Source: Mesoterricola silvestris
GTDB taxonomy: Bacteria > Acidobacteriota > Holophagae > Holophagales > Holophagaceae
Assembly: GCF_030295405.1 (NCBI RefSeq)
Contig: NZ_AP027080.1
Span: 2,108,001-2,172,000, forward strand
Length of the DNA: 64,000 nucleotides
Direction of reading: 5' to 3'
This document shows, piece by piece, positions 1 to 64,000 of this stretch. The notes under the pieces are model-generated. The model was not told the origin of the DNA, did no database searches, and saw only the letters and a program-made list of their open reading frames with translations. The translations under genes were made by a program, and so were the position numbers. How positions within the stretch are numbered: position 1 is the stretch's first letter; every line of letters begins with the position of its first letter.

Positions 1-126
1 CCGGCCCCCGGTCCCGTGCGGGGCGCCAGCGCCCTGGTGAAGCCGGTGGCGACGACCACCTACACCCTGCTCGTGGAAGGCCCCTACGGCAGCGCGACGG
101 CCCAGGTCACGGTGAACGCCAAATAG
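1..126 (+). CDS. C-terminal fragment of an Ig-like-domain protein
   Basis: The window opens inside a reading frame that runs in frame 1 to a TAG at 124-126. The 41 visible residues have the end-of-domain pattern of bacterial immunoglobulin-like repeats: a threonine-rich strand (TTTYTLLVEG), a glycine-serine turn and a final strand (ATAQVTVNA). Such repeats are usual in secreted or surface proteins. The stop is followed almost at once by a dispersed repeat on the other strand. The rest of the protein is outside the window, so its function cannot be named. Confidence 0.6.
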   Translation, partial: PAPGPVRGASALVKPVATTTYTLLVEGPYGSATAQVTVNAK

Positions 127-128
127 AA

Positions 129-364
129 CTGACGTTCTTTATCCTGCTCTTTCCCCTGGATCCTGTTCATCCCCGTTTGTACTTCGCCGGGAGTTTTTTC
201 CACCTTTGGGTCAAGGACGTCGAGTAACGTGCGCTCCGACCCACCTCGGCGTCAGCCCTGCGGAAACCGGGATGAACGCCGATGGATGGGATGAACCGGG
301 ATCCGCTCGACCTGGAACAGCCCCTTCATCACGGGTTCAAGGCGCCTGGGGTTTGCCGACACAC
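129..364 (-). repeat. Dispersed ~235-bp repeat, copy A
   Basis: Read on the minus strand, this segment aligns nearly end to end with 29640-29876 and with the two halves at 36011-36104 and 38014-38150. Shared blocks are the left end GTGTCGGCAAACCCCAGG, the block GATGAAGGGGCT, the block CATCGGCGTTCATCCCGG, TTTCCGCAGGGC, the block ACGTTACTCGACGTCC and the right end CAGGATAAAGAACG. No protein is supported in it. It fills the space between the stop of the Ig-like gene and the stop of the downstream convergent kinase. It carries the 15-base group II intron target at 270-284, uninterrupted. Confidence 0.85.
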
Positions 365-380
365 CCGAGCGAAGCCCCAT

Positions 381-2936
<2,556 letters not shown>

Positions 2937-2975
2937 GGGACACCCCGTCCGGATGGAATGGGACTGGAGAGGATA

Positions 2976-4220
2976 CTAGCCCCTTTTTTCCGGGATGGTC
3001 CTGCGAAGGTGATCCAGCGCCCAGGAGGCGCCCCGGGCCTGCATCTCCACCCGGGTCCCGAACATCGTGAAGGCCTTGGCGAAGGTCCCCTCCGGGCCCG
3101 CGGCGGCCACGAGGCAGGTGCCCACGGGGGCCGGGCCGTCCTTGTCCTCGGTCGGCCCGGCGTTGCCGGTGACGGCCAGGCCCCAGGTGGTGCCCAGGCG
3201 CGCGCGGATGCCTTCGGCCAGGGCCCGGGTGACCTCCATGCTCACCGTGCCGTGTTCCCGGATGAAGGCCGCGTCCAGGCCCGCCAGGGCCGCCTTGGCG
3301 GCCACGGAATAGACGACGCCGCCCCCCTGGAACACGCGGCTGGAGCCGGGCACCGACGTGAGCCGGGCCGCGATGTTGCCCCCGGTCATGCTCTCGGCCA
3401 CGGCCAGGGTTTCGCCCCTTTCCCCCAGGAGGGCCAGGACGGCGTCCTCGATGCCCCCTTCGGGTCCCACGAAGGCCAGGTCCAGGGGGTGCTCCCGCCG
3501 GAAGTCGGCCTCCGCCGCCGCCAGCGCCGCGGGATCGCCGCTCCGGGCCAGCAGCTCCACGTGGTGGAGCCCGGCGAGGATGGTCCAGTCCAGGCCGGCG
3601 TGCTTTTCCCGCAGGGGCCGCACCCGCTCCTCCAGCGTGCTCTCGGGCACGGATCCGAAGACCATGCGCAGGGTGGAGGTGGGGGCCCCCCGGTGCGCCT
3701 CCAGGCGCGCCGCCACGTGGTTCTCCCACATGAGCTTCATCTCCCGGGGCACCCCCGGGAAGAGGATGATGGTCCGCCCCGGATAGCCGTCCGGGTTCTC
3801 CCAGCACACCCCCGGCGCCGTTCCCGCCGGGTTGTGCAGGGCCTCGGCGCCCAGGGGGATGAGGGCCTGCTTGAAGTTGGAGGCCGCCGGCGTGCGGTTG
3901 CGGCTCGCATAGAAGTCCAGGATGGCCTGCCGCGAAGCCAGGTCCTCCACCAGCGGCGCCCCCAGCACCTCCGCCCACACCTCCTTGGTGAAGTCGTCAA
4001 ACGTGGGCCCCAGCCCCCCCGTGCAGAGGATCAGATCCGACCGGTCCAGCGCCTCCCGGAAGAGCTCCCGGAGATCATGCCGCGAATCCCCCACCGCCGT
4101 CTTCCGATGGAACCCCAGCCCCATCTCCCCAAGCCTCTCCGCCAGCCAGATGGAATTACTATCCACCCTCGACGTATTCAGCAGTTCCGACCCGATGGCA
4201 ATGCATTCGATCCGCAGCAT
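2976..4220 (-). CDS. cinA: CinA family protein (nicotinamide-nucleotide amidohydrolase)
   Basis: A 414-residue, full-length CinA with two domains. The N-terminal molybdopterin-binding-like domain (about 1-170) has IAIGSELL, RVDSNSIWLAERL and TGGLGPTFDD. The C-terminal PncC-type amidase domain (about 250-414) has AESMTGG, LTSVPGSSRVFQGG, VYSVAAK and TGNAGP. In this family the C-terminal domain deamidates NMN and the N-terminal domain handles ADP-ribose-like substrates; the gene name comes from competence-induced loci. Here AESMTGG replaces the more usual AESCTGG. The gene lies 39 bases downstream of the hybrid kinase start on the same strand and is probably independent of it. Confidence 0.93.
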   Translation of the reverse strand: MLRIECIAIGSELLNTSRVDSNSIWLAERLGEMGLGFHRKTAVGDSRHDLRELFREALDRSDLILCTGGLGPTFDDFTKEVWAEVLGAPLVEDLASRQAILDFYASRNRTPAASNFKQALIPLGAEALHNPAGTAPGVCWENPDGYPGRTIILFPGVPREMKLMWENHVAARLEAHRGAPTSTLRMVFGSVPESTLEERVRPLREKHAGLDWTILAGLHHVELLARSGDPAALAAAEADFRREHPLDLAFVGPEGGIEDAVLALLGERGETLAVAESMTGGNIAARLTSVPGSSRVFQGGGVVYSVAAKAALAGLDAAFIREHGTVSMEVTRALAEGIRARLGTTWGLAVTGNAGPTEDKDGPAPVGTCLVAAAGPEGTFAKAFTMFGTRVEMQARGASWALDHLRRTIPEKRG

Positions 4221-4279
4221 CCCTCCAGCCTAAACCAAATCGCGGGCCCCGGCGCCAGTGCCCGGAAAGACATTCGCGC

Positions 4280-4690
4280 GTGTCCCGGACCTTCGCCCCG
4301 GTTCGTTGCCACGGGCGGGCCCGCGGCAACGGAAAGCCCGCACCCCGGACCTGGGCCCGGGTTGTCACCCATTGGCCCCGACCCTGCGTCGGGGGTCGCT
4401 TCGCGTGGTTTGGCGGGGATGGGGAAGCGCGCCAACGCTGAACACCTCGTGGCCTGCACACCATCCAGCGTCGGCGCCCGCCGGCACCGGGATCCATCAC
4501 GCGAAGCGAATTCTTGAACCCATTGACAGCCGCTCCCAGCCTGGGGCCTCCCGGAGGGCCCTTCCGCTCCGCCCTCCACCCCCTCCCAACGAAGTGAATA
4601 GGCGAAGCCCAGCCCCCACGTCCCTTCCGCCCCACCCCGTCATCGCCGGCTTGTCCGGCGATGACGAAACGGGGCGAAGGTCCGGGACAC
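4280..4690. repeat. Palindromic-arm repeat, expanded copy, in a 479-bp gene-free gap
   Basis: The 4221-4699 gap has no convincing gene. Its left arm at 4280-4300 (containing GTCCCGGACCTTCGCCCCG) is matched exactly, in reverse complement, by the arm at 4670-4690. Just inside each arm is a further stem-loop: CGTTGCC...GGCAACG near 4304-4332 and CGTCATCGCCGG...CCGGCGATGACG near 4638-4665. In the other two copies (25426-25497, 39820-39896) the same arms lie only about 35 bases apart. This copy therefore looks like two neighbouring elements, or one element opened by about 330 bp of unrecognised DNA. It sits between the start of cinA and the end of the EF-G-like gene. Confidence 0.75.
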
Positions 4691-4699
4691 GGATCCTTG

Positions 4700-6733
4700 T
4701 TAGGCCTCGGCGAGGGCCTTCTTCCGGGCCTCGACGACCTTTTCGGCGTCGCGGCCTTCGAGTTCCTGGAGGTGGTGGAAGGACCAGGTGAAGGAACCCA
4801 CGCCCTGGGTCTGGCTGCGGAGTTCGACGATGATGCCCTGGAGCTCGGACTGGGGGAGGTAGCCGTCCACGATGTCCCAGCCTTCCCATCCGGGCTTGGC
4901 GTCGAAGCCGAGGATCTGGCCCGCGCGGTGGCTGGTGATGATCTTCTGGGCCTTGGAGGTGTGCTCCGAGGGAACCGAGATGTGGATCTCGAGGATGGGT
5001 TCGAGCAGTACGGGGCTGCACTGGGGCAGGCCCTCGTTCATGGCCACGCGGGTGGCGGCCTTGAAGGCCATTTCGCTGGAGTCCACGGTGTGGAACGACC
5101 CGAAGAAGAGCACGGCCTCCACGTCCACCATGGGGAAGCCCAGGGGGCCCTGCTTGGCGAATTCGTAGAACCCGTTCTCCACGGCCGGGATGTAGTTCTT
5201 GGGGATGACGCCGCCGACGATGGTGTCGGAGAACTTCAGGCCCTCGCCGCGCTGCCGGGGCTTGAACTCGATGTGCACGTCGCCGAAGGCGCCGTGGCCG
5301 CCGGACTGGTGCTTGTAGCGCCCGTGCTGCTTCACGGGCTTGCGGATGGTCTCGCGGTAGGGGATGGTGGGCTGGGCGAAGGTGACCTCCACGCCCCAGC
5401 GGCGGATGCGGTCCAGGGCCACCTTCAGGTGGATCTCGCCCTGGCCCCAGATCACGCGCTCCTGGGTCTCGGCGTTCTGCTCGATGGTGTAGGAGGGATC
5501 CTCGTCCACCAGCTTCTGGATGGCGGAGGAGAGCTTCACCTCGTCGCCGCTCTTGGCGCAGCGCACCGCCAGCGCGGTCATGGGCTGGATGGGGTCGGGC
5601 CAGGGCAGCTGGACGGGAGTGTTGAGGGTGAGGCAGTCGCCCGTCTTGACGGATTCCATGCGGCCCAGGGCGACGATCTCGCCGGCCCCGACCTTGAGCG
5701 CCTTCTCCTGCTTGGCGCCGAAGGGCTTGGTGAGGGAGCTGGGGCGGCCGGCGGCGAAGGCCATGCCTTCGGTGACCTCCCCGTGCCACACGCGGGCCAG
5801 GGAGAGCTTGCCCACGTGCTGGGCGTTGAGGGTCTTCCACACCTGGAGGAGGACCTCCTTGCCGTTGGCGATGCCCAGGCGCGACGCGGTGTCGGCGGGC
5901 TCGGGGCCCTCGTGGCGCAGGAGCTTCAGGAGGCGGCGGACGCCCAGGTCCTTGTCGGCCGAGCCCAGGAGCACCGGCACGATCTGGTCGCCCTTGAAGC
6001 CGCGGGTGAGGGTGGCGAACACCTCCTCGCGGGTGGGCACCTGCTCCTCCAGGAGCTTCTCCATGAGGGCGTCGTCCAGGGTGCTGATGGCTTCCAGCAT
6101 CTCCTGGCGCGCCAGGAGGGCCTCGTCGCGGATGGAATCGGGGATGGGGATCTCGTCGGAGGGATGGCCGGGGTTGGCCTTGAAGGCCCGCTCCATGCTC
6201 AGCTCCTCGTAGCCCGTGATGAAGCTCCCGGCGTGGATGGGATACTCGCGCAGGACCAGGGGATGGGGCGACATGGGCTGCAGGGCGCGCAGGGTCTCGG
6301 CGATCTTGCCGGGGTCCGTGAGGCTGTCCACCTTGTTGAGGAAGATGGTGTGGGGGATGTTGTGGTCGTCCAGGAGCTTGAGGATGGGGGCGGCCATGGG
6401 CGCGCGGGTGGGATCGGCCTCGCACACCACGACGGCGGCGTCGGCCACCATCAGGGCGTTGATGCTCTCCTGGCTGAACTCCACGGAGCCGGGGCAGTCG
6501 ATGAAGGTCCAGGTCTCGCCCAGGTAGGTGGCGGTGGCGACCGAGGCCTCGACGCTCATCTGGCGCGCCTTGGCCTCGACGGATGCATCGCCGACGGTGT
6601 TGCCCTCCTTGACGGTCCCCTTCCGGGGGATGGCGTTGGCGGCGAAAAGGAGGCTTTCGAGAAGGGTGGTCTTCCCGGACATGTACGGCCCGACGATGGC
6701 CGCAACACGAGGGGCTGATTGGGGCTTTGGCAC
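4700..6733 (-). CDS. EF-G-like translational GTPase, divergent
   Basis: A 677-residue protein of the elongation factor G superfamily with the usual layout: GTPase domain, domain II, then EF-G domains III-V. The P-loop is GPYMSGKT (15-22) and the G4 motif NKVD (133-136). The G3 motif reads DCPGS (79-83) instead of DTPGH, so the histidine that triggers GTP hydrolysis in ordinary EF-G is a serine. This marks an EF-G-like paralogue and probably not the housekeeping FusA. The GTG start at 6733 is chosen because AAGGAG lies eight bases upstream and it puts the P-loop near the N terminus. An ATG at 6778 and a TTG at 6805 are in-frame alternatives. No ribosomal genes are nearby, so its role is open. 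Confidence 0.85.
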   Translation of the reverse strand: MPKPQSAPRVAAIVGPYMSGKTTLLESLLFAANAIPRKGTVKEGNTVGDASVEAKARQMSVEASVATATYLGETWTFIDCPGSVEFSQESINALMVADAAVVVCEADPTRAPMAAPILKLLDDHNIPHTIFLNKVDSLTDPGKIAETLRALQPMSPHPLVLREYPIHAGSFITGYEELSMERAFKANPGHPSDEIPIPDSIRDEALLARQEMLEAISTLDDALMEKLLEEQVPTREEVFATLTRGFKGDQIVPVLLGSADKDLGVRRLLKLLRHEGPEPADTASRLGIANGKEVLLQVWKTLNAQHVGKLSLARVWHGEVTEGMAFAAGRPSSLTKPFGAKQEKALKVGAGEIVALGRMESVKTGDCLTLNTPVQLPWPDPIQPMTALAVRCAKSGDEVKLSSAIQKLVDEDPSYTIEQNAETQERVIWGQGEIHLKVALDRIRRWGVEVTFAQPTIPYRETIRKPVKQHGRYKHQSGGHGAFGDVHIEFKPRQRGEGLKFSDTIVGGVIPKNYIPAVENGFYEFAKQGPLGFPMVDVEAVLFFGSFHTVDSSEMAFKAATRVAMNEGLPQCSPVLLEPILEIHISVPSEHTSKAQKIITSHRAGQILGFDAKPGWEGWDIVDGYLPQSELQGIIVELRSQTQGVGSFTWSFHHLQELEGRDAEKVVEARKKALAEA

Positions 6734-6870
6734 GGGTATCTCCTTGGTTTGGCTTTTGAAGGAAATGGTTGATGCCATCTTTTCGTCACGGCGGTCCAAA
6801 GGCAATCAAAAAGCTCGGGCCCCGCGGCGCGGCGTCGGAAGGTGTGCCTGAAATCCGCCGCGAGCGGGTC

Positions 6871-7557
6871 TCATTCCGATTTGGAAAAGGCGTCGTGGAT
6901 TTCCGAACCGGGCAGGGAGGTCTTGAACCATTCGTCAAGGGCCGCGGGCGTGCCGAAGAGCTTGTCGGCCCCGGCGTCCTGCAGCTCGGACGCGGTGCCG
7001 AAGCCGTACGTGACGCCCAGGGGGATGAGGCCGTTGGCCTTGCCGGAGGCCATATCGTCCGCCCGATCGCCCACCATGTAGCCGCCCGGCTGCACCACCC
7101 CCTGGAGCCGCAGCTGGGTGAGGACTTCGCTCTTGGACTTGTACCGGTCCCGGGGGGCCGTGCCGAAGACCTGGTCGAAGCTCAGCAGGAGGTCGAATTC
7201 GTGGAGCACCCGCCGGGCGTAGCGGGTGGGCTTCACGGTGACCAGGTGCAGGCTGTGGCCCTGCCGGCGGAGCCGGGTGAGCATGAGGGGGATGCCCTCG
7301 TAGACCCGGTGCTTGGCGATGCCGGATTCCTCGAAGTGGGACCAGTACCGGGCGATGGCCTCGTCCAGGCGCGCCGGATCCTCCAGCCCGGGCAGGGAGG
7401 CGAAGAGCTCCCCGGGCCCGAAGCCGATGAAGCGCCGCACCACGTCCCGGGCGGGCGCCTGGAGGGCCAGTTCCCCGCAGGTGGTTTCGATGCAATGGAC
7501 CATGGCCCGGAGCGGATCCACGAGGGTCCCGTCGAGATCGAAGCAGATCAGACCCAT
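6871..7557 (-). CDS. HAD-superfamily phosphatase, phosphoglycolate phosphatase-like
   Basis: A 228-residue HAD hydrolase of the subfamily with an alpha-helical cap. Motif I is FDLDGTLVD near the N terminus, with both catalytic aspartates. Motif II is in HLVTVKP, a lysine lies in KSKSEV, and the metal-binding motif is VGDRADDM. The cap fills roughly residues 15-80. The closest named families are phosphoglycolate phosphatase (Gph) and the pyrophosphatase PpaX; sequence reading alone does not fix the substrate. It follows inorganic pyrophosphatase by 47 bases on the same strand, which would suit shared phosphate housekeeping. Confidence 0.85.
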   Translation of the reverse strand: MGLICFDLDGTLVDPLRAMVHCIETTCGELALQAPARDVVRRFIGFGPGELFASLPGLEDPARLDEAIARYWSHFEESGIAKHRVYEGIPLMLTRLRRQGHSLHLVTVKPTRYARRVLHEFDLLLSFDQVFGTAPRDRYKSKSEVLTQLRLQGVVQPGGYMVGDRADDMASGKANGLIPLGVTYGFGTASELQDAGADKLFGTPAALDEWFKTSLPGSEIHDAFSKSE

Positions 7558-7604
7558 GCGCGAGCCTCCTGGGGAAGGGGGCCGCCGGGCGAAAGCCCGT
7601 CAGC

Positions 7605-8120
7605 CTAGTGTCGGTACGCCTGGATGCATTCCTCGATGAAGGCCAGGGCCTCCTCCTTGCCGGCCCAGCCGCCGCTGGTGACATCCTTGGATTCGAGGTT
7701 CTTGTACGTGAGGAAGAAGTGCTCCACTTCCCGGAGGAGGTGGGGGGGCAGGTCGGCGAGGGTGTCCACGTGCATGTAGTTGGGATCGGACGCGGCCACG
7801 CTGAGGATCTTGTCGTCCTGGCCCTTGTCGTCGGACATGCGGAGGATGCCGATGGGCTTGGCCTCGATGATCACCCCGGGGTAGGTGGCGCCCACGATGA
7901 GCACGAGGATGTCGCAGGGATCCCCGTCGGGGGCCAGGGTATGGGGGATGAAGCCGTACTCGGCGGGGTAGTGGATGGGGGAATAGAGCACCCGGTCGAC
8001 CTTCACGAGGCTGGTGACGTGGTCGATCTCGTACTTGACCCTGGATCCGTAGGGAATTTCGACGACCGCGTTGACGAGTTGCGGCGAATTTTTCCCAGGT
8101 CCGATCATGTGAAGCGACAT
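7605..8120 (-). CDS. ppa: Inorganic pyrophosphatase (family I)
   Basis: A 171-residue soluble type I pyrophosphatase that hydrolyses PPi to phosphate and so pulls biosynthetic reactions forward. Visible family signatures are EIPYGSRVKYEID, YSPIHYPAEYGFIP and the metal-binding stretch DGDPCDILVL, with DDKGQDDKI further on. The ATG at 8120 is chosen over an in-frame ATG at 8150 because GGAGG stands six bases before it and the shorter product fits the family length. It is 30 bases downstream of the sensor kinase stop on the same strand and may be the last or second-last gene of that transcript. Confidence 0.93.
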   Translation of the reverse strand: MSLHMIGPGKNSPQLVNAVVEIPYGSRVKYEIDHVTSLVKVDRVLYSPIHYPAEYGFIPHTLAPDGDPCDILVLIVGATYPGVIIEAKPIGILRMSDDKGQDDKILSVAASDPNYMHVDTLADLPPHLLREVEHFFLTYKNLESKDVTSGGWAGKEEALAFIEECIQAYRH

Positions 8121-8150
8121 GAAGCCTCCGAACTGTCCATGGTGCCACAA

Positions 8151-9218
8151 TCAGGCCCCGGCAGGGAGCCTCAGATGGACCTTGGTGCCCCGGCCGAGGC
8201 TGCTTTCGATGTTCATGAGGCCCGAATGGGCCATGAGGATGCGGTGGCTCACCGCCAGGCCCAGGCCCGTGCCGCCCCCGAAGGTGGTGTAGAAGGGGTC
8301 GAAGATCCGCGCCAGGGCGTCGGCGGCGATGCCGCACCCGTTGTCCTCCAGGGTGAGCCGCCAGTGGGGCCGGCCCCCCACGCTCTCCCGGGCCGCGGAG
8401 AGGTCGAGCCGGGGGAAGGGGCGCCCGTCCAGGGCCCGCAGGCCGTTCTGGATGAGATTGACCGCCACCTGGCGCAGGAGGTCGGGGTCCGCGTGCCAGG
8501 TGGCCGCCGGGGGGATCCGGTTCTCCCAGGCCACGTCCTCGGGCAGGGAGGTCCCCCGGCGGACGCTCTCCCAGAACTCGGCCAGGGCGAAGACCTGGGG
8601 CTTGGGGGTGATGTCCCGGCTGAAGGTGAGGGTGTTGGCCACCAGGGTGTTCAGGCGCTGGACGCTGTCCTGGATGTGGTGGGCGAGCTCGGCCTGGGCC
8701 GGCATGTGCTGCAGGTCCTCCACCAGCATGCCGGAGAAGAGCGAGAGGCTGCCCAGGGGGTTGCGGATCTCGTGGGCCAGTTCCGCGGCCATGAGGCCCA
8801 TGGCCTGGAGGCGCTCCTCCCGGGTGGCCTGCTCCGCCCGGAGGTGGGCCTCGGTGACGTCCCGGAGGCTGATGATCTGCCCGGTGTCGGTGGGGCGGCT
8901 CTCCTGCTCCATGAAGCGGTCCTGGCCGTCGTCGCCCTTGAAGCGCCGGAGCCCCAGGGGCGCGCCGGGCTCCCAGGGCTCCGGGCCGTCCTGGAAGGTG
9001 CCCCCCAGGCCCCGGTTGCGGTTGGTGAAGCGCAGCTCGCCCCCGGGGCCCACCACCCAGATGGCGTAGGGGACCGTCTCCAGCACCGTCTGGAGCTCGT
9101 TGCCCAGCTGCCCCAGCTGGCCCTGGAGGGATTCGTAGCGCTGCTGGAGCTGTTCCGAGGCCTGCGTGAAGGCCGCGAAGGCCTCCATGAGCTGCTGGGG
9201 CTCGGGCAGGACGGTCAC
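8151..9218 (-). CDS. PAS-domain sensor histidine kinase (soluble)
   Basis: A 355-residue kinase with no membrane segment. A coiled region (about 10-45) leads into a short PAS domain (about 45-130: ETVPYAIWVVGPGGELRFTN). The dimerisation helix has the acceptor in ELAHEIRNPLGSL (H149). The ATPase domain has an N-box (VNLIQNGLRAL), DNGCGI and FDPFYTTFGGGTGLGLA. It has no receiver domain. The GTG start overlaps the stop of the HEAT-repeat gene in a GTGA quartet, so the two are translationally coupled. That suggests the HEAT protein feeds a signal to this cytoplasmic kinase, or scaffolds it. No cognate regulator is adjacent. Confidence 0.88.
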   Translation of the reverse strand: MTVLPEPQQLMEAFAAFTQASEQLQQRYESLQGQLGQLGNELQTVLETVPYAIWVVGPGGELRFTNRNRGLGGTFQDGPEPWEPGAPLGLRRFKGDDGQDRFMEQESRPTDTGQIISLRDVTEAHLRAEQATREERLQAMGLMAAELAHEIRNPLGSLSLFSGMLVEDLQHMPAQAELAHHIQDSVQRLNTLVANTLTFSRDITPKPQVFALAEFWESVRRGTSLPEDVAWENRIPPAATWHADPDLLRQVAVNLIQNGLRALDGRPFPRLDLSAARESVGGRPHWRLTLEDNGCGIAADALARIFDPFYTTFGGGTGLGLAVSHRILMAHSGLMNIESSLGRGTKVHLRLPAGA

Positions 9219-11743
9219 CGGAGGCTCTGCTCGAGCACCTGCTGCAGCAGGGGGCGGTCGCTGTTCCGGGGTTCCTTGGCCACCAGGGCGCGAAGGGAGC
9301 CCAGGGCCACGGGGGTGCCCAGGGCGGCCAGGGACCGGCAGGCCGCCACCCGGATCTCCGTGGGCTCGGCGGTGGTGAAGATCCGCCCCTTGCGGCGCAC
9401 CAGCTCCTCCAGGAAGGGCAGGGCGGAGGGGTCCCCGATGGTGCCCAGCACCTCGGCGGCCCGGGCCCGGAGCTTCTCGGGCATGCGATGGTCCGTGGCG
9501 AAGGCGCCCAGGGTCGGGACGGCCGCGGCCGAACGGATCTGGCCGAAGGCGAACAGGATCTCCAGCATGGTGTCGGGGTCGGCCTTCCCGAAGGCGGCCA
9601 GGAGCGCGGGCATGGCCACGGGGCCGCCCACCTTCCAGGCGGTGCGCACCGCGGCGCAGCGCACCCGCACGTCGTGGTGCCCGAGGCAGGCCTCGGCGGG
9701 CTTGAGGGCGGCCATGTCGCCCATGTCCGCCATGAGGTTGAGGGTGTTGCGCACCAGGAACCACTTGGGGGATTCCAGGGACGCGATCACCGCCGGCAGG
9801 GCCAGGCCGCCCAGGCCGCGGATCACTTCCATGAGCCGCGCGCGCCGCTTGCGGTCCTGCTCCTCGCCCAGCACCTCCACCAGGGCCTGGGCGGCGGGCA
9901 TGCCCACCTTCTCCAGGTAGGGGATCAGTTCGTTGAGCAGGCTCTCGGGGTTGGAGGTGTGAAGCAGCTCCATCACCCGGGCCAGGGACTCGGGCTGGGC
10001 CAGGCGCTCCCAGAGCCACGCCAGGGCATCGGTGCGCCAGGGCTCCCGGGACGCCAGGAACATCACAAGGGCGTCCAGCTCCAGGAGGAGGGCATGGGCG
10101 TGGCCGGGCTCGCCCCGCTGGACCATCTCGTCCAGGGCCGTGCCCAGGGCCTCGGTGGTGATGTGGTGGGTGCGGGGGAGGCGCTCGGAGCCGAAATGGG
10201 CGGTGAGCCCGTGGAGCAGGGACAGTTCGCATTCGGGGGGGATGCCGGGCACCGCCAGCCAGTGGACCACCCCCCCCAGGGTGCGGGCCGCCATCTCGCG
10301 GCGGTGGGCGTCGTCGCTGGTGAGGTTGCGCACCACCTCCTCGAGGATGGTGCCGAAGGTGTCCAGCCGGCCCTCGTCCAGGAGCTTGCGGAGGAAGCGC
10401 AGGCGCTGGTCGTGGCTGAGCTTCCAGAGGTGGTCGTGCTCGGCCACGAGCCGGAGCTGCTCGTCGATGCCCATGGTCTCCCAGTCCATGCGGGAGACCA
10501 GGTCGTGGAGGTTCTCCAGCCCGAGGCCGCGGTTGCGCAGTTCGTTCTCCAGGGCCGCCAGGAGCCCCTGGAAGGAGGGGGAGCCCTGGAGGATCGCGTG
10601 GAGGTGGTCCTTGAGGGCGTCCCAGGTGTCGCCCTGGCCGGCGCCCTGGGCCAGCATCGAGGCCGTGGCGTGGCCGAAGATTTCCGGCGCCAGGGCCTGG
10701 AAGGCCATGCGCAGGCCCGCAGGCGAATGGGGCAGGGTGTCCAGGCCGGCCACCATGGACAGGAGGGTCCCCGGAGGCAGCTCCCGCAGGGCGGTGCGCA
10801 GGCCCTCCATCTGCTGGGCGGTGGGGAAGCCTTCCCCGAAACCCACGGCGGAAAGGGTGCCCGCCAGGAAGGAGAGGTCCATGGGGCCCTTCCCCAGGGC
10901 GTCCAGGTCCGCGGCGAGGTCGGGGCCGGGGCCGCCGGGACCGGCCTCGGGGCCGGGATGCTCGGGGCCGTCGGTGCCGGGGCCGCCCGGGCCGATGCCG
11001 CCGGGCCCGGGGCCGCCGGAGCCGAACTCCGCCGTGCCCGGCCCGCCGAAGCCGGGGGCGCCCAGGCCGGGGCCGCCGAAGCCGGGCATGCCCGGGCCGG
11101 GGCCCGGAGCGCCGGTGCCCTGCCAGCCCATGGCCGCGGCCTTGATCCCGTGCAGCTTCTGGAATTCCTGCCGCCACTGGTCGATCATGGCCTGGAGGGC
11201 GTCCAGGGTGGGGGCCGGCGGGGTCCTGGGCGCGGGTTCGACCGGGAGCTGGGCCCCGGCGGGAAGGGTCACGGGCCGCATGGCGGGGCCGGCATCGGGG
11301 GCGCTTCCGGCCTCCCCTTCCCGCACCTCCCGGTACTGCACCTGGCCCATTTCGATGTGCTGGAGGTTCTTGTCCCCGATGATCCGGCCCGCCCCCCCCA
11401 GCTCCTCGATGCGCGAGGGCTTGAGGATGAGCAGGTCCAGCAGCTCCTCCACCTCCCAGGTCTCGATTCCCCGGCTGAAGATGATCCCCGAGATCTGCCG
11501 CTCCGACAGGAGCTTGCCGGTGTTCGTCAGGTGGATGCCCTGGCCCTCGAAGGGCTGGCCGTCCACGAACATCCGGCCCCCCGAAGTGGCGACGTGGAGG
11601 GTGGGCCGGTCCTGCAGCCAGTCCTCGATGAGCATCGTCAGGGCCTCCATGGATCCCTTGGCCCTCGGGTGCGCGGCGGTGTACATCAGCCGGGTTTTGA
11701 GGGCCATCTGAAGGGTCTGCAGGAGTTCCTGGAAGTCGCTCAT
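9215..11743 (-). CDS. HEAT-repeat protein with Gly/Pro-rich linker
   Basis: An 842-residue protein with no enzymatic motif. Residues 1-170 form a globular region of unknown type. Residues about 206-274 are a glycine/proline low-complexity linker of the form GPGxPGFGGPG. From about 330 onward helical repeats dominate, ending in clear HEAT/PBS-lyase-like repeats near the C terminus (for example ALKPAEACLGHHDVRVRCAAVRT written in repeating form, and PSALPFLEELVRR). Such repeats make protein-interaction solenoids. The ATG at 11743 overlaps the upstream HD gene stop (ATGA), and its own stop overlaps the kinase start (GTGA). It therefore sits in the middle of a coupled HD-HEAT-kinase set and is best read as an adaptor for signalling (inference). 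Confidence 0.8.
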   Translation of the reverse strand: MSDFQELLQTLQMALKTRLMYTAAHPRAKGSMEALTMLIEDWLQDRPTLHVATSGGRMFVDGQPFEGQGIHLTNTGKLLSERQISGIIFSRGIETWEVEELLDLLILKPSRIEELGGAGRIIGDKNLQHIEMGQVQYREVREGEAGSAPDAGPAMRPVTLPAGAQLPVEPAPRTPPAPTLDALQAMIDQWRQEFQKLHGIKAAAMGWQGTGAPGPGPGMPGFGGPGLGAPGFGGPGTAEFGSGGPGPGGIGPGGPGTDGPEHPGPEAGPGGPGPDLAADLDALGKGPMDLSFLAGTLSAVGFGEGFPTAQQMEGLRTALRELPPGTLLSMVAGLDTLPHSPAGLRMAFQALAPEIFGHATASMLAQGAGQGDTWDALKDHLHAILQGSPSFQGLLAALENELRNRGLGLENLHDLVSRMDWETMGIDEQLRLVAEHDHLWKLSHDQRLRFLRKLLDEGRLDTFGTILEEVVRNLTSDDAHRREMAARTLGGVVHWLAVPGIPPECELSLLHGLTAHFGSERLPRTHHITTEALGTALDEMVQRGEPGHAHALLLELDALVMFLASREPWRTDALAWLWERLAQPESLARVMELLHTSNPESLLNELIPYLEKVGMPAAQALVEVLGEEQDRKRRARLMEVIRGLGGLALPAVIASLESPKWFLVRNTLNLMADMGDMAALKPAEACLGHHDVRVRCAAVRTAWKVGGPVAMPALLAAFGKADPDTMLEILFAFGQIRSAAAVPTLGAFATDHRMPEKLRARAAEVLGTIGDPSALPFLEELVRRKGRIFTTAEPTEIRVAACRSLAALGTPVALGSLRALVAKEPRNSDRPLLQQVLEQSLR

Positions 11744-12408
11744 GGCGTGGAGGGCTCCATGGGATCGCTCCACTCGCGGCGGAGCTGTTCGTAGTAGGCC
11801 TCGAGGAAGGCCAGGCGGCGCCCGGCCTCGGCGCGGCCGGCGTCGGTGTTCATGCTGCCGGCGATGTCCCGGGCCAGGCCCAGCCAGTGCCGGCCCCGGG
11901 CGAGGATGGTGGCGGTGTCCACGGGGCCGAAGCCCCCGGAGATGCAGTTGTAGTGCACGAGGCTGGCGGCCCCGAGCTTGCTGAGCTTGTCGGCGTCCCA
12001 GAGGCAGGCGGTTTCCGCGGGCTCCAGGCGGCGGGTCAGCTTGAGGCCCACGTGGTGCTCGATGGCGTGGCGCACGGCGGGGATCTTGCCGGGGGGGAAG
12101 TCCGTGCCTTCCAGGATGCCGGCCACCGCGTCCGAGGCTTCCTGGGCGTGGTGGTCCGGGGTCCGGGGGGCGTTGAGGACCTTGCGGCAGTCATGGAGCC
12201 AGGCCGCGCACTCCACCACGTCGGGGTCGGCCCCCGCCAGGGGGGCCAGCCACTTCGCCAGCCTCACGGCGGCCAGGGTGTGCTCGAACCGGTAGTCGAA
12301 GACAGGCCTGCCTTCGTGCGAGGTGCCCCAGAAGCGGATGGCGTCCGCCCTCGACTGGGCCCCCAGGGCCTCCTCGCAACGCTGTCTCCATGGGGTCATG
12401 GCGGTCAT
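11740..12408 (-). CDS. HD-domain phosphohydrolase
   Basis: A 222-residue HD-superfamily metal-dependent phosphohydrolase. The expected metal ligands are visible: H43 in FEHTL, the H72-D73 pair in WLHDCRK, H118/H119 in AIEHH, and D138 or D140 in DADKLSKLG. The order resembles small YedJ/YqeK-like HD enzymes that act on nucleotides, but the substrate cannot be read from sequence. The start ATG at 12408 overlaps the hutH stop in ATGA, and the stop overlaps the start of the HEAT-repeat gene, so it is translated as part of a coupled run. No GGDEF or EAL domain is attached. Confidence 0.85.
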   Translation of the reverse strand: MTAMTPWRQRCEEALGAQSRADAIRFWGTSHEGRPVFDYRFEHTLAAVRLAKWLAPLAGADPDVVECAAWLHDCRKVLNAPRTPDHHAQEASDAVAGILEGTDFPPGKIPAVRHAIEHHVGLKLTRRLEPAETACLWDADKLSKLGAASLVHYNCISGGFGPVDTATILARGRHWLGLARDIAGSMNTDAGRAEAGRRLAFLEAYYEQLRREWSDPMEPSTP

Positions 12409-13889
12409 TCTCCCACATGCACCCGCAACGCGTCAGCGGCGTGTGCGATCTCCTCGTACATCGGGCGGTCGTTCCAGGGGGGGCAGGCCGCGGCGAGCCG
12501 TTCCATGAGGGGCTCCAGGCCCCGGGCGGGGGCCATGCCCAGGATGCGCACCCCCTCCAGGGCCATGCGGGCCTCCAGGGCCAGCACCTGCTCCAGGGCG
12601 TCCACGGCCCGCATGAGCTTGCGGGCGGCGATGGGGCCCATGCTCACGTGGTCCTCCTTGCCGGCGCTGGTGGGGATGGTGTCCACGCAGGCCGGGTGGG
12701 CCAGGCCCTTCATTTCCGAGACCAGGGCGGCGGAGGTGACGTGGGCCATCATGAAGCCCGATTCCAGGCCGCCCTCCCGGGTGAGGAAGGCGGGCAGGTC
12801 CGAGTAGGCCGGGTTCACCAGCCGCTCCTGGCGCCGCTCCGAGATGCTGGCCAGATCGCAGGCGGCGATGGCCAGCAGATCGCAGGCGAAGGCGGGGTAC
12901 TGGCCGTGGAAGTTGCCGCCGCTGCGGCTCTCCTGGGTCTCGGTGAAGATCATGGGATTGTCCGTGGCGCTGTTGAGCTCGCGCTGGAGGATCTCTCCCG
13001 CGAACTTCAGGGCGTCCCGGGTGACCCCGTGCACCTGGGGGATGCAGCGCAGGGAATAGGCGTCCTGGACCCGGGTGCAGTCCTTGTGGCTCTCGGCGAT
13101 CTCGCTGGTCTCGCCCAGGATCTCGCGCATGTGGGCGGCCACCTGGATCTGGCCGGGGTGGGGGCGGGCCTGGTGGATGCGGGGATCGTAGGGGGCCCGG
13201 GTGCCCCGCAGGGCCTCCAGGCTCAGGGCTGCGATCTCGTCGGCCAGGGGCACCAGGTCCATGAGCCGGGCCACGGCCAGGTTGCCCACGGCGGTGATGA
13301 GCTGGGTGCCGTTGATGAGGGCCAGGCCCTCCTTGGGCTCCAGGGTGATGGGCTGAAGGCCGGCCTTGGCCAGGGCCCGGCCCCCGGGGATGTGGGCCTC
13401 GCCGTCCCAGGCCAGGCCTTCGCCCACCAGGAGCAGGGCCATGTGCGCCAGGGGGGCCAGGTCCCCCGAGGCCCCCACGCTGCCCTGGGAGGGCACCACG
13501 GGCAGCACGTCCCGGTTGAGGCAGGCCGCCAGGAGGCGGATGGGCTCGGGGCGGATGCCCGAATGGCCCTTGAGCAGGCAGTTGATGCGCGCCGCCATGA
13601 GGGCCCGGGTCTGGTCCTTGGGCAGGGGCTCGCCCACGCCCGCGGCGTGGCTGCGCACGAGGTTGAGCTGGAGGGTGGCGAGCTGGTCGGGGGGGATCAC
13701 CACCGTGGCGAACTGGCCGAAGCCGGTATTGATGCCGTAGACCGTCCTCCCCTCGTCCAGGATGCGCTGGATCACCTTCCGGTTCTCCGCCACCCGGGCC
13801 AGGGCCTTCTCGTCCAGGGTGACGGCGGAGCCCAGGGCGATGCCCCTCAGGACGCGCGCGTCAAGATCGTTTCCGTTCAGGCTGGTCAT
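12405..13889 (-). CDS. hutH: Histidine ammonia-lyase
   Basis: A 494-residue aromatic amino acid ammonia-lyase that eliminates ammonia from histidine to give urocanate. The A140-S141-G142 triad that cyclises into the MIO electrophile lies in GSVGASGDLAPLAHM. The substrate-selectivity pair is S80-H81 (RSHAAG), the histidine-type pattern; tyrosine and phenylalanine lyases usually have F-H or F-L there. YGINTGFG and SATDNPMIF are also present. No hutU, hutI or hutG lies in the window, so a complete urocanate pathway is not encoded here. It follows the MFS gene by 19 bases with its own AACGGAG ribosome site, and is coupled by ATGA to the HD gene. Confidence 0.92.
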   Translation of the reverse strand: MTSLNGNDLDARVLRGIALGSAVTLDEKALARVAENRKVIQRILDEGRTVYGINTGFGQFATVVIPPDQLATLQLNLVRSHAAGVGEPLPKDQTRALMAARINCLLKGHSGIRPEPIRLLAACLNRDVLPVVPSQGSVGASGDLAPLAHMALLLVGEGLAWDGEAHIPGGRALAKAGLQPITLEPKEGLALINGTQLITAVGNLAVARLMDLVPLADEIAALSLEALRGTRAPYDPRIHQARPHPGQIQVAAHMREILGETSEIAESHKDCTRVQDAYSLRCIPQVHGVTRDALKFAGEILQRELNSATDNPMIFTETQESRSGGNFHGQYPAFACDLLAIAACDLASISERRQERLVNPAYSDLPAFLTREGGLESGFMMAHVTSAALVSEMKGLAHPACVDTIPTSAGKEDHVSMGPIAARKLMRAVDALEQVLALEARMALEGVRILGMAPARGLEPLMERLAAACPPWNDRPMYEEIAHAADALRVHVGE

Positions 13890-13908
13890 GCAATCTCCGT
13901 TGGAAGTT

Positions 13909-15189
13909 TCAGATGGGATCTTCCTCGGGCAGGGGCGCCGGCGTGCGGAGGAGCCCGATGGCCACCACGAGGCCGAGGGTCAGGCATGCCGCCGCCACCC
14001 AGTAGGGCGCCGCATAGCCGAACCTGGCGAAGGTATAGGTGCCCAGAAGCGGACCGACGATGCGTCCGATGGTGGACATGGATGTTATGACACCAAACAA
14101 GCCCCCCTGCTCGTCCTTGGGCGTGATCTGGCTGGCCAGGGCCGAGGTGGCGGTCTGGTTCATGCCCGAGCCCCACACCAGGGGCACCATGACCAGGAGG
14201 AAGGGGGCCTCCCAGGGGGCGTAGGGGATCAGGGGCAGGCTGCAGGCCATCATGGCCAGGCCCGCCAGCTGCGCGACCCGCTCGGGGATGCGCTTGGCCA
14301 CCACCCGCACCAGGCCGCCCTGGTAGATGACGATGAGCACGCCCACGAAGGCGAAGAGGTACCCCACCCCCCGCTGGCTGAAATTGAAGCGCCGGGCGCA
14401 GAGGAGGGCGTAGGTGCCCTCCATCATGGCGAACCCGGTCATGGCCAGGAAGGCGATGAGGAGTATCTGGGGCATGCCGGGGCGCTTCAGGGCGTGCACC
14501 AGGGCGTGGCCGCGGCTCTGCACCTTCCGGGCGTGGGTCCTGGCCTCGGGGCCCAGGGTCTCGGGGAGCCAGATCAGCACGAGCATGGACGCGAAAAAGC
14601 TCATGCCCGCGGCCACGAAGAAGGGCAGGTGCCACCCGTGGGTGGCGAGCATCGTCTTGCCCAGCTGGGAGCCGGAGAGGATCCCCGCGATGGCCGGCCC
14701 CAGGACGAAGCCCAGGCCGAAGGCGGCCCCGATGATCCCCAGGGCCTTGGAGCGCTCCTGGGGGGAGGAGGAGTCCGCCATGGCCGCCTGGGCCACGGAG
14801 ATGTTGCCCCCCGTGACGCCGTCCAGGACGCGCGCCCCCAGCACCCATTCGAACCTCCCGGTCATGGCCATGAGGAGGTAGGCCGCGCAGGTGCCCATGA
14901 GGGACATCCACAGCACCGGCCTGCGTCCCACCAGGTCCGACACCCGCCCGAGGATGGGCGCGGCGATGAACTGGGCGATGGGGTGGATCACCAGGACCAC
15001 CCCCGCCCAGAAGACGAAGGGGGAGTCCTTGAGGTTGAGGGCCTGGTTCACCCAGTCCATCCAGGGGGAGGGATGCAGGGCCAGGGTCTTCGCGTAGAGC
15101 GGAAGGATGGGAATGACGATGCCGAAGCCGAGAAGATCCACGACGACGGTGCAGAAAATGGCCAACTGGGCCCGTTTTGATGGCTGCAT
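13909..15189 (-). CDS. MFS transporter, TetA-like drug/solute exporter
   Basis: A 426-residue major facilitator with about twelve hydrophobic segments. The loop between helices 2 and 3 carries the MFS signature GRVSDLVGRRPVLW, and a matching region follows helix 5 (GPAIAGILSGSQLG). The N-terminal LAIFCTVVVDLLGFGIVIPILP stretch, written with spaces in its helix, is typical of the TetA/Bcr type of proton antiporters. The start follows GGAGAAGTC by a normal spacing. It heads the minus-strand block with hutH directly after it, so a role in histidine- or urocanate-linked transport is possible, but a drug-efflux role is equally plausible. Confidence 0.88.
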   Translation of the reverse strand: MQPSKRAQLAIFCTVVVDLLGFGIVIPILPLYAKTLALHPSPWMDWVNQALNLKDSPFVFWAGVVLVIHPIAQFIAAPILGRVSDLVGRRPVLWMSLMGTCAAYLLMAMTGRFEWVLGARVLDGVTGGNISVAQAAMADSSSPQERSKALGIIGAAFGLGFVLGPAIAGILSGSQLGKTMLATHGWHLPFFVAAGMSFFASMLVLIWLPETLGPEARTHARKVQSRGHALVHALKRPGMPQILLIAFLAMTGFAMMEGTYALLCARRFNFSQRGVGYLFAFVGVLIVIYQGGLVRVVAKRIPERVAQLAGLAMMACSLPLIPYAPWEAPFLLVMVPLVWGSGMNQTATSALASQITPKDEQGGLFGVITSMSTIGRIVGPLLGTYTFARFGYAAPYWVAAACLTLGLVVAIGLLRTPAPLPEEDPI

Positions 15190-15341
15190 GACTTCTCCAA
15201 CCTACTAACATACAGAGTCGGAGCCCACCTTTCACCTGCGACGATTTCTCGCTTACCTTCCAGGCCTGATTCATGGTTACCTGGAAAGGCCACGGGTTGA
15301 ATTGTCTCTATGAGTTATTTCTAGCCAAGGGAACGGCAACG

Positions 15342-15770
15342 ATGGTCAACTGGCACGCGGAGCACACCCTGGACACCTCGGCGGAGCCCGGGGACGTCTG
15401 GGCCAAGCTGGAGGAGGTGTCCGCCTGGCCCCAGTGGGACACGGGCATCACCTGGGCCGAGCTTTCGGGCCCCTTCTCCTCCGGCACCCGGGGGCGCCTG
15501 GAGATCCGGGGCGAAGGCCGCCGGGTCTTCCGCCTGGCCCGGGTGGAGGAGCGGTCCTCCTTCACGGCCCTGGTGAAGCTCCCCCTGGCCGAGATCCGCC
15601 ACACCCACGCCCAGGAGGCCTGCGACCTGGGCACCCGCATGACCCACCGCATCGAGATCACCGGGCCCCTGTCCTGGTTCTACGCCCTCACCCGGGGCCG
15701 GACCCTGCGGGAGGGCCTGGCCCCCGGCATGCGCACCCTGGCGCGCATGGCCTCGGCCCGGCAATCATAG
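15342..15770 (+). CDS. SRPBCC (START-like) family protein
   Basis: A 142-residue single-domain protein of the SRPBCC/polyketide cyclase-like fold, a cavity-forming fold that binds small hydrophobic ligands. Visible hallmarks are the opening strand NWHAEHTLDTSAEPGDVWAK split by a turn, the W..WD motif (SAWPQWDTGI), a mid-protein GTRGRL turn and a long C-terminal helix. The ATG at 15342 is preferred to an upstream in-frame ATG at 15273 because homologues begin just before this strand and a GGGAAC site precedes it. It is divergent from the MFS gene. The ligand is unknown. Confidence 0.75.
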   Translation: MVNWHAEHTLDTSAEPGDVWAKLEEVSAWPQWDTGITWAELSGPFSSGTRGRLEIRGEGRRVFRLARVEERSSFTALVKLPLAEIRHTHAQEACDLGTRMTHRIEITGPLSWFYALTRGRTLREGLAPGMRTLARMASARQS

Positions 15771-15778
15771 GAAATTCA

Positions 15779-16939
15779 TTATTTTCCGCCCGCCGGGGCG
15801 ATGCTTTTTCCCACCCGCCCGATGCCCTCGGGGAAGTCCGCGGGCAGGAGGCTGCACACCAGGTGCCCGTCCCCGGGCAGGTCGAAGAAATGCCCCGGAT
15901 GGATCAGCACCCCGGCTTCCCGGAGGAGGCGCAGGGCCAGGTCCTCCCCCGGCTCCAGGGCGGGAACCCGGAGGATGGCCGACCAGCCTCCCTCCACCCG
16001 GGCCCGGGAAAGGGAGGGACGGCGGGCCAGTTCGGCGTCCAGGGCGGCCAGGTTCGAGGCCAGCCGTGCCCGGAGCCCGGCCTGGATGCCGGGGGCCAGG
16101 GCCAGGAGGGGGCCCGCGGCGGCCAGGGCCGGGGCCGACACGGACAGGTACTGGTCGGCGATGAAGGCCAGGGGCTCCAGGCAGGCCCGGGCCGGGGCCC
16201 CCCGGGCCACGATCCAGCCCAGCTTGATCTGGGGCAGGGCGGCGATCTTGCTCAGGCCGGAAAGCACGAAGAGGGGGCAGGGCGGGTCCGCCTCCCCCAG
16301 GGCCGTGGGGAGGTGGTCCGGGGCGGGCTCCAGGGCGTAGTCGGCGAAGACCTCGTCCACCAGCAGCGCCAGCCCCCGCTCCGCGCAGAAGGCCAGGAGC
16401 CTGGGCCACTCCTCCCGGGAGAGGAACTGGCCGGTGGGGTTGTTGGGATTGACCACCACCACCGCCCGGGTGCGGGGGGTGGCCGCCCCGGCCAGGGCCT
16501 GGAAATCCAGGTCCCACCGGTCCGTGCGCAGGGCGGGCACCTGCCGGGCCTCCACCCCCTCCAGGGCCGCCAGCCAGTGGAAGAGGGGGTAGCTGGGGGA
16601 CGGCACCAGCACCTGGTCCCCGGGGTCGCAGAGGAGCTTGAAGAGCCACCCGTACGCCTCGGAGGTGGAGGCCGTGAGCACCAGGTCCCCGGGGTCCACC
16701 CCGTGCCAGGCCGCCACCGCCTCCCGGGCCCGGGCGGCGCCCCGGGGGTCCGGGTCGTAGGCCAGCACGGAAGGCGCGGCCAGGGCCGCCAGGATCCCGG
16801 CCTCCGGATAGGGCAGCCCGCACCGGGTGGGGTTGGAGGACGTGAGATCCAGGAAGGGGCGGCCCTGGGCCCGGAACGCGGCGATTTCCCGGGACAGGGC
16901 ATTGGACTCGAACGAGCCGGGGAGGCGTCTGGATATCAT
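15779..16939 (-). CDS. Class I/II PLP-dependent aminotransferase
   Basis: A 386-residue fold-type I aminotransferase. The PLP-lysine is in LSGLSKIAALPQIKLGW, and the substrate- and cofactor-binding NPNNPTGQFLS and LLVDEVFADYAL are intact. The N terminus (FLDLTSSNPTRCGLPYP) and overall length match the aspartate/alanine/aromatic aminotransferase group; the amino donor cannot be fixed. The start ATG at 16939 opposes the elbB start by 24 bases, so the two genes share a very short divergent promoter region. The stop lies eight bases from the convergent SRPBCC stop. Confidence 0.88.
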   Translation of the reverse strand: MISRRLPGSFESNALSREIAAFRAQGRPFLDLTSSNPTRCGLPYPEAGILAALAAPSVLAYDPDPRGAARAREAVAAWHGVDPGDLVLTASTSEAYGWLFKLLCDPGDQVLVPSPSYPLFHWLAALEGVEARQVPALRTDRWDLDFQALAGAATPRTRAVVVVNPNNPTGQFLSREEWPRLLAFCAERGLALLVDEVFADYALEPAPDHLPTALGEADPPCPLFVLSGLSKIAALPQIKLGWIVARGAPARACLEPLAFIADQYLSVSAPALAAAGPLLALAPGIQAGLRARLASNLAALDAELARRPSLSRARVEGGWSAILRVPALEPGEDLALRLLREAGVLIHPGHFFDLPGDGHLVCSLLPADFPEGIGRVGKSIAPAGGK

Positions 16940-16963
16940 GGACCCAGGATACAGGAGGCGGAC

Positions 16964-17653
16964 ATGAGCCAGGTTCCCAACGTCGCGGTGCTCCTCGCGG
17001 GATGCGGCCACGTGGATGGCGCGGAGATCCGGGAGGCGGTCTTCACCCTGCTGGCCCTGGACCAGCACGGGGCCCGGGTGCAGTGCTTCGCCCCGGACGC
17101 GCCCCAGGCCGAGGTGGTGGACCACCGCGGAGGCCAGCGCACCGGAGCCGCGCGCAATATCCTCGAAGAGGCCTCCCGCATCGCCCGGGCGGGCAAGTGC
17201 CTGGACCTGGCCAAGGCCGACCCCGCGTCCTTCGACGCCCTGCTCCTGCCCGGGGGCGCCGGCGTCGCGAAGAATTTCTGCACCTTCGCCCGGGAGGGGG
17301 CCGCCGGCACCGTGCGCCCCGATGTCCTGAAGTTCGTCTCGGCCTTCTTCGAGGCCGGCAAGCCCGTGGGCGCCATCTGCATCGCCCCCGCCCTGGTGGC
17401 CATGGTGCTTTCCTCCCTGGGCCGCAAGGGGACCCTGACCCTGGGTTCGGGCGAAGGGGTCGCCGGCGCCATGGCCCAGCTGGGCATCGCCCACCGGGCG
17501 GTGCCCTCCGCCCGGGAGATCGTCGTCGACGAGGCCCTGAACCTGGTGACGACCCCCGCCTACATGTACGACGACGCCCGCATCTCCGACGTCTGGGCGG
17601 GCATCGAACGCTGCTGCGCCGAGGTGGTCGGCAGGATCCGCCCCGGCAGGTGA
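16964..17653 (+). CDS. elbB: ElbB-type DJ-1/PfpI glyoxalase-like protein
   Basis: A 229-residue protein of the class I glutamine amidotransferase-like (DJ-1/PfpI) superfamily. VAVLLAGCGHVDGAEI at the N terminus, DALLLPGGAGVAKN in the middle and the nucleophile-elbow cysteine in GAICIAPAL match ElbB, which has been tied to isoprenoid biosynthesis and shows glyoxalase activity in vitro. GSGEG and the C-terminal VTTPAYMYDDARI are also typical. AGGAGG lies just before the ATG. It is transcribed away from the aminotransferase. Confidence 0.88.
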   Translation: MSQVPNVAVLLAGCGHVDGAEIREAVFTLLALDQHGARVQCFAPDAPQAEVVDHRGGQRTGAARNILEEASRIARAGKCLDLAKADPASFDALLLPGGAGVAKNFCTFAREGAAGTVRPDVLKFVSAFFEAGKPVGAICIAPALVAMVLSSLGRKGTLTLGSGEGVAGAMAQLGIAHRAVPSAREIVVDEALNLVTTPAYMYDDARISDVWAGIERCCAEVVGRIRPGR

Positions 17654-17685
17654 ATCCTTCTTCCGGGTCTTCGCATTCCTGGAGC

Positions 17686-17704
17686 GTCCGGGTTCCGCCC
17701 GGAC
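17686..17704 (+). other. Stem-loop between elbB and a small secreted gene
   Basis: GTCCGGG and CCCGGAC form a perfect seven-base stem around a five-base loop, 33 bases after the elbB stop. There is no U-rich tail, so it is not a classical intrinsic terminator; it may stabilise or end the elbB message. Confidence 0.4.
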
Positions 17705-17731
17705 CGAAGCCCCCCGCGAAAAGGAGTTCCC

Positions 17732-18004
17732 ATGCCCGTCCCCGCCTGGCCCAGGGCCTGTTCCCTGGCCGTGATCCTGGCCCTGTCCCACGCGCCGGCC
17801 GCCGCCCTGCCTCCCAAGCCCGCCGAGCCCGGGGGAACCCGGATCCTGGGCGGCGTCTTCGTCCCCACGGGGCCCTGGAGGATCTTCGCGAACCTGGCGG
17901 GCTTCCGCGCCATGCAGCCCGTACCCATGGGCCCGGGGAATGCCGTCCCCCTGGTTCAGCCGCGGATCCCCCCGCCGCCGGGTTCTCCCCGGCCACCCCG
18001 GTGA
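17732..18004 (+). CDS. Small secreted proline-rich protein, unknown
   Basis: A 90-residue product that I do not recognise. Residues 1-26 look like a signal peptide: a positive start, a hydrophobic core (SLAVILALSHA) and an AAA cleavage region. The mature part is short and rich in glycine and proline, with a tail of PPPPGSPRPPR. AAGGAG lies eight bases before the ATG, which is the best reason to accept it. It stands alone between elbB and an oppositely oriented gene. A chance reading frame in GC-rich DNA remains possible. Confidence 0.5.
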   Translation: MPVPAWPRACSLAVILALSHAPAAALPPKPAEPGGTRILGGVFVPTGPWRIFANLAGFRAMQPVPMGPGNAVPLVQPRIPPPPGSPRPPR

Positions 18005-18162
18005 GGCCCTGGGGGCCGGCGCGCCGGGTTCAGCAGGGGTGCAACATCATCCCCACCCTTCCGCGTTCATCCCCGTCCATCCCCGGCGAGCATTGCTTGC
18101 CACTTACCGGTCCTAGGCTCAATCATCGGCAGGCGAGATCGCTGAGGTCTTGATACCAGGGC

Positions 18163-18858
18163 TCAGTCCTCCGGAAGCCGGGGCGCCGCCCAGGCGCGGA
18201 CCATGCGGCGCAGGGTGGGGTGGACCAGCCGCGTGGCCGCCAGCAGCCGCTCCTCCTCCGGCAGGGCCTTGATCCAGGGCGAGGCCATGCCCAGCACCAG
18301 GCCGCTTCCGGGGATCTCCAGGCCCCGGTCCAGGGCCACCAGCACCTGGTGGGCCACGGGCACCACCTCCAGCCAGCGGGAGGCCTGCAGCGCCTCGGCC
18401 TGGGCGGGGTCCAGGGGGGGCTGCACCATCGCCGCCAGGGCCTCCACCCCCAGGCGCGGGTGCTGCAGGAAGGCTTCCAGCACCCGCGGGTCCCGGGTCT
18501 TCCAGATGGACGGCCAGAGCTGGCGGGGGGCCGCCATGGCCAGGCTGCGGCGCTCCCCCGGGGTGAGGCCGGGCCAGAGCGCCAGCAGACGCTCGGTGGC
18601 GTGCTGACGGGCCTGGGGGTGGGCGGCGGCATCCTGGGCGATGCTGGCCAGGGCGCGCCAGGGCAAGGTGGGCAACAGCCGGCCCCGCAGGTGGGCGCCT
18701 AGGCGGGGGTGCTGGGCGATCCAGCGGAGCAGTACGGGCCTCCGGCGCACCTCCTCCAGGTCGGCGGCGGCCTCCAGCCACCCGGGGGGCGGAGCGGGAT
18801 GCCGCAGGCGCCGCAGGAACTGGGGCCACGGCAGGTGGGGTGGAAGGGGCCAGGTCAC
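18163..18858 (-). CDS. Hypothetical helical (HEAT-like) protein
   Basis: A 231-residue, arginine/leucine-rich protein with no recognised catalytic motif. Several stretches alternate short helices with conserved PRLG and HPRLGVEAL patterns (ILRWIAQHPRLGAHLRG in pieces, FLQHPRLGVEALAAMV), suggesting a small HEAT-like solenoid. The GTG at 18858 is the only start that gives a sensible length; it has no strong ribosome site. It is divergent from the DUF2520 gene with only 45 bases between the starts. Function unknown. Confidence 0.6.
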   Translation of the reverse strand: MTWPLPPHLPWPQFLRRLRHPAPPPGWLEAAADLEEVRRRPVLLRWIAQHPRLGAHLRGRLLPTLPWRALASIAQDAAAHPQARQHATERLLALWPGLTPGERRSLAMAAPRQLWPSIWKTRDPRVLEAFLQHPRLGVEALAAMVQPPLDPAQAEALQASRWLEVVPVAHQVLVALDRGLEIPGSGLVLGMASPWIKALPEEERLLAATRLVHPTLRRMVRAWAAPRLPED

Positions 18859-18903
18859 GGGACCATTCTCGGCCAAAGGAGGCCGTTGCGATACTCTAGG
18901 GAC

Positions 18904-19539
18904 ATGGAACCCTGGACATCCTTCTCCATCCTCGGCCGGGGGCGCGCGGGTCGGGCCCTGGCGGAGGCCTGGGGGGGCCGCGCGACCCTGCTGCCCGGAA
19001 CCGCCCGGCCCGGGGGCCCGGTGCTCCTGGCCGTTCCCGACGGGGCCGTGGAGGGCCTGGCCCGCCTCTTCCCGGGGCGCTGCGTCCACCTTTCCGGGAG
19101 CCTCCACCTGGAGGGCGTGCCCAGCGCCCACCCCCTCACCAGTTTCGACGGCGCCGCCGGGGATTGGCGGGGCACGCCCCTGGCCCTCACGGGCGCGGTC
19201 CCCGCCGGCCTGGTGGCGGCCTTCCGGGACCTGGGCTTCGCCCCCTTCGATCTGCCCGCCGCCGTGAAGCCCCTCTACCACGCCTGCGCCGTGCTCGCCT
19301 CGGGCCATGCCGCCACCCTGTGGCTGGGCGCCCGGGAACTGCTGGCCCGCCAGGGCGTGGCGCTGCCGGGCCGGGGCCTGGCCCCCCTGGCGGAGGCCAC
19401 CCTCCGCAACGTGGAGAAGCACGGCGCCGCGGGCCGCACCGGCCCCTTCGTGCGCGGGGACGCCGCGACCGTCGCCCGGGACGCCGCCGCCCTGCCCGGG
19501 GACTGGAGGGACGTGTTCCTGGAACTTGGAGACCTTTGA
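18904..19539 (+). CDS. Rossmann-fold/DUF2520 domain protein
   Basis: A 211-residue protein with an N-terminal nucleotide-binding turn (SILGRGRAGRALAEAW) followed by a helical C-terminal domain of the DUF2520 type (KPLYHACAVLASGHAATLW; LRNVEKHGAAGRTGPFVRGD in parts). The family resembles ketopantoate/pyrroline-5-carboxylate reductase-like NAD(P)-dependent oxidoreductases, but its substrate is not established. HPLTSF in the middle is characteristic. The M61 peptidase gene starts 11 bases after its stop, so the two are probably co-transcribed. Confidence 0.78.
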   Translation: MEPWTSFSILGRGRAGRALAEAWGGRATLLPGTARPGGPVLLAVPDGAVEGLARLFPGRCVHLSGSLHLEGVPSAHPLTSFDGAAGDWRGTPLALTGAVPAGLVAAFRDLGFAPFDLPAAVKPLYHACAVLASGHAATLWLGARELLARQGVALPGRGLAPLAEATLRNVEKHGAAGRTGPFVRGDAATVARDAAALPGDWRDVFLELGDL

Positions 19540-19550
19540 GTGGAGCGACC

Positions 19551-21347
19551 ATGGCCGTGAAACAGATTCCCCTGGAGCCGGTGCTGGTCACCATCCGCCC
19601 CCTCAGCCTATCCATGCACGAGATCCAGGTGGAGCTCCAGTTCCCTCCCGGGGCGGTGGAGGGCGAGGCCGTGCTGGCCCTGCCGGCCTGGACCCCGGGC
19701 TCGTACCTGGTGCGGGACTACGCGCGGTTCCTGGACCGCCTCGAGGTCTCCGACGGCGCGGGCCAGCCCGTCCCCTGCCGGAAGCTGGACAAGCAGCGCT
19801 GGCGCGTGGAGGGCTCCCCCCGGGGCCTCCGGGTGGTCTATCGCCTCTTCTGCAACGACCTCACGGTGCGCACCAACCACGTGGACGCCCTCCACGCCCA
19901 CCTGGTGGGCGCGGCCACCTTCCTCTACCTGGAGGACCAGCCCCAGCGGCCCTTCGAGGTGCGGTTCGAGGGCTGGCCCAAGGGCTGGCGCGTGGCCACC
20001 AGCCTTCCCCGGCGCGAAGGGAGCTACCTCGCCGAGGACCACGACACCCTGGTGGATTCGCCCTTCGAGCTGGGCACCTTCCGCGTGCACACCTTCCGGT
20101 CCCGGGGCTGCGAGTTCCAGGTGGCCGTCACCGGCCCCCACCCCGGGGACGAGGCGCGCATCGTGGAGGCCACCGAGGCCATCGTGGGCGCCGCGGCGCG
20201 GATCTTCGGGGGCTTCCCCTTCCGGCGCTACCTCTTCCTGCTGACCTTCAGCCCCAAGCTCCGGGGCGGCCTGGAGCACCGGGACTGCACTTCCCTCATC
20301 GCCGACCCCCAGCAGATGGAGCGGACCGAAGGCTACTACGACCTCTTCACCCTCATCGCCCACGAATTCTTCCACGTGTGGAACGTCAAGCGCATGCGGG
20401 ACACGGTGCTGGGCCCCTTCGACTACCGGGCCGAGAACCCCACCCGCCTCCTCTGGTTCCACGAGGGCTTCACCAGCTTCATGCAGTTCGACCTGGTCAT
20501 GAAGGCCGGCGTGGTGCCCTGGTCCTGGGTCTCCCGGAAGCTGGCCGCGTCCTGGACCGACAACACCACCCGGGCCGGGCGCCTGGAGCAGAGCCTCGAG
20601 GAGGCCAGCTTCGACGCCTGGATCCGCCACTACAAGCCCACCGAGTTCTCCCCGAACAGCACCGTGAGCTACTACGACATGGGCGCCATGGCGGGGTGGA
20701 TGATGGACGCCGAACTGCGCCTGGCCACGGGCGGCGCCAAGGGCCTGGACGGGCTTTTCGCGCTCCTGTGGGAGCGCCACGGGGACGGGCACCTCACCGA
20801 CGCGGATGTGCGCAGGGCCTTCCACGACCTCTCCGGCAAGGATCCCCAGCCCTTCTGGAGCGCCCACATCCAGGGCCGGGCGCCCCTGGACGCGTCGTCC
20901 ATCGAGAAGGCCTACGGCATCAGGCTGAACGCCCGCGCCCCCTGGGAGACACTCTCCGGCCCCGACGCCGACGACCCCGACGCCCTGCGGCGGGCCCGGG
21001 CCTGGGCGGGCCTGGTCCTCCAGGGCGGCGCCCCCGTCGTGCACAACGTCGTTCCCGGCTCCCCCGCGGCCCGGGCGGGCCTGGGCTACGGCATGGAGAT
21101 CCTCGCGGTGGACGGGTGGCGCACGGCCACCGCCCAGGAGGTGCAGAACCGCCTGGGGGATGCCGGCCCGGGTGACCAGGTGCGCATCCTCGCCGCCGAA
21201 AGGGGGCGGGTGGAGACCTTCCCCCTGACCCTCGCCGAGAACCCCCAGCGGACCATCTCCATCACCGCCGACCTGAAGGCCACCCCGGTGCAGAAGTCCG
21301 CCTTCCAGGCCTGGACGGGGCAGCCCTTCCCGGCCCGCCGCGCATGA
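19551..21347 (+). CDS. M61-family metallopeptidase with PDZ domain
   Basis: A 598-residue glycyl-aminopeptidase-like peptidase. The zinc site HEFFH is at residues 271-275, followed by VWNVKR and the downstream glutamate region (WFHEGFTSF). The N-terminal beta domain (1-170) is the usual M61 N domain with LPAWTPGSYLVRDYAR. A C-terminal PDZ domain (about 485-580) has the binding turn PGSPAARAGLGYGMEI. No signal peptide is visible, so it is probably cytoplasmic. A GGAG site precedes the ATG. Its stop overlaps the rnhB start in ATGA. Confidence 0.9.
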   Translation: MAVKQIPLEPVLVTIRPLSLSMHEIQVELQFPPGAVEGEAVLALPAWTPGSYLVRDYARFLDRLEVSDGAGQPVPCRKLDKQRWRVEGSPRGLRVVYRLFCNDLTVRTNHVDALHAHLVGAATFLYLEDQPQRPFEVRFEGWPKGWRVATSLPRREGSYLAEDHDTLVDSPFELGTFRVHTFRSRGCEFQVAVTGPHPGDEARIVEATEAIVGAAARIFGGFPFRRYLFLLTFSPKLRGGLEHRDCTSLIADPQQMERTEGYYDLFTLIAHEFFHVWNVKRMRDTVLGPFDYRAENPTRLLWFHEGFTSFMQFDLVMKAGVVPWSWVSRKLAASWTDNTTRAGRLEQSLEEASFDAWIRHYKPTEFSPNSTVSYYDMGAMAGWMMDAELRLATGGAKGLDGLFALLWERHGDGHLTDADVRRAFHDLSGKDPQPFWSAHIQGRAPLDASSIEKAYGIRLNARAPWETLSGPDADDPDALRRARAWAGLVLQGGAPVVHNVVPGSPAARAGLGYGMEILAVDGWRTATAQEVQNRLGDAGPGDQVRILAAERGRVETFPLTLAENPQRTISITADLKATPVQKSAFQAWTGQPFPARRA

Positions 21348-22147
21348 ACCCGCTGGACTGGGACCTGGGCAACCTCCCCGGGGGCATCCCCTGGGGCGGC
21401 GTGGACGAGGCCGGCCGGGGCGCCTGGGCCGGTCCCGTGGTGGCCGCCTGCGCCGTGCTGGACCGGGAGGCCGCGGCGCGGTGGGGCCACGTGCTCCGGG
21501 AGGCCCGGGACAGCAAGCTCGTCCCCCCCGACAAGCGCGCCGCCATGGCCGCGGAACTCAAGATGATCCTCCCCTGCTGGGCGGTGGCGGAGGTGGACAA
21601 CATGGCCATCGACCGCGAAAACATCCTGGAGGCTTCGCTCATGGCCATGCGCCAGGCGGTGTCCGGGTGCGAGATCCGGCCCCGCATCCTCCTGGTGGAC
21701 GGCAACCGCGCCCCCCGCACGGGGCTGGCGGAGCGGCTCGTGGTGGACGGCGACGCCCTGAGCTGCGCCATCGCCTGCGCCTCCATCCTCGCCAAGACCC
21801 ACCGGGACGAGCTCATGACCGGCATGGAGGCGGTCCTGCCGGGCTACGGCTTCGCCCGGCACAAGGGCTACGGGACCCCCCTGCACCGCAGGGCCCTGGC
21901 CGACCTGGGTCCCTCCCCCGTCCACCGCATCAGCTACGCGCCCGTGGCCGCGCTGCAGCGCCCGGAGGAGGGGCTCCGGGGCCCCCTGGCCGAAGCCATG
22001 GAGGCCTGCGCCACGGTGGCCGAGCTCCAGGCCTGGGTGGAGACCGCCCTGCGCCCGGCCTACGCGAAACTGAAGCTGGAATGGATCGAGGCCCTGAGGT
22101 CCCGGTACGCCGAGCGCCTCGCCGTCCTCGCCGGTCCCGAGCCGTGA
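21344..22147 (+). CDS. rnhB: Ribonuclease HII with C-terminal extension
   Basis: A 267-residue RNase HII that removes RNA from RNA-DNA hybrids and single ribonucleotides from DNA. The catalytic DEAGRG appears in GGVDEAGRGAWAGPVVAA, with the other acidic residues in LLVDGN and in the AKTHRDELM region; GYGFARHKGYGTPLH is the family's C-terminal signature. Ordinary RnhB is close to 200 residues. Here about 65 more residues follow, forming a helical tail with tryptophans (ELQAWVETALRPAYAKLKLEW in segments). It is coupled to M61 by ATGA and to the Nudix gene by GTGA. Confidence 0.93.
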   Translation: MNPLDWDLGNLPGGIPWGGVDEAGRGAWAGPVVAACAVLDREAAARWGHVLREARDSKLVPPDKRAAMAAELKMILPCWAVAEVDNMAIDRENILEASLMAMRQAVSGCEIRPRILLVDGNRAPRTGLAERLVVDGDALSCAIACASILAKTHRDELMTGMEAVLPGYGFARHKGYGTPLHRRALADLGPSPVHRISYAPVAALQRPEEGLRGPLAEAMEACATVAELQAWVETALRPAYAKLKLEWIEALRSRYAERLAVLAGPEP

Positions 22148-22530
22148 GCGCCCTCCGCGTGTGCGTCGCGGCCATCCGCCGGGAGGGGAGGTTCTTCCTC
22201 CAGCGCCGGGACCCGCTCGCCGCGCGGTTCCCGGCCTTGTGGGAACTCCCCGGGGGAAAGGCCGAGCCCGGAGAGACGCCGGAGGCCGCGCTGCGGAGGG
22301 AGCTCCAGGAGGAGCTGGGCTGGGCGCCGGAGCGGGTCGCGCCCCTGGCCACGGTGGCCCACGACTACGGCGCCTTCCGGGTGGAACTCCAGGTGTTCCT
22401 CTGCGAAGGGCCGGGGACCCTGCATGCGCCCCTGGCCTGGGGCTGGTTCACCCCTGGGGAAATGGCGCGACTGCCCATGCCCGAAGCCAACCGGGGGCTC
22501 CCGGAAACCCTGGCCTGCGCGCCCCGGTGA
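22144..22530 (+). CDS. Nudix hydrolase, MutT-like
   Basis: A 128-residue Nudix protein. The box is complete: GGKAEPGETPEAALRRE followed by LQEELGW, with the catalytic glutamates in place. The start (VCVAAIRREGRFFLQRRD) and ELPGGK match the MutT/8-oxo-dGTP diphosphatase group, as does the small size. The GTG start overlaps the rnhB stop in GTGA. Pairing with RNase HII would make a small nucleotide-pool and genome-cleaning unit; the substrate is inferred. Confidence 0.85.
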   Translation: MSALRVCVAAIRREGRFFLQRRDPLAARFPALWELPGGKAEPGETPEAALRRELQEELGWAPERVAPLATVAHDYGAFRVELQVFLCEGPGTLHAPLAWGWFTPGEMARLPMPEANRGLPETLACAPR

Positions 22531-22609
22531 TGGCCGTGATGAGTTCAAATACGGGGACAATGAGGGAAATTGAACCGTAATTCCGCCGGAGTGGGGGTAT
22601 AGTGGGGGC

Positions 22610-23947
22610 ATGACCTGTCCCGGTTTGCTTGGAAACGTGATTTCGCGGGTGATTCTCGGCCTGGGGATGATGTTCGCCCCGGCCGCGTGGGCCCGGGCCC
22701 AGCAGGGACAGGAGGTCGTCCTGGAGGCGTCCGCCGGCGCCAAGCTGGGCATCGCCGTCCCCCGCCCCCAGGTGTCGGGCATCGCGGAGGCCAAGGCCAG
22801 CGCGGACTTCCACCAGGTCCTGGTCAAGGACCTGGACGAGGCAGGGCCCTTCGCCGTCATCCGGAGCGGCCAGCCTTCGGGCACCGACCCCGCAAGCTAC
22901 AAGGGCTGGGCCGACGCGGGCACCGAGTGGCTCGTCACCACCACCCTGACCCGGGCCGGCGACGGCTCCGTGGAGGTCGTGGCCCAGGTGGTGGACGTCA
23001 AGGCCGCCCAGGACAAGAAGGCCCGCACCGCCGTCTTCAGCAAGCGCTACACCGGCAAGGAGGCCGCGCTCCGGCGCATGGCCCACAAGCTTTCCGACGA
23101 CCTCATGGCCCGGCTCACGGGGCAGCCCGGGGTGGCCTCCACCTCCGTGGTATTCGTGAGGCAGCTGAGCCCGGGCATCAAGGAGATCTTCCAGATGGAC
23201 CGGGACGGGGCGAACCTGGTTCCCATCACCAACTACAAGAGCCTCACCATCTCCCCCACCGTGGCCCCGGACGGCCGGGTCGCCTACGTCACCTACAAGG
23301 GCGGCGCCCCCGAGATCTGGGGCCAGCGCACCGTGGGCGGGCCCCACGTGCGGCTCTACCCCGTGTCCGGCAAGGTGGATGGCCACTGCTTCTGCCCGGT
23401 GTGGTCCCCGGACGGCAAGCGCCTGGCCCTGGTGCAGGGGGACCGGCGCGGCAACACGGACATCGTGGTGCTGGACGTGGCCACGGGCAGGGTCCGCCGC
23501 CTCACGGACAGCAACTGCATCAACACCGACCCCTCCTGGAACCCCGCGGGAACCCAGCTGGCCTTCACCTCGGATCGCGAGGGTGGTCCCCAGATCTACC
23601 TCATGGAGGAGGACGGCTCCAATGTCCGCCGCCTGACCCGGGAGGGGAACTACAACGGAAGCCCCGCCTGGAGCCCCTCGGGCACCATGGTCGCCTACGT
23701 CTCCCGTTTCGAGGGGAAATTCGATCTTTTCGTCTACAAGCTTGGGGACGGGAAGTCCTATCAAATTACGACGGGCGTGGCCAGTTCCGAATCCCCCTCC
23801 TGGTCTCCCGATGAACGCAGGATCGTTTTCACCAGCGGAAGCCGGGGCGGAATGCAGCTCTATACCACGGACCTTTCGGGCAACACCCTTAGAAAGCTCA
23901 CTGCATTTGATGGTTGTCAAAGTCCTAAATGGACGCGGTCCAGATAA
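22610..23947 (+). CDS. tolB: TolB-like beta-propeller protein
   Basis: A 445-residue periplasmic protein of the Tol-Pal system, which links the outer membrane to the inner membrane during constriction. The N terminus has a hydrophobic signal segment (about 10-30). A TolB N-terminal domain follows (about 35-180), then WD40-like PD40 blades from about 185 on (PDGRVAYVTYKG, WSPDGKRLALV, WNPAGTQLAFTSDREG, WSPSGTMVAYVSRFEG, WSPDERRIVFTSGSRG). It stands directly upstream of pal and cpoB in the usual order. The usual tolQ, tolR and tolA are not upstream; Nudix and rnhB are there instead. Confidence 0.9.
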   Translation: MTCPGLLGNVISRVILGLGMMFAPAAWARAQQGQEVVLEASAGAKLGIAVPRPQVSGIAEAKASADFHQVLVKDLDEAGPFAVIRSGQPSGTDPASYKGWADAGTEWLVTTTLTRAGDGSVEVVAQVVDVKAAQDKKARTAVFSKRYTGKEAALRRMAHKLSDDLMARLTGQPGVASTSVVFVRQLSPGIKEIFQMDRDGANLVPITNYKSLTISPTVAPDGRVAYVTYKGGAPEIWGQRTVGGPHVRLYPVSGKVDGHCFCPVWSPDGKRLALVQGDRRGNTDIVVLDVATGRVRRLTDSNCINTDPSWNPAGTQLAFTSDREGGPQIYLMEEDGSNVRRLTREGNYNGSPAWSPSGTMVAYVSRFEGKFDLFVYKLGDGKSYQITTGVASSESPSWSPDERRIVFTSGSRGGMQLYTTDLSGNTLRKLTAFDGCQSPKWTRSR

Positions 23948-24012
23948 GGAAAAAATTCGTCCCCGGATGTTCCGGGGCGCGTTAAACTTAATGCGTGTTG
24001 GAGGAAACTATC

Positions 24013-24606
24013 ATGCGCTTCGTTCGAAACCTCATTCCTCTCTCTGTGGTGCTGACCCTGGGAATTGGCGTGGCCTGCAAGAAGCCCGCCCCCGCGCCCG
24101 TCGAGCCCCCCAAGCCCACCGCGCCGGCCGGCCCGACCCAGGAAGAGATCGATGCCCAGAAGCGCGCCGCTGAGGAAGCTGCCCGCCGCAAGGCCGAAGC
24201 CGAGGCCGAGGCCGCCCGCAAGGCCGCCGCCGCCGCCGAGGCCGAGAAGGCCGCCGCCTACCAGCGCGCCGCCGACGCCGCCCTCAAGAACATCAACTTC
24301 GCCTTCGACAAGTCCGATATCCGCGAAGCGGACAAGGGCAAGCTCCAGGCCATCGCCGATTTCATGAAGGCCTATCCCCAGGCCAAGGTCCAGATCGCGG
24401 GCCACTGCGACGAGCGCGGCACGGTCGAGTACAACCTCGCCCTGGGCGAGCGCCGCTCCCATGCCGCCCAGGCCTACCTGGTGGGCCTCGGCGTCGCCTC
24501 CGACCGCCTCACGACCATCAGCTACGGCAAGGAGAAGCCCCTGGTCACCGGCAAGGACGAAGCGAGCTGGCTTGAGAACCGCCGCGACGAGTTCAAGCTC
24601 CAGTAG
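24013..24606 (+). CDS. pal: Peptidoglycan-associated lipoprotein Pal
   Basis: A 197-residue lipoprotein with a signal peptide ending at C22. A proline-rich stretch comes next, then an Ala/Glu/Lys helix (about 40-80). The OmpA-like domain (about 90-197) has INFAFDKSDIR, the peptidoglycan-binding stretch AGHCDERGTVEYNLALGERR written in segments, and SYGKEKP. It would anchor the outer membrane to peptidoglycan and bind TolB. The ATG at 24013 follows GGAGGAAAC by a normal spacing; an upstream ATG at 23995 lies before that site and is less likely. A CCCCGG/CCGGGG hairpin at 23961-23977 precedes the gene. Confidence 0.94.
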   Translation: MRFVRNLIPLSVVLTLGIGVACKKPAPAPVEPPKPTAPAGPTQEEIDAQKRAAEEAARRKAEAEAEAARKAAAAAEAEKAAAYQRAADAALKNINFAFDKSDIREADKGKLQAIADFMKAYPQAKVQIAGHCDERGTVEYNLALGERRSHAAQAYLVGLGVASDRLTTISYGKEKPLVTGKDEASWLENRRDEFKLQ

Positions 24607-24631
24607 ACGGAAACCGACCATGTGACATCCA

Positions 24632-24665
24632 AGAGCGGAGGGACCTCGTTCCTCCGCTCTTTGCC
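24632..24665 (+). terminator. Stem-loop after pal
   Basis: AGAGCGGAGG at 24632-24641 and CCTCCGCTCT at 24651-24660 pair perfectly around a nine-base loop, followed by a short T-containing stretch. It lies 25 bases after the pal stop and just before the cpoB ribosome site. It could end most pal transcripts and lower cpoB expression; the U-tract is weak. Confidence 0.6.
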
Positions 24666-24680
24666 TTTCAGGAGGTGCCG

Positions 24681-25412
24681 ATGATCAATCGGGCCATGCT
24701 CTCCACCCTGACGCTGACCGGTGCGCTGCTCTGCGTCGGGTGTTCCTCCGAGGACCGCCTCAAGAAGGTCGAGGACCAGGTCACGGACCTCAAGGTGGAA
24801 ATCTTCAAGCTGCGCAGCCAGATGGAGGACGGCAACAAGAAGGCCGCGGACGAACGCCAGGCCTCCGAGGTCTCCCGGGCCCAGGACCGGCGCTTCCAGG
24901 CCGATCTCCAGGAAACCATGCGCCAGCTCCAGGACAGCACCCGGGTGCTCAACAACCGCCTGGGCGACGCCGTCGCCGCGCCGCGGCGCCCCGCCGCCCG
25001 CCCCCAGGCCGCCGAGGAGCCCCCGGCGGCCTCCTCCGACGACGAGAAGGCCTTCAATTCCGCCGTGCTGGACTACAACCGCGGCAACTACGCCCTGGCC
25101 GCCGACGGCCTGTCCCTGTTCCTGAAGGCCCACCCCCAGAGCCCCCGGGCCTCGGACGCCCTCTTCTACCTGGGCCTCTCCTCCTACAACCAGAAGGCCT
25201 ACGACAAGGCCCAGCCCTCCTTCGAGCGCATCCTGAAGGAGTACCCCACCTCCAACCAGTTCCTCCCCGCCAAGCTCAAGCGCGCCCAGTGCCTCCTGAA
25301 GCAGGGTCTCAAGCCCGCCGCCATCAAGGCCTTCAAGGAGATCACGGACAACTTCCGCGGCACCCCCGAAGCCCGCACCGCCAAACAGGAACTGGACGAC
25401 CTGGGCTTCTAG
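24681..25412 (+). CDS. cpoB: CpoB/YbgF-like periplasmic TPR lipoprotein
   Basis: A 243-residue protein with a lipoprotein-like signal (C21 in ALLCVGC). A coiled coil follows (about 25-95, EDRLKKVEDQVTDLKVEIF in heptads), then a proline/alanine linker. The C-terminal TPR domain (about 120-243) has FNSAVLDYNRGNYALAADG, ALFYLGLSSYNQKAYDKA and KRAQCLLKQG. CpoB coordinates peptidoglycan synthesis with Tol-dependent outer-membrane constriction. The ATG at 24681 follows GGAGG; the frame also allows an upstream GTG at 24675 inside that site. Third gene of tolB-pal-cpoB. Confidence 0.9.
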   Translation: MINRAMLSTLTLTGALLCVGCSSEDRLKKVEDQVTDLKVEIFKLRSQMEDGNKKAADERQASEVSRAQDRRFQADLQETMRQLQDSTRVLNNRLGDAVAAPRRPAARPQAAEEPPAASSDDEKAFNSAVLDYNRGNYALAADGLSLFLKAHPQSPRASDALFYLGLSSYNQKAYDKAQPSFERILKEYPTSNQFLPAKLKRAQCLLKQGLKPAAIKAFKEITDNFRGTPEARTAKQELDDLGF

Positions 25413-25425
25413 CAGGCGCCCGAGC

Positions 25426-25497
25426 CCCGGACCTTCGCCCCGGGTCGTCATCGCCGGCTTGTCCGGCGATGGCGACCCGTGGCGAAGGTCCGGGACC
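25426..25497. repeat. Palindromic-arm repeat, compact copy
   Basis: CCCGGACCTTCGCCCCGGG on the left pairs with GGCGAAGGTCCGGG on the right. An inner stem CATCGCCGG/CCGGCGATG closes around CTTGT. It lies 13 bases after the cpoB stop and 17 bases before the stop of the convergent response regulator. It can fold on either strand and would suit a bidirectional transcript end. Same family as 4280-4690 and 39820-39896. Confidence 0.85.
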
Positions 25498-25514
25498 CGT
25501 ACGATTGCCTAGCG

Positions 25515-26189
25515 TCAGCCGGTCCAGCGGTAGCCTTCCCCCCCCACCGTGGCGATGTGGCGGTTCTTGTCATCATCGCCGAGTTTCTTGCGCAGGTTGG
25601 CCACGTGCACATCCACCGTGCGGGGGGAAGGGCGTGCGTCGGCCTCCCAGGCCAGGCGCAGGAGGTCCGAGCGGCTGTGGGTACGGCCGGGGTAGGTGAC
25701 CAGGATCTCCAGGATGCGCATTTCCCGGCTGGTGAGTTCCAGGTTCCGGCCGTCCCGGGTGGCGGTCATGGCGGCGAAATCGAAGCGGTAGGGGCCGCTG
25801 GTGAGCACCTTGGGCGGCTCCGCCTGGCGGGTGCGGCGGAGGATGGCCCGGATGCGGGCCACCAGTTCCAGCACCGAAAAGGGTTTCACCAGGTAGTCGT
25901 CGGCGCCCAGGCTGAGCCCCTTGACCCGGTCGGCCTCGGCGCCCCTGGCGGTGAGCATGAGGACCGGCACATCGTCGTTGGCCTTGCGCAGCTCCTCCAG
26001 GACCTTGAAGCCGTCCAGCCGGGGCAGCATCAGGTCCAGGAGGATGAGGTCCGCCCGGCGCCGGGCGTGGGCCGCCAGGGCCGGAACCCCGTCGTCCGCC
26101 ACCTCCACGGAGAAGCCTTCATATTCCAGATTCGTGACGAGCAGCTGCTGAAGTTCCAACTCGTCTTCGACCACAAGGAGGTGTGCCAA
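25515..26189 (-). CDS. OmpR/PhoB-family response regulator
   Basis: A 224-residue transcription factor. The receiver (1-120) has its phospho-site at D52 (LILLDLMLP), the acidic pocket at VVEDE and the conserved lysine K102 in VKPF. The C-terminal winged-helix domain (about 130-224) has LTSREMRILEILV, SRTVDVHVANLRKKL-like residues (SPRTVDVHVANLRKKLG) and GEGYRW. It lies 10 bases downstream of the adjacent histidine kinase gene and would be its partner. Its target genes are not clear from the window. Confidence 0.93.
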   Translation of the reverse strand: MAHLLVVEDELELQQLLVTNLEYEGFSVEVADDGVPALAAHARRRADLILLDLMLPRLDGFKVLEELRKANDDVPVLMLTARGAEADRVKGLSLGADDYLVKPFSVLELVARIRAILRRTRQAEPPKVLTSGPYRFDFAAMTATRDGRNLELTSREMRILEILVTYPGRTHSRSDLLRLAWEADARPSPRTVDVHVANLRKKLGDDDKNRHIATVGGEGYRWTG

Positions 26190-26199
26190 TTCAGGACTC

Positions 26200-27777
26200 C
26201 TATTGGGATGCGGTTTGGATTTCCAGGGTTGCGCAAAGGCCCCGGCCCGGTTCGGAGGCGAAGGTCAGCCCCCAGCCCTCCCGCTCCACGACCTTGATGA
26301 GCAGGCTGAGGCCCAGGCCCTGGCCCTCCTTGCGGAAGCCTTCCTTGCCCCTTTCCCGGATGCGCATGAAGGGGCGGCCCAGGGTGCGCATGTCCATGGC
26401 GTCCAGTCCGGGACCCTGGTCGCTCACCTTGATGAGGAAGCGCTTGCGCACCCGCGAGGTTTCCACGGTAACGGTCCCCGCGCCGTGGAACAGCGCGTTC
26501 TCCACCAGGGTGAAGAGGGCCGCCCGCAGGGAGGGCAGGGCGGCCTTGCCGGCCTGGTCCGTGCACTTCAGCACCAGGCGCCGGTTCTCCGCCTCGAAGG
26601 CGGGGGCCAGGTCCTCGGCCACGCCCTGCACCCATTGGGGGCTCACGGCCTGCTGGGGACCGGATTCCGCGGGGCCCTGGATGGCCATGAGGGCGTTCTC
26701 GATGATCGCCGACAGCCGGTCGGCTTCCTCGCCGATCTGGATCAATTGCGAATCCAGCTGGTCCGGGGGCAGGCGCCCCAGGCGCAGGGTGTCGCACCGG
26801 AACTTGAGGATGGCCAGGGGCGTCTTCAGGCTGTGGGTCATGGAGGCCATGCGGTCCGCGTCCAGGGTGGCCTTGCGCCGGGCCCGGGCCCGGAGCCAGA
26901 GGCCCAGCACCAGGGAAAGCCCCACCAGGAGGGCCAGGGCGGCGGCCAGGGCGAACTGCAGGCGCATCTGGAGCTGGATGGCCCTTCCCTCGGCCCGGAA
27001 CGGAATGACGGTGAAGGTCCATCCGGGGAATTCATTGCTGATGAGCTGCACCGAGAAGGCGGAATGGACCCCCCAGTACGGGTCCCCCTGGATGTGGGGC
27101 TCCGCGCCCCAGGGCTGGGGCTTGAGATCCTTGCGGGCCTCGTCGCCGTCCTTGAGCAGCACCACCCGGAAGCTGCGGGTGGGCCCGAAGTGGTTGCGCA
27201 GGAACTGCTCCACTTCCGGGCTGCCTTCCCGCCAGGCCTTGGCCACGGCCCACCGGTCCCCCTGCAGCACCACCTTGGGGCCGCTGCGCGCTTCCCCCGG
27301 CAGGATGTCCGCGGGCAGGGAGATGAATACCTGGTCTTTTTCCGCCCGGGAAAACCAGCCGTCCAGGATGGCGGCTTCGGGGGCTCCCTCCGCCCGGGTG
27401 AGGATGTCGTCCCGGCGGATCCATAGCGTCCGCGGAGCCGAACGGCTCCTCAGGGCCAGGACCAGGGGTTCGGCCTTGAGGAATTCCCGCACCACCGGTT
27501 CGTCCCCGCGGCTGAAGTCCGGCAGGCGGGGCAGGGTCATCCAGTCCTTCTCCACCCGGGAGATCTCGCTCATCCTCGGCTGCGTCCAGGCGTCGACCAC
27601 CTTGTCGGCCTTCATCTTCCGCCAGACGAAGGGGGCCACCACCAGCAGCACCACCATGGACACGGCCAGCAGGTCCAGGATCCGCAGCAGGCCCTTGCGC
27701 ACGAAGGTCCAACGGCCGGAATTCCGGTTGTCCTGTTCGCGGATGGGGCGAAAACGGGCGACGCGCCGAACCGTCAT
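26200..27777 (-). CDS. Membrane sensor histidine kinase
   Basis: A 525-residue sensor kinase with a transmembrane helix near residues 28-48 and a second at about 275-295. They flank a sensor domain of about 225 residues with no recognised family. The dimerisation helix has the acceptor H315 in MTHSLKTPL. The ATPase domain shows FTLVENALFHG, DQGPGLD and GQGLGLSL. HSLKTP replaces the common HELRTP. The ATG at 27777 follows GAGGG; an ATG at 27798 is an alternative. It is the upstream gene of the two-component pair and is divergent from the AspT-like transporter. Confidence 0.88.
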   Translation of the reverse strand: MTVRRVARFRPIREQDNRNSGRWTFVRKGLLRILDLLAVSMVVLLVVAPFVWRKMKADKVVDAWTQPRMSEISRVEKDWMTLPRLPDFSRGDEPVVREFLKAEPLVLALRSRSAPRTLWIRRDDILTRAEGAPEAAILDGWFSRAEKDQVFISLPADILPGEARSGPKVVLQGDRWAVAKAWREGSPEVEQFLRNHFGPTRSFRVVLLKDGDEARKDLKPQPWGAEPHIQGDPYWGVHSAFSVQLISNEFPGWTFTVIPFRAEGRAIQLQMRLQFALAAALALLVGLSLVLGLWLRARARRKATLDADRMASMTHSLKTPLAILKFRCDTLRLGRLPPDQLDSQLIQIGEEADRLSAIIENALMAIQGPAESGPQQAVSPQWVQGVAEDLAPAFEAENRRLVLKCTDQAGKAALPSLRAALFTLVENALFHGAGTVTVETSRVRKRFLIKVSDQGPGLDAMDMRTLGRPFMRIRERGKEGFRKEGQGLGLSLLIKVVEREGWGLTFASEPGRGLCATLEIQTASQ

Positions 27778-27824
27778 GAAACCCTCGGGATGAATCATCA
27801 AGCATAGCTGACTGCCATCCCGCT

Positions 27825-27838
27825 CGTCAGGTGTGACG
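27825..27838. promoter_or_regulatory. Possible operator in a divergent intergenic region
   Basis: CGTCAGGTGTGACG is an inverted repeat (CGTCA/TGACG) between the divergent kinase and transporter genes. On each strand a TGACG half-site stands upstream of a loose -10-like hexamer (TATGCT on the minus strand, TACGAT on the plus strand). It could be a binding site shared by both promoters, possibly for the neighbouring response regulator. The match is short and the call is tentative. Confidence 0.3.
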
Positions 27839-27960
27839 AACGACCAATGGAGCGGCGATACGATGGTCTCATAAGCGATTTCGGAATGGCCGCCGGGTGC
27901 TTCAGGCCCGTCCCGCCCTCCGCCTTTCCACGGCGTCCCCCGGACCCCGCAGGAGTAGCC

Positions 27961-29637
27961 ATGGCCTTCGTGACCCATCTGCTCGCCCACAACCCCCTGC
28001 TGATGCTCTTCGCGGTGGTGGCCCTGGGCTACCCCATCTCGAAGATCCGGGTGGCCGGGGCCTCCTTCGGCATCGCCAGCATCCTTTTCGCGGGCATCGC
28101 CCTGGGCGCCGTGGTGGTCACCCCCGGCCTGGACCCGGTGGTGAAGAAGGACATCTCCCGGGAGATGAAGCTCATCTACGAGCTGGGCCTGGCCATCTTC
28201 GTCTACGCCATGGGCCTGGCCATCGCCCACAGCTTCTGGGCCTCGTTCAGCAAGGAGGGCATCAAGAAGAACGCCGTCGTGGCGGTGGTGATGTTCACCA
28301 GCACGGCGCTGGTGGTGGTCCTGGCCAAGGCGCTGCGCTTCGACAGCCGCTACGCGGCGGGCCTGCTGGCGGGCTCGTTCACCAACATGCCCGCCCTGGC
28401 CGGCGTCATCGAGGCCCTCAAGCGCACCACCTCCGACGCCCTGGTCATCGCGCAGCCCACGGTGGCCAGCGCCATCGCCTACCCCATTGGCGTGCTGGTG
28501 CCCATGCTCAGCATTCCCCTGAGCCGGAGGATCTTCAAGGTGGACCTGGAGCGGGAGGCCGCCTCCCTCCACGGCTCCAGCGCCGGCTCCAGCCACCTGA
28601 AGGCCCGCACCATCGAGGTGGAGGCCCGGGCCGCGGGCCGCACCCACGTGGATCTCCGGGAACAGGCCAACTGCAAGGTGGTGTTCAACCGCCTCCGGCG
28701 GGGTGGGGAGTTCTTCCTGGCCCCGCTGGACGTGGCCCTGGAGGAGGGCGACCTGCTGGTGGTGGTGGGCACCCCCGAGGACGTGGAGCGCGCCCAGGCC
28801 TTCCTGGGCCGCAAATCGGACATCGCACTGCAGCACGACATCAGCGAGTACGACTCCACCCGGGTCTTCGTGAGCAACCACGATCTCATCGGGCGCCCCC
28901 TGCGGGACCTGCAGCTGCCCGAGAAGCACAACTGCATGGTCAGCCGCCTCCGCCGGGGCGACGTGTGGTTCGTGCCCGACGCCGACACCGTGCTGGAGCT
29001 GGGCGACCGCATCCGCGTGGCCACCGCCCGGGACAACATCGCGGCCGTGGAGGAGCTCTTCGGGGACAGCTACCGGGAGCTCTCCGAGGCCAGCTTCCTC
29101 ACCTTCGCCATGGGCATGGCCCTGGGCCTGGCCGTGGGCCAGATCCCCATCCCCCTGGGCCACGGCATCATCTTCAAGCTGGGCTTCGCCGGCGGGCCCC
29201 TGGTGGTGGGCCTCGCCCTGGGCCGCTTCCACAAGATGGGCCACTTCGTGTGGAACATCCCCTACAGCGCCAACCACACCATCCGCCAGTTCGGCCTGGT
29301 GCTCTTCGCCGCCGGCATCGGCGTGATCTCCGGGGAAGGCTTCCGCCAGATCCTGGCCCGCAACATCAGCTGGCTGCCCATCTTCATGGCCTCGGCCCTG
29401 ATGGTGGCCACCGTCGCCGACACCCTGGCCTACTGGCTCGGGCACAAGGTCTTCCGCATCCCCTTGAGCCTGCTCTTCGGCATCGTGGCGGGCACCCACA
29501 CCCAGCCGGTGGTGCTGGGCTACGCCACCCAGCAGTCCAAGAACGACCTGCCCAACGTGGGGTTCGCCGCGGTGTACCCCCTGGCGACGATCCTCAAGAT
29601 CGTGCTGGCCCAGGCGCTGCTGGCCATGGCGCTCTAG
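27961..29637 (+). CDS. AspT/YidE-type transporter with two TrkA-C domains
   Basis: A 558-residue inner-membrane protein of the aspartate:alanine exchanger superfamily. Six or so helices at the N terminus (1-190) are followed by two cytosolic TrkA-C regulatory domains (about 215-295 and 300-375) and a second helical block (about 385-558). Visible signatures are AGLLAGSFTNMPAL in the first half and the matching GIVAGTHTQPVVLGYA in the second, the paired repeats of this family. The ATG at 27961 follows GGAG. The transported anion or amino acid is not predictable. Dispersed repeat copy B starts two bases after its stop. Confidence 0.82.
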   Translation: MAFVTHLLAHNPLLMLFAVVALGYPISKIRVAGASFGIASILFAGIALGAVVVTPGLDPVVKKDISREMKLIYELGLAIFVYAMGLAIAHSFWASFSKEGIKKNAVVAVVMFTSTALVVVLAKALRFDSRYAAGLLAGSFTNMPALAGVIEALKRTTSDALVIAQPTVASAIAYPIGVLVPMLSIPLSRRIFKVDLEREAASLHGSSAGSSHLKARTIEVEARAAGRTHVDLREQANCKVVFNRLRRGGEFFLAPLDVALEEGDLLVVVGTPEDVERAQAFLGRKSDIALQHDISEYDSTRVFVSNHDLIGRPLRDLQLPEKHNCMVSRLRRGDVWFVPDADTVLELGDRIRVATARDNIAAVEELFGDSYRELSEASFLTFAMGMALGLAVGQIPIPLGHGIIFKLGFAGGPLVVGLALGRFHKMGHFVWNIPYSANHTIRQFGLVLFAAGIGVISGEGFRQILARNISWLPIFMASALMVATVADTLAYWLGHKVFRIPLSLLFGIVAGTHTQPVVLGYATQQSKNDLPNVGFAAVYPLATILKIVLAQALLAMAL

Positions 29638-29639
29638 GG

Positions 29640-29876
29640 TGTGTCGGCTGACTCCAGGTGGCTTGAAACCGTGATGAAGGGGCTCTTCCAGGTTGAGCGG
29701 ATCCCAGTTCATCCCATCCATCGGCGTTCATCCCGGTTTCCCGCAGGGCCTACGCAGAAGTGGGTCGAAGCGCAAGTTACTCGACGTCCAAGACCCGAAG
29801 GTGGCGGCAACTCCCAGCGAAGTTCAAACGGGGATTAACAGGATCCAGGGGAAAGATCAGGATAAAGAACGTCAGG
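29640..29876 (+). repeat. Dispersed ~235-bp repeat, copy B
   Basis: This is nearly collinear with the reverse complement of 129-364. It starts GTGTCGGCTGACTCCAGG and ends CAGGATAAAGAACGTCAGG. The CATCGGCGTTCATCC intron target at 29719-29733 is intact and uninterrupted. About 50 bases further on, at 29925-29939, an inverted copy of the element's left end (GGGTTTGCCGACAC) appears, so the whole block is bounded by inverted termini. No gene is supported from 29638 to 29915. Confidence 0.85.
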
Positions 29877-29915
29877 TCAAGGCTGGAGCCAGATCACCGA
29901 GAACAACCTATCGAT

Positions 29916-31034
29916 TCAAGATCTAGGGTTTGCCGACACTCCCTCGTCGAGGATCGTCCGCAGCGCCGCAAGCCCCGCCCCGGTGAGCGGTGTGCCCGGG
30001 GCGTCCAGGGCCGCGCGGAGCTTCTGGTCGCGCCGGCCCATGGGCAGCTCCGGCAGGCGCTCCCCGGGGACCCATTCCAGCCCCTGGGCCCCGGGGGCCG
30101 AGGCCATGCGCGCCACGATGGGGCGGACCGTCTCGCGGCGGTGGGAGTAGACCTGGACCCACCCCGGCAGCTCCCGGGCTTCCAGGCCGTAGCCCGAGGC
30201 CGCTTCCGCGGCGCCTTCCAGCTCCGGCGCGGCCTCCGCCCGGGGCCAGCTCCAGAGGCCCGCCAGCAGGCCCCGGGAGGCCGGTGGGCACAGCAGCCAG
30301 CCCCGGGGGGACCGGATGGCCGCCAGGTGGATCTCGGCCTCGGTGACCTTCGCGCGGGGCTGGACCGGGGGGATGCGTTCCTGGAGGCCCCGGGCGCGGG
30401 CCGCGCAGGCCCCCAGGAGGGGGCAGGAGGCGCAGCGCGGCACCGGGGTGCACACGGTCGCCCCCAGTTCCATCACGGCCTGGGTGAGCCGCGAGGGGCC
30501 GTGGGCGGCCAGGGCCGGGGCGAGCCAGTCCCGGAGGGCGGCGGCGTGGCGGCGGGGATCGCCCTCCAGGGCGAGTACCCGCGCCGCCACCCGGAAGGCG
30601 TTGCCGTCCAGGGCGGGGGTGGGCAGCTGGAAGGCCTGGGCGGCCACGGCGGCCGCGGTGTAGGGGCCCAGGCCCGGCAGTTCCAGGAGGCCTTCGAGGG
30701 TGCGCGGGAAGCCGGCCCCGGCGATGGCCCGGGCCGCGGCCTGGAGGTTGCGGGCCCGGCGGTAGTAGCCGAGGCCCGCCCAGAGGCCGTGCACCTCGTC
30801 CTCCGTGGCCGCGGCCAGGGCCTCGGCGTCCGGGAAGCGCTCCATCCACCGCGTGAAGTACGGGATCACCGTGGCCACCTGGGTCTGCTGCAGCATGATC
30901 TCCGACACCAGCACGGCGTAGGGGTCGGGGTGGGGCGCATCCAGGTCCCCGGCCCGCCAGGGCATGGGCCGGCGCCGGGCGTCGAACCAGGGCGCGAGGG
31001 GAGCGAGGAGGGCGGTGGCCGGGGCGAAGGGCAT
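29916..31034 (-). CDS. mutY: A/G-specific adenine DNA glycosylase
   Basis: A 372-residue base-excision repair enzyme that removes adenine opposite 8-oxoguanine. The helix-hairpin-helix and catalytic region has LQQTQVATVIPYF with the catalytic glutamate in the preceding SEIM, GLGYYRRARNL, and LPGLGPYTAAAV with the catalytic aspartate in ALDGNAFRV. The four iron-sulfur cysteines are in CTPVPRCASCPLLGAC. A Nudix-like C-terminal domain (about 240-345) recognises 8-oxoguanine. The last seven codons and the stop fall in the inverted terminal sequence of repeat copy B, so the original C terminus has probably been replaced. Confidence 0.93.
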   Translation of the reverse strand: MPFAPATALLAPLAPWFDARRRPMPWRAGDLDAPHPDPYAVLVSEIMLQQTQVATVIPYFTRWMERFPDAEALAAATEDEVHGLWAGLGYYRRARNLQAAARAIAGAGFPRTLEGLLELPGLGPYTAAAVAAQAFQLPTPALDGNAFRVAARVLALEGDPRRHAAALRDWLAPALAAHGPSRLTQAVMELGATVCTPVPRCASCPLLGACAARARGLQERIPPVQPRAKVTEAEIHLAAIRSPRGWLLCPPASRGLLAGLWSWPRAEAAPELEGAAEAASGYGLEARELPGWVQVYSHRRETVRPIVARMASAPGAQGLEWVPGERLPELPMGRRDQKLRAALDAPGTPLTGAGLAALRTILDEGVSANPRS

Positions 31035-31043
31035 CCCCCAGCA

Positions 31044-31073
31044 TAAAAAAAAAGCGCTCCGGGGGAGCGCTTA
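31044..31073 (-). terminator. Intrinsic terminator after tRNA-Leu
   Basis: On the minus strand AGCGCTCC and GGAGCGCT form an eight-base stem with a short C-rich loop, followed directly by a run of nine or more T residues. It starts six bases after the tRNA 3' end, a textbook position for ending the secG/tRNA transcript. mutY then begins 10 bases further on. Confidence 0.88.
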
Positions 31074-31079
31074 ATTTCT

Positions 31080-31165
31080 TGGTGCCCGCGAGCGGACTCG
31101 AACCGCTACGGCTTGTGGCCACCACCCCCTCAAGATGGCGTGTCTACCAATTTCACCACGCGGGC
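31080..31165 (-). tRNA. tRNA-Leu (anticodon GAG)
   Basis: An 86-nt leucine tRNA with encoded CCA. The acceptor stem GCCCGCG pairs with CGCGGGC, followed by discriminator A and CCA. The D-loop (TGGTGAAATTGGTAGACAC) and T-arm (GCGGTTCGAGTCCGC) are canonical. The anticodon stem CCATC/GGTGG encloses TTGAGGG, giving GAG at positions 34-36, which reads CUC and CUU codons. The long variable arm expected of class II tRNAs is present. It lies just downstream of secG, the same order as secG-leuU in Escherichia coli. Confidence 0.95.
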
Positions 31166-31206
31166 AGAACACTAAGGATGCCACGGGTTGCGGCATCCGT
31201 CAATCA

Positions 31207-31545
31207 TCACTTTTTGTCGGGGGCCGCCGGGATCGCGGGCATGGGAACCACGGGGGCGGGCTTGGCGGGCGCGGTCTTCACGGCCGCGGCGCGGTCCAGC
31301 ACCGAACGGTTCGCCTTCACGACCAGCACTTCGATCACCAGGGAGGTGACCATGAAGCCCGCCGCGAGGTAGTAGGTGAACTTGGCCAGGAAGGGCGCGG
31401 CGCCCCGGGCTCCGAAGGCGGAATTCGCCCCGCCCCCGCCGAAGGTGGCACCCAGCCCGCCGCCCTTGGAACCGGGCTGGAGCAGGATGACTCCGATGAG
31501 CAGCAGGCTCACGATCACGTGCAAAGTCAACAGCAATCCGTTCAT
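31207..31545 (-). CDS. secG: Preprotein translocase subunit SecG
   Basis: A 112-residue subunit of the SecYEG channel. Two transmembrane helices (about 3-23 and 55-75) flank the conserved cytoplasmic loop LLQPGSKGGGLGATFGGG and FLAKFTYYLA. The C-terminal tail is an Ala/Pro/Lys-rich extension (KTAPAKPAPVVPMPAIPAAP) that is longer than in short SecG proteins. It precedes tRNA-Leu(GAG) on the same strand with 41 bases between, so the tRNA may be processed from the same transcript. Confidence 0.92.
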   Translation of the reverse strand: MNGLLLTLHVIVSLLLIGVILLQPGSKGGGLGATFGGGGANSAFGARGAAPFLAKFTYYLAAGFMVTSLVIEVLVVKANRSVLDRAAAVKTAPAKPAPVVPMPAIPAAPDKK

Positions 31546-31569
31546 GGGTACTCCGAACCCCCAAGCTTA

Positions 31570-33102
31570 TCAGGAACCGGGGGCCGGGTCACGCTCAAGC
31601 CATCGACGGATCGTGTCTTCGCCCACCCCCAGCTTCACCAGGTGCTCCGTTGCCATCTTCAAGCTCTGGCCCTCGTCCCTGCAGATGAGGAGGCGGCGCT
31701 TCCAGGCCTCCATGGCCCGGTCGTGCAGGTCGGTCTCGCCGGCCTGCATGCGCTTCTCCAGGAGGAAGCCCAGGTTGTTGGCGGCCTTGCGGTGCATGGG
31801 GAAGAGGCCCAGGGCGTGCTCGTAGGCCTCCGTGGCCTCCCGGGCCTTGCCGGCCACCTCCAGGGCCACCCCCCGGGCGTTCCACACGTCCGGATCCTCG
31901 GGGGCCAGTTCCATGGCCAGGCGCACCATGGCCAGCTGGTCCTCGGCGCGCTGGAGGTTCCGGTAGCATTCCGAAAGGCCCAGGTAGGCGCTGTATTCGC
32001 CGGGATCGGCCTCCAGGGCGGCCAGGAAGAGGCCCTCGGCCTCCTGGGGCAGGTTCAGGTGCAGGTGCGCGTAGCCGGTCTGCACCAGCAGGTCGGCGGC
32101 GCCGGGGCGCCGGGCCAGGGCCTCCTGGTAGCAGCGCAGGGCCTCGTCCCAGTGGCATTCCGCCCGGGCCATGTCGCCCAGGGCCGCCCAGGGATCCGCG
32201 GAGCCCGGGTCCGTCTCGGAGGCCAGGGAGAAGTAGCAGGTGGCGCCCTCCGGGTCGCCCAGGTCCCGCCGGATCTCGCCCAGCATGGAGTAGGCCTCGG
32301 ACAGCACCTCGGTGGGGGCGGTCATGGAGGTGAGCTGGTGCAGCTCGCCCTGGGCCAGCTCCATGTGGCCCTGCTCGGAGAAGAGCTCGGACAGGATGAA
32401 GTAGCTGGCGGGTTCCCGGGGCTGGATGCAGCGGGCCCGGTGGATGCACCGGAGGCCTTCCTCCAGGTCCCCCCGCTTGAGGAGCAGCTCGCCCAGGCTG
32501 TGCCAGCCCCAGAAGTAGTCGGGGTCCTGTTCCAGGGCGGCCATGAACTGCACTTCGGCGGACTTGGAGTCCCCCAGGTCCATGCAGGTGATGCCCAGGA
32601 GCCGCAGGGAGCGGGGATCCCGGGGCTGGAGGCTGAGGGCCTTCAGGAGCCAGGTCTTGGCCTCCTGGGGACTTTCCCGCTGGATGAAAAGGAGCCCCAT
32701 GAGCTCCAGGGCCTTGGGGTCGGCGCCGTTGGCCGATAGTGCCTGGCGCAGGAGGATCTCGGCGTCGTCGGAGCGCTGCTGCAGGGTGCGCACGAAGCCC
32801 ATGTTGCGCAGCACCGCGGGGTCCTGGGGGTGTTCGGCGCGCAGCGTCGCCAGCTGCGCGTAGAGCTCATCCAGGTCCTCCAGGGTGCCGTGGTCGCCCT
32901 GGGCCATGATGCGCTCGAACCAGAGGTCGCCGTCGCCCCGGTCCAGGGCCAGGGCCTTGTCCAGGACCGCCTGGGCCTCCTCGTGGAGGCTCCGCCCGTT
33001 GAGGGCGCGGCCATAGCTCAGGCTGCCGGCGAGGGATTTGCCGTCTTCCTGGCGGAGTTGGTGAATGTCGGGGTCCAGCAGCCGGAGCCATTGACGGGGC
33101 AT
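31570..33102 (-). CDS. TPR-repeat protein, unknown partner
   Basis: A 510-residue soluble protein built of tandem tetratricopeptide repeats from about residue 40 to 470. Examples are AVLRNMGFVRTLQQRSDDAEILLRQAL, YFWGWHSLGELLLKRGDLEEGLRCI and DVWNARGVALEVAGKAREATEAYEHAL, each quoted here only to show the W/L/G/Y/A pattern over fragments. No signal peptide or enzymatic domain is seen. TPR proteins act as scaffolds. It lies 18 bases downstream of the dehydrogenase on the same strand and 24 bases before secG. Confidence 0.85.
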   Translation of the reverse strand: MPRQWLRLLDPDIHQLRQEDGKSLAGSLSYGRALNGRSLHEEAQAVLDKALALDRGDGDLWFERIMAQGDHGTLEDLDELYAQLATLRAEHPQDPAVLRNMGFVRTLQQRSDDAEILLRQALSANGADPKALELMGLLFIQRESPQEAKTWLLKALSLQPRDPRSLRLLGITCMDLGDSKSAEVQFMAALEQDPDYFWGWHSLGELLLKRGDLEEGLRCIHRARCIQPREPASYFILSELFSEQGHMELAQGELHQLTSMTAPTEVLSEAYSMLGEIRRDLGDPEGATCYFSLASETDPGSADPWAALGDMARAECHWDEALRCYQEALARRPGAADLLVQTGYAHLHLNLPQEAEGLFLAALEADPGEYSAYLGLSECYRNLQRAEDQLAMVRLAMELAPEDPDVWNARGVALEVAGKAREATEAYEHALGLFPMHRKAANNLGFLLEKRMQAGETDLHDRAMEAWKRRLLICRDEGQSLKMATEHLVKLGVGEDTIRRWLERDPAPGS

Positions 33103-33120
33103 AGCAAACCTCCAGCGGAA

Positions 33121-34059
33121 TCACCCAAGCTTACCCCCCAGGGTCGCGGCGATGCCATCGCAAAGAACCCGTGACATGGCCTCCCGGGTGTCCTGGGTGG
33201 CACTTCCCAGGTGTGGTAAAAGCACGGTCCGGGGGGCCTTCAGCCATGCGGGGTTGATATTGGGCTCGTCCTCGTACACATCCAGGCCCGCCCCGCCCAG
33301 GAGGCCCTGGTGGAGCATCTGGATGGCCGCATCCTCGTCCAGGATGCCCCCGCGGGCGGTGTTGATGAGGAAGGCGCCCGGGGGCAGCAACTGGAGGATG
33401 GGGCGGGTGAGGAGCCCCCGGGTCTCGGCCGTGAGGGGGCAGTGGACGCTCAGGACCGCGGCCCGGGGCAGCAGGTCCGCCAGGGGCAGGCGCCGGGCGA
33501 TCCCCGCGCCGAAATCCACGGGAGTGCCCCTGTTCTCGCGGTCCCAGAAGACCGGCTTCATGCCGAGGGCCCAGACCCTGCGGGCGAAGGCCTTGCCCAC
33601 CCCCCCGGTGCCCAGGATGGCGCACACCTTGCCGGCCACCCCGGTGCCCAGCACCTGGTCCATGGCCCAGCCCTTCCAGGTGCCCGAGCGCACCAGGGCC
33701 TCGCCCTCCTTGAGGCGGCGGGTGAGGGCCAGGAGCAGGGTGAGGGCGAGGTCCGCGGTGGCGTCCGTGAGCACGGCGGCGGTGTCCACGATGGCGATGC
33801 CCCGCCGGGCGCAGGCCTCCACCGGCAGGTGGCCCACCCCGGCCGAACAGGTGCCGATGACCTTCAGCTTGGGGGCGTAGTCCAGGTCGGCTTCCGACAG
33901 GGCCTCCGAGGGCAGGCCCACCAGGGCCTCGGCGTTGGCCAGGCTCATCTTCCAGGCGATGGACCGGAACGGGGCGATGGACAGTTCCGGGAACCGCGCC
34001 CCCAGCCGCTGGAGGGAAGGACCCACCAGCGCGGAGGTGGAGAGGATCCGCACGGTCAC
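33121..34059 (-). CDS. D-2-hydroxyacid dehydrogenase
   Basis: A 312-residue NAD(P)-dependent oxidoreductase of the D-isomer-specific 2-hydroxyacid dehydrogenase family. The nucleotide-binding turn is AILGTGGVGKAFARRV, followed by INTARGGILDED, GLDVYEDEP and the catalytic histidine in LLPHLGSAT. The N-terminal CSAGVGHLP fits the glyoxylate/hydroxypyruvate reductase group, but 3-phosphoglycerate or other 2-ketoacid substrates are not excluded. The GTG start overlaps the ruvA stop in GTGA. Confidence 0.88.
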   Translation of the reverse strand: MTVRILSTSALVGPSLQRLGARFPELSIAPFRSIAWKMSLANAEALVGLPSEALSEADLDYAPKLKVIGTCSAGVGHLPVEACARRGIAIVDTAAVLTDATADLALTLLLALTRRLKEGEALVRSGTWKGWAMDQVLGTGVAGKVCAILGTGGVGKAFARRVWALGMKPVFWDRENRGTPVDFGAGIARRLPLADLLPRAAVLSVHCPLTAETRGLLTRPILQLLPPGAFLINTARGGILDEDAAIQMLHQGLLGGAGLDVYEDEPNINPAWLKAPRTVLLPHLGSATQDTREAMSRVLCDGIAATLGGKLG

Positions 34060-34646
34060 CGCTGGAGCCCCTTCAGGGCCAGGCGCAGGGCCTCGGGCAG
34101 GGGGGGCCTTTCGGCGGCGAGGTCCTTGACGATGGGAAGGACCGCGTCCTCCCGGAACCCCAGGTTGGTGAGGGCCGAGACCAGGTCGGATTCCCAGGCG
34201 TCCCGGGGGGCTCCGCCCCCGGCCAGCCCGTCCAGGCCGCCCATGCCGCCCAGTTTCTCGGAGAGCTCGAAGCAGAGCTTCTCGGCGGTCTTCTTTCCCA
34301 CGCCCGGGATGCGGGTGAGGGCCTTGACGTCCCGCCCCCGGATGGACTGGACCAGGTCCGCCAGGGGCAGGGCGCCCAGGGCCGCGAGGGCGAGCTTGGG
34401 ACCCACGCCGTCCACCTTCACCAGCAGGCGGTACAGCTGCTTCTCCTCCCGGGTCGCGAAGCCCAGGAGGCTCAGGTCGTTCTCCCGGAGCAGGGTCTCC
34501 ACGTGGAGGATGGCCTCCTGTCCCTCTTCCGGCAGGAGGCCGAAGGTCCCCAGGGAAATGGAGCAGAGGTAGCCCACGCCCCCGCACTCGACCATGGCGG
34601 TGTTCAGGCTCTTCTGGATGAGGATTCCCCGCAGTCGTCCGATCAT
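34056..34646 (-). CDS. ruvA: Holliday junction branch migration protein RuvA
   Basis: A 196-residue RuvA. An N-terminal OB fold (1-63: MIGRLRGILIQKS, GVGYLCSIS, FATREEKQLYRLL) is followed by the helix-hairpin-helix domain II (LVKVDGVGPKLALAAL; LTRIPGVGKKTAEKLCFEL) and the C-terminal domain III (about 150-196: DLVSALTNLGF) that contacts RuvB. ruvB and ruvC are not in the window. It is translationally coupled to the downstream dehydrogenase by GTGA and is divergent from purD. Confidence 0.95.
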   Translation of the reverse strand: MIGRLRGILIQKSLNTAMVECGGVGYLCSISLGTFGLLPEEGQEAILHVETLLRENDLSLLGFATREEKQLYRLLVKVDGVGPKLALAALGALPLADLVQSIRGRDVKALTRIPGVGKKTAEKLCFELSEKLGGMGGLDGLAGGGAPRDAWESDLVSALTNLGFREDAVLPIVKDLAAERPPLPEALRLALKGLQR

Positions 34647-34694
34647 GCCCCTAGGATAGCCCAGTCGAAGTAGGATTCTTGAAAGGGGTGAAGT

Positions 34695-36005
34695 ATGAAG
34701 ATCCTGCTCATCGGCTCCGGCGGCCGGGAACATGCCTTGGCCATGAAGCTGAAGTCCGGGCCCGTCCCCGTGGAGCTCTTCGCGGCGCCCGGCAGCGACG
34801 CCCTCGCGGAACTGGGCACATGCCTGGCCTACCCCGTGGAGGATATCCCCGGGATCACCGCCTGGTGCGCGCGCCACCGGCCCGACCTGGTGGTGGTGGG
34901 TCCCGAGGTTCCGCTGGTGGCGGGGCTCGCCGACGCCCTGCGCCGGGAGGGCGTGGCCGTCTTCGGCCACGACGCCGCCACCGCGCGCCTGGAGGGAAGC
35001 AAGGCCTTTGCCAAGGATTTCATGGTCCGCCACGGCATCCCCTGCGCCGGGAGCCGGACCTTCACCGCCCTGGAGGCCGCCGAGGAGGCCATCCGGACCT
35101 GGGACCTGGGCCTGCCCATCGTCCTCAAGGCCGACGGCCTCGCCGCGGGCAAGGGCGTGGTGCTGGCCGGGAGCCCCGGGGAGGCCCTGGCCACCGTGAG
35201 GGCCTTCATGGCCGGCCAGTTCGGCGAAGCCTCCCGCACCGTGGTGCTGGAAGCCCCGCTCGTGGGCATGGAGCTCTCCCTGCACGTCCTGGTGGACGTG
35301 GACGCCGGCCACGCCGCCTTCGTCATGCTCCCCCCCTGCCAGGACCACAAGCGCATCTTCGACGGGGACCGGGGGCCCAACACCGGCGGCATGGGAGCCT
35401 TCGGCCCCATCCCCTTCCTTTCCGCCTCCGACCTGGACCGGCTGCGCAGGGACCTGGTGGAGCCCACCGTGGCCGGCCTGGCCAAGGACGGCCTGCGCGC
35501 GCGCGGGGTGCTCTTCCTGGGGGTGATGTGGACGGCCCGGGGCCCGGAGCTCCTGGAATACAACGTGCGCTTCGGGGACCCCGAGACCCAGGTGCTCATG
35601 GAGCTCCTGGACGAGGACCTGGCCACCCTGCTGCTGGAGGTGGCCCAGGGCCGCCTGCGCCGGGATTCCGTGAAGCTCCGCCCCGGCTGCGCCATCACCG
35701 TGGTGCTGGCCGCCGGCGGCTACCCCGAGGGCGCCGAGAAGGACGTCCCCATCGCCCTGGGAGCCCCCGGGGGCGTCAAGGTCGTCCATGCCGGAACCCG
35801 CAGGACCCCCGCGGGCTGGGTCACCGCCGGCGGCCGCGTCCTGAACCTCGTGGCCACGGCCCCGGACCTGGAGGCCGCCCGCGCCAGGGTGGAGGCCGCC
35901 GTCGCCCAGGTGGGCTGGCCAGGCATGCAGAGGCGGAGCGACATCGGGCTGCGGGCCCTGAACCACGCGAAGGCGGGGCGGACGGTGGGGGACGCGTTCC
36001 TGTAG
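34695..36005 (+). CDS. purD: Phosphoribosylamine-glycine ligase
   Basis: A 436-residue GARS enzyme that makes glycinamide ribonucleotide in purine synthesis. The N domain starts KILLIGSGGREHALA. The ATP-grasp region has GSKAFAKDFM, PIVLKADGLAAGKGVVLA, the QDHKRIFDGDRGPNTGGMGA stretch in segments, and YNVRFGDPETQ. No other purine genes are adjacent. The stop is followed within six bases by the left half of repeat copy C, which holds the group II intron. Confidence 0.96.
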   Translation: MKILLIGSGGREHALAMKLKSGPVPVELFAAPGSDALAELGTCLAYPVEDIPGITAWCARHRPDLVVVGPEVPLVAGLADALRREGVAVFGHDAATARLEGSKAFAKDFMVRHGIPCAGSRTFTALEAAEEAIRTWDLGLPIVLKADGLAAGKGVVLAGSPGEALATVRAFMAGQFGEASRTVVLEAPLVGMELSLHVLVDVDAGHAAFVMLPPCQDHKRIFDGDRGPNTGGMGAFGPIPFLSASDLDRLRRDLVEPTVAGLAKDGLRARGVLFLGVMWTARGPELLEYNVRFGDPETQVLMELLDEDLATLLLEVAQGRLRRDSVKLRPGCAITVVLAAGGYPEGAEKDVPIALGAPGGVKVVHAGTRRTPAGWVTAGGRVLNLVATAPDLEAARARVEAAVAQVGWPGMQRRSDIGLRALNHAKAGRTVGDAFL

Positions 36006-36010
36006 AGGGG

Positions 36011-36104
36011 GCGTGTCGGCAAACCCCAGGTGCCTTGAAATCGCGATGAAGGGGCTCTTCCAGGTTTGGGGATCCCCGTTCATCCCTTCCATCGGCGTTC
36101 ATCC
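36011..36104 (+). repeat. Dispersed repeat copy C, left part (5' exon of intron)
   Basis: It starts GTGTCGGCAAACCCCAGG, the same left end as copies A and B, and runs through GATGAAGGGGCTCTTCCAGG to CATCGGCGTTCATCC, where the alignment stops abruptly and the intron begins. It carries the intron-binding sites: IBS2 at 36090-36097 and IBS1 at 36098-36104. Confidence 0.88.
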
Positions 36105-36669
36105 GTGCGCCACGAAAGGCGCTTCATCTCCCAGGAGGTCCAAATAAAACAACCTGAGAGATAGCAGCTGTGCTGCATGAGAGATGGGGGTAGGCCCCCC
36201 GGGGTCGGGCTGCAGGGCCAGATCCCAAACCACCGGGCGCTGCGTGGGGGTGACACCCCAGGTGGTGAGCGGACCCGGAAAAGGCGGGGGAACCCCCGTC
36301 AGGTAGGGACAGGGAAGGCGAACAAAAGTGAACCGCTGATGAGGCGTCGAAAGAGATCAAAAGCCATCGAAACCAGGCTCCGGATGAAGTCCTGGGACCA
36401 AGCCCGGAAGGGACCTGCTTACGGTCCGGGCGGTGGCCGGCGTAGAAGCGGCGCGAGCCCTGTCCAGGCTCTTGTGTGGAACGTGGGAACCGAGCGTCCC
36501 GATGCCAAGGGAGAAGTCCGAGGGGTAGTCCCCCGTAGGGCGAGAGTACCGAAGCGGGGCGCCGGGGCGGACCGGTCCGTAGTAGCGACGATGCCCGGTA
36601 ATGCGGGTGGAGCCAAGGGACCGGCCTGTCCGGCTTCAAATGCGGGTCAACCCTCCGGGGGAAGAGCAC

Positions 36670-37950
36670 GTGTCTGAAGCGAAGCCTTACAGCATTTCCA
36701 GGGAACAGGTCGCCGAGGCATGGCGTCTGGTCCGGGCCAACCGGGGAGCAGGGGGCGTGGATGGAGAAACCCTGTCGATGTTTGACAAGGATCTGGAGGG
36801 CAACCTCTACAAGATCTGGAATCGGATGTCGTCGGGCAGCTACTTCCCGCCGCCGGTGAAGCGGGTGGAGATTCCCAAAAAGGACGGCCGGACGAGACCC
36901 TTGGGCATTCCGACCGTGGCGGACCGAGTGGCCCAGATGGTAGCCAAGCAGGTATTGGAGCCTTTGGTGGAACCCATGTTCCACGAGGACTCCTACGGCT
37001 ATCGGCCGGGTCGTTCGGCACTGGATGCCGTAGCAAAGGCAAGGGAGCGCTGCTGGCGCCTGGACTGGGTCATCGATCTGGATATCAAAGGATTCTTTGA
37101 TAACCTGCCGCATGACCTGATCCTCAAGGCGGTTCGGCACCATACCGAGTCGGATTCGGCCCTGAAGTGGATCCCCCTGTACGTGGAACGGTGGCTCAAG
37201 GCCCCGGCCCAACGGGAGGACGGAACCCTGCAGGAACGGACGGCGGGAACGCCGCAGGGCGGGGTGATCAGCCCATTGCTGGCCAACCTGTTCATGCACT
37301 ATGCGTTCGATGCCTGGATGGGGCGGGTCTTTCCGAACGTCCCGTTCGAGCGGTATGCCGACGATGCGGTGATCCATTGCGTGAGCCTGGCCCAGGCCAA
37401 ATACGTCCTGGAAGGGGTGCGCAGGCGATTGAAGGACAAGGGGCTGGAACTCCACCCGGAGAAAACGAAGATCGTCTACTGTAAGGACGATTCGCGCCCG
37501 GGGGACCATGACCACACGGCCTTCGACTTCCTGAGCTACACCTTTCGGGGGCGGTCGGTGAAGACCCGGGACGGAAAGCTCTTTGTGGGCTTCAATCCGG
37601 CCATGAGCGACAAGGCGAAGAAGGCCGCTCGGGAAGCCATCCGGGAGTGGAAACTGACGACGAAGATGAACACCAAGACCCTGAGCGAGCTTGCCTCGTT
37701 CATCAATCCCATCGTCAGGGGATGGGTCAACTACTATGGGCGGTTCCACCGCTCGGAGTGCCTGGAACTTCTCGACTACCTGAATCTGGTCCTGGCCCGC
37801 TGGGCCAAACGGAAATACAAGCGGTTCCACCGGGACTGGACGGCAGCCTTTCGTTGGTTGGGCGACATTGCCCACCAGCGGCAAGAAGGGCTGTTCTACC
37901 ACTGGACCCTGGGAATACGACCTGGAGGCTGGGCAGGACGAGCCGGATGA
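36670..37950 (+). CDS. ltrA: Group II intron reverse transcriptase/maturase
   Basis: A 426-residue intron-encoded protein. The reverse transcriptase domain has NRGAGGVDG, RPLGIPTVADRVAQ, the SYGYRPGRSA stretch, LDIKGFFDN, TPQGGVISPLLANL and the catalytic YADD (residues 229-232). The maturase (GIIM) domain follows (about 310-420: FVGFNPAMS, VRGWVNYYGRFHRSE, WAKRKYKRF). No HNH endonuclease domain follows, so mobility would not use second-strand cleavage by this protein. The GTG at 36670 is chosen because GGGGGAAGAG precedes it; ATGs at 36601 and 36640 are in-frame alternatives. The stop falls inside domain V. Confidence 0.94.
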   Translation: MSEAKPYSISREQVAEAWRLVRANRGAGGVDGETLSMFDKDLEGNLYKIWNRMSSGSYFPPPVKRVEIPKKDGRTRPLGIPTVADRVAQMVAKQVLEPLVEPMFHEDSYGYRPGRSALDAVAKARERCWRLDWVIDLDIKGFFDNLPHDLILKAVRHHTESDSALKWIPLYVERWLKAPAQREDGTLQERTAGTPQGGVISPLLANLFMHYAFDAWMGRVFPNVPFERYADDAVIHCVSLAQAKYVLEGVRRRLKDKGLELHPEKTKIVYCKDDSRPGDHDHTAFDFLSYTFRGRSVKTRDGKLFVGFNPAMSDKAKKAAREAIREWKLTTKMNTKTLSELASFINPIVRGWVNYYGRFHRSECLELLDYLNLVLARWAKRKYKRFHRDWTAAFRWLGDIAHQRQEGLFYHWTLGIRPGGWAGRAG

Positions 37951-38013
37951 GGTGAGAGTCTCACGTCCGGATCCGTGAGGGCGCGGGGGGGCAGTTCCCC
38001 CGCGCTACTCGAC
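37940..38013 (+). ncRNA. Group II intron domains V and VI
   Basis: Domain V begins GAGCCGGATGAGGTGAG and ends CACGTCCGGATC, giving the catalytic AGC triad and a two-part hairpin. Domain VI has a GCGCGGGGG/CCCCCGCGC stem closed by GAG/CTC, with an unpaired adenosine at 38007 as the likely branch point. In domain V the partner of the triad G reads A (GGATC), where the common form has U (GGTTC). Confidence 0.85.
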
Positions 38014-38150
38014 CGGTTTCCGCAGGGCCGCCGCAGAGGTGGGTCGGAGCGAATGTTACGTGACGTCCATGACCCAAAGGTGGCGACAACTCCCAGCGAA
38101 TTTCCAACGGGGATGAACAGGATTCTGGGGAAAAGGCAGGATAAAGAACG
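38014..38150 (+). repeat. Dispersed repeat copy C, right part (3' exon of intron)
   Basis: It resumes the repeat exactly where 36104 left off: CGGTTTCCGCAGGGC, then GTGGGTCGGAGCG, the TTACGTGACGTCC block, and CAGGATAAAGAACG at the end. The next gene (asparaginase family) starts 44 bases later. Confidence 0.87.
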
Positions 38151-38193
38151 AACGGTTTCGGTGATCTGATCAACCTACACTAGAATAACCGCC

Positions 38194-39159
38194 ATGTTCC
38201 GATCCCTTCTCCTCCTCCTGGCGGCGCTCTGCGCCCATGGGGCGGCCCCCTTCGGGCTCGCCGTCCACGGCGGCGCCGGCAACGTCACCGCCGCGCGCAT
38301 CGGCCCCGAGGCGGAGAAGGCCTACCGCGCGGGCCTCGAGAAGGCGCTGGCGGCGGGCTACGCCATCCTGGAGAAGGGGGGCGCGGCCCTGGACGCCGTG
38401 GAGGCCGCGGTGCGGTCCATGGAGGAGAATCCCCTCTTCAACGCCGGGGTGGGCGCCACCATCACCCGGGACGGGACCCACGAACTGGACGCGGCCATCA
38501 TGGACGGCAGGACCCTCAAGGCCGGGTCCGTGGCGGGCATCCAGCACGTGAAGAGCCCGGTGGGACTGGCCCGGCTCGTCATGGAGAGGACCCCCCACGT
38601 GATGCTGATCGGCGAAGGCGCCGAGGCCTTCGCCCGGGCCCAGGGCCTGGAGCCGGTGCCCAACACGTACTTCCGCACCCCGCGCCAGTGGGAGACCTTC
38701 CTGAAGCTGAAGGCGTCCGAGAAGGCCCGGCCCACCACCAAGGACACCGTGGGCGCGGTGGCCCTGGACAGGCACGGCGACCTGGCTTCGGCCACCTCCA
38801 CCGGCGGCATGCTGGACAAGCTCCCGGGCCGCGTGGGGGACGCCCCCCTCATCGGCGTGGGCACCTACGCCGACAACCGCACCTGCGCCGTGTCCTGCAC
38901 GGGCTGGGGCGAGTTCTTCATCCGCGCGGTGGTGGCCTACGACGTTTCGGCCCGCATGGCCTACCAGGGCGCCCCCCTGGACAAGGCCGCCCGGGCGGCC
39001 CTGGACGCGGCGCTCAAGCTGGGCGGCGAAGGCGGCCTCATCGCCCTGGACGCCGCCGGGCACGTGACCCAACCCTTCAATACGCCCGGCATGTTCCGGG
39101 GATTCCGCTTCAGCGACGGCCGGGCCTCCGTGGCCCTGTTCGGTGAAGGGGCCTTGTAA
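38194..39159 (+). CDS. Isoaspartyl peptidase/L-asparaginase (Ntn-hydrolase), exported
   Basis: A 321-residue plant-type asparaginase that would self-cleave into two subunits. The nucleophile is T185 in KDTVGAVALD, which becomes the N terminus of the beta chain. LAVHGGAGN, GGAALDAVEAAV and NPLFNAGVGA are in the alpha part; TSTGGMLDKLPGRVGDAPLIG in segments and TGWGEFF are in the beta part. A signal peptide (about 1-17) suggests it works in the periplasm, where it would release aspartate from isoaspartyl peptides or asparagine. Confidence 0.9.
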   Translation: MFRSLLLLLAALCAHGAAPFGLAVHGGAGNVTAARIGPEAEKAYRAGLEKALAAGYAILEKGGAALDAVEAAVRSMEENPLFNAGVGATITRDGTHELDAAIMDGRTLKAGSVAGIQHVKSPVGLARLVMERTPHVMLIGEGAEAFARAQGLEPVPNTYFRTPRQWETFLKLKASEKARPTTKDTVGAVALDRHGDLASATSTGGMLDKLPGRVGDAPLIGVGTYADNRTCAVSCTGWGEFFIRAVVAYDVSARMAYQGAPLDKAARAALDAALKLGGEGGLIALDAAGHVTQPFNTPGMFRGFRFSDGRASVALFGEGAL

Positions 39160-39229
39160 AATACAGGTAAAATTTATGAGTACAGCGTAAAATTCAGGGC
39201 GCATAATGGAAGCTCCCAGAGGTGCTTCC

Positions 39230-39808
39230 ATGCCCCGTCCCAGACCCCGTCCCAGCGCCGCCAGCGCCGTCATCCGGGAGATGGCCCTGGGCGACCTTCC
39301 CGCCGTCTTCGCCCTGGGGGAGAAGCTCTTCCCCGCCGACAAATGGCCCGCGCTGTACCGCACCTGGGACGAGTACGAACTGGCCGTGCACTTCGCCTCC
39401 GACAGCGAGACCTGCCTGGTGGCGGACCTGGACGGCGAGGTGGTGGGCTTCGCCCTGGGCACCCTCCTGGAGAAGCGGGGCAGCGCCTGGTGCTACGGCT
39501 ACCTCCTGTGGCTGGGCGTGGACGGGGACATCGGCCGCAAGGGCATCGCGGGCCGGCTCTTCGAGCGGATCACGGAGATCTTCATCGAGCAGGGCGCCCG
39601 CATGATCATGGTGGACACGGACGCCGAGAACGAGGCCGCCCTGGCCTTCTTCCGCAAGCAGGGCTTCGCCCAGGAGAACCCCCACGTCTTCCTGTCCCGG
39701 AACCTCTCCCGGGACCCCGACTACCTCCGGCACCGGGACGGCCCGCCCCCCAAGCGCCGGAAACCCGCCACCTCCAGCCGTCCCAATTACGCGCCAGGCA
39801 AGGGCTGA
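39230..39808 (+). CDS. GNAT-family N-acetyltransferase
   Basis: A 192-residue acetyltransferase. After a short basic leader the GNAT fold runs from about 15 to 160: VIREMALGDLPAVFALGE, the central strand SETCLVADLDGEVVGFALG, the acetyl-CoA loop in DIGRKGIAGRLFERI, and the final DTDAENEAALAFFRKQGF. The tail is basic and proline-rich. The ATG at 39230 is chosen because GAGGTG precedes it; an ATG at 39206 lacks such a site. The acceptor substrate, a protein or a small amine, is not known. Confidence 0.85.
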   Translation: MPRPRPRPSAASAVIREMALGDLPAVFALGEKLFPADKWPALYRTWDEYELAVHFASDSETCLVADLDGEVVGFALGTLLEKRGSAWCYGYLLWLGVDGDIGRKGIAGRLFERITEIFIEQGARMIMVDTDAENEAALAFFRKQGFAQENPHVFLSRNLSRDPDYLRHRDGPPPKRRKPATSSRPNYAPGKG

Positions 39809-39819
39809 AGGGAGCGTCC

Positions 39820-39896
39820 GTGTCCCGGACCTTCGCCCCGCATCGTTGTCGCCGGCCCCGCCGGCGACAACGACCCGGGGCGAACGTCCGGGACAC
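39820..39896. repeat. Palindromic-arm repeat, compact copy
   Basis: GTCCCGGAC and GTCCGGGAC arms close on an inner TTGTCGCCGG/CCGGCGACAA stem. It lies 11 bases after the GNAT stop and 22 bases before the stop of the convergent subtilase, the same convergent setting as the copy at 25426-25497. It can fold on both strands. Confidence 0.87.
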
Positions 39897-39918
39897 GTAG
39901 GCCTAAGGAACCAGGATG

Positions 39919-41796
39919 CTAGTGCCGGGCCAGTTCCAGCGTGCGGGCGGGGTGGATGAGGCGGATGGTTTTGCCGGCCACCACCTTTTCCTCGGCGCCC
40001 TTGATGATGAGGTCCTTGACGGCCTGGGTGCCCAGGGCGGGCTTGAGGGCCAGGAGCTTGCCGGCGAGGTTGGTGACATTGGGGGCGGCCATGCTGGTGC
40101 CGCTGAACTTCATGAGCTCGCCGCCGGGGACGCAGGATTCCACCTCGAAGCCGTTGGCGAAGACATCCACGTTGCCGAAGCTCGTGAAGGACGTCTGGTC
40201 CCCGGCCTGGTCCACGGCCCCGACGATCAGCACATTGGGCTTGCGGAAGGAACTGGGGAAGACCTCGTCGAATTTCACATCGTTGTTGGAGTTGCCCGCG
40301 GCCACCACGAAGAGGACGCCGGGGGCGGCCGTGATGGCCTTGTCCAGGGCCTTGTAGCCGATGTCGTAGATCTTCTTGGCCAGGAGGCGCCGCTCCTCGG
40401 GGGTGCCCCCCGCGTGGTTCAGCTCCAGGGCGTGGTCGATGCTCTTGAGGTCGCCGCCCCAGCTCATGTTGACCACCCGCACGCCGTGGGCCTTGAAGTA
40501 GGCCACGGACTGCACCATCGCCGCGGCGTCCTTCGCGGCCTGCTCGAGGGTGGGCGTCTCGGGATGCACGTGGTAGTCGAAGGTGATGCGGTCCACCAGG
40601 AGCCGGGCCGCGGGGTTGCCCTTGGCGGCGATGCCCGAGACGTGGGTGCCGTGGCTGTAGTTGCTGACCTGGCTGACGCCCTCGATGAAGTCCTTGACCT
40701 CGGCGGCGGGCAGGGTCGAAAGGAGCTTCTTGAGGGCGCCGGCCTCGGGCGAATCCACGTTGGCCTGGAGATCCACGAAGCCCTTCAGGGAGGCCTTGGC
40801 GGCCTGGATCTTCTCCGGTTTGCCCTCCAGCGTGGCCAGGGGGCCCACGACCTTGTTGGAATGCAGGTCCCAGGCGATGCCGTTGACGTCGTCCACGAAC
40901 CCGTTGCGGTCGTCGTCCTTGGCGTTGCCGGGGACTTCCTTCCGGTTCACCCAGAGCCGGTCCTTGAAGAGGGCGACGTCCGTGCCCGAATCCCAGATGC
41001 CGATGACCACGGGATGGAGCGAAGCCGACGCCTTAAGGGCCTCGTCCCGGCCCGCCCAGATGTCGGCCTTGCGGGCGGTCCTGTTGGCATCCAGCACCGC
41101 CGTGAGGCTGGCCACGATCTCCGCCTTCACGGGCAGGATCGTCTCCAGCTGGAAGGCCGCGCCGAGGAGGCCTCCGCCCAGGTCCTGGCTGATCTTGCCG
41201 TCCGTGATGACCGGGTCCAGGCTCGCCGCGATCTGGCCGGTGATGAGGTTGGCCGAGCCGATCTCCATGGCGGCCTTCTGGCCCTTGATGGCGTCCTGCA
41301 CCTCCTGGTAGGGCAGGGCCGCGAGGGCCTTGTCCAGGGCCTTGCGGAAGGCGGCCTTGAAGTCCCCGCCCGGGTTGGCCTTGGCATCCAGGTAGGCGCC
41401 CAGCATCAGCCCGCTCATGAGCTTCTGGGCGGGCTTGTCCTCCAGCCCCTTCACGGTGGCCAGGTGGGCGCGCACTTCCGCCTCCTTCCCCTCCAGCATG
41501 GCGATGATGGCCAGGGTCCCGTGGAAGCGCTTGAGGGTGGTCTTGTCCTGGATGTCGTAGGTGTCCAGGTCCTTCTGGAGGTCCTTGCCCACGGCCGCCG
41601 CCAGGATCCGCACGGCCGCCGGATCCTGGACGAAGGCGCTGGGCTTGCCGGGGATGACGTAGGTGTGGGGGGGGAGATCGGAGAGCTTCTTGAGTTCGAT
41701 CTTTTTCGCCGGCGCATCGACGGAAAAGGCGGGGGAAGCTCCCGCGACGAGGAGCAGGGAAAGGCCGAGGTAAAGGCCAGGGGTGCCAAGACGCAT
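39919..41796 (-). CDS. Secreted subtilisin-family serine protease
   Basis: A 625-residue peptidase S8. The catalytic triad is D269 (IGIWDSGTD), H382 (SHGTHVSG) and S568 (SGTSMAAPN), with the oxyanion asparagine in VVAAGNSNND. A signal peptide covers about residues 1-25. The roughly 225 residues between it and the catalytic domain have no assigned family; they are mostly helical and would include a pro-region. A 110-residue insertion, long for the family, separates D269 and H382. The ATG at 41796 follows AAAGG. It is a standalone gene with a convergent palindromic repeat at its 3' end. Confidence 0.9.
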   Translation of the reverse strand: MRLGTPGLYLGLSLLLVAGASPAFSVDAPAKKIELKKLSDLPPHTYVIPGKPSAFVQDPAAVRILAAAVGKDLQKDLDTYDIQDKTTLKRFHGTLAIIAMLEGKEAEVRAHLATVKGLEDKPAQKLMSGLMLGAYLDAKANPGGDFKAAFRKALDKALAALPYQEVQDAIKGQKAAMEIGSANLITGQIAASLDPVITDGKISQDLGGGLLGAAFQLETILPVKAEIVASLTAVLDANRTARKADIWAGRDEALKASASLHPVVIGIWDSGTDVALFKDRLWVNRKEVPGNAKDDDRNGFVDDVNGIAWDLHSNKVVGPLATLEGKPEKIQAAKASLKGFVDLQANVDSPEAGALKKLLSTLPAAEVKDFIEGVSQVSNYSHGTHVSGIAAKGNPAARLLVDRITFDYHVHPETPTLEQAAKDAAAMVQSVAYFKAHGVRVVNMSWGGDLKSIDHALELNHAGGTPEERRLLAKKIYDIGYKALDKAITAAPGVLFVVAAGNSNNDVKFDEVFPSSFRKPNVLIVGAVDQAGDQTSFTSFGNVDVFANGFEVESCVPGGELMKFSGTSMAAPNVTNLAGKLLALKPALGTQAVKDLIIKGAEEKVVAGKTIRLIHPARTLELARH

Positions 41797-41903
41797 GGGA
41801 TGCCTTTCAGGTGGGCGGACCGGAGGGGTCGCCGGATTGATGGAGGGGATGAGCCATGATGGCAGAAACAGGCCGGAATTTTCAGGAGCCAGGGTTTGCC
41901 CTG

Positions 41904-42063
41904 CTTTATCCCTTTCATCCTTTTCATCCAAGTTGATCCCCGTTTCGCAGGGCCAAGGCCTGGATGGGTCGGTGCACGCGATTGACGGGCGCGCCTACCC
42001 ATTCCATCGCCGGCCCTGCGCAACAGGGATGAACACCGATGAAAGGGATGAAGGGGATAAAGA
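41904..42063. repeat. Palindromic element related to the dispersed repeat, copy D
   Basis: The 324-bp gap between the subtilase start and the efflux-channel stop holds no gene. Its left part (CCCTTTCATCCTTTTCATCC, then CGTTTCGCAGGGCC) is mirrored on the right by GGCCCTGCGCAACAGGGATG and GATGAAAGGGATGAAG, forming imperfect arms about 60 bases long. The right arm contains GGATGAACACCGATG (42027-42041), one base different from the intron target. It is a diverged relative of copies A-C, rearranged as an inverted repeat. Confidence 0.6.
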
Positions 42064-42120
42064 TTTCCAATCACCGGCGGAGGAGATCGGAAACATCCAC
42101 TGGATCAATCCCGGTCCGCC

Positions 42121-43524
42121 TCAGGCCCCCGGGTCCATCGCCCCGGGATCCGCGAGGTTCCACCCTCCGCCCAGGGCCTTGTAGAGCTGCACCATCGTGA
42201 GCAGCCTGGCCAGCCTCGCCTGGGAGAGGGCGTTTTCCGCGGGGAACAGCTGCTGCTGGGCGTCCAGGACCTCCAGGTAGTTGGAGAGGCCCGCGGTGTA
42301 GCGGAGGTTGGCCAGGGCCACGGCCTCCTTGAGGGCATCCACGGCCCCGGCCAGTTCCTTCTCGGCTTCGGCCTCCTTCTGGTAGGCCACCAGGGCCGAA
42401 GACACCTCCCCGAAGGCGCCGGAGACGGCGGCCTGCCAGCGCACCCGGGCCTGCTGCCACTGGGCCACGGCGGCGTCCTTCTGGCGCTGGAGGCGCAAGC
42501 CCTGGAGCACGGGGCCCGTGAGGGAGGCGCCCACGGACCATTCCGTTCCCGGGCCGGTGATGCGGCTCAGCTCGGGGGCGGCGCCGCCCAGCAGGCCCGT
42601 GAGGCTCAGCGTGGGGAACTGGCTGGCTTTCGCCACGCCCACGGCGGCGTTGGCGGCCACCAGGCGCGCCTCGGCCTCCCGGAGATCGGGGCGGCGTTCC
42701 AGGAGCGCCGAGGGAAGGCCCGCGGGAATGGCGGGGGGCAGGGGCTGCCGGGCCAGGTCCCGGCCCCGGGCGATGGGGCCCGGTCCGCGGCCCAGGAGCA
42801 GGCACAGGAGGTTCTCCTGGGCCTGGATCTGCCTCTCCAGGACGGGGATGGTGGCGGCGGCGGAGGCCTTCGCGGCCCGGGCCCGGGCCGCCTCGAGGGC
42901 CGAGGCGGCGCCCCCCGCCAGGCGCCGGCTGAAGAGATCGTAGGTCTCGCCGAAGGCCGCGGTGGTGGCTTTCGCGATCTCCAGGCGGTGGTCCAGCTCG
43001 CGCAGCTCGAAATAGGCGGCCGCGGTCTGGGCGAGGGTGGCGAGGTACACGCCCCTGCGGGCGTCCTGGGCGCCCAGGTAGGTGGCCAGGGCCGCCTCGT
43101 TCAGGCGCCGCACCCGGCCCCAGAGATCCAGTTCCCAGGAGACCCCCGCGCGCACATCGTAGCCCTGGCCCAGGTCGTGGCCGCTGGTGGAGTAGGTGGA
43201 TTGCCGGCCCCGCGCCCAGGTGGCGCCGGGAACGATGGCGGGAAGCCATCCGGCGCGCTCGATGCCCAGGCGCGCGCGGTACTCCTCCACGCGCCAGGTG
43301 GCGGCGCGGGCGTCGAAATTGCTCTTGAGGGCCTCGGCCACCAGGACCTTGAGGGCCGGATCGCCGAAGACGTCCCACCAGGGCTGGTCGGCCAGGGAGG
43401 CGGCCTCGGCCTGGGCCTGGCCCCGGAAGGCCGCGGGGGGCTGGGCCTCCGGGCGCCGGTAGTTGGGGCCCAGGGCGCAGCCGGTCAGCACCAGGGCCGC
43501 CAGGGGCAGCAGGCGGCGGCTCAT
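42121..43524 (-). CDS. Outer-membrane efflux channel, NodT/OprM family
   Basis: A 467-residue TolC-type channel lipoprotein. The signal ends at C16 (LVLTGC), followed by the family's typical GPNYRRPEAQPP. The two outer-membrane efflux repeats cover about 60-250 and 265-460 (WWDVFGDPALKVLVAEALKSN, VSWELDLWGRVRR, ERRPDLREAEARLVAANAAVG, GLSNYLEVLDAQQQLF in fragments). It would carry drugs or other solutes from the RND pump across the outer membrane. Its ATG overlaps the pump stop in ATGA. Last gene of the tripartite efflux operon. Confidence 0.93.
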   Translation of the reverse strand: MSRRLLPLAALVLTGCALGPNYRRPEAQPPAAFRGQAQAEAASLADQPWWDVFGDPALKVLVAEALKSNFDARAATWRVEEYRARLGIERAGWLPAIVPGATWARGRQSTYSTSGHDLGQGYDVRAGVSWELDLWGRVRRLNEAALATYLGAQDARRGVYLATLAQTAAAYFELRELDHRLEIAKATTAAFGETYDLFSRRLAGGAASALEAARARAAKASAAATIPVLERQIQAQENLLCLLLGRGPGPIARGRDLARQPLPPAIPAGLPSALLERRPDLREAEARLVAANAAVGVAKASQFPTLSLTGLLGGAAPELSRITGPGTEWSVGASLTGPVLQGLRLQRQKDAAVAQWQQARVRWQAAVSGAFGEVSSALVAYQKEAEAEKELAGAVDALKEAVALANLRYTAGLSNYLEVLDAQQQLFPAENALSQARLARLLTMVQLYKALGGGWNLADPGAMDPGA

Positions 43525-46500
43525 AGGCCCTCCTCTTGCTCGTCCTGCAGGATCCGGGGGTTGAGGCCCTTCCTGCGGGTGGAGAGCCGCTCCACCACCA
43601 CGAAGAGCACCGGGATGACGAACACCGCGATGAGGGTGGCCGCGAGCATGCCCACGATCACCACCGTGCCCAGGATGCGCCGGGACACCGCGCCCGAACC
43701 CGAGGCGGTCCACAGCGGGACGCAGCCCAGGATGAAGGCGAAGGAGGTCATGAGGATGGGCCGCAGGCGAAGGCGCGCTCCCTCCAGGGCCGCGTCCACC
43801 AGGTCCCGGCCCTTCTCCAGTTCGTCCTTGGCGAATTCCACGATGAGGATGGCGTTCTTGGCGGAAAGGCCGATGAGCATCACCAGCCCGATCTGGGCGA
43901 AGACCCCGAAGTCGTACTTGCGCACCCACAGCCCGAAGAAGGCCCCGAAGATGGCGATGGGCACCGACAGCAGCACCGAGAAGGGCAGGGACCAGCTCTC
44001 GTAGAGGGCCGCCAGGATGAGGAACACGAACACCAGGGACAGGGCGAACACCAGCCCCGTGGTGCCCTCGGCCTTCTTCTCCTGGTAGGAGAGATCGGCC
44101 CAGTCGTAGCTCATGTCCCGGGGCAGGGTCTCCCGGGCCACCTGCTCCAGGGCGGCCATGGCCTGGCCCGAGCTGTAGCCCGGCGCCGCCGAGCCCAGCA
44201 CCTGGGCGCTGCGCATGAGGTTGAACCGGTTGGTGTACTCCGGGCCCTGGATCTTCCGGGTGGTCACCAGGGAGCTGAGGGGCACCATGGTCCCGTCCGA
44301 GGCCCGCACGTGGAACCGGGCGATGTCCTCGACCCCCCGGCGCTCCTGGCCCTCGGCCTGGAGGTAGACCCGCCACTGGCGGCCGAAGCGGTTGAACTGG
44401 TTCACGTAGAGCCCGCCCAGGTAGGCCTGGAGGGTCTGGTACACGTCGCCCACGGGCACGCCCTGCTTGAGGGCCTTGTCCCGGTCCACCTCCGCGAAGA
44501 TCTGCGGGGCCGCCGTGGAGAACTGCGAATTGACCCCCGCGAGCTCGGGGCGCTTGCGGGCCGCGGCCAGGAAGGCCTTGAGGTTGCGGTCCAGGTAGTC
44601 GGGCTCGCCGCCGCTTCGGTCCTGCAGCCACAGGGAGAACCCGTTGGAGACGCCCAGGCCCGGAATGGCCGAGGGAAGGAAGCCGATGACGTTGGCCTCG
44701 GGGATCTCCCTGGCCAGCCTGCCGTTGAGGCGCTTGAGGATCTCGCCGGCCTCCAGGTGATGCCCGGAGCGGTCGTCCCAGGGCTGGAGGGTGACGAAGG
44801 CGAAGCCGTTGTACGGCGCCGAGACCCGGGCCAGGAGGCTGAAGCCCATGATGTTGCTGATGTAGCGCACACCTTCGGTCTCCAGGACGATCTTCTCGAC
44901 CTTGCGGCCCACGGCGTCGGTGCGCTGGAGGCTGGCGCCCGCGGGCAGCTGGTAGTTCAGGAAGAAGTACCCGCTGTCCTCGGTGGGCACGAAGCCCGAG
45001 GGCAGGCCCTTGCCCAGGCCGAAATCCATCGCCGCGAACACGGCCAGCACCGCCAGGGGGATGGCCGCCTTGCGGATGAGGCGGTGGGAGAAGCCGACGT
45101 AGCCATTGGTGGCGGCGTGGAAATGGTCGTTGAAGGCCTCGAAGAACCGCGCGAAGCGCCCCTTCATCTGCTCCCGGGGCCTCAGGATGAGGGCGCAGAG
45201 GGCCGGGGACAGGGAGAGCGCGTTGAAGGCCGAGATGAGGACGGAGATGGCGATGGTCACGGCGAACTGCTTGTTGAGCCGGCCCTGGATGCCGCCCAGG
45301 AAGGCCACCGGGATGAACACGCTGGAGAGCACCAGGGCGATGCCCACCACCGGCCCCGCCACTTCCTTCATGGCCTGCACCGTGGCCTCGCGGGGCTTCA
45401 TGCCCTGCTCGATGTGGTGCTCCACCGCCTCCACCACGACGATGGCGTCGTCCACCACCAGGCCGATAGCCAGCACCAGCCCGAACAGCGAAAGGGTGTT
45501 GATGGAGAAACCCAGCATCGGGAAGACCGCGAAGGTGCCGATGAGGCTCACGGGCACGGCGATCATGGGGATGAGGGTGGCGCGCCAGTTCTGCAGGAAC
45601 AGGTAGACCACGAGCATCACCAGGATCATGGCCTCGCCCAGGGTCCACACGATCTCCTTGATGCCCTCCTTCACCGGCAGGGTGGTGTCCACCGACGTGG
45701 TGAACTGCAGGTCCGCGGGGAAGCGGGCCTGGAGGTTGCGCATCTCCTTCTTGACGGCGTTGCCCACCTCCAGGGCGTTGGAGCCCGGGGTCTGGTACAC
45801 CGCCACGATGCAGCTGGGCTGGCCGTTGAAGCGGCCCACCTGCTTGTACGACATGGCGCCCAGCTCCACCCGGGCCACGTCGCCCACCCGCACCACGGAA
45901 CCGTCGGGGTTGGCCCGCACCACGATCCGCGTGAACTCCTCGGGCGCCAGGAGGCGGCCCTGGGCCCGCACCGTGTAGGTCATGTCCTGGCCCGGGGGCA
46001 TGGGCTCGCCGCCCAGCTGCCCCGAAGGATTGACGGAATTCTGCTGGCTCAGGGCGCGGTTCACCTCGGCGACGGTGATGCCCAGCTTGGCCATGAGATC
46101 GGGCTTCACCCACACCCGCATGGCGTAGTCGCCCGCCCCGAAGATGTTGATCTGCCCCACGCCCGGCACCCGGTACAGGGGGTCCACCAGGTTGATGGTG
46201 GCGTAGTTGCTGAGGAAGAGGGCGTCGTACGTCCCCTTGGGGGAGTAGAGCGCCATGAGCAGCAGGGCGGTGCCCGTGGACTTGCGGATGGTCATGCCGC
46301 TCTGGTTCACCTCCGCGGGGAGGAAGGGCTGGGCCTGGGCGACGCGGTTCTGGGTGTTGACCTGGTCCTGGTTCACGTCGGTGCCCACGTCGAAGGTCAC
46401 CAGTTCGCTCATGGTGCCGTCGTTGGCGTTGGTGGACTGCATGTACAGCATGTTGTCCACGCCGTTCATCTGCTGTTCCAGGGGCGCGGCCACGGACTGC

Positions 46501-46673
46501 TCGATGGTGACGGCGTCGGCGCCGGTGTAGCTGGTGGACACCTGGATCTGGGGCGGGACGATCTCGGGGAACTGGGACACGGGCAGTCCGCGCATGCACA
46601 CCAGCCCCGCGATGAGGGTGATCACCGCGATGACCATGGCGACGATGGGGCGCTTGATGAAGAATTCGGGCAC
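43521..46673 (-). CDS. RND efflux transporter, HAE1 (AcrB/MexB) family
   Basis: A 1050-residue proton-driven pump with twelve predicted helices and two large periplasmic loops. The proton-relay aspartates are paired in GLVVDDAIVVVE and the relay lysine is in GLSAKNAILIVEF. The opening FFIKRPIVAMVIAV and PVSQFPEIVPPQI, plus LGITVAEVNRAL, are typical of the hydrophobic/amphiphilic exporter group. It lies three bases after the membrane-fusion gene and is coupled to the channel gene by ATGA. Substrate range is not readable, though multidrug export is usual. Confidence 0.95.
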   Translation of the reverse strand: MPEFFIKRPIVAMVIAVITLIAGLVCMRGLPVSQFPEIVPPQIQVSTSYTGADAVTIEQSVAAPLEQQMNGVDNMLYMQSTNANDGTMSELVTFDVGTDVNQDQVNTQNRVAQAQPFLPAEVNQSGMTIRKSTGTALLLMALYSPKGTYDALFLSNYATINLVDPLYRVPGVGQINIFGAGDYAMRVWVKPDLMAKLGITVAEVNRALSQQNSVNPSGQLGGEPMPPGQDMTYTVRAQGRLLAPEEFTRIVVRANPDGSVVRVGDVARVELGAMSYKQVGRFNGQPSCIVAVYQTPGSNALEVGNAVKKEMRNLQARFPADLQFTTSVDTTLPVKEGIKEIVWTLGEAMILVMLVVYLFLQNWRATLIPMIAVPVSLIGTFAVFPMLGFSINTLSLFGLVLAIGLVVDDAIVVVEAVEHHIEQGMKPREATVQAMKEVAGPVVGIALVLSSVFIPVAFLGGIQGRLNKQFAVTIAISVLISAFNALSLSPALCALILRPREQMKGRFARFFEAFNDHFHAATNGYVGFSHRLIRKAAIPLAVLAVFAAMDFGLGKGLPSGFVPTEDSGYFFLNYQLPAGASLQRTDAVGRKVEKIVLETEGVRYISNIMGFSLLARVSAPYNGFAFVTLQPWDDRSGHHLEAGEILKRLNGRLAREIPEANVIGFLPSAIPGLGVSNGFSLWLQDRSGGEPDYLDRNLKAFLAAARKRPELAGVNSQFSTAAPQIFAEVDRDKALKQGVPVGDVYQTLQAYLGGLYVNQFNRFGRQWRVYLQAEGQERRGVEDIARFHVRASDGTMVPLSSLVTTRKIQGPEYTNRFNLMRSAQVLGSAAPGYSSGQAMAALEQVARETLPRDMSYDWADLSYQEKKAEGTTGLVFALSLVFVFLILAALYESWSLPFSVLLSVPIAIFGAFFGLWVRKYDFGVFAQIGLVMLIGLSAKNAILIVEFAKDELEKGRDLVDAALEGARLRLRPILMTSFAFILGCVPLWTASGSGAVSRRILGTVVIVGMLAATLIAVFVIPVLFVVVERLSTRRKGLNPRILQDEQEEGL

Positions 46674-46676
46674 GGG

Positions 46677-47756
46677 CTACTTTCCGGGGACGGGCGCCAC
46701 CAGCTGGCCGCTCGCGACCTTCTGGGTCCCCTCCACCACCACCCGTTCACCGGGGTTGAGGCCCTTCTCGATGACCACCAGGGGGCCCGCCTTGGCCCCG
46801 GTCTGCACCACCCGGATGTCCACCCTGTTGTCCCGGCCCACCACCGCCACCTGGGAGGTGCCCTGCAGGTCCCAGATGGCCCGCTGGGGCACCAGGAGGG
46901 CGCCCCGGGCCAGGGCCACCGCCGCCCGCACCTTGCCGAACTGCCCGGGACGTAGGAGCCCGTCGGGATTTGGGAAGGTGCCCGCCACCAGGATGGTGCC
47001 GGTGCGCGGATCGATGCCCCGGTCGGCCAGGAGGGGATCGCCCCGCCTGGGGTAGACGGTGCCGTCCGAGAGCACCAGCTCCAGGCTGCCCTTGCCGCCT
47101 CCCTTGGCCCAGTCCCGGGCCCAGTCGCGGTAGTCCTGCTCCGTGGCGCTGAAGTAGGCCTTGATGGGATTCAGCGTGGATACCGTGGTCATGACGCGGG
47201 TCCCGTTGACCAGGTCCCCCATCTGCACCTTGGCGATGCCCGCGACGCCGTCGATGGGCGAGGCCACCCGGGTCCACTCCACGTTGAGGGCCGCCTTGTC
47301 CAGGGCCGCCTGGGAGGCGTCCACCGCGGCCTGGGCCTGCCTCAGGGCGGCCGCGGCGTTGTCCAGCTCCTGCTGGGAGATGGCCTTCTGGGCCGCCAGG
47401 GGCGTGAAGCGGTCCACGTCCAGCCGGGCCTTGTCCCGCGCCGCCTTGTCCCGGGCCAGGGCGGCCCGGGCCTGGTCCGCCGCCGCCCGGAAGGCGCGCG
47501 GATCGATCTCGAAGAGGGTCTGTCCCCGGCGCACGGCGGAACCTTCGCGGTACGCCTGGCGCAGCACGTACCCCTCCACCTGGGGCCGGATCTCGGCGTT
47601 CACGAACCCGTCCAGGTTGGCGATCCATTCGCGCACCAGCGGCACGTCCTGCTGCACCACGGGAACCACCCCCACCTGGGCCGGAGCCGCGGGCCGGGGG
47701 GAATGGGAGCAGCCCGCCAGGAGCAGGGCGAGCATCGGGGGGAGAAGGTGCTTCAT
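46677..47756 (-). CDS. RND efflux membrane-fusion protein
   Basis: A 359-residue periplasmic adaptor (AcrA/MexA type). The lipoprotein signal ends at C16 (LLLAGC). It has a biotinyl-lipoyl-like domain (GFVNAEIRPQVEGYVLR), a helical hairpin (about 95-165), a second lipoyl half (VEWTRVASPIDGVAGIAKV) and a beta-barrel/membrane-proximal part (RPGQFGKVR, VPQRAIWDLQG). It links the pump to the outer-membrane channel. First gene of the operon. No TetR- or MarR-type regulator is next to it, so control of the pump is not evident. Confidence 0.93.
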   Translation of the reverse strand: MKHLLPPMLALLLAGCSHSPRPAAPAQVGVVPVVQQDVPLVREWIANLDGFVNAEIRPQVEGYVLRQAYREGSAVRRGQTLFEIDPRAFRAAADQARAALARDKAARDKARLDVDRFTPLAAQKAISQQELDNAAAALRQAQAAVDASQAALDKAALNVEWTRVASPIDGVAGIAKVQMGDLVNGTRVMTTVSTLNPIKAYFSATEQDYRDWARDWAKGGGKGSLELVLSDGTVYPRRGDPLLADRGIDPRTGTILVAGTFPNPDGLLRPGQFGKVRAAVALARGALLVPQRAIWDLQGTSQVAVVGRDNRVDIRVVQTGAKAGPLVVIEKGLNPGERVVVEGTQKVASGQLVAPVPGK

Positions 47757-47826
47757 CGGAAATCCCTGGGGGTTGAACCTCCATAGTATTGCGAGGGACC
47801 CCGATTTGAAGCGAAAAAGGCGGGCC

Positions 47827-48054
47827 TCAGCCCCCGCTCACCGGGGGGAAGAGGGCCACCTCGTCGCCGTCCGCCAGCACAGCGGAGCGTTCCGCGAAGG
47901 TGCGGTTCACCGCGAAAAGCGCGTCCGCCGGCAGCTCCGCCAGGGCCTCGTCGGCCAGGAGCGCCTCCAGGGTGGGCGGGGAGGGCAGGGGGAAATCCCG
48001 GGCCTGGAAGCCCAGGCGTTCCCGGTACCGTGCGAAGGCTTGGATGTGGATCAT
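47827..48054 (-). CDS. moaD: MoaD/ThiS-like sulfur-carrier protein
   Basis: A 75-residue beta-grasp protein ending in PPVSGG, the C-terminal Gly-Gly that becomes a thiocarboxylate. AFARYRERLG at the start, NRTFAE and LADGDEVALFPPV are typical of MoaD, the small subunit of molybdopterin synthase. Neither MoaE nor any other molybdenum-cofactor gene is in the window. The ATG at 48054 overlaps the tamB stop in ATGA and is preferred over an ATG at 48066. It is the last gene of the kinase-tamB operon. Confidence 0.85.
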   Translation of the reverse strand: MIHIQAFARYRERLGFQARDFPLPSPPTLEALLADEALAELPADALFAVNRTFAERSAVLADGDEVALFPPVSGG

Positions 48055-51000
48055 TTGGGCGTCCATGTGTAGCGGATTTCACCGGAGGGCTGCACGCCCT
48101 GGACGGTGGTGTCCCCGGGGGTCTGGGAGGCGCCGGTGACCTGGCGCGCGCCGAGGGTGAGGACCAGGTTCCCGAAGCGCCATTCCACGTTGCCGCCGAT
48201 GGTGGACTGCGTCCCTTCCTGCTTGTAGCTGTAGATCAGGGGCGTGCGCCGTCCGAAGATCTGGAAGCTCTTCTCCAGCGTGAGGCTCAGGTTGGGGCCG
48301 CCCAGGAGCGAGAAATTCACCCGGTCCAGGGTGAGGGTCTTGCGCAGGCGCTCCAGGGTGTTGGCCAGCATGAGGGAGGAGAGCAGCCCCGCGCCCTGGC
48401 TGAGGATGCCGGTGCTCACCGAGGACTGGGTGGACGACGACCCCAGGGAGCCGCCCACCTTGTTCACCGCGCCCGGGTCCACGAGGATCGTGAGGATCTC
48501 GTCGGGTCGCAGGGCGGGGGTGGAGGAGGGGTGCACGCTGATGGCGTCGAGGGTGCCGCTGATGTCCAGGTTGACCAGGTAGGGGTCCACTTCGATGCGG
48601 CCGTGGAGGTCCACCACCGGGTTGATCACGGCCGGATCCGTGAATTCCACGGAGCCCCGCTCCAGGACCAGGTCGCCCGCGGCCACCAGGTTGGTGAGGC
48701 GGCCCCCGGGCAGGAGGTCCATGCGGCCCTTGATGCCGGGGTGGGCCAGGGTGCCCATGATCTTGAAGCTCCCGGCGGGCCGCCCCTGGAGCTTGAGGTA
48801 GTTGGTGTCGAACTCCCAGGGCCGGGCCATGTGGAGATCCAGGTCCAGGTCGATGCGGGCCAGGGGATCGGAGGGGTCCAGGGACGTGAGGAGGCCCGAG
48901 CCCCCCATGGTGGTGGCCAGGAGGATGTCGGTGATGTTGAAGTCGGTCTGGTAGAGCATGTTCTTGGCGCGGATGGAGCCCTTCAGGAGGCCCCCGTCCC
49001 TGTCGTTGCCCCGCAGCGTGCCGTTGAAGCCGCCCTGGATCTCGAAGCCTTCGGGCAGGTCCCGGAACTGGAAGTCCTCCAGGGTCGCCCCCAGGTCGTA
49101 GTCCGTGAGGCCCCGGAACCCCCAGGTGATCCGTCCCCAGGCCGTGAGGGCGCCCTGGGCCATGGTCCCCTTCAGGGGCGTGGCCTGGGGGATGGTGATG
49201 TCCCGGCCGTGGAAGAAGGCCGAGAAATCCACGTTCTCGATGCTCTGGGGGTAGGTGCGCGCCGAGAGCCTGCCGCCGTGCAGGTCGAGGCGCCCTTCCA
49301 GGGCCGGCTCCGCGGGCTTGCCCACCAGGTCCAGGTTGAAGGTCGCGCTGCCTTCCGGCCGCAGGTCGGCCAGGAGGCTGTACTGGCCGGGGTTCAGGGT
49401 GTGGTCCAGGATGGCCTTGAGGTTGGCGAGCTCGGCGGCTCCCTCCAGCCGCAGGTCCAATTTGCCTTCGGGCTGGAAGGGCAGCCATCCCCCCAGGCTC
49501 ATGGTGGTGGTGGCCAGCTGGGGTTTGCCCGCGACGGGGGTGGTGCGCCCCTGGGCCTGCAGGGAGATTTCCATGCCGCCGAGGTCGCCCTTGAAGGTGC
49601 CCGGCCGGCTTTGGACCAGCTCGAAACCCTGGAAGCTGCCCAGGAAGTTCCGCAGTTCGCCCTGCCACTGGAACCCGGCGGCGGTCCAGTCCCCCCGGCC
49701 ATGGTAGTCCAGGCTCAGGTCCTTGAGGAAACCCTCGGAGAGCCGCGTGGAGACCCCCGCGGTGTCGGCGGAATCGGGCCCCAGGTGGACCCCCAGGTCC
49801 CCGGAAAGCCTGCCGGCGCCCACCTGGAGGCCGTGGAAGGTCATCACCGGCACGGCCTTGCCGGCCAGGCCCGCGCGGGCTTCCAGGTGGCCGTCCCGGA
49901 AGGTCAGGCCGGCCTCGATGCCCTCCAGGCTCCGCCCTTCCAGGTCCACGCGGCCTCCGGCGAGGGTGAAGGTCCCTTCCGGCGCCTGGGATGGCCCCAG
50001 GGGCGCGGTGAGCGGCCCGGAAAGGAGGCCCGCCACCTGGCCGCGGATCCGGGGGCCCTTCAGGCCCAGGACGGCGGTGTCCGCCTCGCCCTTCACCTCC
50101 ACCTGCCACCGCTCCCGGCGGGCGTCCATGTCCATGGAGCCCCGCAGGTCCAGGGAGCCCGGGGCGCCCTCCAGGTGATCGAGGCTGTCGGCGACCCGCA
50201 CGCCGGTGGTGCGCAGGCGCACCGAATTGATGTCCATGTCGAAGTTCGCGGAGGCGGCGGGCACCTTGAGGCCGTAGACCACGCCGTCCTCCGCCACGGC
50301 CTGCCCTTCCATGACGATGGCGCCCAGGGGCCCGTGGAGGCGCGCCCAGCCGCTCCCGATGCCCGTGATGGGCAGGTCGCCCTGGTCCGCGGCCCGCAGG
50401 CCCTCCTCCACCGGGAGGCGGAAGGCCCGAAAGCACATGTCGATGCCTTCGGCGTCCGGGGCGCCCTTGGCCCAGCTGATCCAGATGTCGCCGTAGCCGT
50501 GGCCCGCGCCCTTCTCCAGCTCGATGCCCGTGATGCGGATCTCGCTGTCCGAGAGGGTCACGTCGGCGGAGACGCGGTCCGCGTGCGCCCCGTGCCAGCG
50601 GGGGCCGTCCACCGCCACCTTGCCCTCCAGGTGGATCCCGTCCCGGGGATCCCACTGGAAGGTGGCGCGGGCGTCGACGGGACCCGACATGTCCAGCTCC
50701 GTGACCTTCCAGGCGGTGAGGGCCCTTGCCACGTCCGCGGCGTCGGTGCGCACCTCGCCCTCGGCGTCGATGCGGGAGAGGCCCCGGCGGTGCAGCTGGG
50801 CGGTGGCGCTGCCCCGGAATCCGGCCCCGGGCAGTTGCAGGTCCAGGGACGTGGCCCGGAAGGCGCCGCCCGCGAGGGAGAGCTCCATGGATCCCACCTG
50901 CTGGCCGTCCTTGGTGAACTGGCCGCTGCCCGTGAAGGTCAGCTTCTCCAGGTCGGGCACCTGCCAGGGAGGCGTGGCCATGGAGGCCGTGCCCCGGAAG

Positions 51001-52127
51001 CGCGCGGTGAGTCCCCTGAGGAGCTCGGACCGCGCGTAGGTGGCCGCGGGGGAAAGGGACACGCCCTCGGCGGTGAGCTCCAGGGAGGTGCCGTCCTGGC
51101 GGGTCCAGCTACCCTCGCCGCTGAGCCTGCCGTCGGCCGAGTCCCAGGCGATGCGCTCCACGCGGATGCGCCCCGGATTGCCGGAGGCGTTGGCGTGGAG
51201 GGTTCCGGGGTGGAAGGGCGTGCCCTTGGCCTGGATCTGGCGGCCGTCCACCGACAGGCTCCACACCGGGTTGGCGGCGGGACCCTGGACCTTGCCCTTG
51301 AAGTCCAGAAAGCCCGCGGCGGGGGCGGGTTTTCCGGGCAGGTAGCGCAGGGCCTCCCCCAGGTTGATCCCCCCGGTGGCCTCGGCCTTCACGGCCCGGG
51401 TCTTGAACTCGTAGGCGCCCAGCACCGCCAGGGAGCTGTCCCCCAGGTGCGCGCGCACGTTGACGGTGTCCACGCCCTTGTCCGTGAGGCGGAACTTGAG
51501 GGAGGCGTCGCCCAGGGCGCGGTCCGGCTCCTCCCCGAACTCGGCCCGGGGGAGGCGCACGTCGAGCCACACCTGCTGGGGCAGCCGGCCCCGGCCGTCC
51601 ACCTTGAAGGCGAAGACCCCCCGGCGCAGGCCCCAGGCGGGTTCGTCCACCCGGGCCAGGCCGTCCAGCACCTCCACCCGGTCGATGCGCCAGGTGGGGC
51701 TCGGGGCGTTGGGGTCGTGTTCGGCCAGGTGGATGGCGGAAAGGCGCTTGGCGTCCACCACGATGCGGGGGCTCTGGAGGAGGATCCGCTTGAAGTGGTG
51801 GGTGCGCAGGAAGGTGTAGAGGTCGATCTGAACCTCCAGGAGCGGCGCCTGGAACAGGTCGCCCCCCACGGAAAAGCGGTGGAGCACGAGCCGGCCCTGG
51901 AAGGGGTGGATCTCCAGCCGCTCCGCCTGGAATCCGAGACCCGTCTCCTTGCGCAAGGCCTCGTCCACCTTCGCCACGATCCAGGCGTCCACGTAGGGCT
52001 GCTGCACGGCCCAGGCCAGGGCCCCCGCCACCACCGCGCCCGTGGCCAGGAGGTAGGTCAGCCGGCGCACCCACCTGCGGGACCAGGTCCGCTTCAGCAG
52101 GGAGGGGGGGGCATCTTCAGGGGTCAA
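48051..52127 (-). CDS. tamB: TamB-like translocation/assembly protein
   Basis: A 1358-residue protein with one N-terminal signal-anchor helix (about 24-42) and a very long series of short amphipathic strands, the beta-groove typical of AsmA/TamB proteins. The C-terminal TamB (DUF490) domain has LVLERGSVEFTDPAVINPVVDL and the phrase RPDEILTILVDPG. It ends TWTPK. TamB bridges inner and outer membranes and takes part in phospholipid or autotransporter traffic. No TamA (BamA-like) gene is beside it. Both ends overlap neighbours by ATGA (kinase before, moaD after). Confidence 0.88.
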   Translation of the reverse strand: MTPEDAPPSLLKRTWSRRWVRRLTYLLATGAVVAGALAWAVQQPYVDAWIVAKVDEALRKETGLGFQAERLEIHPFQGRLVLHRFSVGGDLFQAPLLEVQIDLYTFLRTHHFKRILLQSPRIVVDAKRLSAIHLAEHDPNAPSPTWRIDRVEVLDGLARVDEPAWGLRRGVFAFKVDGRGRLPQQVWLDVRLPRAEFGEEPDRALGDASLKFRLTDKGVDTVNVRAHLGDSSLAVLGAYEFKTRAVKAEATGGINLGEALRYLPGKPAPAAGFLDFKGKVQGPAANPVWSLSVDGRQIQAKGTPFHPGTLHANASGNPGRIRVERIAWDSADGRLSGEGSWTRQDGTSLELTAEGVSLSPAATYARSELLRGLTARFRGTASMATPPWQVPDLEKLTFTGSGQFTKDGQQVGSMELSLAGGAFRATSLDLQLPGAGFRGSATAQLHRRGLSRIDAEGEVRTDAADVARALTAWKVTELDMSGPVDARATFQWDPRDGIHLEGKVAVDGPRWHGAHADRVSADVTLSDSEIRITGIELEKGAGHGYGDIWISWAKGAPDAEGIDMCFRAFRLPVEEGLRAADQGDLPITGIGSGWARLHGPLGAIVMEGQAVAEDGVVYGLKVPAASANFDMDINSVRLRTTGVRVADSLDHLEGAPGSLDLRGSMDMDARRERWQVEVKGEADTAVLGLKGPRIRGQVAGLLSGPLTAPLGPSQAPEGTFTLAGGRVDLEGRSLEGIEAGLTFRDGHLEARAGLAGKAVPVMTFHGLQVGAGRLSGDLGVHLGPDSADTAGVSTRLSEGFLKDLSLDYHGRGDWTAAGFQWQGELRNFLGSFQGFELVQSRPGTFKGDLGGMEISLQAQGRTTPVAGKPQLATTTMSLGGWLPFQPEGKLDLRLEGAAELANLKAILDHTLNPGQYSLLADLRPEGSATFNLDLVGKPAEPALEGRLDLHGGRLSARTYPQSIENVDFSAFFHGRDITIPQATPLKGTMAQGALTAWGRITWGFRGLTDYDLGATLEDFQFRDLPEGFEIQGGFNGTLRGNDRDGGLLKGSIRAKNMLYQTDFNITDILLATTMGGSGLLTSLDPSDPLARIDLDLDLHMARPWEFDTNYLKLQGRPAGSFKIMGTLAHPGIKGRMDLLPGGRLTNLVAAGDLVLERGSVEFTDPAVINPVVDLHGRIEVDPYLVNLDISGTLDAISVHPSSTPALRPDEILTILVDPGAVNKVGGSLGSSSTQSSVSTGILSQGAGLLSSLMLANTLERLRKTLTLDRVNFSLLGGPNLSLTLEKSFQIFGRRTPLIYSYKQEGTQSTIGGNVEWRFGNLVLTLGARQVTGASQTPGDTTVQGVQPSGEIRYTWTPK

Positions 52128-53095
52128 TTCTTCTCGCCGCAGGCAGGGCAGGTGGTGGCCGTCCTTGACAAGGGTTTATAGCAGAACCTGCAGAGGCGCG
52201 CATGGGTCACCACCGGGCTGCGCGGGGCGTGGCCGGGCGTGGCCAGGTGCGCCGCGAGCACCGCCGTGCCCACGGGCCGGGTCTCCCGGGCCACCCCTTC
52301 CCGCAGCGGACGGAGGGCTTCCAGGAATTTCTGGGCCGACAGGTACCGGTCCCCCAGATTGATGGCCAGGGCCTTCATCACCGCCTCGCTGAGGGCCTTG
52401 GGCACCTGGGGGTTGCGAAGGTGGGGGGGCACGATGGGCGTGCTGGTGAAGGCCTGGGCGATCTTCACGGGGTCCGCGTCGTAGAAGGGCACGGTGCCCG
52501 TGAGCATCTCGTAGATGGTGATGCCCAGGCTCCACAGATCGCTCTGGAACACCGCCCGGCCGCGGAAGTGCTCGGGGGACATGTAGGGCGGCGAACCGAT
52601 GCGGGTCCGGGCGAATTCCTCCTTCTGCAGCTCCAGGATGCGGCTGGTGCCGAAGTCCGTGACCTTGGCCACCCCGTCCCGGGTGATGAGGATATTGGCC
52701 GGGCGCAGGTCCCGGTGGATCACCTGGTGCGCGTGGGCAAAGCCGATGGCCGAACAAACGTCCGTGGCGATCTCCAGGGCCCGGGAGGGCAGGAGGGTGC
52801 GCTCCCGCCGGATCACCTTGTCCAGGCTCTCCCCGTCGATGTATTCCATCACCATGAAGAACAGCCCGTCCTTCTTTTCCGCCGTGATGAGATCGACGAT
52901 GTTGGGGTGCTTGAGCTGGACCATGATCTGCGATTCCAGAAGCATGTTCTGGTCGTCCGTCTGATGGTGGGGCACCTTCAGCGCCACCTTGCGATTCAGG
53001 AGCCTATCCTGAGCAAGGTAAACAGTTCCAAACCCGCCCGCGCCCAGGCGGTCGAGTATCTGGTATTTCCCCAGCATCTGGTCTTTGGAAAGCAC
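52124..53095 (-). CDS. Ser/Thr protein kinase with C-terminal zinc ribbon
   Basis: A 323-residue cytosolic Hanks-type kinase. Visible motifs are the glycine loop LGAGGFGTVY, ATP-lysine K40, the catalytic loop H127-R-D-L-R-P-A-N, D147-F-G and the SPPYMSPEH activation/APE region. R131 stands where Ser/Thr kinases normally have K. After a linker the C terminus has two CxxC pairs (CRFC and CPAC), a small zinc ribbon. There is no transmembrane or PASTA segment. Its stop overlaps the tamB start (ATGA). It may phosphorylate an envelope or regulatory protein, but the target is unknown. Confidence 0.9.
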   Translation of the reverse strand: MLSKDQMLGKYQILDRLGAGGFGTVYLAQDRLLNRKVALKVPHHQTDDQNMLLESQIMVQLKHPNIVDLITAEKKDGLFFMVMEYIDGESLDKVIRRERTLLPSRALEIATDVCSAIGFAHAHQVIHRDLRPANILITRDGVAKVTDFGTSRILELQKEEFARTRIGSPPYMSPEHFRGRAVFQSDLWSLGITIYEMLTGTVPFYDADPVKIAQAFTSTPIVPPHLRNPQVPKALSEAVMKALAINLGDRYLSAQKFLEALRPLREGVARETRPVGTAVLAAHLATPGHAPRSPVVTHARLCRFCYKPLSRTATTCPACGEKN

Positions 53096-53289
53096 GGTTT
53101 TGCCTCTGGAATGAGCGTCATGTAGGTGGACCGGGAAGTCAACTGGTCAAAAAAAAAGGGAGGGCGGGGTGTGGGGGGGTGGGGCTCGGCGCCTTGGGGG
53201 CCGGATGGTCCAGGGCTGTCCTGCCGGGGGCCGAGGGGAGGGGGAGGTTCCGGGATGGTTCCGGCCCACCGGGGTTCCGGTTGTTTGCG

Positions 53290-53466
53290 CCGACCCAGCG
53301 GTAGCGCGAGCAGCAAGCATGCTGCTCGCGCTGCCCTGGCGGGCGCGGGTCGGGGATGGGGTGGGGGCGACGTGGGGGAGGGCTACCCTGGGCCCCGACC
53401 GCTATGGGAAATGGACAACGGCAAGCGCGAGCAGCATGCTTGCTGCTCGCGCTACCGATGGGTCGG
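53290..53466. repeat. Large inverted repeat with palindromic arms
   Basis: In the 467-bp gap between the kinase start and the rpoD stop, two 43-nt arms (53290-53332 and 53424-53466) are reverse complements with one mismatch. Each arm also contains its own 30-nt hairpin, AGCGCGAGCAGCA with TGCTGCTCGCGCT, at 53303-53332 and 53424-53453. The 91 bases between are GC-rich with no gene. It could form a cruciform, or act as a strong transcript end for rpoD. Apart from this structure I see nothing coding in the gap. Confidence 0.8.
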
Positions 53467-53562
53467 GGCATCGGGGTGGGACCCTGGTGGGTCGGGGGGT
53501 TCCGGGGGACCTCTCCGGAGGGGATCGCGGCCCCCGGCGGGGAAGGCCGGGGCGGGATCCGG

Positions 53563-55275
<1,713 letters not shown>

Positions 55276-55391
55276 TAATACCTCAAAGAACCACGGGATC
55301 ACGGGATCCAAGGTGTCTGTCGCGTATTGGAGTCTCGGCACCGAATCGAGGGCAAAGTTCACCCATCGTGACAAGGCACCTAGAATTACTC

Positions 55392-55419
55392 AGTATAGGA
55401 AATCAACGCCCCCTGGCAA
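55392..55419 (-). promoter_or_regulatory. Sigma-70 promoter of rpoD
   Basis: On the minus strand TTGCCA (five of six to consensus), a 16-base spacer and TATACT (five of six) stand upstream of rpoD, predicting a start near 55385 and a leader of about 110 nt. The -35 box lies in a CCCC/GGGG hairpin that could also weaken read-through from dnaG. Confidence 0.7.
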
Positions 55420-55459
55420 GGGGGAATTACAAATTAGATGCGCGAATGGAGAGAAATGT

Positions 55460-57205
55460 TTACCGCGAGAAGGATTTCCTTCTCAGGCTCGTCAGCTCCT
55501 TGCCCAGCCGGGCCCCGCGCTGGAGCAGTTCGTTCACGGTGAGGGCCAGGCGCCGGGACAGCTCCGGATCCACCATCACGGCGGGGTCCTGCATCTGCCG
55601 GCTCAGGGCCTGCTTTTCCCGCTCCACGAAGGCCATTTCCAGCTTCAGGAACACCTGGTCCGGCAGGAGCTCGGCGTCGTCCTTCACGCTCCACCGGGCC
55701 TCGATGTGCCGGAGCTGGGCCAGGGCCTCGGGGGGGATCTGGGATTCGTCCCCGGCGGCGTCCAGCAGGCACTGGAGGAGGGGCGCCCCCGTGAGGGACT
55801 CCCACCAGGCCGGGGGGGCCGAGCCCAGCCGGGCCAGGAAGGCCGGGTCCCGGGAAAGGAGCAGGAGGGGCCTCAGGAGGTCGTCCACCTCGGCCACCAC
55901 CGGGGCGGCCACCGCCGCCTCGGGTTGGTGGGGGGCCTGGGCCCGGGCCTTGATGGCCTTGTCCAGCTCCTCCAGGGGGATCTTCAGCTCGTGGGCCAGG
56001 CTCGCGAACAGCTCCCGCTGCTCGGGGGTGTGGGGCAGGTAGGCCAGGAACCCCGCCAGCTCCCGCAGGGCCTCCATGCGCTCCGCGGTGCGCCGCAGGT
56101 CCTTGCCCTCCAGGGCGCGGTTGATGATGAAATTGGTCCAGTCCGGGGCCCTGCCCATGAGCTCCCGGAAGGCGTCGGCCCCCAGGGTCATGCACCAGGT
56201 GTCCGGGTCCTCGCCCTGGGGCAGGAGCAGGAGGCGCACGTCGAAGCCCAGGGGCAGGGCCAGCTTGAGGCTCTTCTCCATGGCCCGCAGGCCCGCGGCG
56301 TCCCCGTCGAAGCAGAGGATGAGGCGCTTGGTGAACCGCCCCACCAGCTGCAGGTGGCCCTCCGTGAGGGCGGTGCCCAGGGGCGCAACCGCCTGGTGGA
56401 TGCCCTGCTGGTGGAGCTGGAGCACATCGAAGTACCCCTCCACCACCAGGGCGCCGTCCCTGAGCTGCCCCTTGGCCCGGTGGAACCCGAAGAGCACCGA
56501 CCCCTTCTGGAAGAGGGAGGTTTCCCGGGTGTTCAGGTACTTCGGCTTGGCGTCGCCGAAGGCCCGGCCCCCGAAGGCGATGACCTTGCCCCGGGCATCG
56601 AGGATGGGAATGACCAACCGGTCCCGGAGGAAGTCCAGGAAGCTTCCCCTTTCGCTGCGGGAAACCAGCCCGGTCTGCTCCAGCAGCTCCAGGGAGAAGC
56701 CCTGGGCCTTCAGGTGGGTGACCAGGGCCTCCCAGGCGTCCGGGGCGCAGCCCAGGCCCGCCTCCTGGATGAAGGCGGGGGTCATGCCCCGGCCCCGCAG
56801 GTAGTCCATGGCCTTGGGGGATTCGGCCAGCTTGCGCTGGTAGAAGGCCTGGGCGGTCTCCAGGGCCAGGCGGAGCCGGGCCTCCAGGTCCAGTTCGGCC
56901 GCGGGCCGCTCCCGCTGCCGGGGCAGGTCGATGCCGGCCGACCTAGCGAGCTGCTCCAGGGCCTCCGGGAAGGGCAGGCCCTCCCGCTCCATGATCCAAG
57001 TGAAGGCATCACCGTGCTTACCGCATCCGAAGCAGTGGTAGAAGCCCCGGTCGGCCACCACCTGGAAGCTGGGGCTGCGTTCGCTGTGGAAGGGGCAGAG
57101 CCCCACCCAGGCCGAACCCTGGCGCCTCAGTTTGACGGCCTGTCCCACCAGCGCCACCAAGTCCGTCGCGTCCTTGATGCGTTGCACAAGTTCCCTGTCC
57201 CGCAT
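55460..57205 (-). CDS. dnaG: DNA primase DnaG
   Basis: A 581-residue primase that makes RNA primers for replication. The N-terminal zinc domain has C37, H40, C58 and C61 (GLCPFHSERSPSF; YHCFGCGKHG). The TOPRIM/RNA-polymerase core (about 110-430) has KYLNTRETSLFQKG, VVEGYFDVL, the ILCFDGDAAG metal site and PQGEDPD. The C-terminal helicase-binding region (about 440-581) is weakly conserved, as usual. rpoD is next on the same strand after 184 bases. Confidence 0.96.
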   Translation of the reverse strand: MRDRELVQRIKDATDLVALVGQAVKLRRQGSAWVGLCPFHSERSPSFQVVADRGFYHCFGCGKHGDAFTWIMEREGLPFPEALEQLARSAGIDLPRQRERPAAELDLEARLRLALETAQAFYQRKLAESPKAMDYLRGRGMTPAFIQEAGLGCAPDAWEALVTHLKAQGFSLELLEQTGLVSRSERGSFLDFLRDRLVIPILDARGKVIAFGGRAFGDAKPKYLNTRETSLFQKGSVLFGFHRAKGQLRDGALVVEGYFDVLQLHQQGIHQAVAPLGTALTEGHLQLVGRFTKRLILCFDGDAAGLRAMEKSLKLALPLGFDVRLLLLPQGEDPDTWCMTLGADAFRELMGRAPDWTNFIINRALEGKDLRRTAERMEALRELAGFLAYLPHTPEQRELFASLAHELKIPLEELDKAIKARAQAPHQPEAAVAAPVVAEVDDLLRPLLLLSRDPAFLARLGSAPPAWWESLTGAPLLQCLLDAAGDESQIPPEALAQLRHIEARWSVKDDAELLPDQVFLKLEMAFVEREKQALSRQMQDPAVMVDPELSRRLALTVNELLQRGARLGKELTSLRRKSFSR

Positions 57206-57385
57206 TTCCCGGTTTCCCCGCCATCCAGACTGCTTGAGAACCCCGCCGGAGGCAAGGGCGGTGATGGCGATTTCAAAAAAGGCACGCTAGCGATTCAAGG
57301 GCCCCGTGCCAATAAATGACCAAAAAAAGAATTTCCCCCGAAGGGTTCCGTATTAGTATGGGCCATGTATCCATCAAGGAGCGCT

Positions 57386-58855
57386 ATGCCTAACATCGAT
57401 ATCAGTTCCCAGACGGGCAAGGACTTCTCGGGCGATGTCCTGATCGTCCCGGTGTTTTCCGGCCGCGAGCGCCATAGGTTGCCTCTCGCCATCTCCAAGG
57501 TCGCGCGGCAGGTCATGGACGAGAGCGATTTCAAGGCGGACTATCTTGAAGTTGTGCCGCTCCACCACCCCAATGGAGTGAAAGATTGCCGCTGGATGCT
57601 TCTCGTCGGACTCGGGGAAGAAGAGGCCGTTACCCATAACAAAATCCGCAAGGCGGTGGGAACTGCGGCCCGCAACGCCCTCAAGAAGGGCTGGAAGCGC
57701 GTGGGCATCGTGAGCCCCTCCACCTCCTCCCTGGACCACGACGAGGTGCAGGTGGCGGTGCTGGAAGGCGCCCTCCTGGCCGACTACGATTTCGCCGCCT
57801 TCAAGGGCAAGCCCGAGCCCAAGCGCTTCGAGAGCCTGGATGTCTTCACCAACGGCGACGACACCCGCAAGGCCCGGCGCCGCCTCCCCCAGATCGAGGC
57901 CGGCGTGGGCGCCTGCCACCGCGTGCGGGACCTGGCCAACACCCCCGCCTCCGACCTGCACCCCGAGTCCTTCGCCGCCGAGGCCCAGAAGCTGGCCAAG
58001 GCCCACAAGCTGGGCATCGAGATCCTGGGCCCCGACGAGCTGGCCAAGGGCAACTTCAACGCCGTGCTGGCCGTGGCCAAGGGTTCGGCCCGCCCCGCCC
58101 GCGTCGTGAAGCTCGAGTACAAGCCCAAGGAGAAGGCCAAGCGCCACATCGTCCTGGTGGGCAAGGGCGTCACCTTCGATTCGGGCGGCCTCTCCCTCAA
58201 GGACGCCGGCGGCATGGAGACCATGAAGGACGATATGACCGGCGCCGCCATCGTGCTGGCCACCCTCGTGGCCTGCGCCCAGATGGAGGCCCCCATCCAG
58301 GTCACCGGCCTCATGGGCCTGGTGGAGAACATGCCCTCGGGCACCAGCTACAAGCCCGGCGACGTCATCCGCGCCCGCAGCGGCAAGACCATCGAGGTCC
58401 TGAACACGGACGCCGAGGGCCGCCTGGTGCTGGCCGACCTGCTGGACTACGCCTCGGGCATGGACGCCGACCACATCGTGGACCTGGCCACCCTCACCGG
58501 CGCCTGCGTCGTGGCCCTGGGCGACGGCGTCTCCGGCGTCATGGGCACCGACCAGAAGCTGGTGGAGCGCCTCCTGGACGCGGGCTCCCGCACCGGCGAG
58601 TACCTCTGGCAGCTGCCCCTGGTGGAGGAGTACAAGGAGGCCCTGCGCAGCAAGGTCGCCGACGTGAAGAACATCTCCGGCACCAAGTGGGGCGGGTCCA
58701 TCACCGCCGGCCTCTTCCTTTCCGAGTTCGTCTCCTCCGCCTCCTGGGCCCACGTGGACCTTTCGGGCAACTGGTCCTCCTCCGAGCGGGACTTCCGTCC
58801 CCACGGCGCCACGGGCGAAGGCCCGCGCTGGCTCCTGGACTGGATCCTGGGCTAA
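57386..58855 (+). CDS. pepA: Leucyl aminopeptidase (M17)
   Basis: A 489-residue cytosolic dizinc aminopeptidase. The metal- and substrate-binding core is in VGKGVTFDSGGLSLK, the MKDDMTGAA segment, the signature NTDAEGRLVLADLL and the carboxyl-end SGTKWGGSITAGLFL. The N-terminal domain is the usual macro-like module. The ATG at 57386 follows AAGGAG; an ATG at 57365 precedes that site and is unlikely. It is divergent from dnaG and closed by a good terminator, so it is a single-gene unit. Confidence 0.95.
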   Translation: MPNIDISSQTGKDFSGDVLIVPVFSGRERHRLPLAISKVARQVMDESDFKADYLEVVPLHHPNGVKDCRWMLLVGLGEEEAVTHNKIRKAVGTAARNALKKGWKRVGIVSPSTSSLDHDEVQVAVLEGALLADYDFAAFKGKPEPKRFESLDVFTNGDDTRKARRRLPQIEAGVGACHRVRDLANTPASDLHPESFAAEAQKLAKAHKLGIEILGPDELAKGNFNAVLAVAKGSARPARVVKLEYKPKEKAKRHIVLVGKGVTFDSGGLSLKDAGGMETMKDDMTGAAIVLATLVACAQMEAPIQVTGLMGLVENMPSGTSYKPGDVIRARSGKTIEVLNTDAEGRLVLADLLDYASGMDADHIVDLATLTGACVVALGDGVSGVMGTDQKLVERLLDAGSRTGEYLWQLPLVEEYKEALRSKVADVKNISGTKWGGSITAGLFLSEFVSSASWAHVDLSGNWSSSERDFRPHGATGEGPRWLLDWILG

Positions 58856-58877
58856 TCAGTAATTTATCGCTCATATA

Positions 58878-58914
58878 AAAAAATCGGGGGGATCCAAGCC
58901 TCCCGGTTTTTTTA
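58878..58914 (+). terminator. Intrinsic terminator after pepA
   Basis: ATCGGGGGG and CCTCCCGG form a stem, extended by flanking A and T runs and ending in seven T residues, 23 bases after the pepA stop. The stem contains G-T wobbles. Confidence 0.8.
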
Positions 58915-58933
58915 TGCCTCGGCATTTGTGCTA

Positions 58934-58963
58934 TTGACGTATTCCGGGATCAGAGGATCTTAT
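58934..58963 (+). promoter_or_regulatory. Putative sigma-70 promoter for the HU-family gene
   Basis: TTGACG at 58934-58939 (five of six) and TCTTAT at 58958-58963 (four of six) are 18 bases apart, 39 bases before the ATG. The position is good, but the -10 is weak. Confidence 0.5.
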
Positions 58964-59002
58964 TGGTGACACGTACCCCCATCCGCGTGCCCGGAGACAT
59001 TC

Positions 59003-59299
59003 ATGGAAACGATGGAAACCCTCACCAAGGCGGACCTCTCCAAACATCTCATCGAGAACCTCGAGATGGCCAAGAAGGACGCCGACCTCATGGTCAATTC
59101 CTTCCTCGACAGCATCGTGGAGTCGCTCCACCGCGGCGAGGGCGTCGAGCTGCGCGGCTTCGGTTCCTTCCGCCTCCGCGACCGCAAGGCGCGCCAGGGC
59201 CGGAACCCCCGCAGCGGCCAGTCCATCCATGTCCCCCCCAAGCGGGTGGTCTACTTCAAGCTCGGCAAGGAACTGCGCAGCCGCCTCATCGACGAATGA
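59003..59299 (+). CDS. HU/IHF-family DNA-binding protein
   Basis: A 98-residue nucleoid protein of the HU/IHF fold. KADLSKHLIE at the N-terminal helix pair, GVELRGFGSFRLRDRKAR, and the DNA-embracing arm RQGRNPRSGQSIHVPPKR show the family; ARQGRNPRSG corresponds to the usual R-NPxTG loop. It may be an HU homodimer or an IHF subunit; no second copy is in the window to judge. GGAG precedes the ATG. Its stop overlaps the convergent hydrolase stop by 14 bases. Confidence 0.92.
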   Translation: METMETLTKADLSKHLIENLEMAKKDADLMVNSFLDSIVESLHRGEGVELRGFGSFRLRDRKARQGRNPRSGQSIHVPPKRVVYFKLGKELRSRLIDE

Positions 59300-60254
59300 G
59301 CCACGCGCGGGCCGCGTCGCGGACCTCGTCCCCGTAGCGGCTGCCCAATATCTCGGAACAGTGGAGGTGCCAGGTGGGCACCTCCACGGTCCTGTTCTCC
59401 ACGAAGCGCGAAGCCACCCAGCGCTGCACCGCGGGCGGGGCCAGGCGGTCCTGGGAGGCGATGAAGCAGAGGCTGGGCGTGCCCAGGCGCATGCCGTCGA
59501 TGCGCCGCCTCAGGTCCGTCTCGTCCCGGGCATAGCCGCCCCGGGCCGCGGCCCAGGCGCTGCCAAGGCTCCCGATGGCCGGGGCCAGGAACCGGTGCCA
59601 GAAGCGGTCCTCGGGGCCGCGCACGAGCCGCTCGGCGAAGTCCCGGCTGCTGGCGGGGGCGCCCTCCCAGATGATGCCGCCCAGGGGGCCCCGGCCCTCC
59701 TTTTCCAGCTGGGCCAGGGCCAGCAGGCCCACGCTGGCGCCCAGGCTGCGTCCCAGCAGGAGGATGCGGCCGCGGGGATAGCCCCGGGCCTCCAGGGCGT
59801 GCACCACCATGGCCACCTCCCGGGATTCCCGGGCGCCCAGGGTCACCGGCGGCACGGGGCCCCCGGCGCGCATGGCGTCGTCCCGGCCCAGGTACGTGAA
59901 GATCGCCGCGTCCAGGTCCGGGAACATGCGCAGGGCGGGGCTGGTGCCCCAGCGGTCGTCGCCGAAGCCGTGGAGCATGAGCACGACGCCCCTGGAGGGC
60001 TGCGCGCGCCGCAGGAACCACACCTCCCGGGGCCCGGCCTGGAAGGTCTCCCAGGCGCCGCCGGGGTCGCCGGCGCCGCCCCGGGCCAGGTCCCTGTAGG
60101 TGGCATCCACCCGCTCCCGGGGCTGGGGGTGGTAGAAGGGCGGGTCCGTGAGTTCGCGGGCCACGGAACGGGCCCTGGAAACCACGAAGACGCCCAGGAC
60201 CGCCAGGGCCAGGAACGCCGGCCCCAGGATGAACCGGGCCGGGGACTTCAGCAC
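59286..60254 (-). CDS. Membrane-anchored alpha/beta-hydrolase
   Basis: A 322-residue hydrolase with one N-terminal hydrophobic segment (about 8-27), which would anchor it in the inner membrane or act as a signal. The fold's HG oxyanion turn is in VLMLHGFGDDRWG and the nucleophile elbow is GRSLGASVG (Ser). A candidate acid aspartate is in SQDRLAPP and a histidine in PTWHLHCS. The substrate is unknown; lipid esters or acylated polymers are possible. The start is GTG at 60254, or a TTG at 60260 that overlaps the lipoprotein stop; neither has a strong ribosome site. Confidence 0.82.
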   Translation of the reverse strand: MLKSPARFILGPAFLALAVLGVFVVSRARSVARELTDPPFYHPQPRERVDATYRDLARGGAGDPGGAWETFQAGPREVWFLRRAQPSRGVVLMLHGFGDDRWGTSPALRMFPDLDAAIFTYLGRDDAMRAGGPVPPVTLGARESREVAMVVHALEARGYPRGRILLLGRSLGASVGLLALAQLEKEGRGPLGGIIWEGAPASSRDFAERLVRGPEDRFWHRFLAPAIGSLGSAWAAARGGYARDETDLRRRIDGMRLGTPSLCFIASQDRLAPPAVQRWVASRFVENRTVEVPTWHLHCSEILGSRYGDEVRDAARAWLIRR

Positions 60255-60256
60255 CC

Positions 60257-60688
60257 TCAAGATTCCAGCCGCGCCACCACGCCGGGAATGCCTTCGGCCT
60301 GGGGGGTGGGTTCCGGCTTCCCGTAGAGGACCGCCTTGAACTGCTGGGAGAAGAGCACCTGGAAGACGCCCTGGCCGGGCGTGACCTCGATGTCGATCTG
60401 GTCGGGCCCGAAGGCGTCCAGGGCGCTGAGGAGCACCAGGTGGTGCTTGCCCGCGGCCAGGCCGGTGATGGTCAGCCGCTTGCACTTCTTGCTGGTCTGC
60501 TGCACCGGGATGCGGATGCCGTCGATGGTCAGGTCCACGGGGCCGTCGACCTTCTTGGTGAACTGGAGCAGGACGGTTCCCGCGGGAACGGGCTTGCTCG
60601 GCTTGATGGCCTTGGGCTTGCCGCAAGCCAGGCCCGCCGCGAGGATCACGCAGCCCGCGAGGGCCGCTCTGCTCGGGAATCCCATCAT
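60257..60688 (-). CDS. Hypothetical lipoprotein with PEGA-like fold
   Basis: A 143-residue lipoprotein with a signal ending at C22 (AAGLAC). The mature part is a small beta-rich domain (about 40-110: GPVDLTIDGIRIPVQQ, LTITGLAAGKHHLVLLSA) resembling a PEGA/carboxypeptidase-regulatory-like fold. No enzymatic motif is seen. GGAGG stands five bases before the ATG. The hydrolase gene follows directly, so they are probably co-expressed and may act on the same envelope component. Confidence 0.72.
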   Translation of the reverse strand: MMGFPSRAALAGCVILAAGLACGKPKAIKPSKPVPAGTVLLQFTKKVDGPVDLTIDGIRIPVQQTSKKCKRLTITGLAAGKHHLVLLSALDAFGPDQIDIEVTPGQGVFQVLFSQQFKAVLYGKPEPTPQAEGIPGVVARLES

Positions 60689-60769
60689 GGAAACCTCCAG
60701 CCTTGAGACTACCTATTTTGAACCCGCGCCGCCACAAGCTATGCTGGTTGTTTGACCCGAGGAGCGACC

Positions 60770-61237
60770 ATGACCCGCGTTAAACTGACCACCAGCAAGG
60801 GCGACATCAATCTGGAGCTGTTCCCGAAGGAAGCCCCGGGCACCGTGGCCAACTTCGTCAAGCTGTCCAAGGAGGGCTTCTATGACGGCCTGGCCTTCCA
60901 CCGCGTGATCCCCTCATTCGTCATCCAGGGGGGCTGCCCCAACACCCGCGAGGGCGCCGGCGGCGCCCCGGGCACCGGCGGCCCGGGCTGGAGGATCAAG
61001 TGCGAGACCGCGGGCAACCCCCACAAGCACGAGCTGGGCGCCCTCTCCATGGCCCACGCCGGCAAGGACACCGGCGGCAGCCAGTTCTTCATCGTCAACG
61101 GCGACGCCTCCAACGTCCGCCACCTGGACGGCGTCCACACCGTCTTCGGCAAGTGCGTGAGCGCCGAGGACATCCAGGTCGTCCAGGCCATCAGGGCCAA
61201 CGACCGCATCGTCAAGGCCGAAGTCACCGAGGAGTAG
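60770..61237 (+). CDS. Peptidyl-prolyl cis-trans isomerase, cyclophilin type
   Basis: A 155-residue cytosolic cyclophilin that speeds proline isomerisation. [13 protein letters not shown] (catalytic R), [19 protein letters not shown] and [11 protein letters not shown] are the family signatures. There is no signal peptide. The ATG at 60770 follows GAGGAG. metG starts five bases after its stop on the same strand. Confidence 0.95.
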
Positions 61238-61242
61238 GAAAC

Positions 61243-63216
61243 GTGTCGGAACGCTGCTACATCACCACCCCCATCTACTACGTGAACGACCGGCCCCACA
61301 TCGGCCACACGTACACCACCGTCCTGGCGGATGTGATGGCCCGGCACCGGCGGATGATGGGGGAGGAGGTGTACTTCCTCACCGGCACCGACGAGCATGG
61401 CCAGAAGATCGAGAAGGCCGCGGCCGCCCGGGGCATCACCCCCAAGGCCCTGGCCGACGAGGTGGTGCCCAACTTCGAGAACCTCTGGAAGCGCATGGAG
61501 CTCACCAACGACCACTTCGTGCGCACCACCCACGCCCAGCACAAGGCCACGGTCCAGGCCAAGTTCCAGCAGCTCCTGGCCTCGGGCGACATCTTCAAGG
61601 ACACCTACGTCGGCCTCTATTCCGTGAGCGACGAGGCCTACGTCACCGAGACCCAGGCCAAGGAGCTCCAGGCCCAGGGCCTGGCCCACCAGCTGGTGGA
61701 GCTCAGGGAGGAGAGCTACTTCTTCCGCCTCTCCGCCTACGAGAACTGGCTCATCCAGCTGTACGAGAAGCACCCCGAGTTCGTGCGGCCCGAATTCCGC
61801 CTGAACGAGGTCAAGCAGTTCGTGGCCCCGGGCGGCGCCCGGGGCCACCTCGAGGACCTGAGCATCAGCCGCACCAGCATCACCTGGGGCATCCCGGTGC
61901 CCGGGGACGAGAAGCACGTGGTGTACGTGTGGTTCGACGCCCTGCTCAACTACCTCTCCGCGTGCCGGGAAGGCTTCTGGCCCCCCACCTTCCAGCTGGT
62001 GGGCAAGGACATCCTGCGCTTCCACGCCATCTACTGGCCCGCCTTCCTCATGGCCATGTACCGCCAGGAGGGCGACGACCTCCAGGGCGAACTGCCCGCG
62101 CGCATCCGCGCGATGCTCCCCCGCACCATCCTGGCCCACGGATGGTGGCTCATGGGCGAGGACAAGATGTCCAAGTCCAAGGGCAACGTCGTGCGCCCCG
62201 ACGAGCTCCTCACCTTCGGCGTGGACGCGGTGCGCTTCTTCTTCATGCGCGAGATGACCGTGGGCCTCGACCGCAGCTTCTCCTTCGAGGGCTTCATGGA
62301 CCGTCTCAACGCCGACCTCGCCAACGGCCTGGGCAACCTGGCCTCGCGCACCCTCAGCATGCTCCAGCGGTACCGCAACGGCGTCGTTCCCGAGCCCGCC
62401 GTGCTGGACGACCAGGACCGGGAGGCCCTGGAAGCCGGGCGCCTCGCCGCCGCCGCCTACCTGGAGAAGGCCGAGGCCAACGATTTCCACGGCGCCCTGG
62501 AGGGCCTCTGGGCCTACCTGCGCCAGCTGGACGGCTACATCGTCAAGGCCGAGCCCTGGAAGCTGGCCAAGGACGACGCCAACAAGGACAAGCTGGACGC
62601 CGTGCTCTGCACGCTGTACCGGGCCCTGCGCGCCACCGCCGTGCTGGTGGCCCCCGTGATGCCCGCCATGGCCCAGACCCTCTGGACCTGCCTGGGCCAG
62701 GCCGGTTCCGTGGCCTCCCAGCGGTTCCCGGATTTCGCGTACGACGCGCCCGCGCCCGGGCCCGCCCTCGCCCCCGAGCCGCTCTTCCAACGCATCGACA
62801 AGGAGACAGTGATGACCGAACTCGCGGGGTCCGACCCCGCTCCCGCCGCCCCCGTGGTGGAGGCGCCCCTGGAGGTGCCCGCCCTCAAGGACGTGGTGGA
62901 CTACGACACCTTCGCCCTCACCGACCTGCGGGTGGGCCTCGTGCTCACCGCCGAGGCCGTTCCCAAGAGCAAGAAGCTCATCAAGATGACCGTGGACCTG
63001 GGCTTCGAGAAGCGCACCATCCTGGGCGGCATCGCCGCCGCCTACAGCCCCGAGGATCTGGTGGGCCGCAAGGTGGTGGTGGTGGCCAACCTCGCCCCCC
63101 GCGCCCTCATGGGCATCGAGAGCCACGGCATGCTCCTGGCGGCCAGCGACAACAATTCCAAGCCCTACCTCGTCGCGCCCCCCGACGACGCCCGCCCGGG
63201 TTACGTCGTCCGATAG
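61243..63216 (+). CDS. metG: Methionyl-tRNA synthetase with C-terminal tRNA-binding domain
   Basis: A 657-residue class I synthetase. The HIGH motif is at 19-22 and KMSKS at 308-312. The connective peptide is short and lacks the cysteine zinc knuckle (YVTETQAKELQAQGL), as in the Bacillus-type MetRS. An anticodon-binding helical domain follows (about 390-520). The C terminus (about 550-657) is an EMAP-II/Trbp111-like tRNA-binding OB domain (DLRVGLVLTAEAVPKSKKL, ESHGMLLAA). The start is GTG at 61243. Confidence 0.96.
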   Translation: MSERCYITTPIYYVNDRPHIGHTYTTVLADVMARHRRMMGEEVYFLTGTDEHGQKIEKAAAARGITPKALADEVVPNFENLWKRMELTNDHFVRTTHAQHKATVQAKFQQLLASGDIFKDTYVGLYSVSDEAYVTETQAKELQAQGLAHQLVELREESYFFRLSAYENWLIQLYEKHPEFVRPEFRLNEVKQFVAPGGARGHLEDLSISRTSITWGIPVPGDEKHVVYVWFDALLNYLSACREGFWPPTFQLVGKDILRFHAIYWPAFLMAMYRQEGDDLQGELPARIRAMLPRTILAHGWWLMGEDKMSKSKGNVVRPDELLTFGVDAVRFFFMREMTVGLDRSFSFEGFMDRLNADLANGLGNLASRTLSMLQRYRNGVVPEPAVLDDQDREALEAGRLAAAAYLEKAEANDFHGALEGLWAYLRQLDGYIVKAEPWKLAKDDANKDKLDAVLCTLYRALRATAVLVAPVMPAMAQTLWTCLGQAGSVASQRFPDFAYDAPAPGPALAPEPLFQRIDKETVMTELAGSDPAPAAPVVEAPLEVPALKDVVDYDTFALTDLRVGLVLTAEAVPKSKKLIKMTVDLGFEKRTILGGIAAAYSPEDLVGRKVVVVANLAPRALMGIESHGMLLAASDNNSKPYLVAPPDDARPGYVVR

Positions 63217-63218
63217 AC

Positions 63219-63551
63219 ATGAAGACACCCGTATTCCGATTCCAGGAGGAGGTCCTCACGGATGCTCCCCTGACCCTCGTGCGCGACCGGCTCCAGGCGG
63301 GGCTTCCCTGCCTCCGGGCCTGTCCCGGGCTCCACGCCCCCGAAGTCGCGGGCGAGGGCATCACCCTCCGCTGGCAGCACCACGCCCTGGGCGCGGTGGA
63401 GGAAGGCACGCTGCGCGCCGAATTCCACGAGCAGGGCACCCATCTCCGCCTGGACGGAAGGCTCCGGGGCTGGGGGGCCTTCCTGCTCCTGGGATGGATG
63501 CGCTGGCGCACGGACCGGTTGCTGGACCGCATTGTGAAGGAGCTGCCGTGA
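63219..63551 (+). CDS. Hypothetical SRPBCC-like protein
   Basis: A 110-residue protein of uncertain family. The strand pattern (FRFQEEVLTDAPLTLVRDRL; GITLRWQHHALGAVEEGTLR, quoted as short pieces) and a long last helix (LLDRIVKEL) suggest a degenerate SRPBCC/START-like fold, but no ligand residue is clear. The start lies two bases after the metG stop and the stop overlaps the xth start (GTGA), so it is part of a metG-xth run. Function unknown. Confidence 0.65.
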   Translation: MKTPVFRFQEEVLTDAPLTLVRDRLQAGLPCLRACPGLHAPEVAGEGITLRWQHHALGAVEEGTLRAEFHEQGTHLRLDGRLRGWGAFLLLGWMRWRTDRLLDRIVKELP

Positions 63552-64000
63552 AATTCTTCAGCTGGAACGTCAACGGCTTCCGCGCCGTGCTCAAGAACGG
63601 CTTCATGGACTGGCTGGAGAAGGCCGATCCCGACGTCCTCTCCCTCCAGGAGATCCGCGCCGACTGGGACCAGGTGGACCTGGGCGTGCGCCGGGACCTG
63701 GAGTGCGCCTTCGACGTGGCCTGGTTCCCCTCCACCAGCAAGAAGGGCTATGCCGGCAGCGCCACCCTCACCAAGAAGGACCTGGGCTTCACCCACGGCA
63801 AGGGCCTGGGCGTGGAGATCTTCGACCAGGAGGGCCGCATCGTCGTCAGCAACCGCGGCGACCTCACCTTCATCGCCGGCTACTTCCCCAACGCCTCCGC
63901 GGGCCTGGTGCGCCTGGACTTCAAGCGCCAGTTCGCCAAGGACCTCGCCGCCGTCATCCGCGCCCGCCACGCCAAGGGCGAGAAGGTCATCCTCACCGGC
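63548..64000 (+). CDS. xth: Exodeoxyribonuclease III (N-terminal part)
   Basis: The visible 151 residues are the start of an AP endonuclease/exonuclease III. FFSWNVNGFRAVL at the beginning holds the metal-site asparagine, LSLQEIRA the catalytic glutamate, and KKGYAGSATLTKK and FIAGYFPNAS the DNA-contact part. The GTG start overlaps the upstream stop. The C-terminal catalytic D and H residues are beyond the window edge. It would repair abasic sites. Confidence 0.93.
   Translation, partial: MKFFSWNVNGFRAVLKNGFMDWLEKADPDVLSLQEIRADWDQVDLGVRRDLECAFDVAWFPSTSKKGYAGSATLTKKDLGFTHGKGLGVEIFDQEGRIVVSNRGDLTFIAGYFPNASAGLVRLDFKRQFAKDLAAVIRARHAKGEKVILTG

Follow-up and report, generated by a model that had tools for sequence, protein, structure and literature searches.

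We wanted to understand why a group II intron of Mesoterricola silvestris lies precisely inside a dispersed repeat, and whether the intron homes to such repeats or was carried by them. The window that we analyzed is a stretch of 64,000 nucleotides of the M. silvestris chromosome, and coordinates given without a further label refer to it.

The intron and its protein

Positions 36105-38013 of the plus strand are a complete group II intron of 1909 nt, which begins with GTGCG at 36105. Two Rfam models matched it, both with scores above their gathering scores. The match to group-II-D1D4-2 (RF01999; 94.9 bits, E 4e-18) covers the core of domain I (36186-36304, plus strand), and the match to Intron_gpII (RF00029, domains V-VI; 52.8 bits) covers 37938-38013, its last base being exactly 38013. 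The RF00029 alignment places domain V at 37940-37973 (plus strand) and domain VI at 37976-38011 (plus strand); the fold agrees with the latter, and the branch-point A (38007) is the seventh base counted from the 3' end of the intron. The initial annotation had described domains V and VI with a bulged A and had proposed a covariance model as the check. We ran it, and domains V-VI were accepted with the 3' end in the same place.

Domain IV contains an open reading frame (36601-37950, plus strand; 449 aa from the first ATG). This frame is intact, as had been claimed, with YADD encoded at 37354-37365, and the protein matched TIGR04416 (418 bits), RVT_1 (PF00078) and GIIM (PF08388). The actual start codon could be as far as about 25 codons 3' of the first ATG, given that relatives resemble the protein only from near residue 20 onwards. 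The Pfam scan gave no endonuclease domain, and the frame stops soon after the maturase domain. In pairwise comparisons, made without a reference tree, the protein was 55-63% identical to endonuclease-lacking relatives, including proteins of Sinorhizobium meliloti and Bradyrhizobium, and it is likely, judged from these sequences, to belong to class D (RmInt1-like, IIB3). It shares 58% identity with a related S. meliloti intron protein; we rejected giving this match the name RmInt1 and treat it as a relative.

The host repeats and the seven copies

The intron divides a repeat of approximately 300 bp, which we call U, into a 5' part (36011-36104, plus strand) and a 3' part (38014-38150, plus strand). 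The left terminal inverted repeat, GCGTGTCGGCAAACCC, is at 36011-36026 by alignment to the U consensus. When the flanks were rejoined, they aligned across the junction with 86-87% identity to two empty copies in the window with an intact intron site, at 133-366 (minus strand) and at 29637-29871 (plus strand; right inverted repeat near 29926-29941). The two halves were thus correctly described as rejoining without loss or gain.

The inverted repeats of U are close to GGGTGTGTCGGCAAACCC and often adjoin CTAG. We examined the ends for target-site duplications; many read CTAG or YTAR, and the pairs are often degraded. Elsewhere in the genome these inverted repeats also delimit an element of 1.5 kb (about G000:C1:840,080-841,590; locus L191, about 380-1890), in which we found parts of a transposase (DUF4096, DDE_Tnp_1) and a GxxExxY gene (PF13366). 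The U consensus aligns to L191 only at 5-165 and 578-653, the GxxExxY and transposase genes being missing. By sequence comparison U is a MITE that derives by internal deletion from a GxxExxY-carrying IS5-type element, because it has its terminal inverted repeats in common with a transposase-bearing element and both genes are deleted. The nested mobility that had been proposed for this locus is therefore right, and the host repeat is itself a mobile element.

The IS5-type element was also seen at L192-L194, in each case with its transposase as a frameshifted pair and with a GxxExxY (PD-(D/E)XK) gene between dispersed-repeat arms, and GxxExxY genes may be cargo of such elements. An apparent intermediate MITE (L070, about G000:C1:3,276,190-3,276,966) seems to retain GxxExxY without the transposase. 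MITE ends often coincide with CTAG or CTAA at gene stop codons (for example at 36005-36026), and the sites lie mostly 3' of a gene that runs the same way (40 sites, against 7 with an opposite gene); an insertion preference or a 3'-UTR role is possible. A separate dispersed inverted repeat (CGTGTCCCGGACCTTCGCCCCG...) at 4275-4703, 25409-25510 and 39814-39904 is unrelated to the intron target.

A second host repeat, the palindrome P (approximately 158 bp), can bear the intron site on both arms, one per strand. A strict arm pattern of the repeats was found only within the genus when 60 relatives were searched. In the gap between purD and the asparaginase gene, neither repeat nor intron was found in four sister species, and the fifth differs after purD.

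The M. silvestris genome (G000; 4.99 Mb) contains exactly seven copies of the intron, 100% identical over 1909 nt, and their reverse transcriptases are its only group II intron reverse transcriptases. The ends of all seven coincide exactly. The initial annotation had held that the ends were known to the base and had named copies with other boundaries as the observation that would speak against it; there are six further copies, with no exceptions. Six of the seven directly follow the 14-mer ATCGGCGTTCATCC at the same position of the dispersed repeat, in agreement with the idea that the repeat is the homing site of the retroelement. This 14-mer was found 71 times in the genome, 65 of these sites being empty, and its reversed control was not found at all. 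A simple arm test assigned 45 of the exact sites to U repeats and 26 to palindromes. Of the six repeats that host standard copies, three cluster with U and three with P; one of them (the host of L001) is borderline, with a U-like left flank. The seventh copy (L002) lies in a related palindrome behind a looser site, TATCCCCGTCCATCC.

A comparison with 396 genomes of the phylum showed the intron at high identity in this one only, which makes a recent arrival in M. silvestris probable, and the seven identical copies would imply recent mobility.

The best explanation, to which we give a probability of about 0.88, is that an endonuclease-lacking mobile intron of the RmInt1 type homes through EBS1 and EBS2 to the arm sequence common to the MITE and the palindrome, both of which are lineage-specific. 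The ribonucleoprotein would reverse-splice into IBS2-IBS1 while this sequence is single-stranded on the lagging-strand template, cDNA synthesis would be primed by nascent lagging-strand DNA, and the intron would recently have spread in this way to seven repeats. We infer splicing, retrohoming activity and lagging-strand priming of the M. silvestris intron from its sequence. The reduced pairing of the seventh copy (6 of 7 IBS1 and 6 of 8 IBS2 positions) counts against this explanation.

Strand, site and spread

The copies at 2.14, 2.22 and 2.27 Mb are on the plus strand and those at 2.83, 3.36, 3.66 and 4.61 Mb on the minus strand. Origin and terminus were placed by dnaA (position 128 of the genome) and by the KOPS skew, which flips between 2.52 and 2.65 Mb; GC skew was too weak in M. 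silvestris and was dropped. All seven copies run with the replication fork, while the exact sites are 39 co-directional and 32 contra-directional (P about 0.015-0.03). This is as would be expected of RmInt1-like insertion into the lagging-strand template. Reverse splicing into that template has been described for RmInt1 (PMC8914252), and lagging-strand bias is known for several classes of intron-encoded protein (PMC8919778).

An unrelated intron of a sister species (G398) behaves in the same manner. It is 1999 nt long, lacks an endonuclease, matches Rfam D1D4-6 and encodes a protein 34% identical to that of M. silvestris. There are ten copies with identical ends (G398:C1; L201, L205, L208-L215). 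All follow GGGGATGNACGGGGA-type arms (GGGGATGAACGGGGA-type), the two most divergent being GGGGATGCACAGGGATAGACGGGGA and GGGGAGACACGGGGATACACGGGGA, and most lie in visible palindromes like those of M. silvestris. The strands of these copies predicted an origin at 2.94-4.0 Mb, and dnaA was then located at 3.31 Mb. With origin and terminus placed also by half-chromosome distance, all ten copies are fork-directed, which makes 17 of 17 for both introns combined (P about 4e-5 or less at the 39/71 rate). We looked for a clear EBS1 in this intron and found only a 6-base pairing, TCTCCG with CGGGGA. A relative with 77% identity in G399 occupies a site without the G398 arm motif.

The orientation could also be due to transcription or selection, if the introns depend on transcription from an upstream gene and the usual direction of genes is that of the fork, and four of the five occupied sites that could be scored do lie 3' of a gene of the same direction. 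By the same rough coding score, which left 18 empty sites unscored, the empty sites are alike (40 same vs 7 opposite), so that the direction of the upstream gene does not tell occupied and empty sites apart. We therefore do not regard upstream transcription as supported and consider it an unlikely cause of the orientation.

Returning to homing by base pairing, the 5' exon ends with IBS2 (CATCGGCG, 36090-36097, plus strand), whose bases are identical at the six standard insertion sites, and IBS1 (TTCATCC, 36098-36104, plus strand). In domain I, EBS2 (CGCTGATG, 36334-36341, plus strand) forms 8 pairs with IBS2, one of them G-U, and EBS1 (GGATGAA, 36382-36388, plus strand), in the loop of a CCAGG/CCTGG hairpin, forms 7 pairs with IBS1. 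Both pairings had been proposed and could be located as described. We rejected them as proof in themselves, because in shuffled domain I sequences a match for EBS1 arose in 52% of trials, for EBS2 in 12% and for both in 6%. We used covariation instead. Among relatives, the EBS1 and IBS1 of the same intron pair at a mean of 6.4 of 7 positions vs 4.2 when shuffled (0 of 5000 shuffles), and this covariation is strong evidence for recognition of IBS1 by EBS1. The spliced joint predicted at the purD copy is TTCATCC/CGGTTTCC.

Recognition of the target as a DNA hairpin, as by group IIC introns at terminators and attC sites, would dispense with long base pairing. A strong palindromic fold was seen for three M. 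silvestris hosts, and by eye most of the G398 hosts look palindromic. However, three hosts are MITEs whose junction forms no such hairpin, the M. silvestris hairpin lies 3' of the site and not 5', IBS2 and IBS1 are conserved over 14-15 bases, and EBS1 and IBS1 covary across relatives. We consider this reading improbable. An assignment to group IIC was likewise rejected, the hairpin being absent or downstream and EBS2 pairing over 8 bases.

Most of the aligned close relatives adjoin (Y/F)ADD codons on their 3' side, in what appear to be other reverse transcriptase genes. The EBS1 of these relatives, AGTCGTT, pairs with GAYGAYT. Because most close relatives insert behind YADD codons, the M. silvestris intron, with the same architecture and new EBS1 and EBS2, appears to have been retargeted from reverse transcriptase genes to a genomic repeat, a reading drawn from one clade without a rooted tree. 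Such insertions were seen at the 5' junctions of L109, L111, L113-L117, L119, L120, L125, L126, L128, L131, L133, L136 and L180. They occur in many phyla, exactly one base past the YADD-coding codons, and the codons of the reverse transcriptase active site are a homing niche of the close relatives.

The occupied repeats of the six standard copies are only 56-87% identical to one another, and the nearest match of each occupied repeat is an empty one. Since the flanks diverge by 13-44%, the introns are identical and the nearest repeats are empty, each intron copy reached its old, divergent repeat separately, by independent retrohoming and not by MITE transposition. The repeat predates the intron. 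As the copies share one genome, they may not represent wholly independent events. It is very improbable, and we reject it on the comparison of flanks, that one MITE or palindrome captured the intron and then transposed or spread by homologous recombination: the host repeat does derive from a transposon with inverted repeats, and the copies are identical as after recent transposition, but the six standard flanks differ by 13-44% where the introns differ by none, every occupied repeat is nearest to an empty one, and the hosts comprise both MITEs and palindromes.

Relation to known systems

A wider reading is possible, although we hold it as somewhat less probable than its opposite. Lineage-specific families of MITEs and palindromes could generally serve as harmless landing pads that are presented on the lagging-strand template, and unrelated introns without an endonuclease could converge on them through changes of EBS1 and EBS2, one lineage coming from the YADD codons of reverse transcriptase genes and another arriving separately in the sister species. 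For mobile introns, such repeats seem to be safe places to land. The system offers a clean natural series: a single intron has seven identical copies, 65 exact sites are still empty, a sister species has the repeat but not the intron, and another intron provides an independent replicate. In this series target choice, the choice of strand at the fork and the retargeting of endonuclease-lacking introns become directly testable, and the series suggests that genomes are buffered by their non-coding repeats against damage from introns. The EBS/IBS pair is a natural case of multi-copy targeting.

An incomplete literature search on group II introns of this bacterial group and on those inside MITEs gave no direct precedent; nor did it give an earlier report of an intron family that homes to a MITE/palindrome family, or of the convergence of two unrelated introns on a single family of this sort. 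What appears to be new is that the target is a MITE or palindrome and that two introns have converged on such repeats. The proposed mechanism and the nesting are of a known kind, that of RmInt1 in ISRm2011-2.

RmInt1 of S. meliloti (class D/IIB3) is similar in its endonuclease-lacking protein, its multiple copies and its transposable-element host, and it too favours the lagging-strand template (PMC5894124, PMC8914252, PMC4238363). It differs in that it interrupts the transposase gene of an IS630-Tc1 element, whereas the M. silvestris intron has a non-coding target, the MITE or palindrome of an IS5-type element, in which 71 exact sites are present. Introns of Pseudomonas putida KT2440 also insert into an extragenic palindromic repeat, with two of nine group II introns inside REP elements (PMC1525189); there this is a minority of the copies, while here it is all seven, and all ten of the unrelated G398 intron. 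Group IIC introns, found at terminators and attC hairpins, likewise lack an endonuclease and lie near inverted repeats (PMC4424553), but the M. silvestris intron uses IBS1 and a long IBS2 in a IIB-like manner, its ribozyme matches D1D4-2, and the hairpin, where present, is downstream. The nested introns (twintrons) of Thermosynechococcus are alike in that retrohoming into already dispersed elements colonises the genome (PMC2882425); their target is another intron, and that of M. silvestris is a derivative of a DNA transposon.
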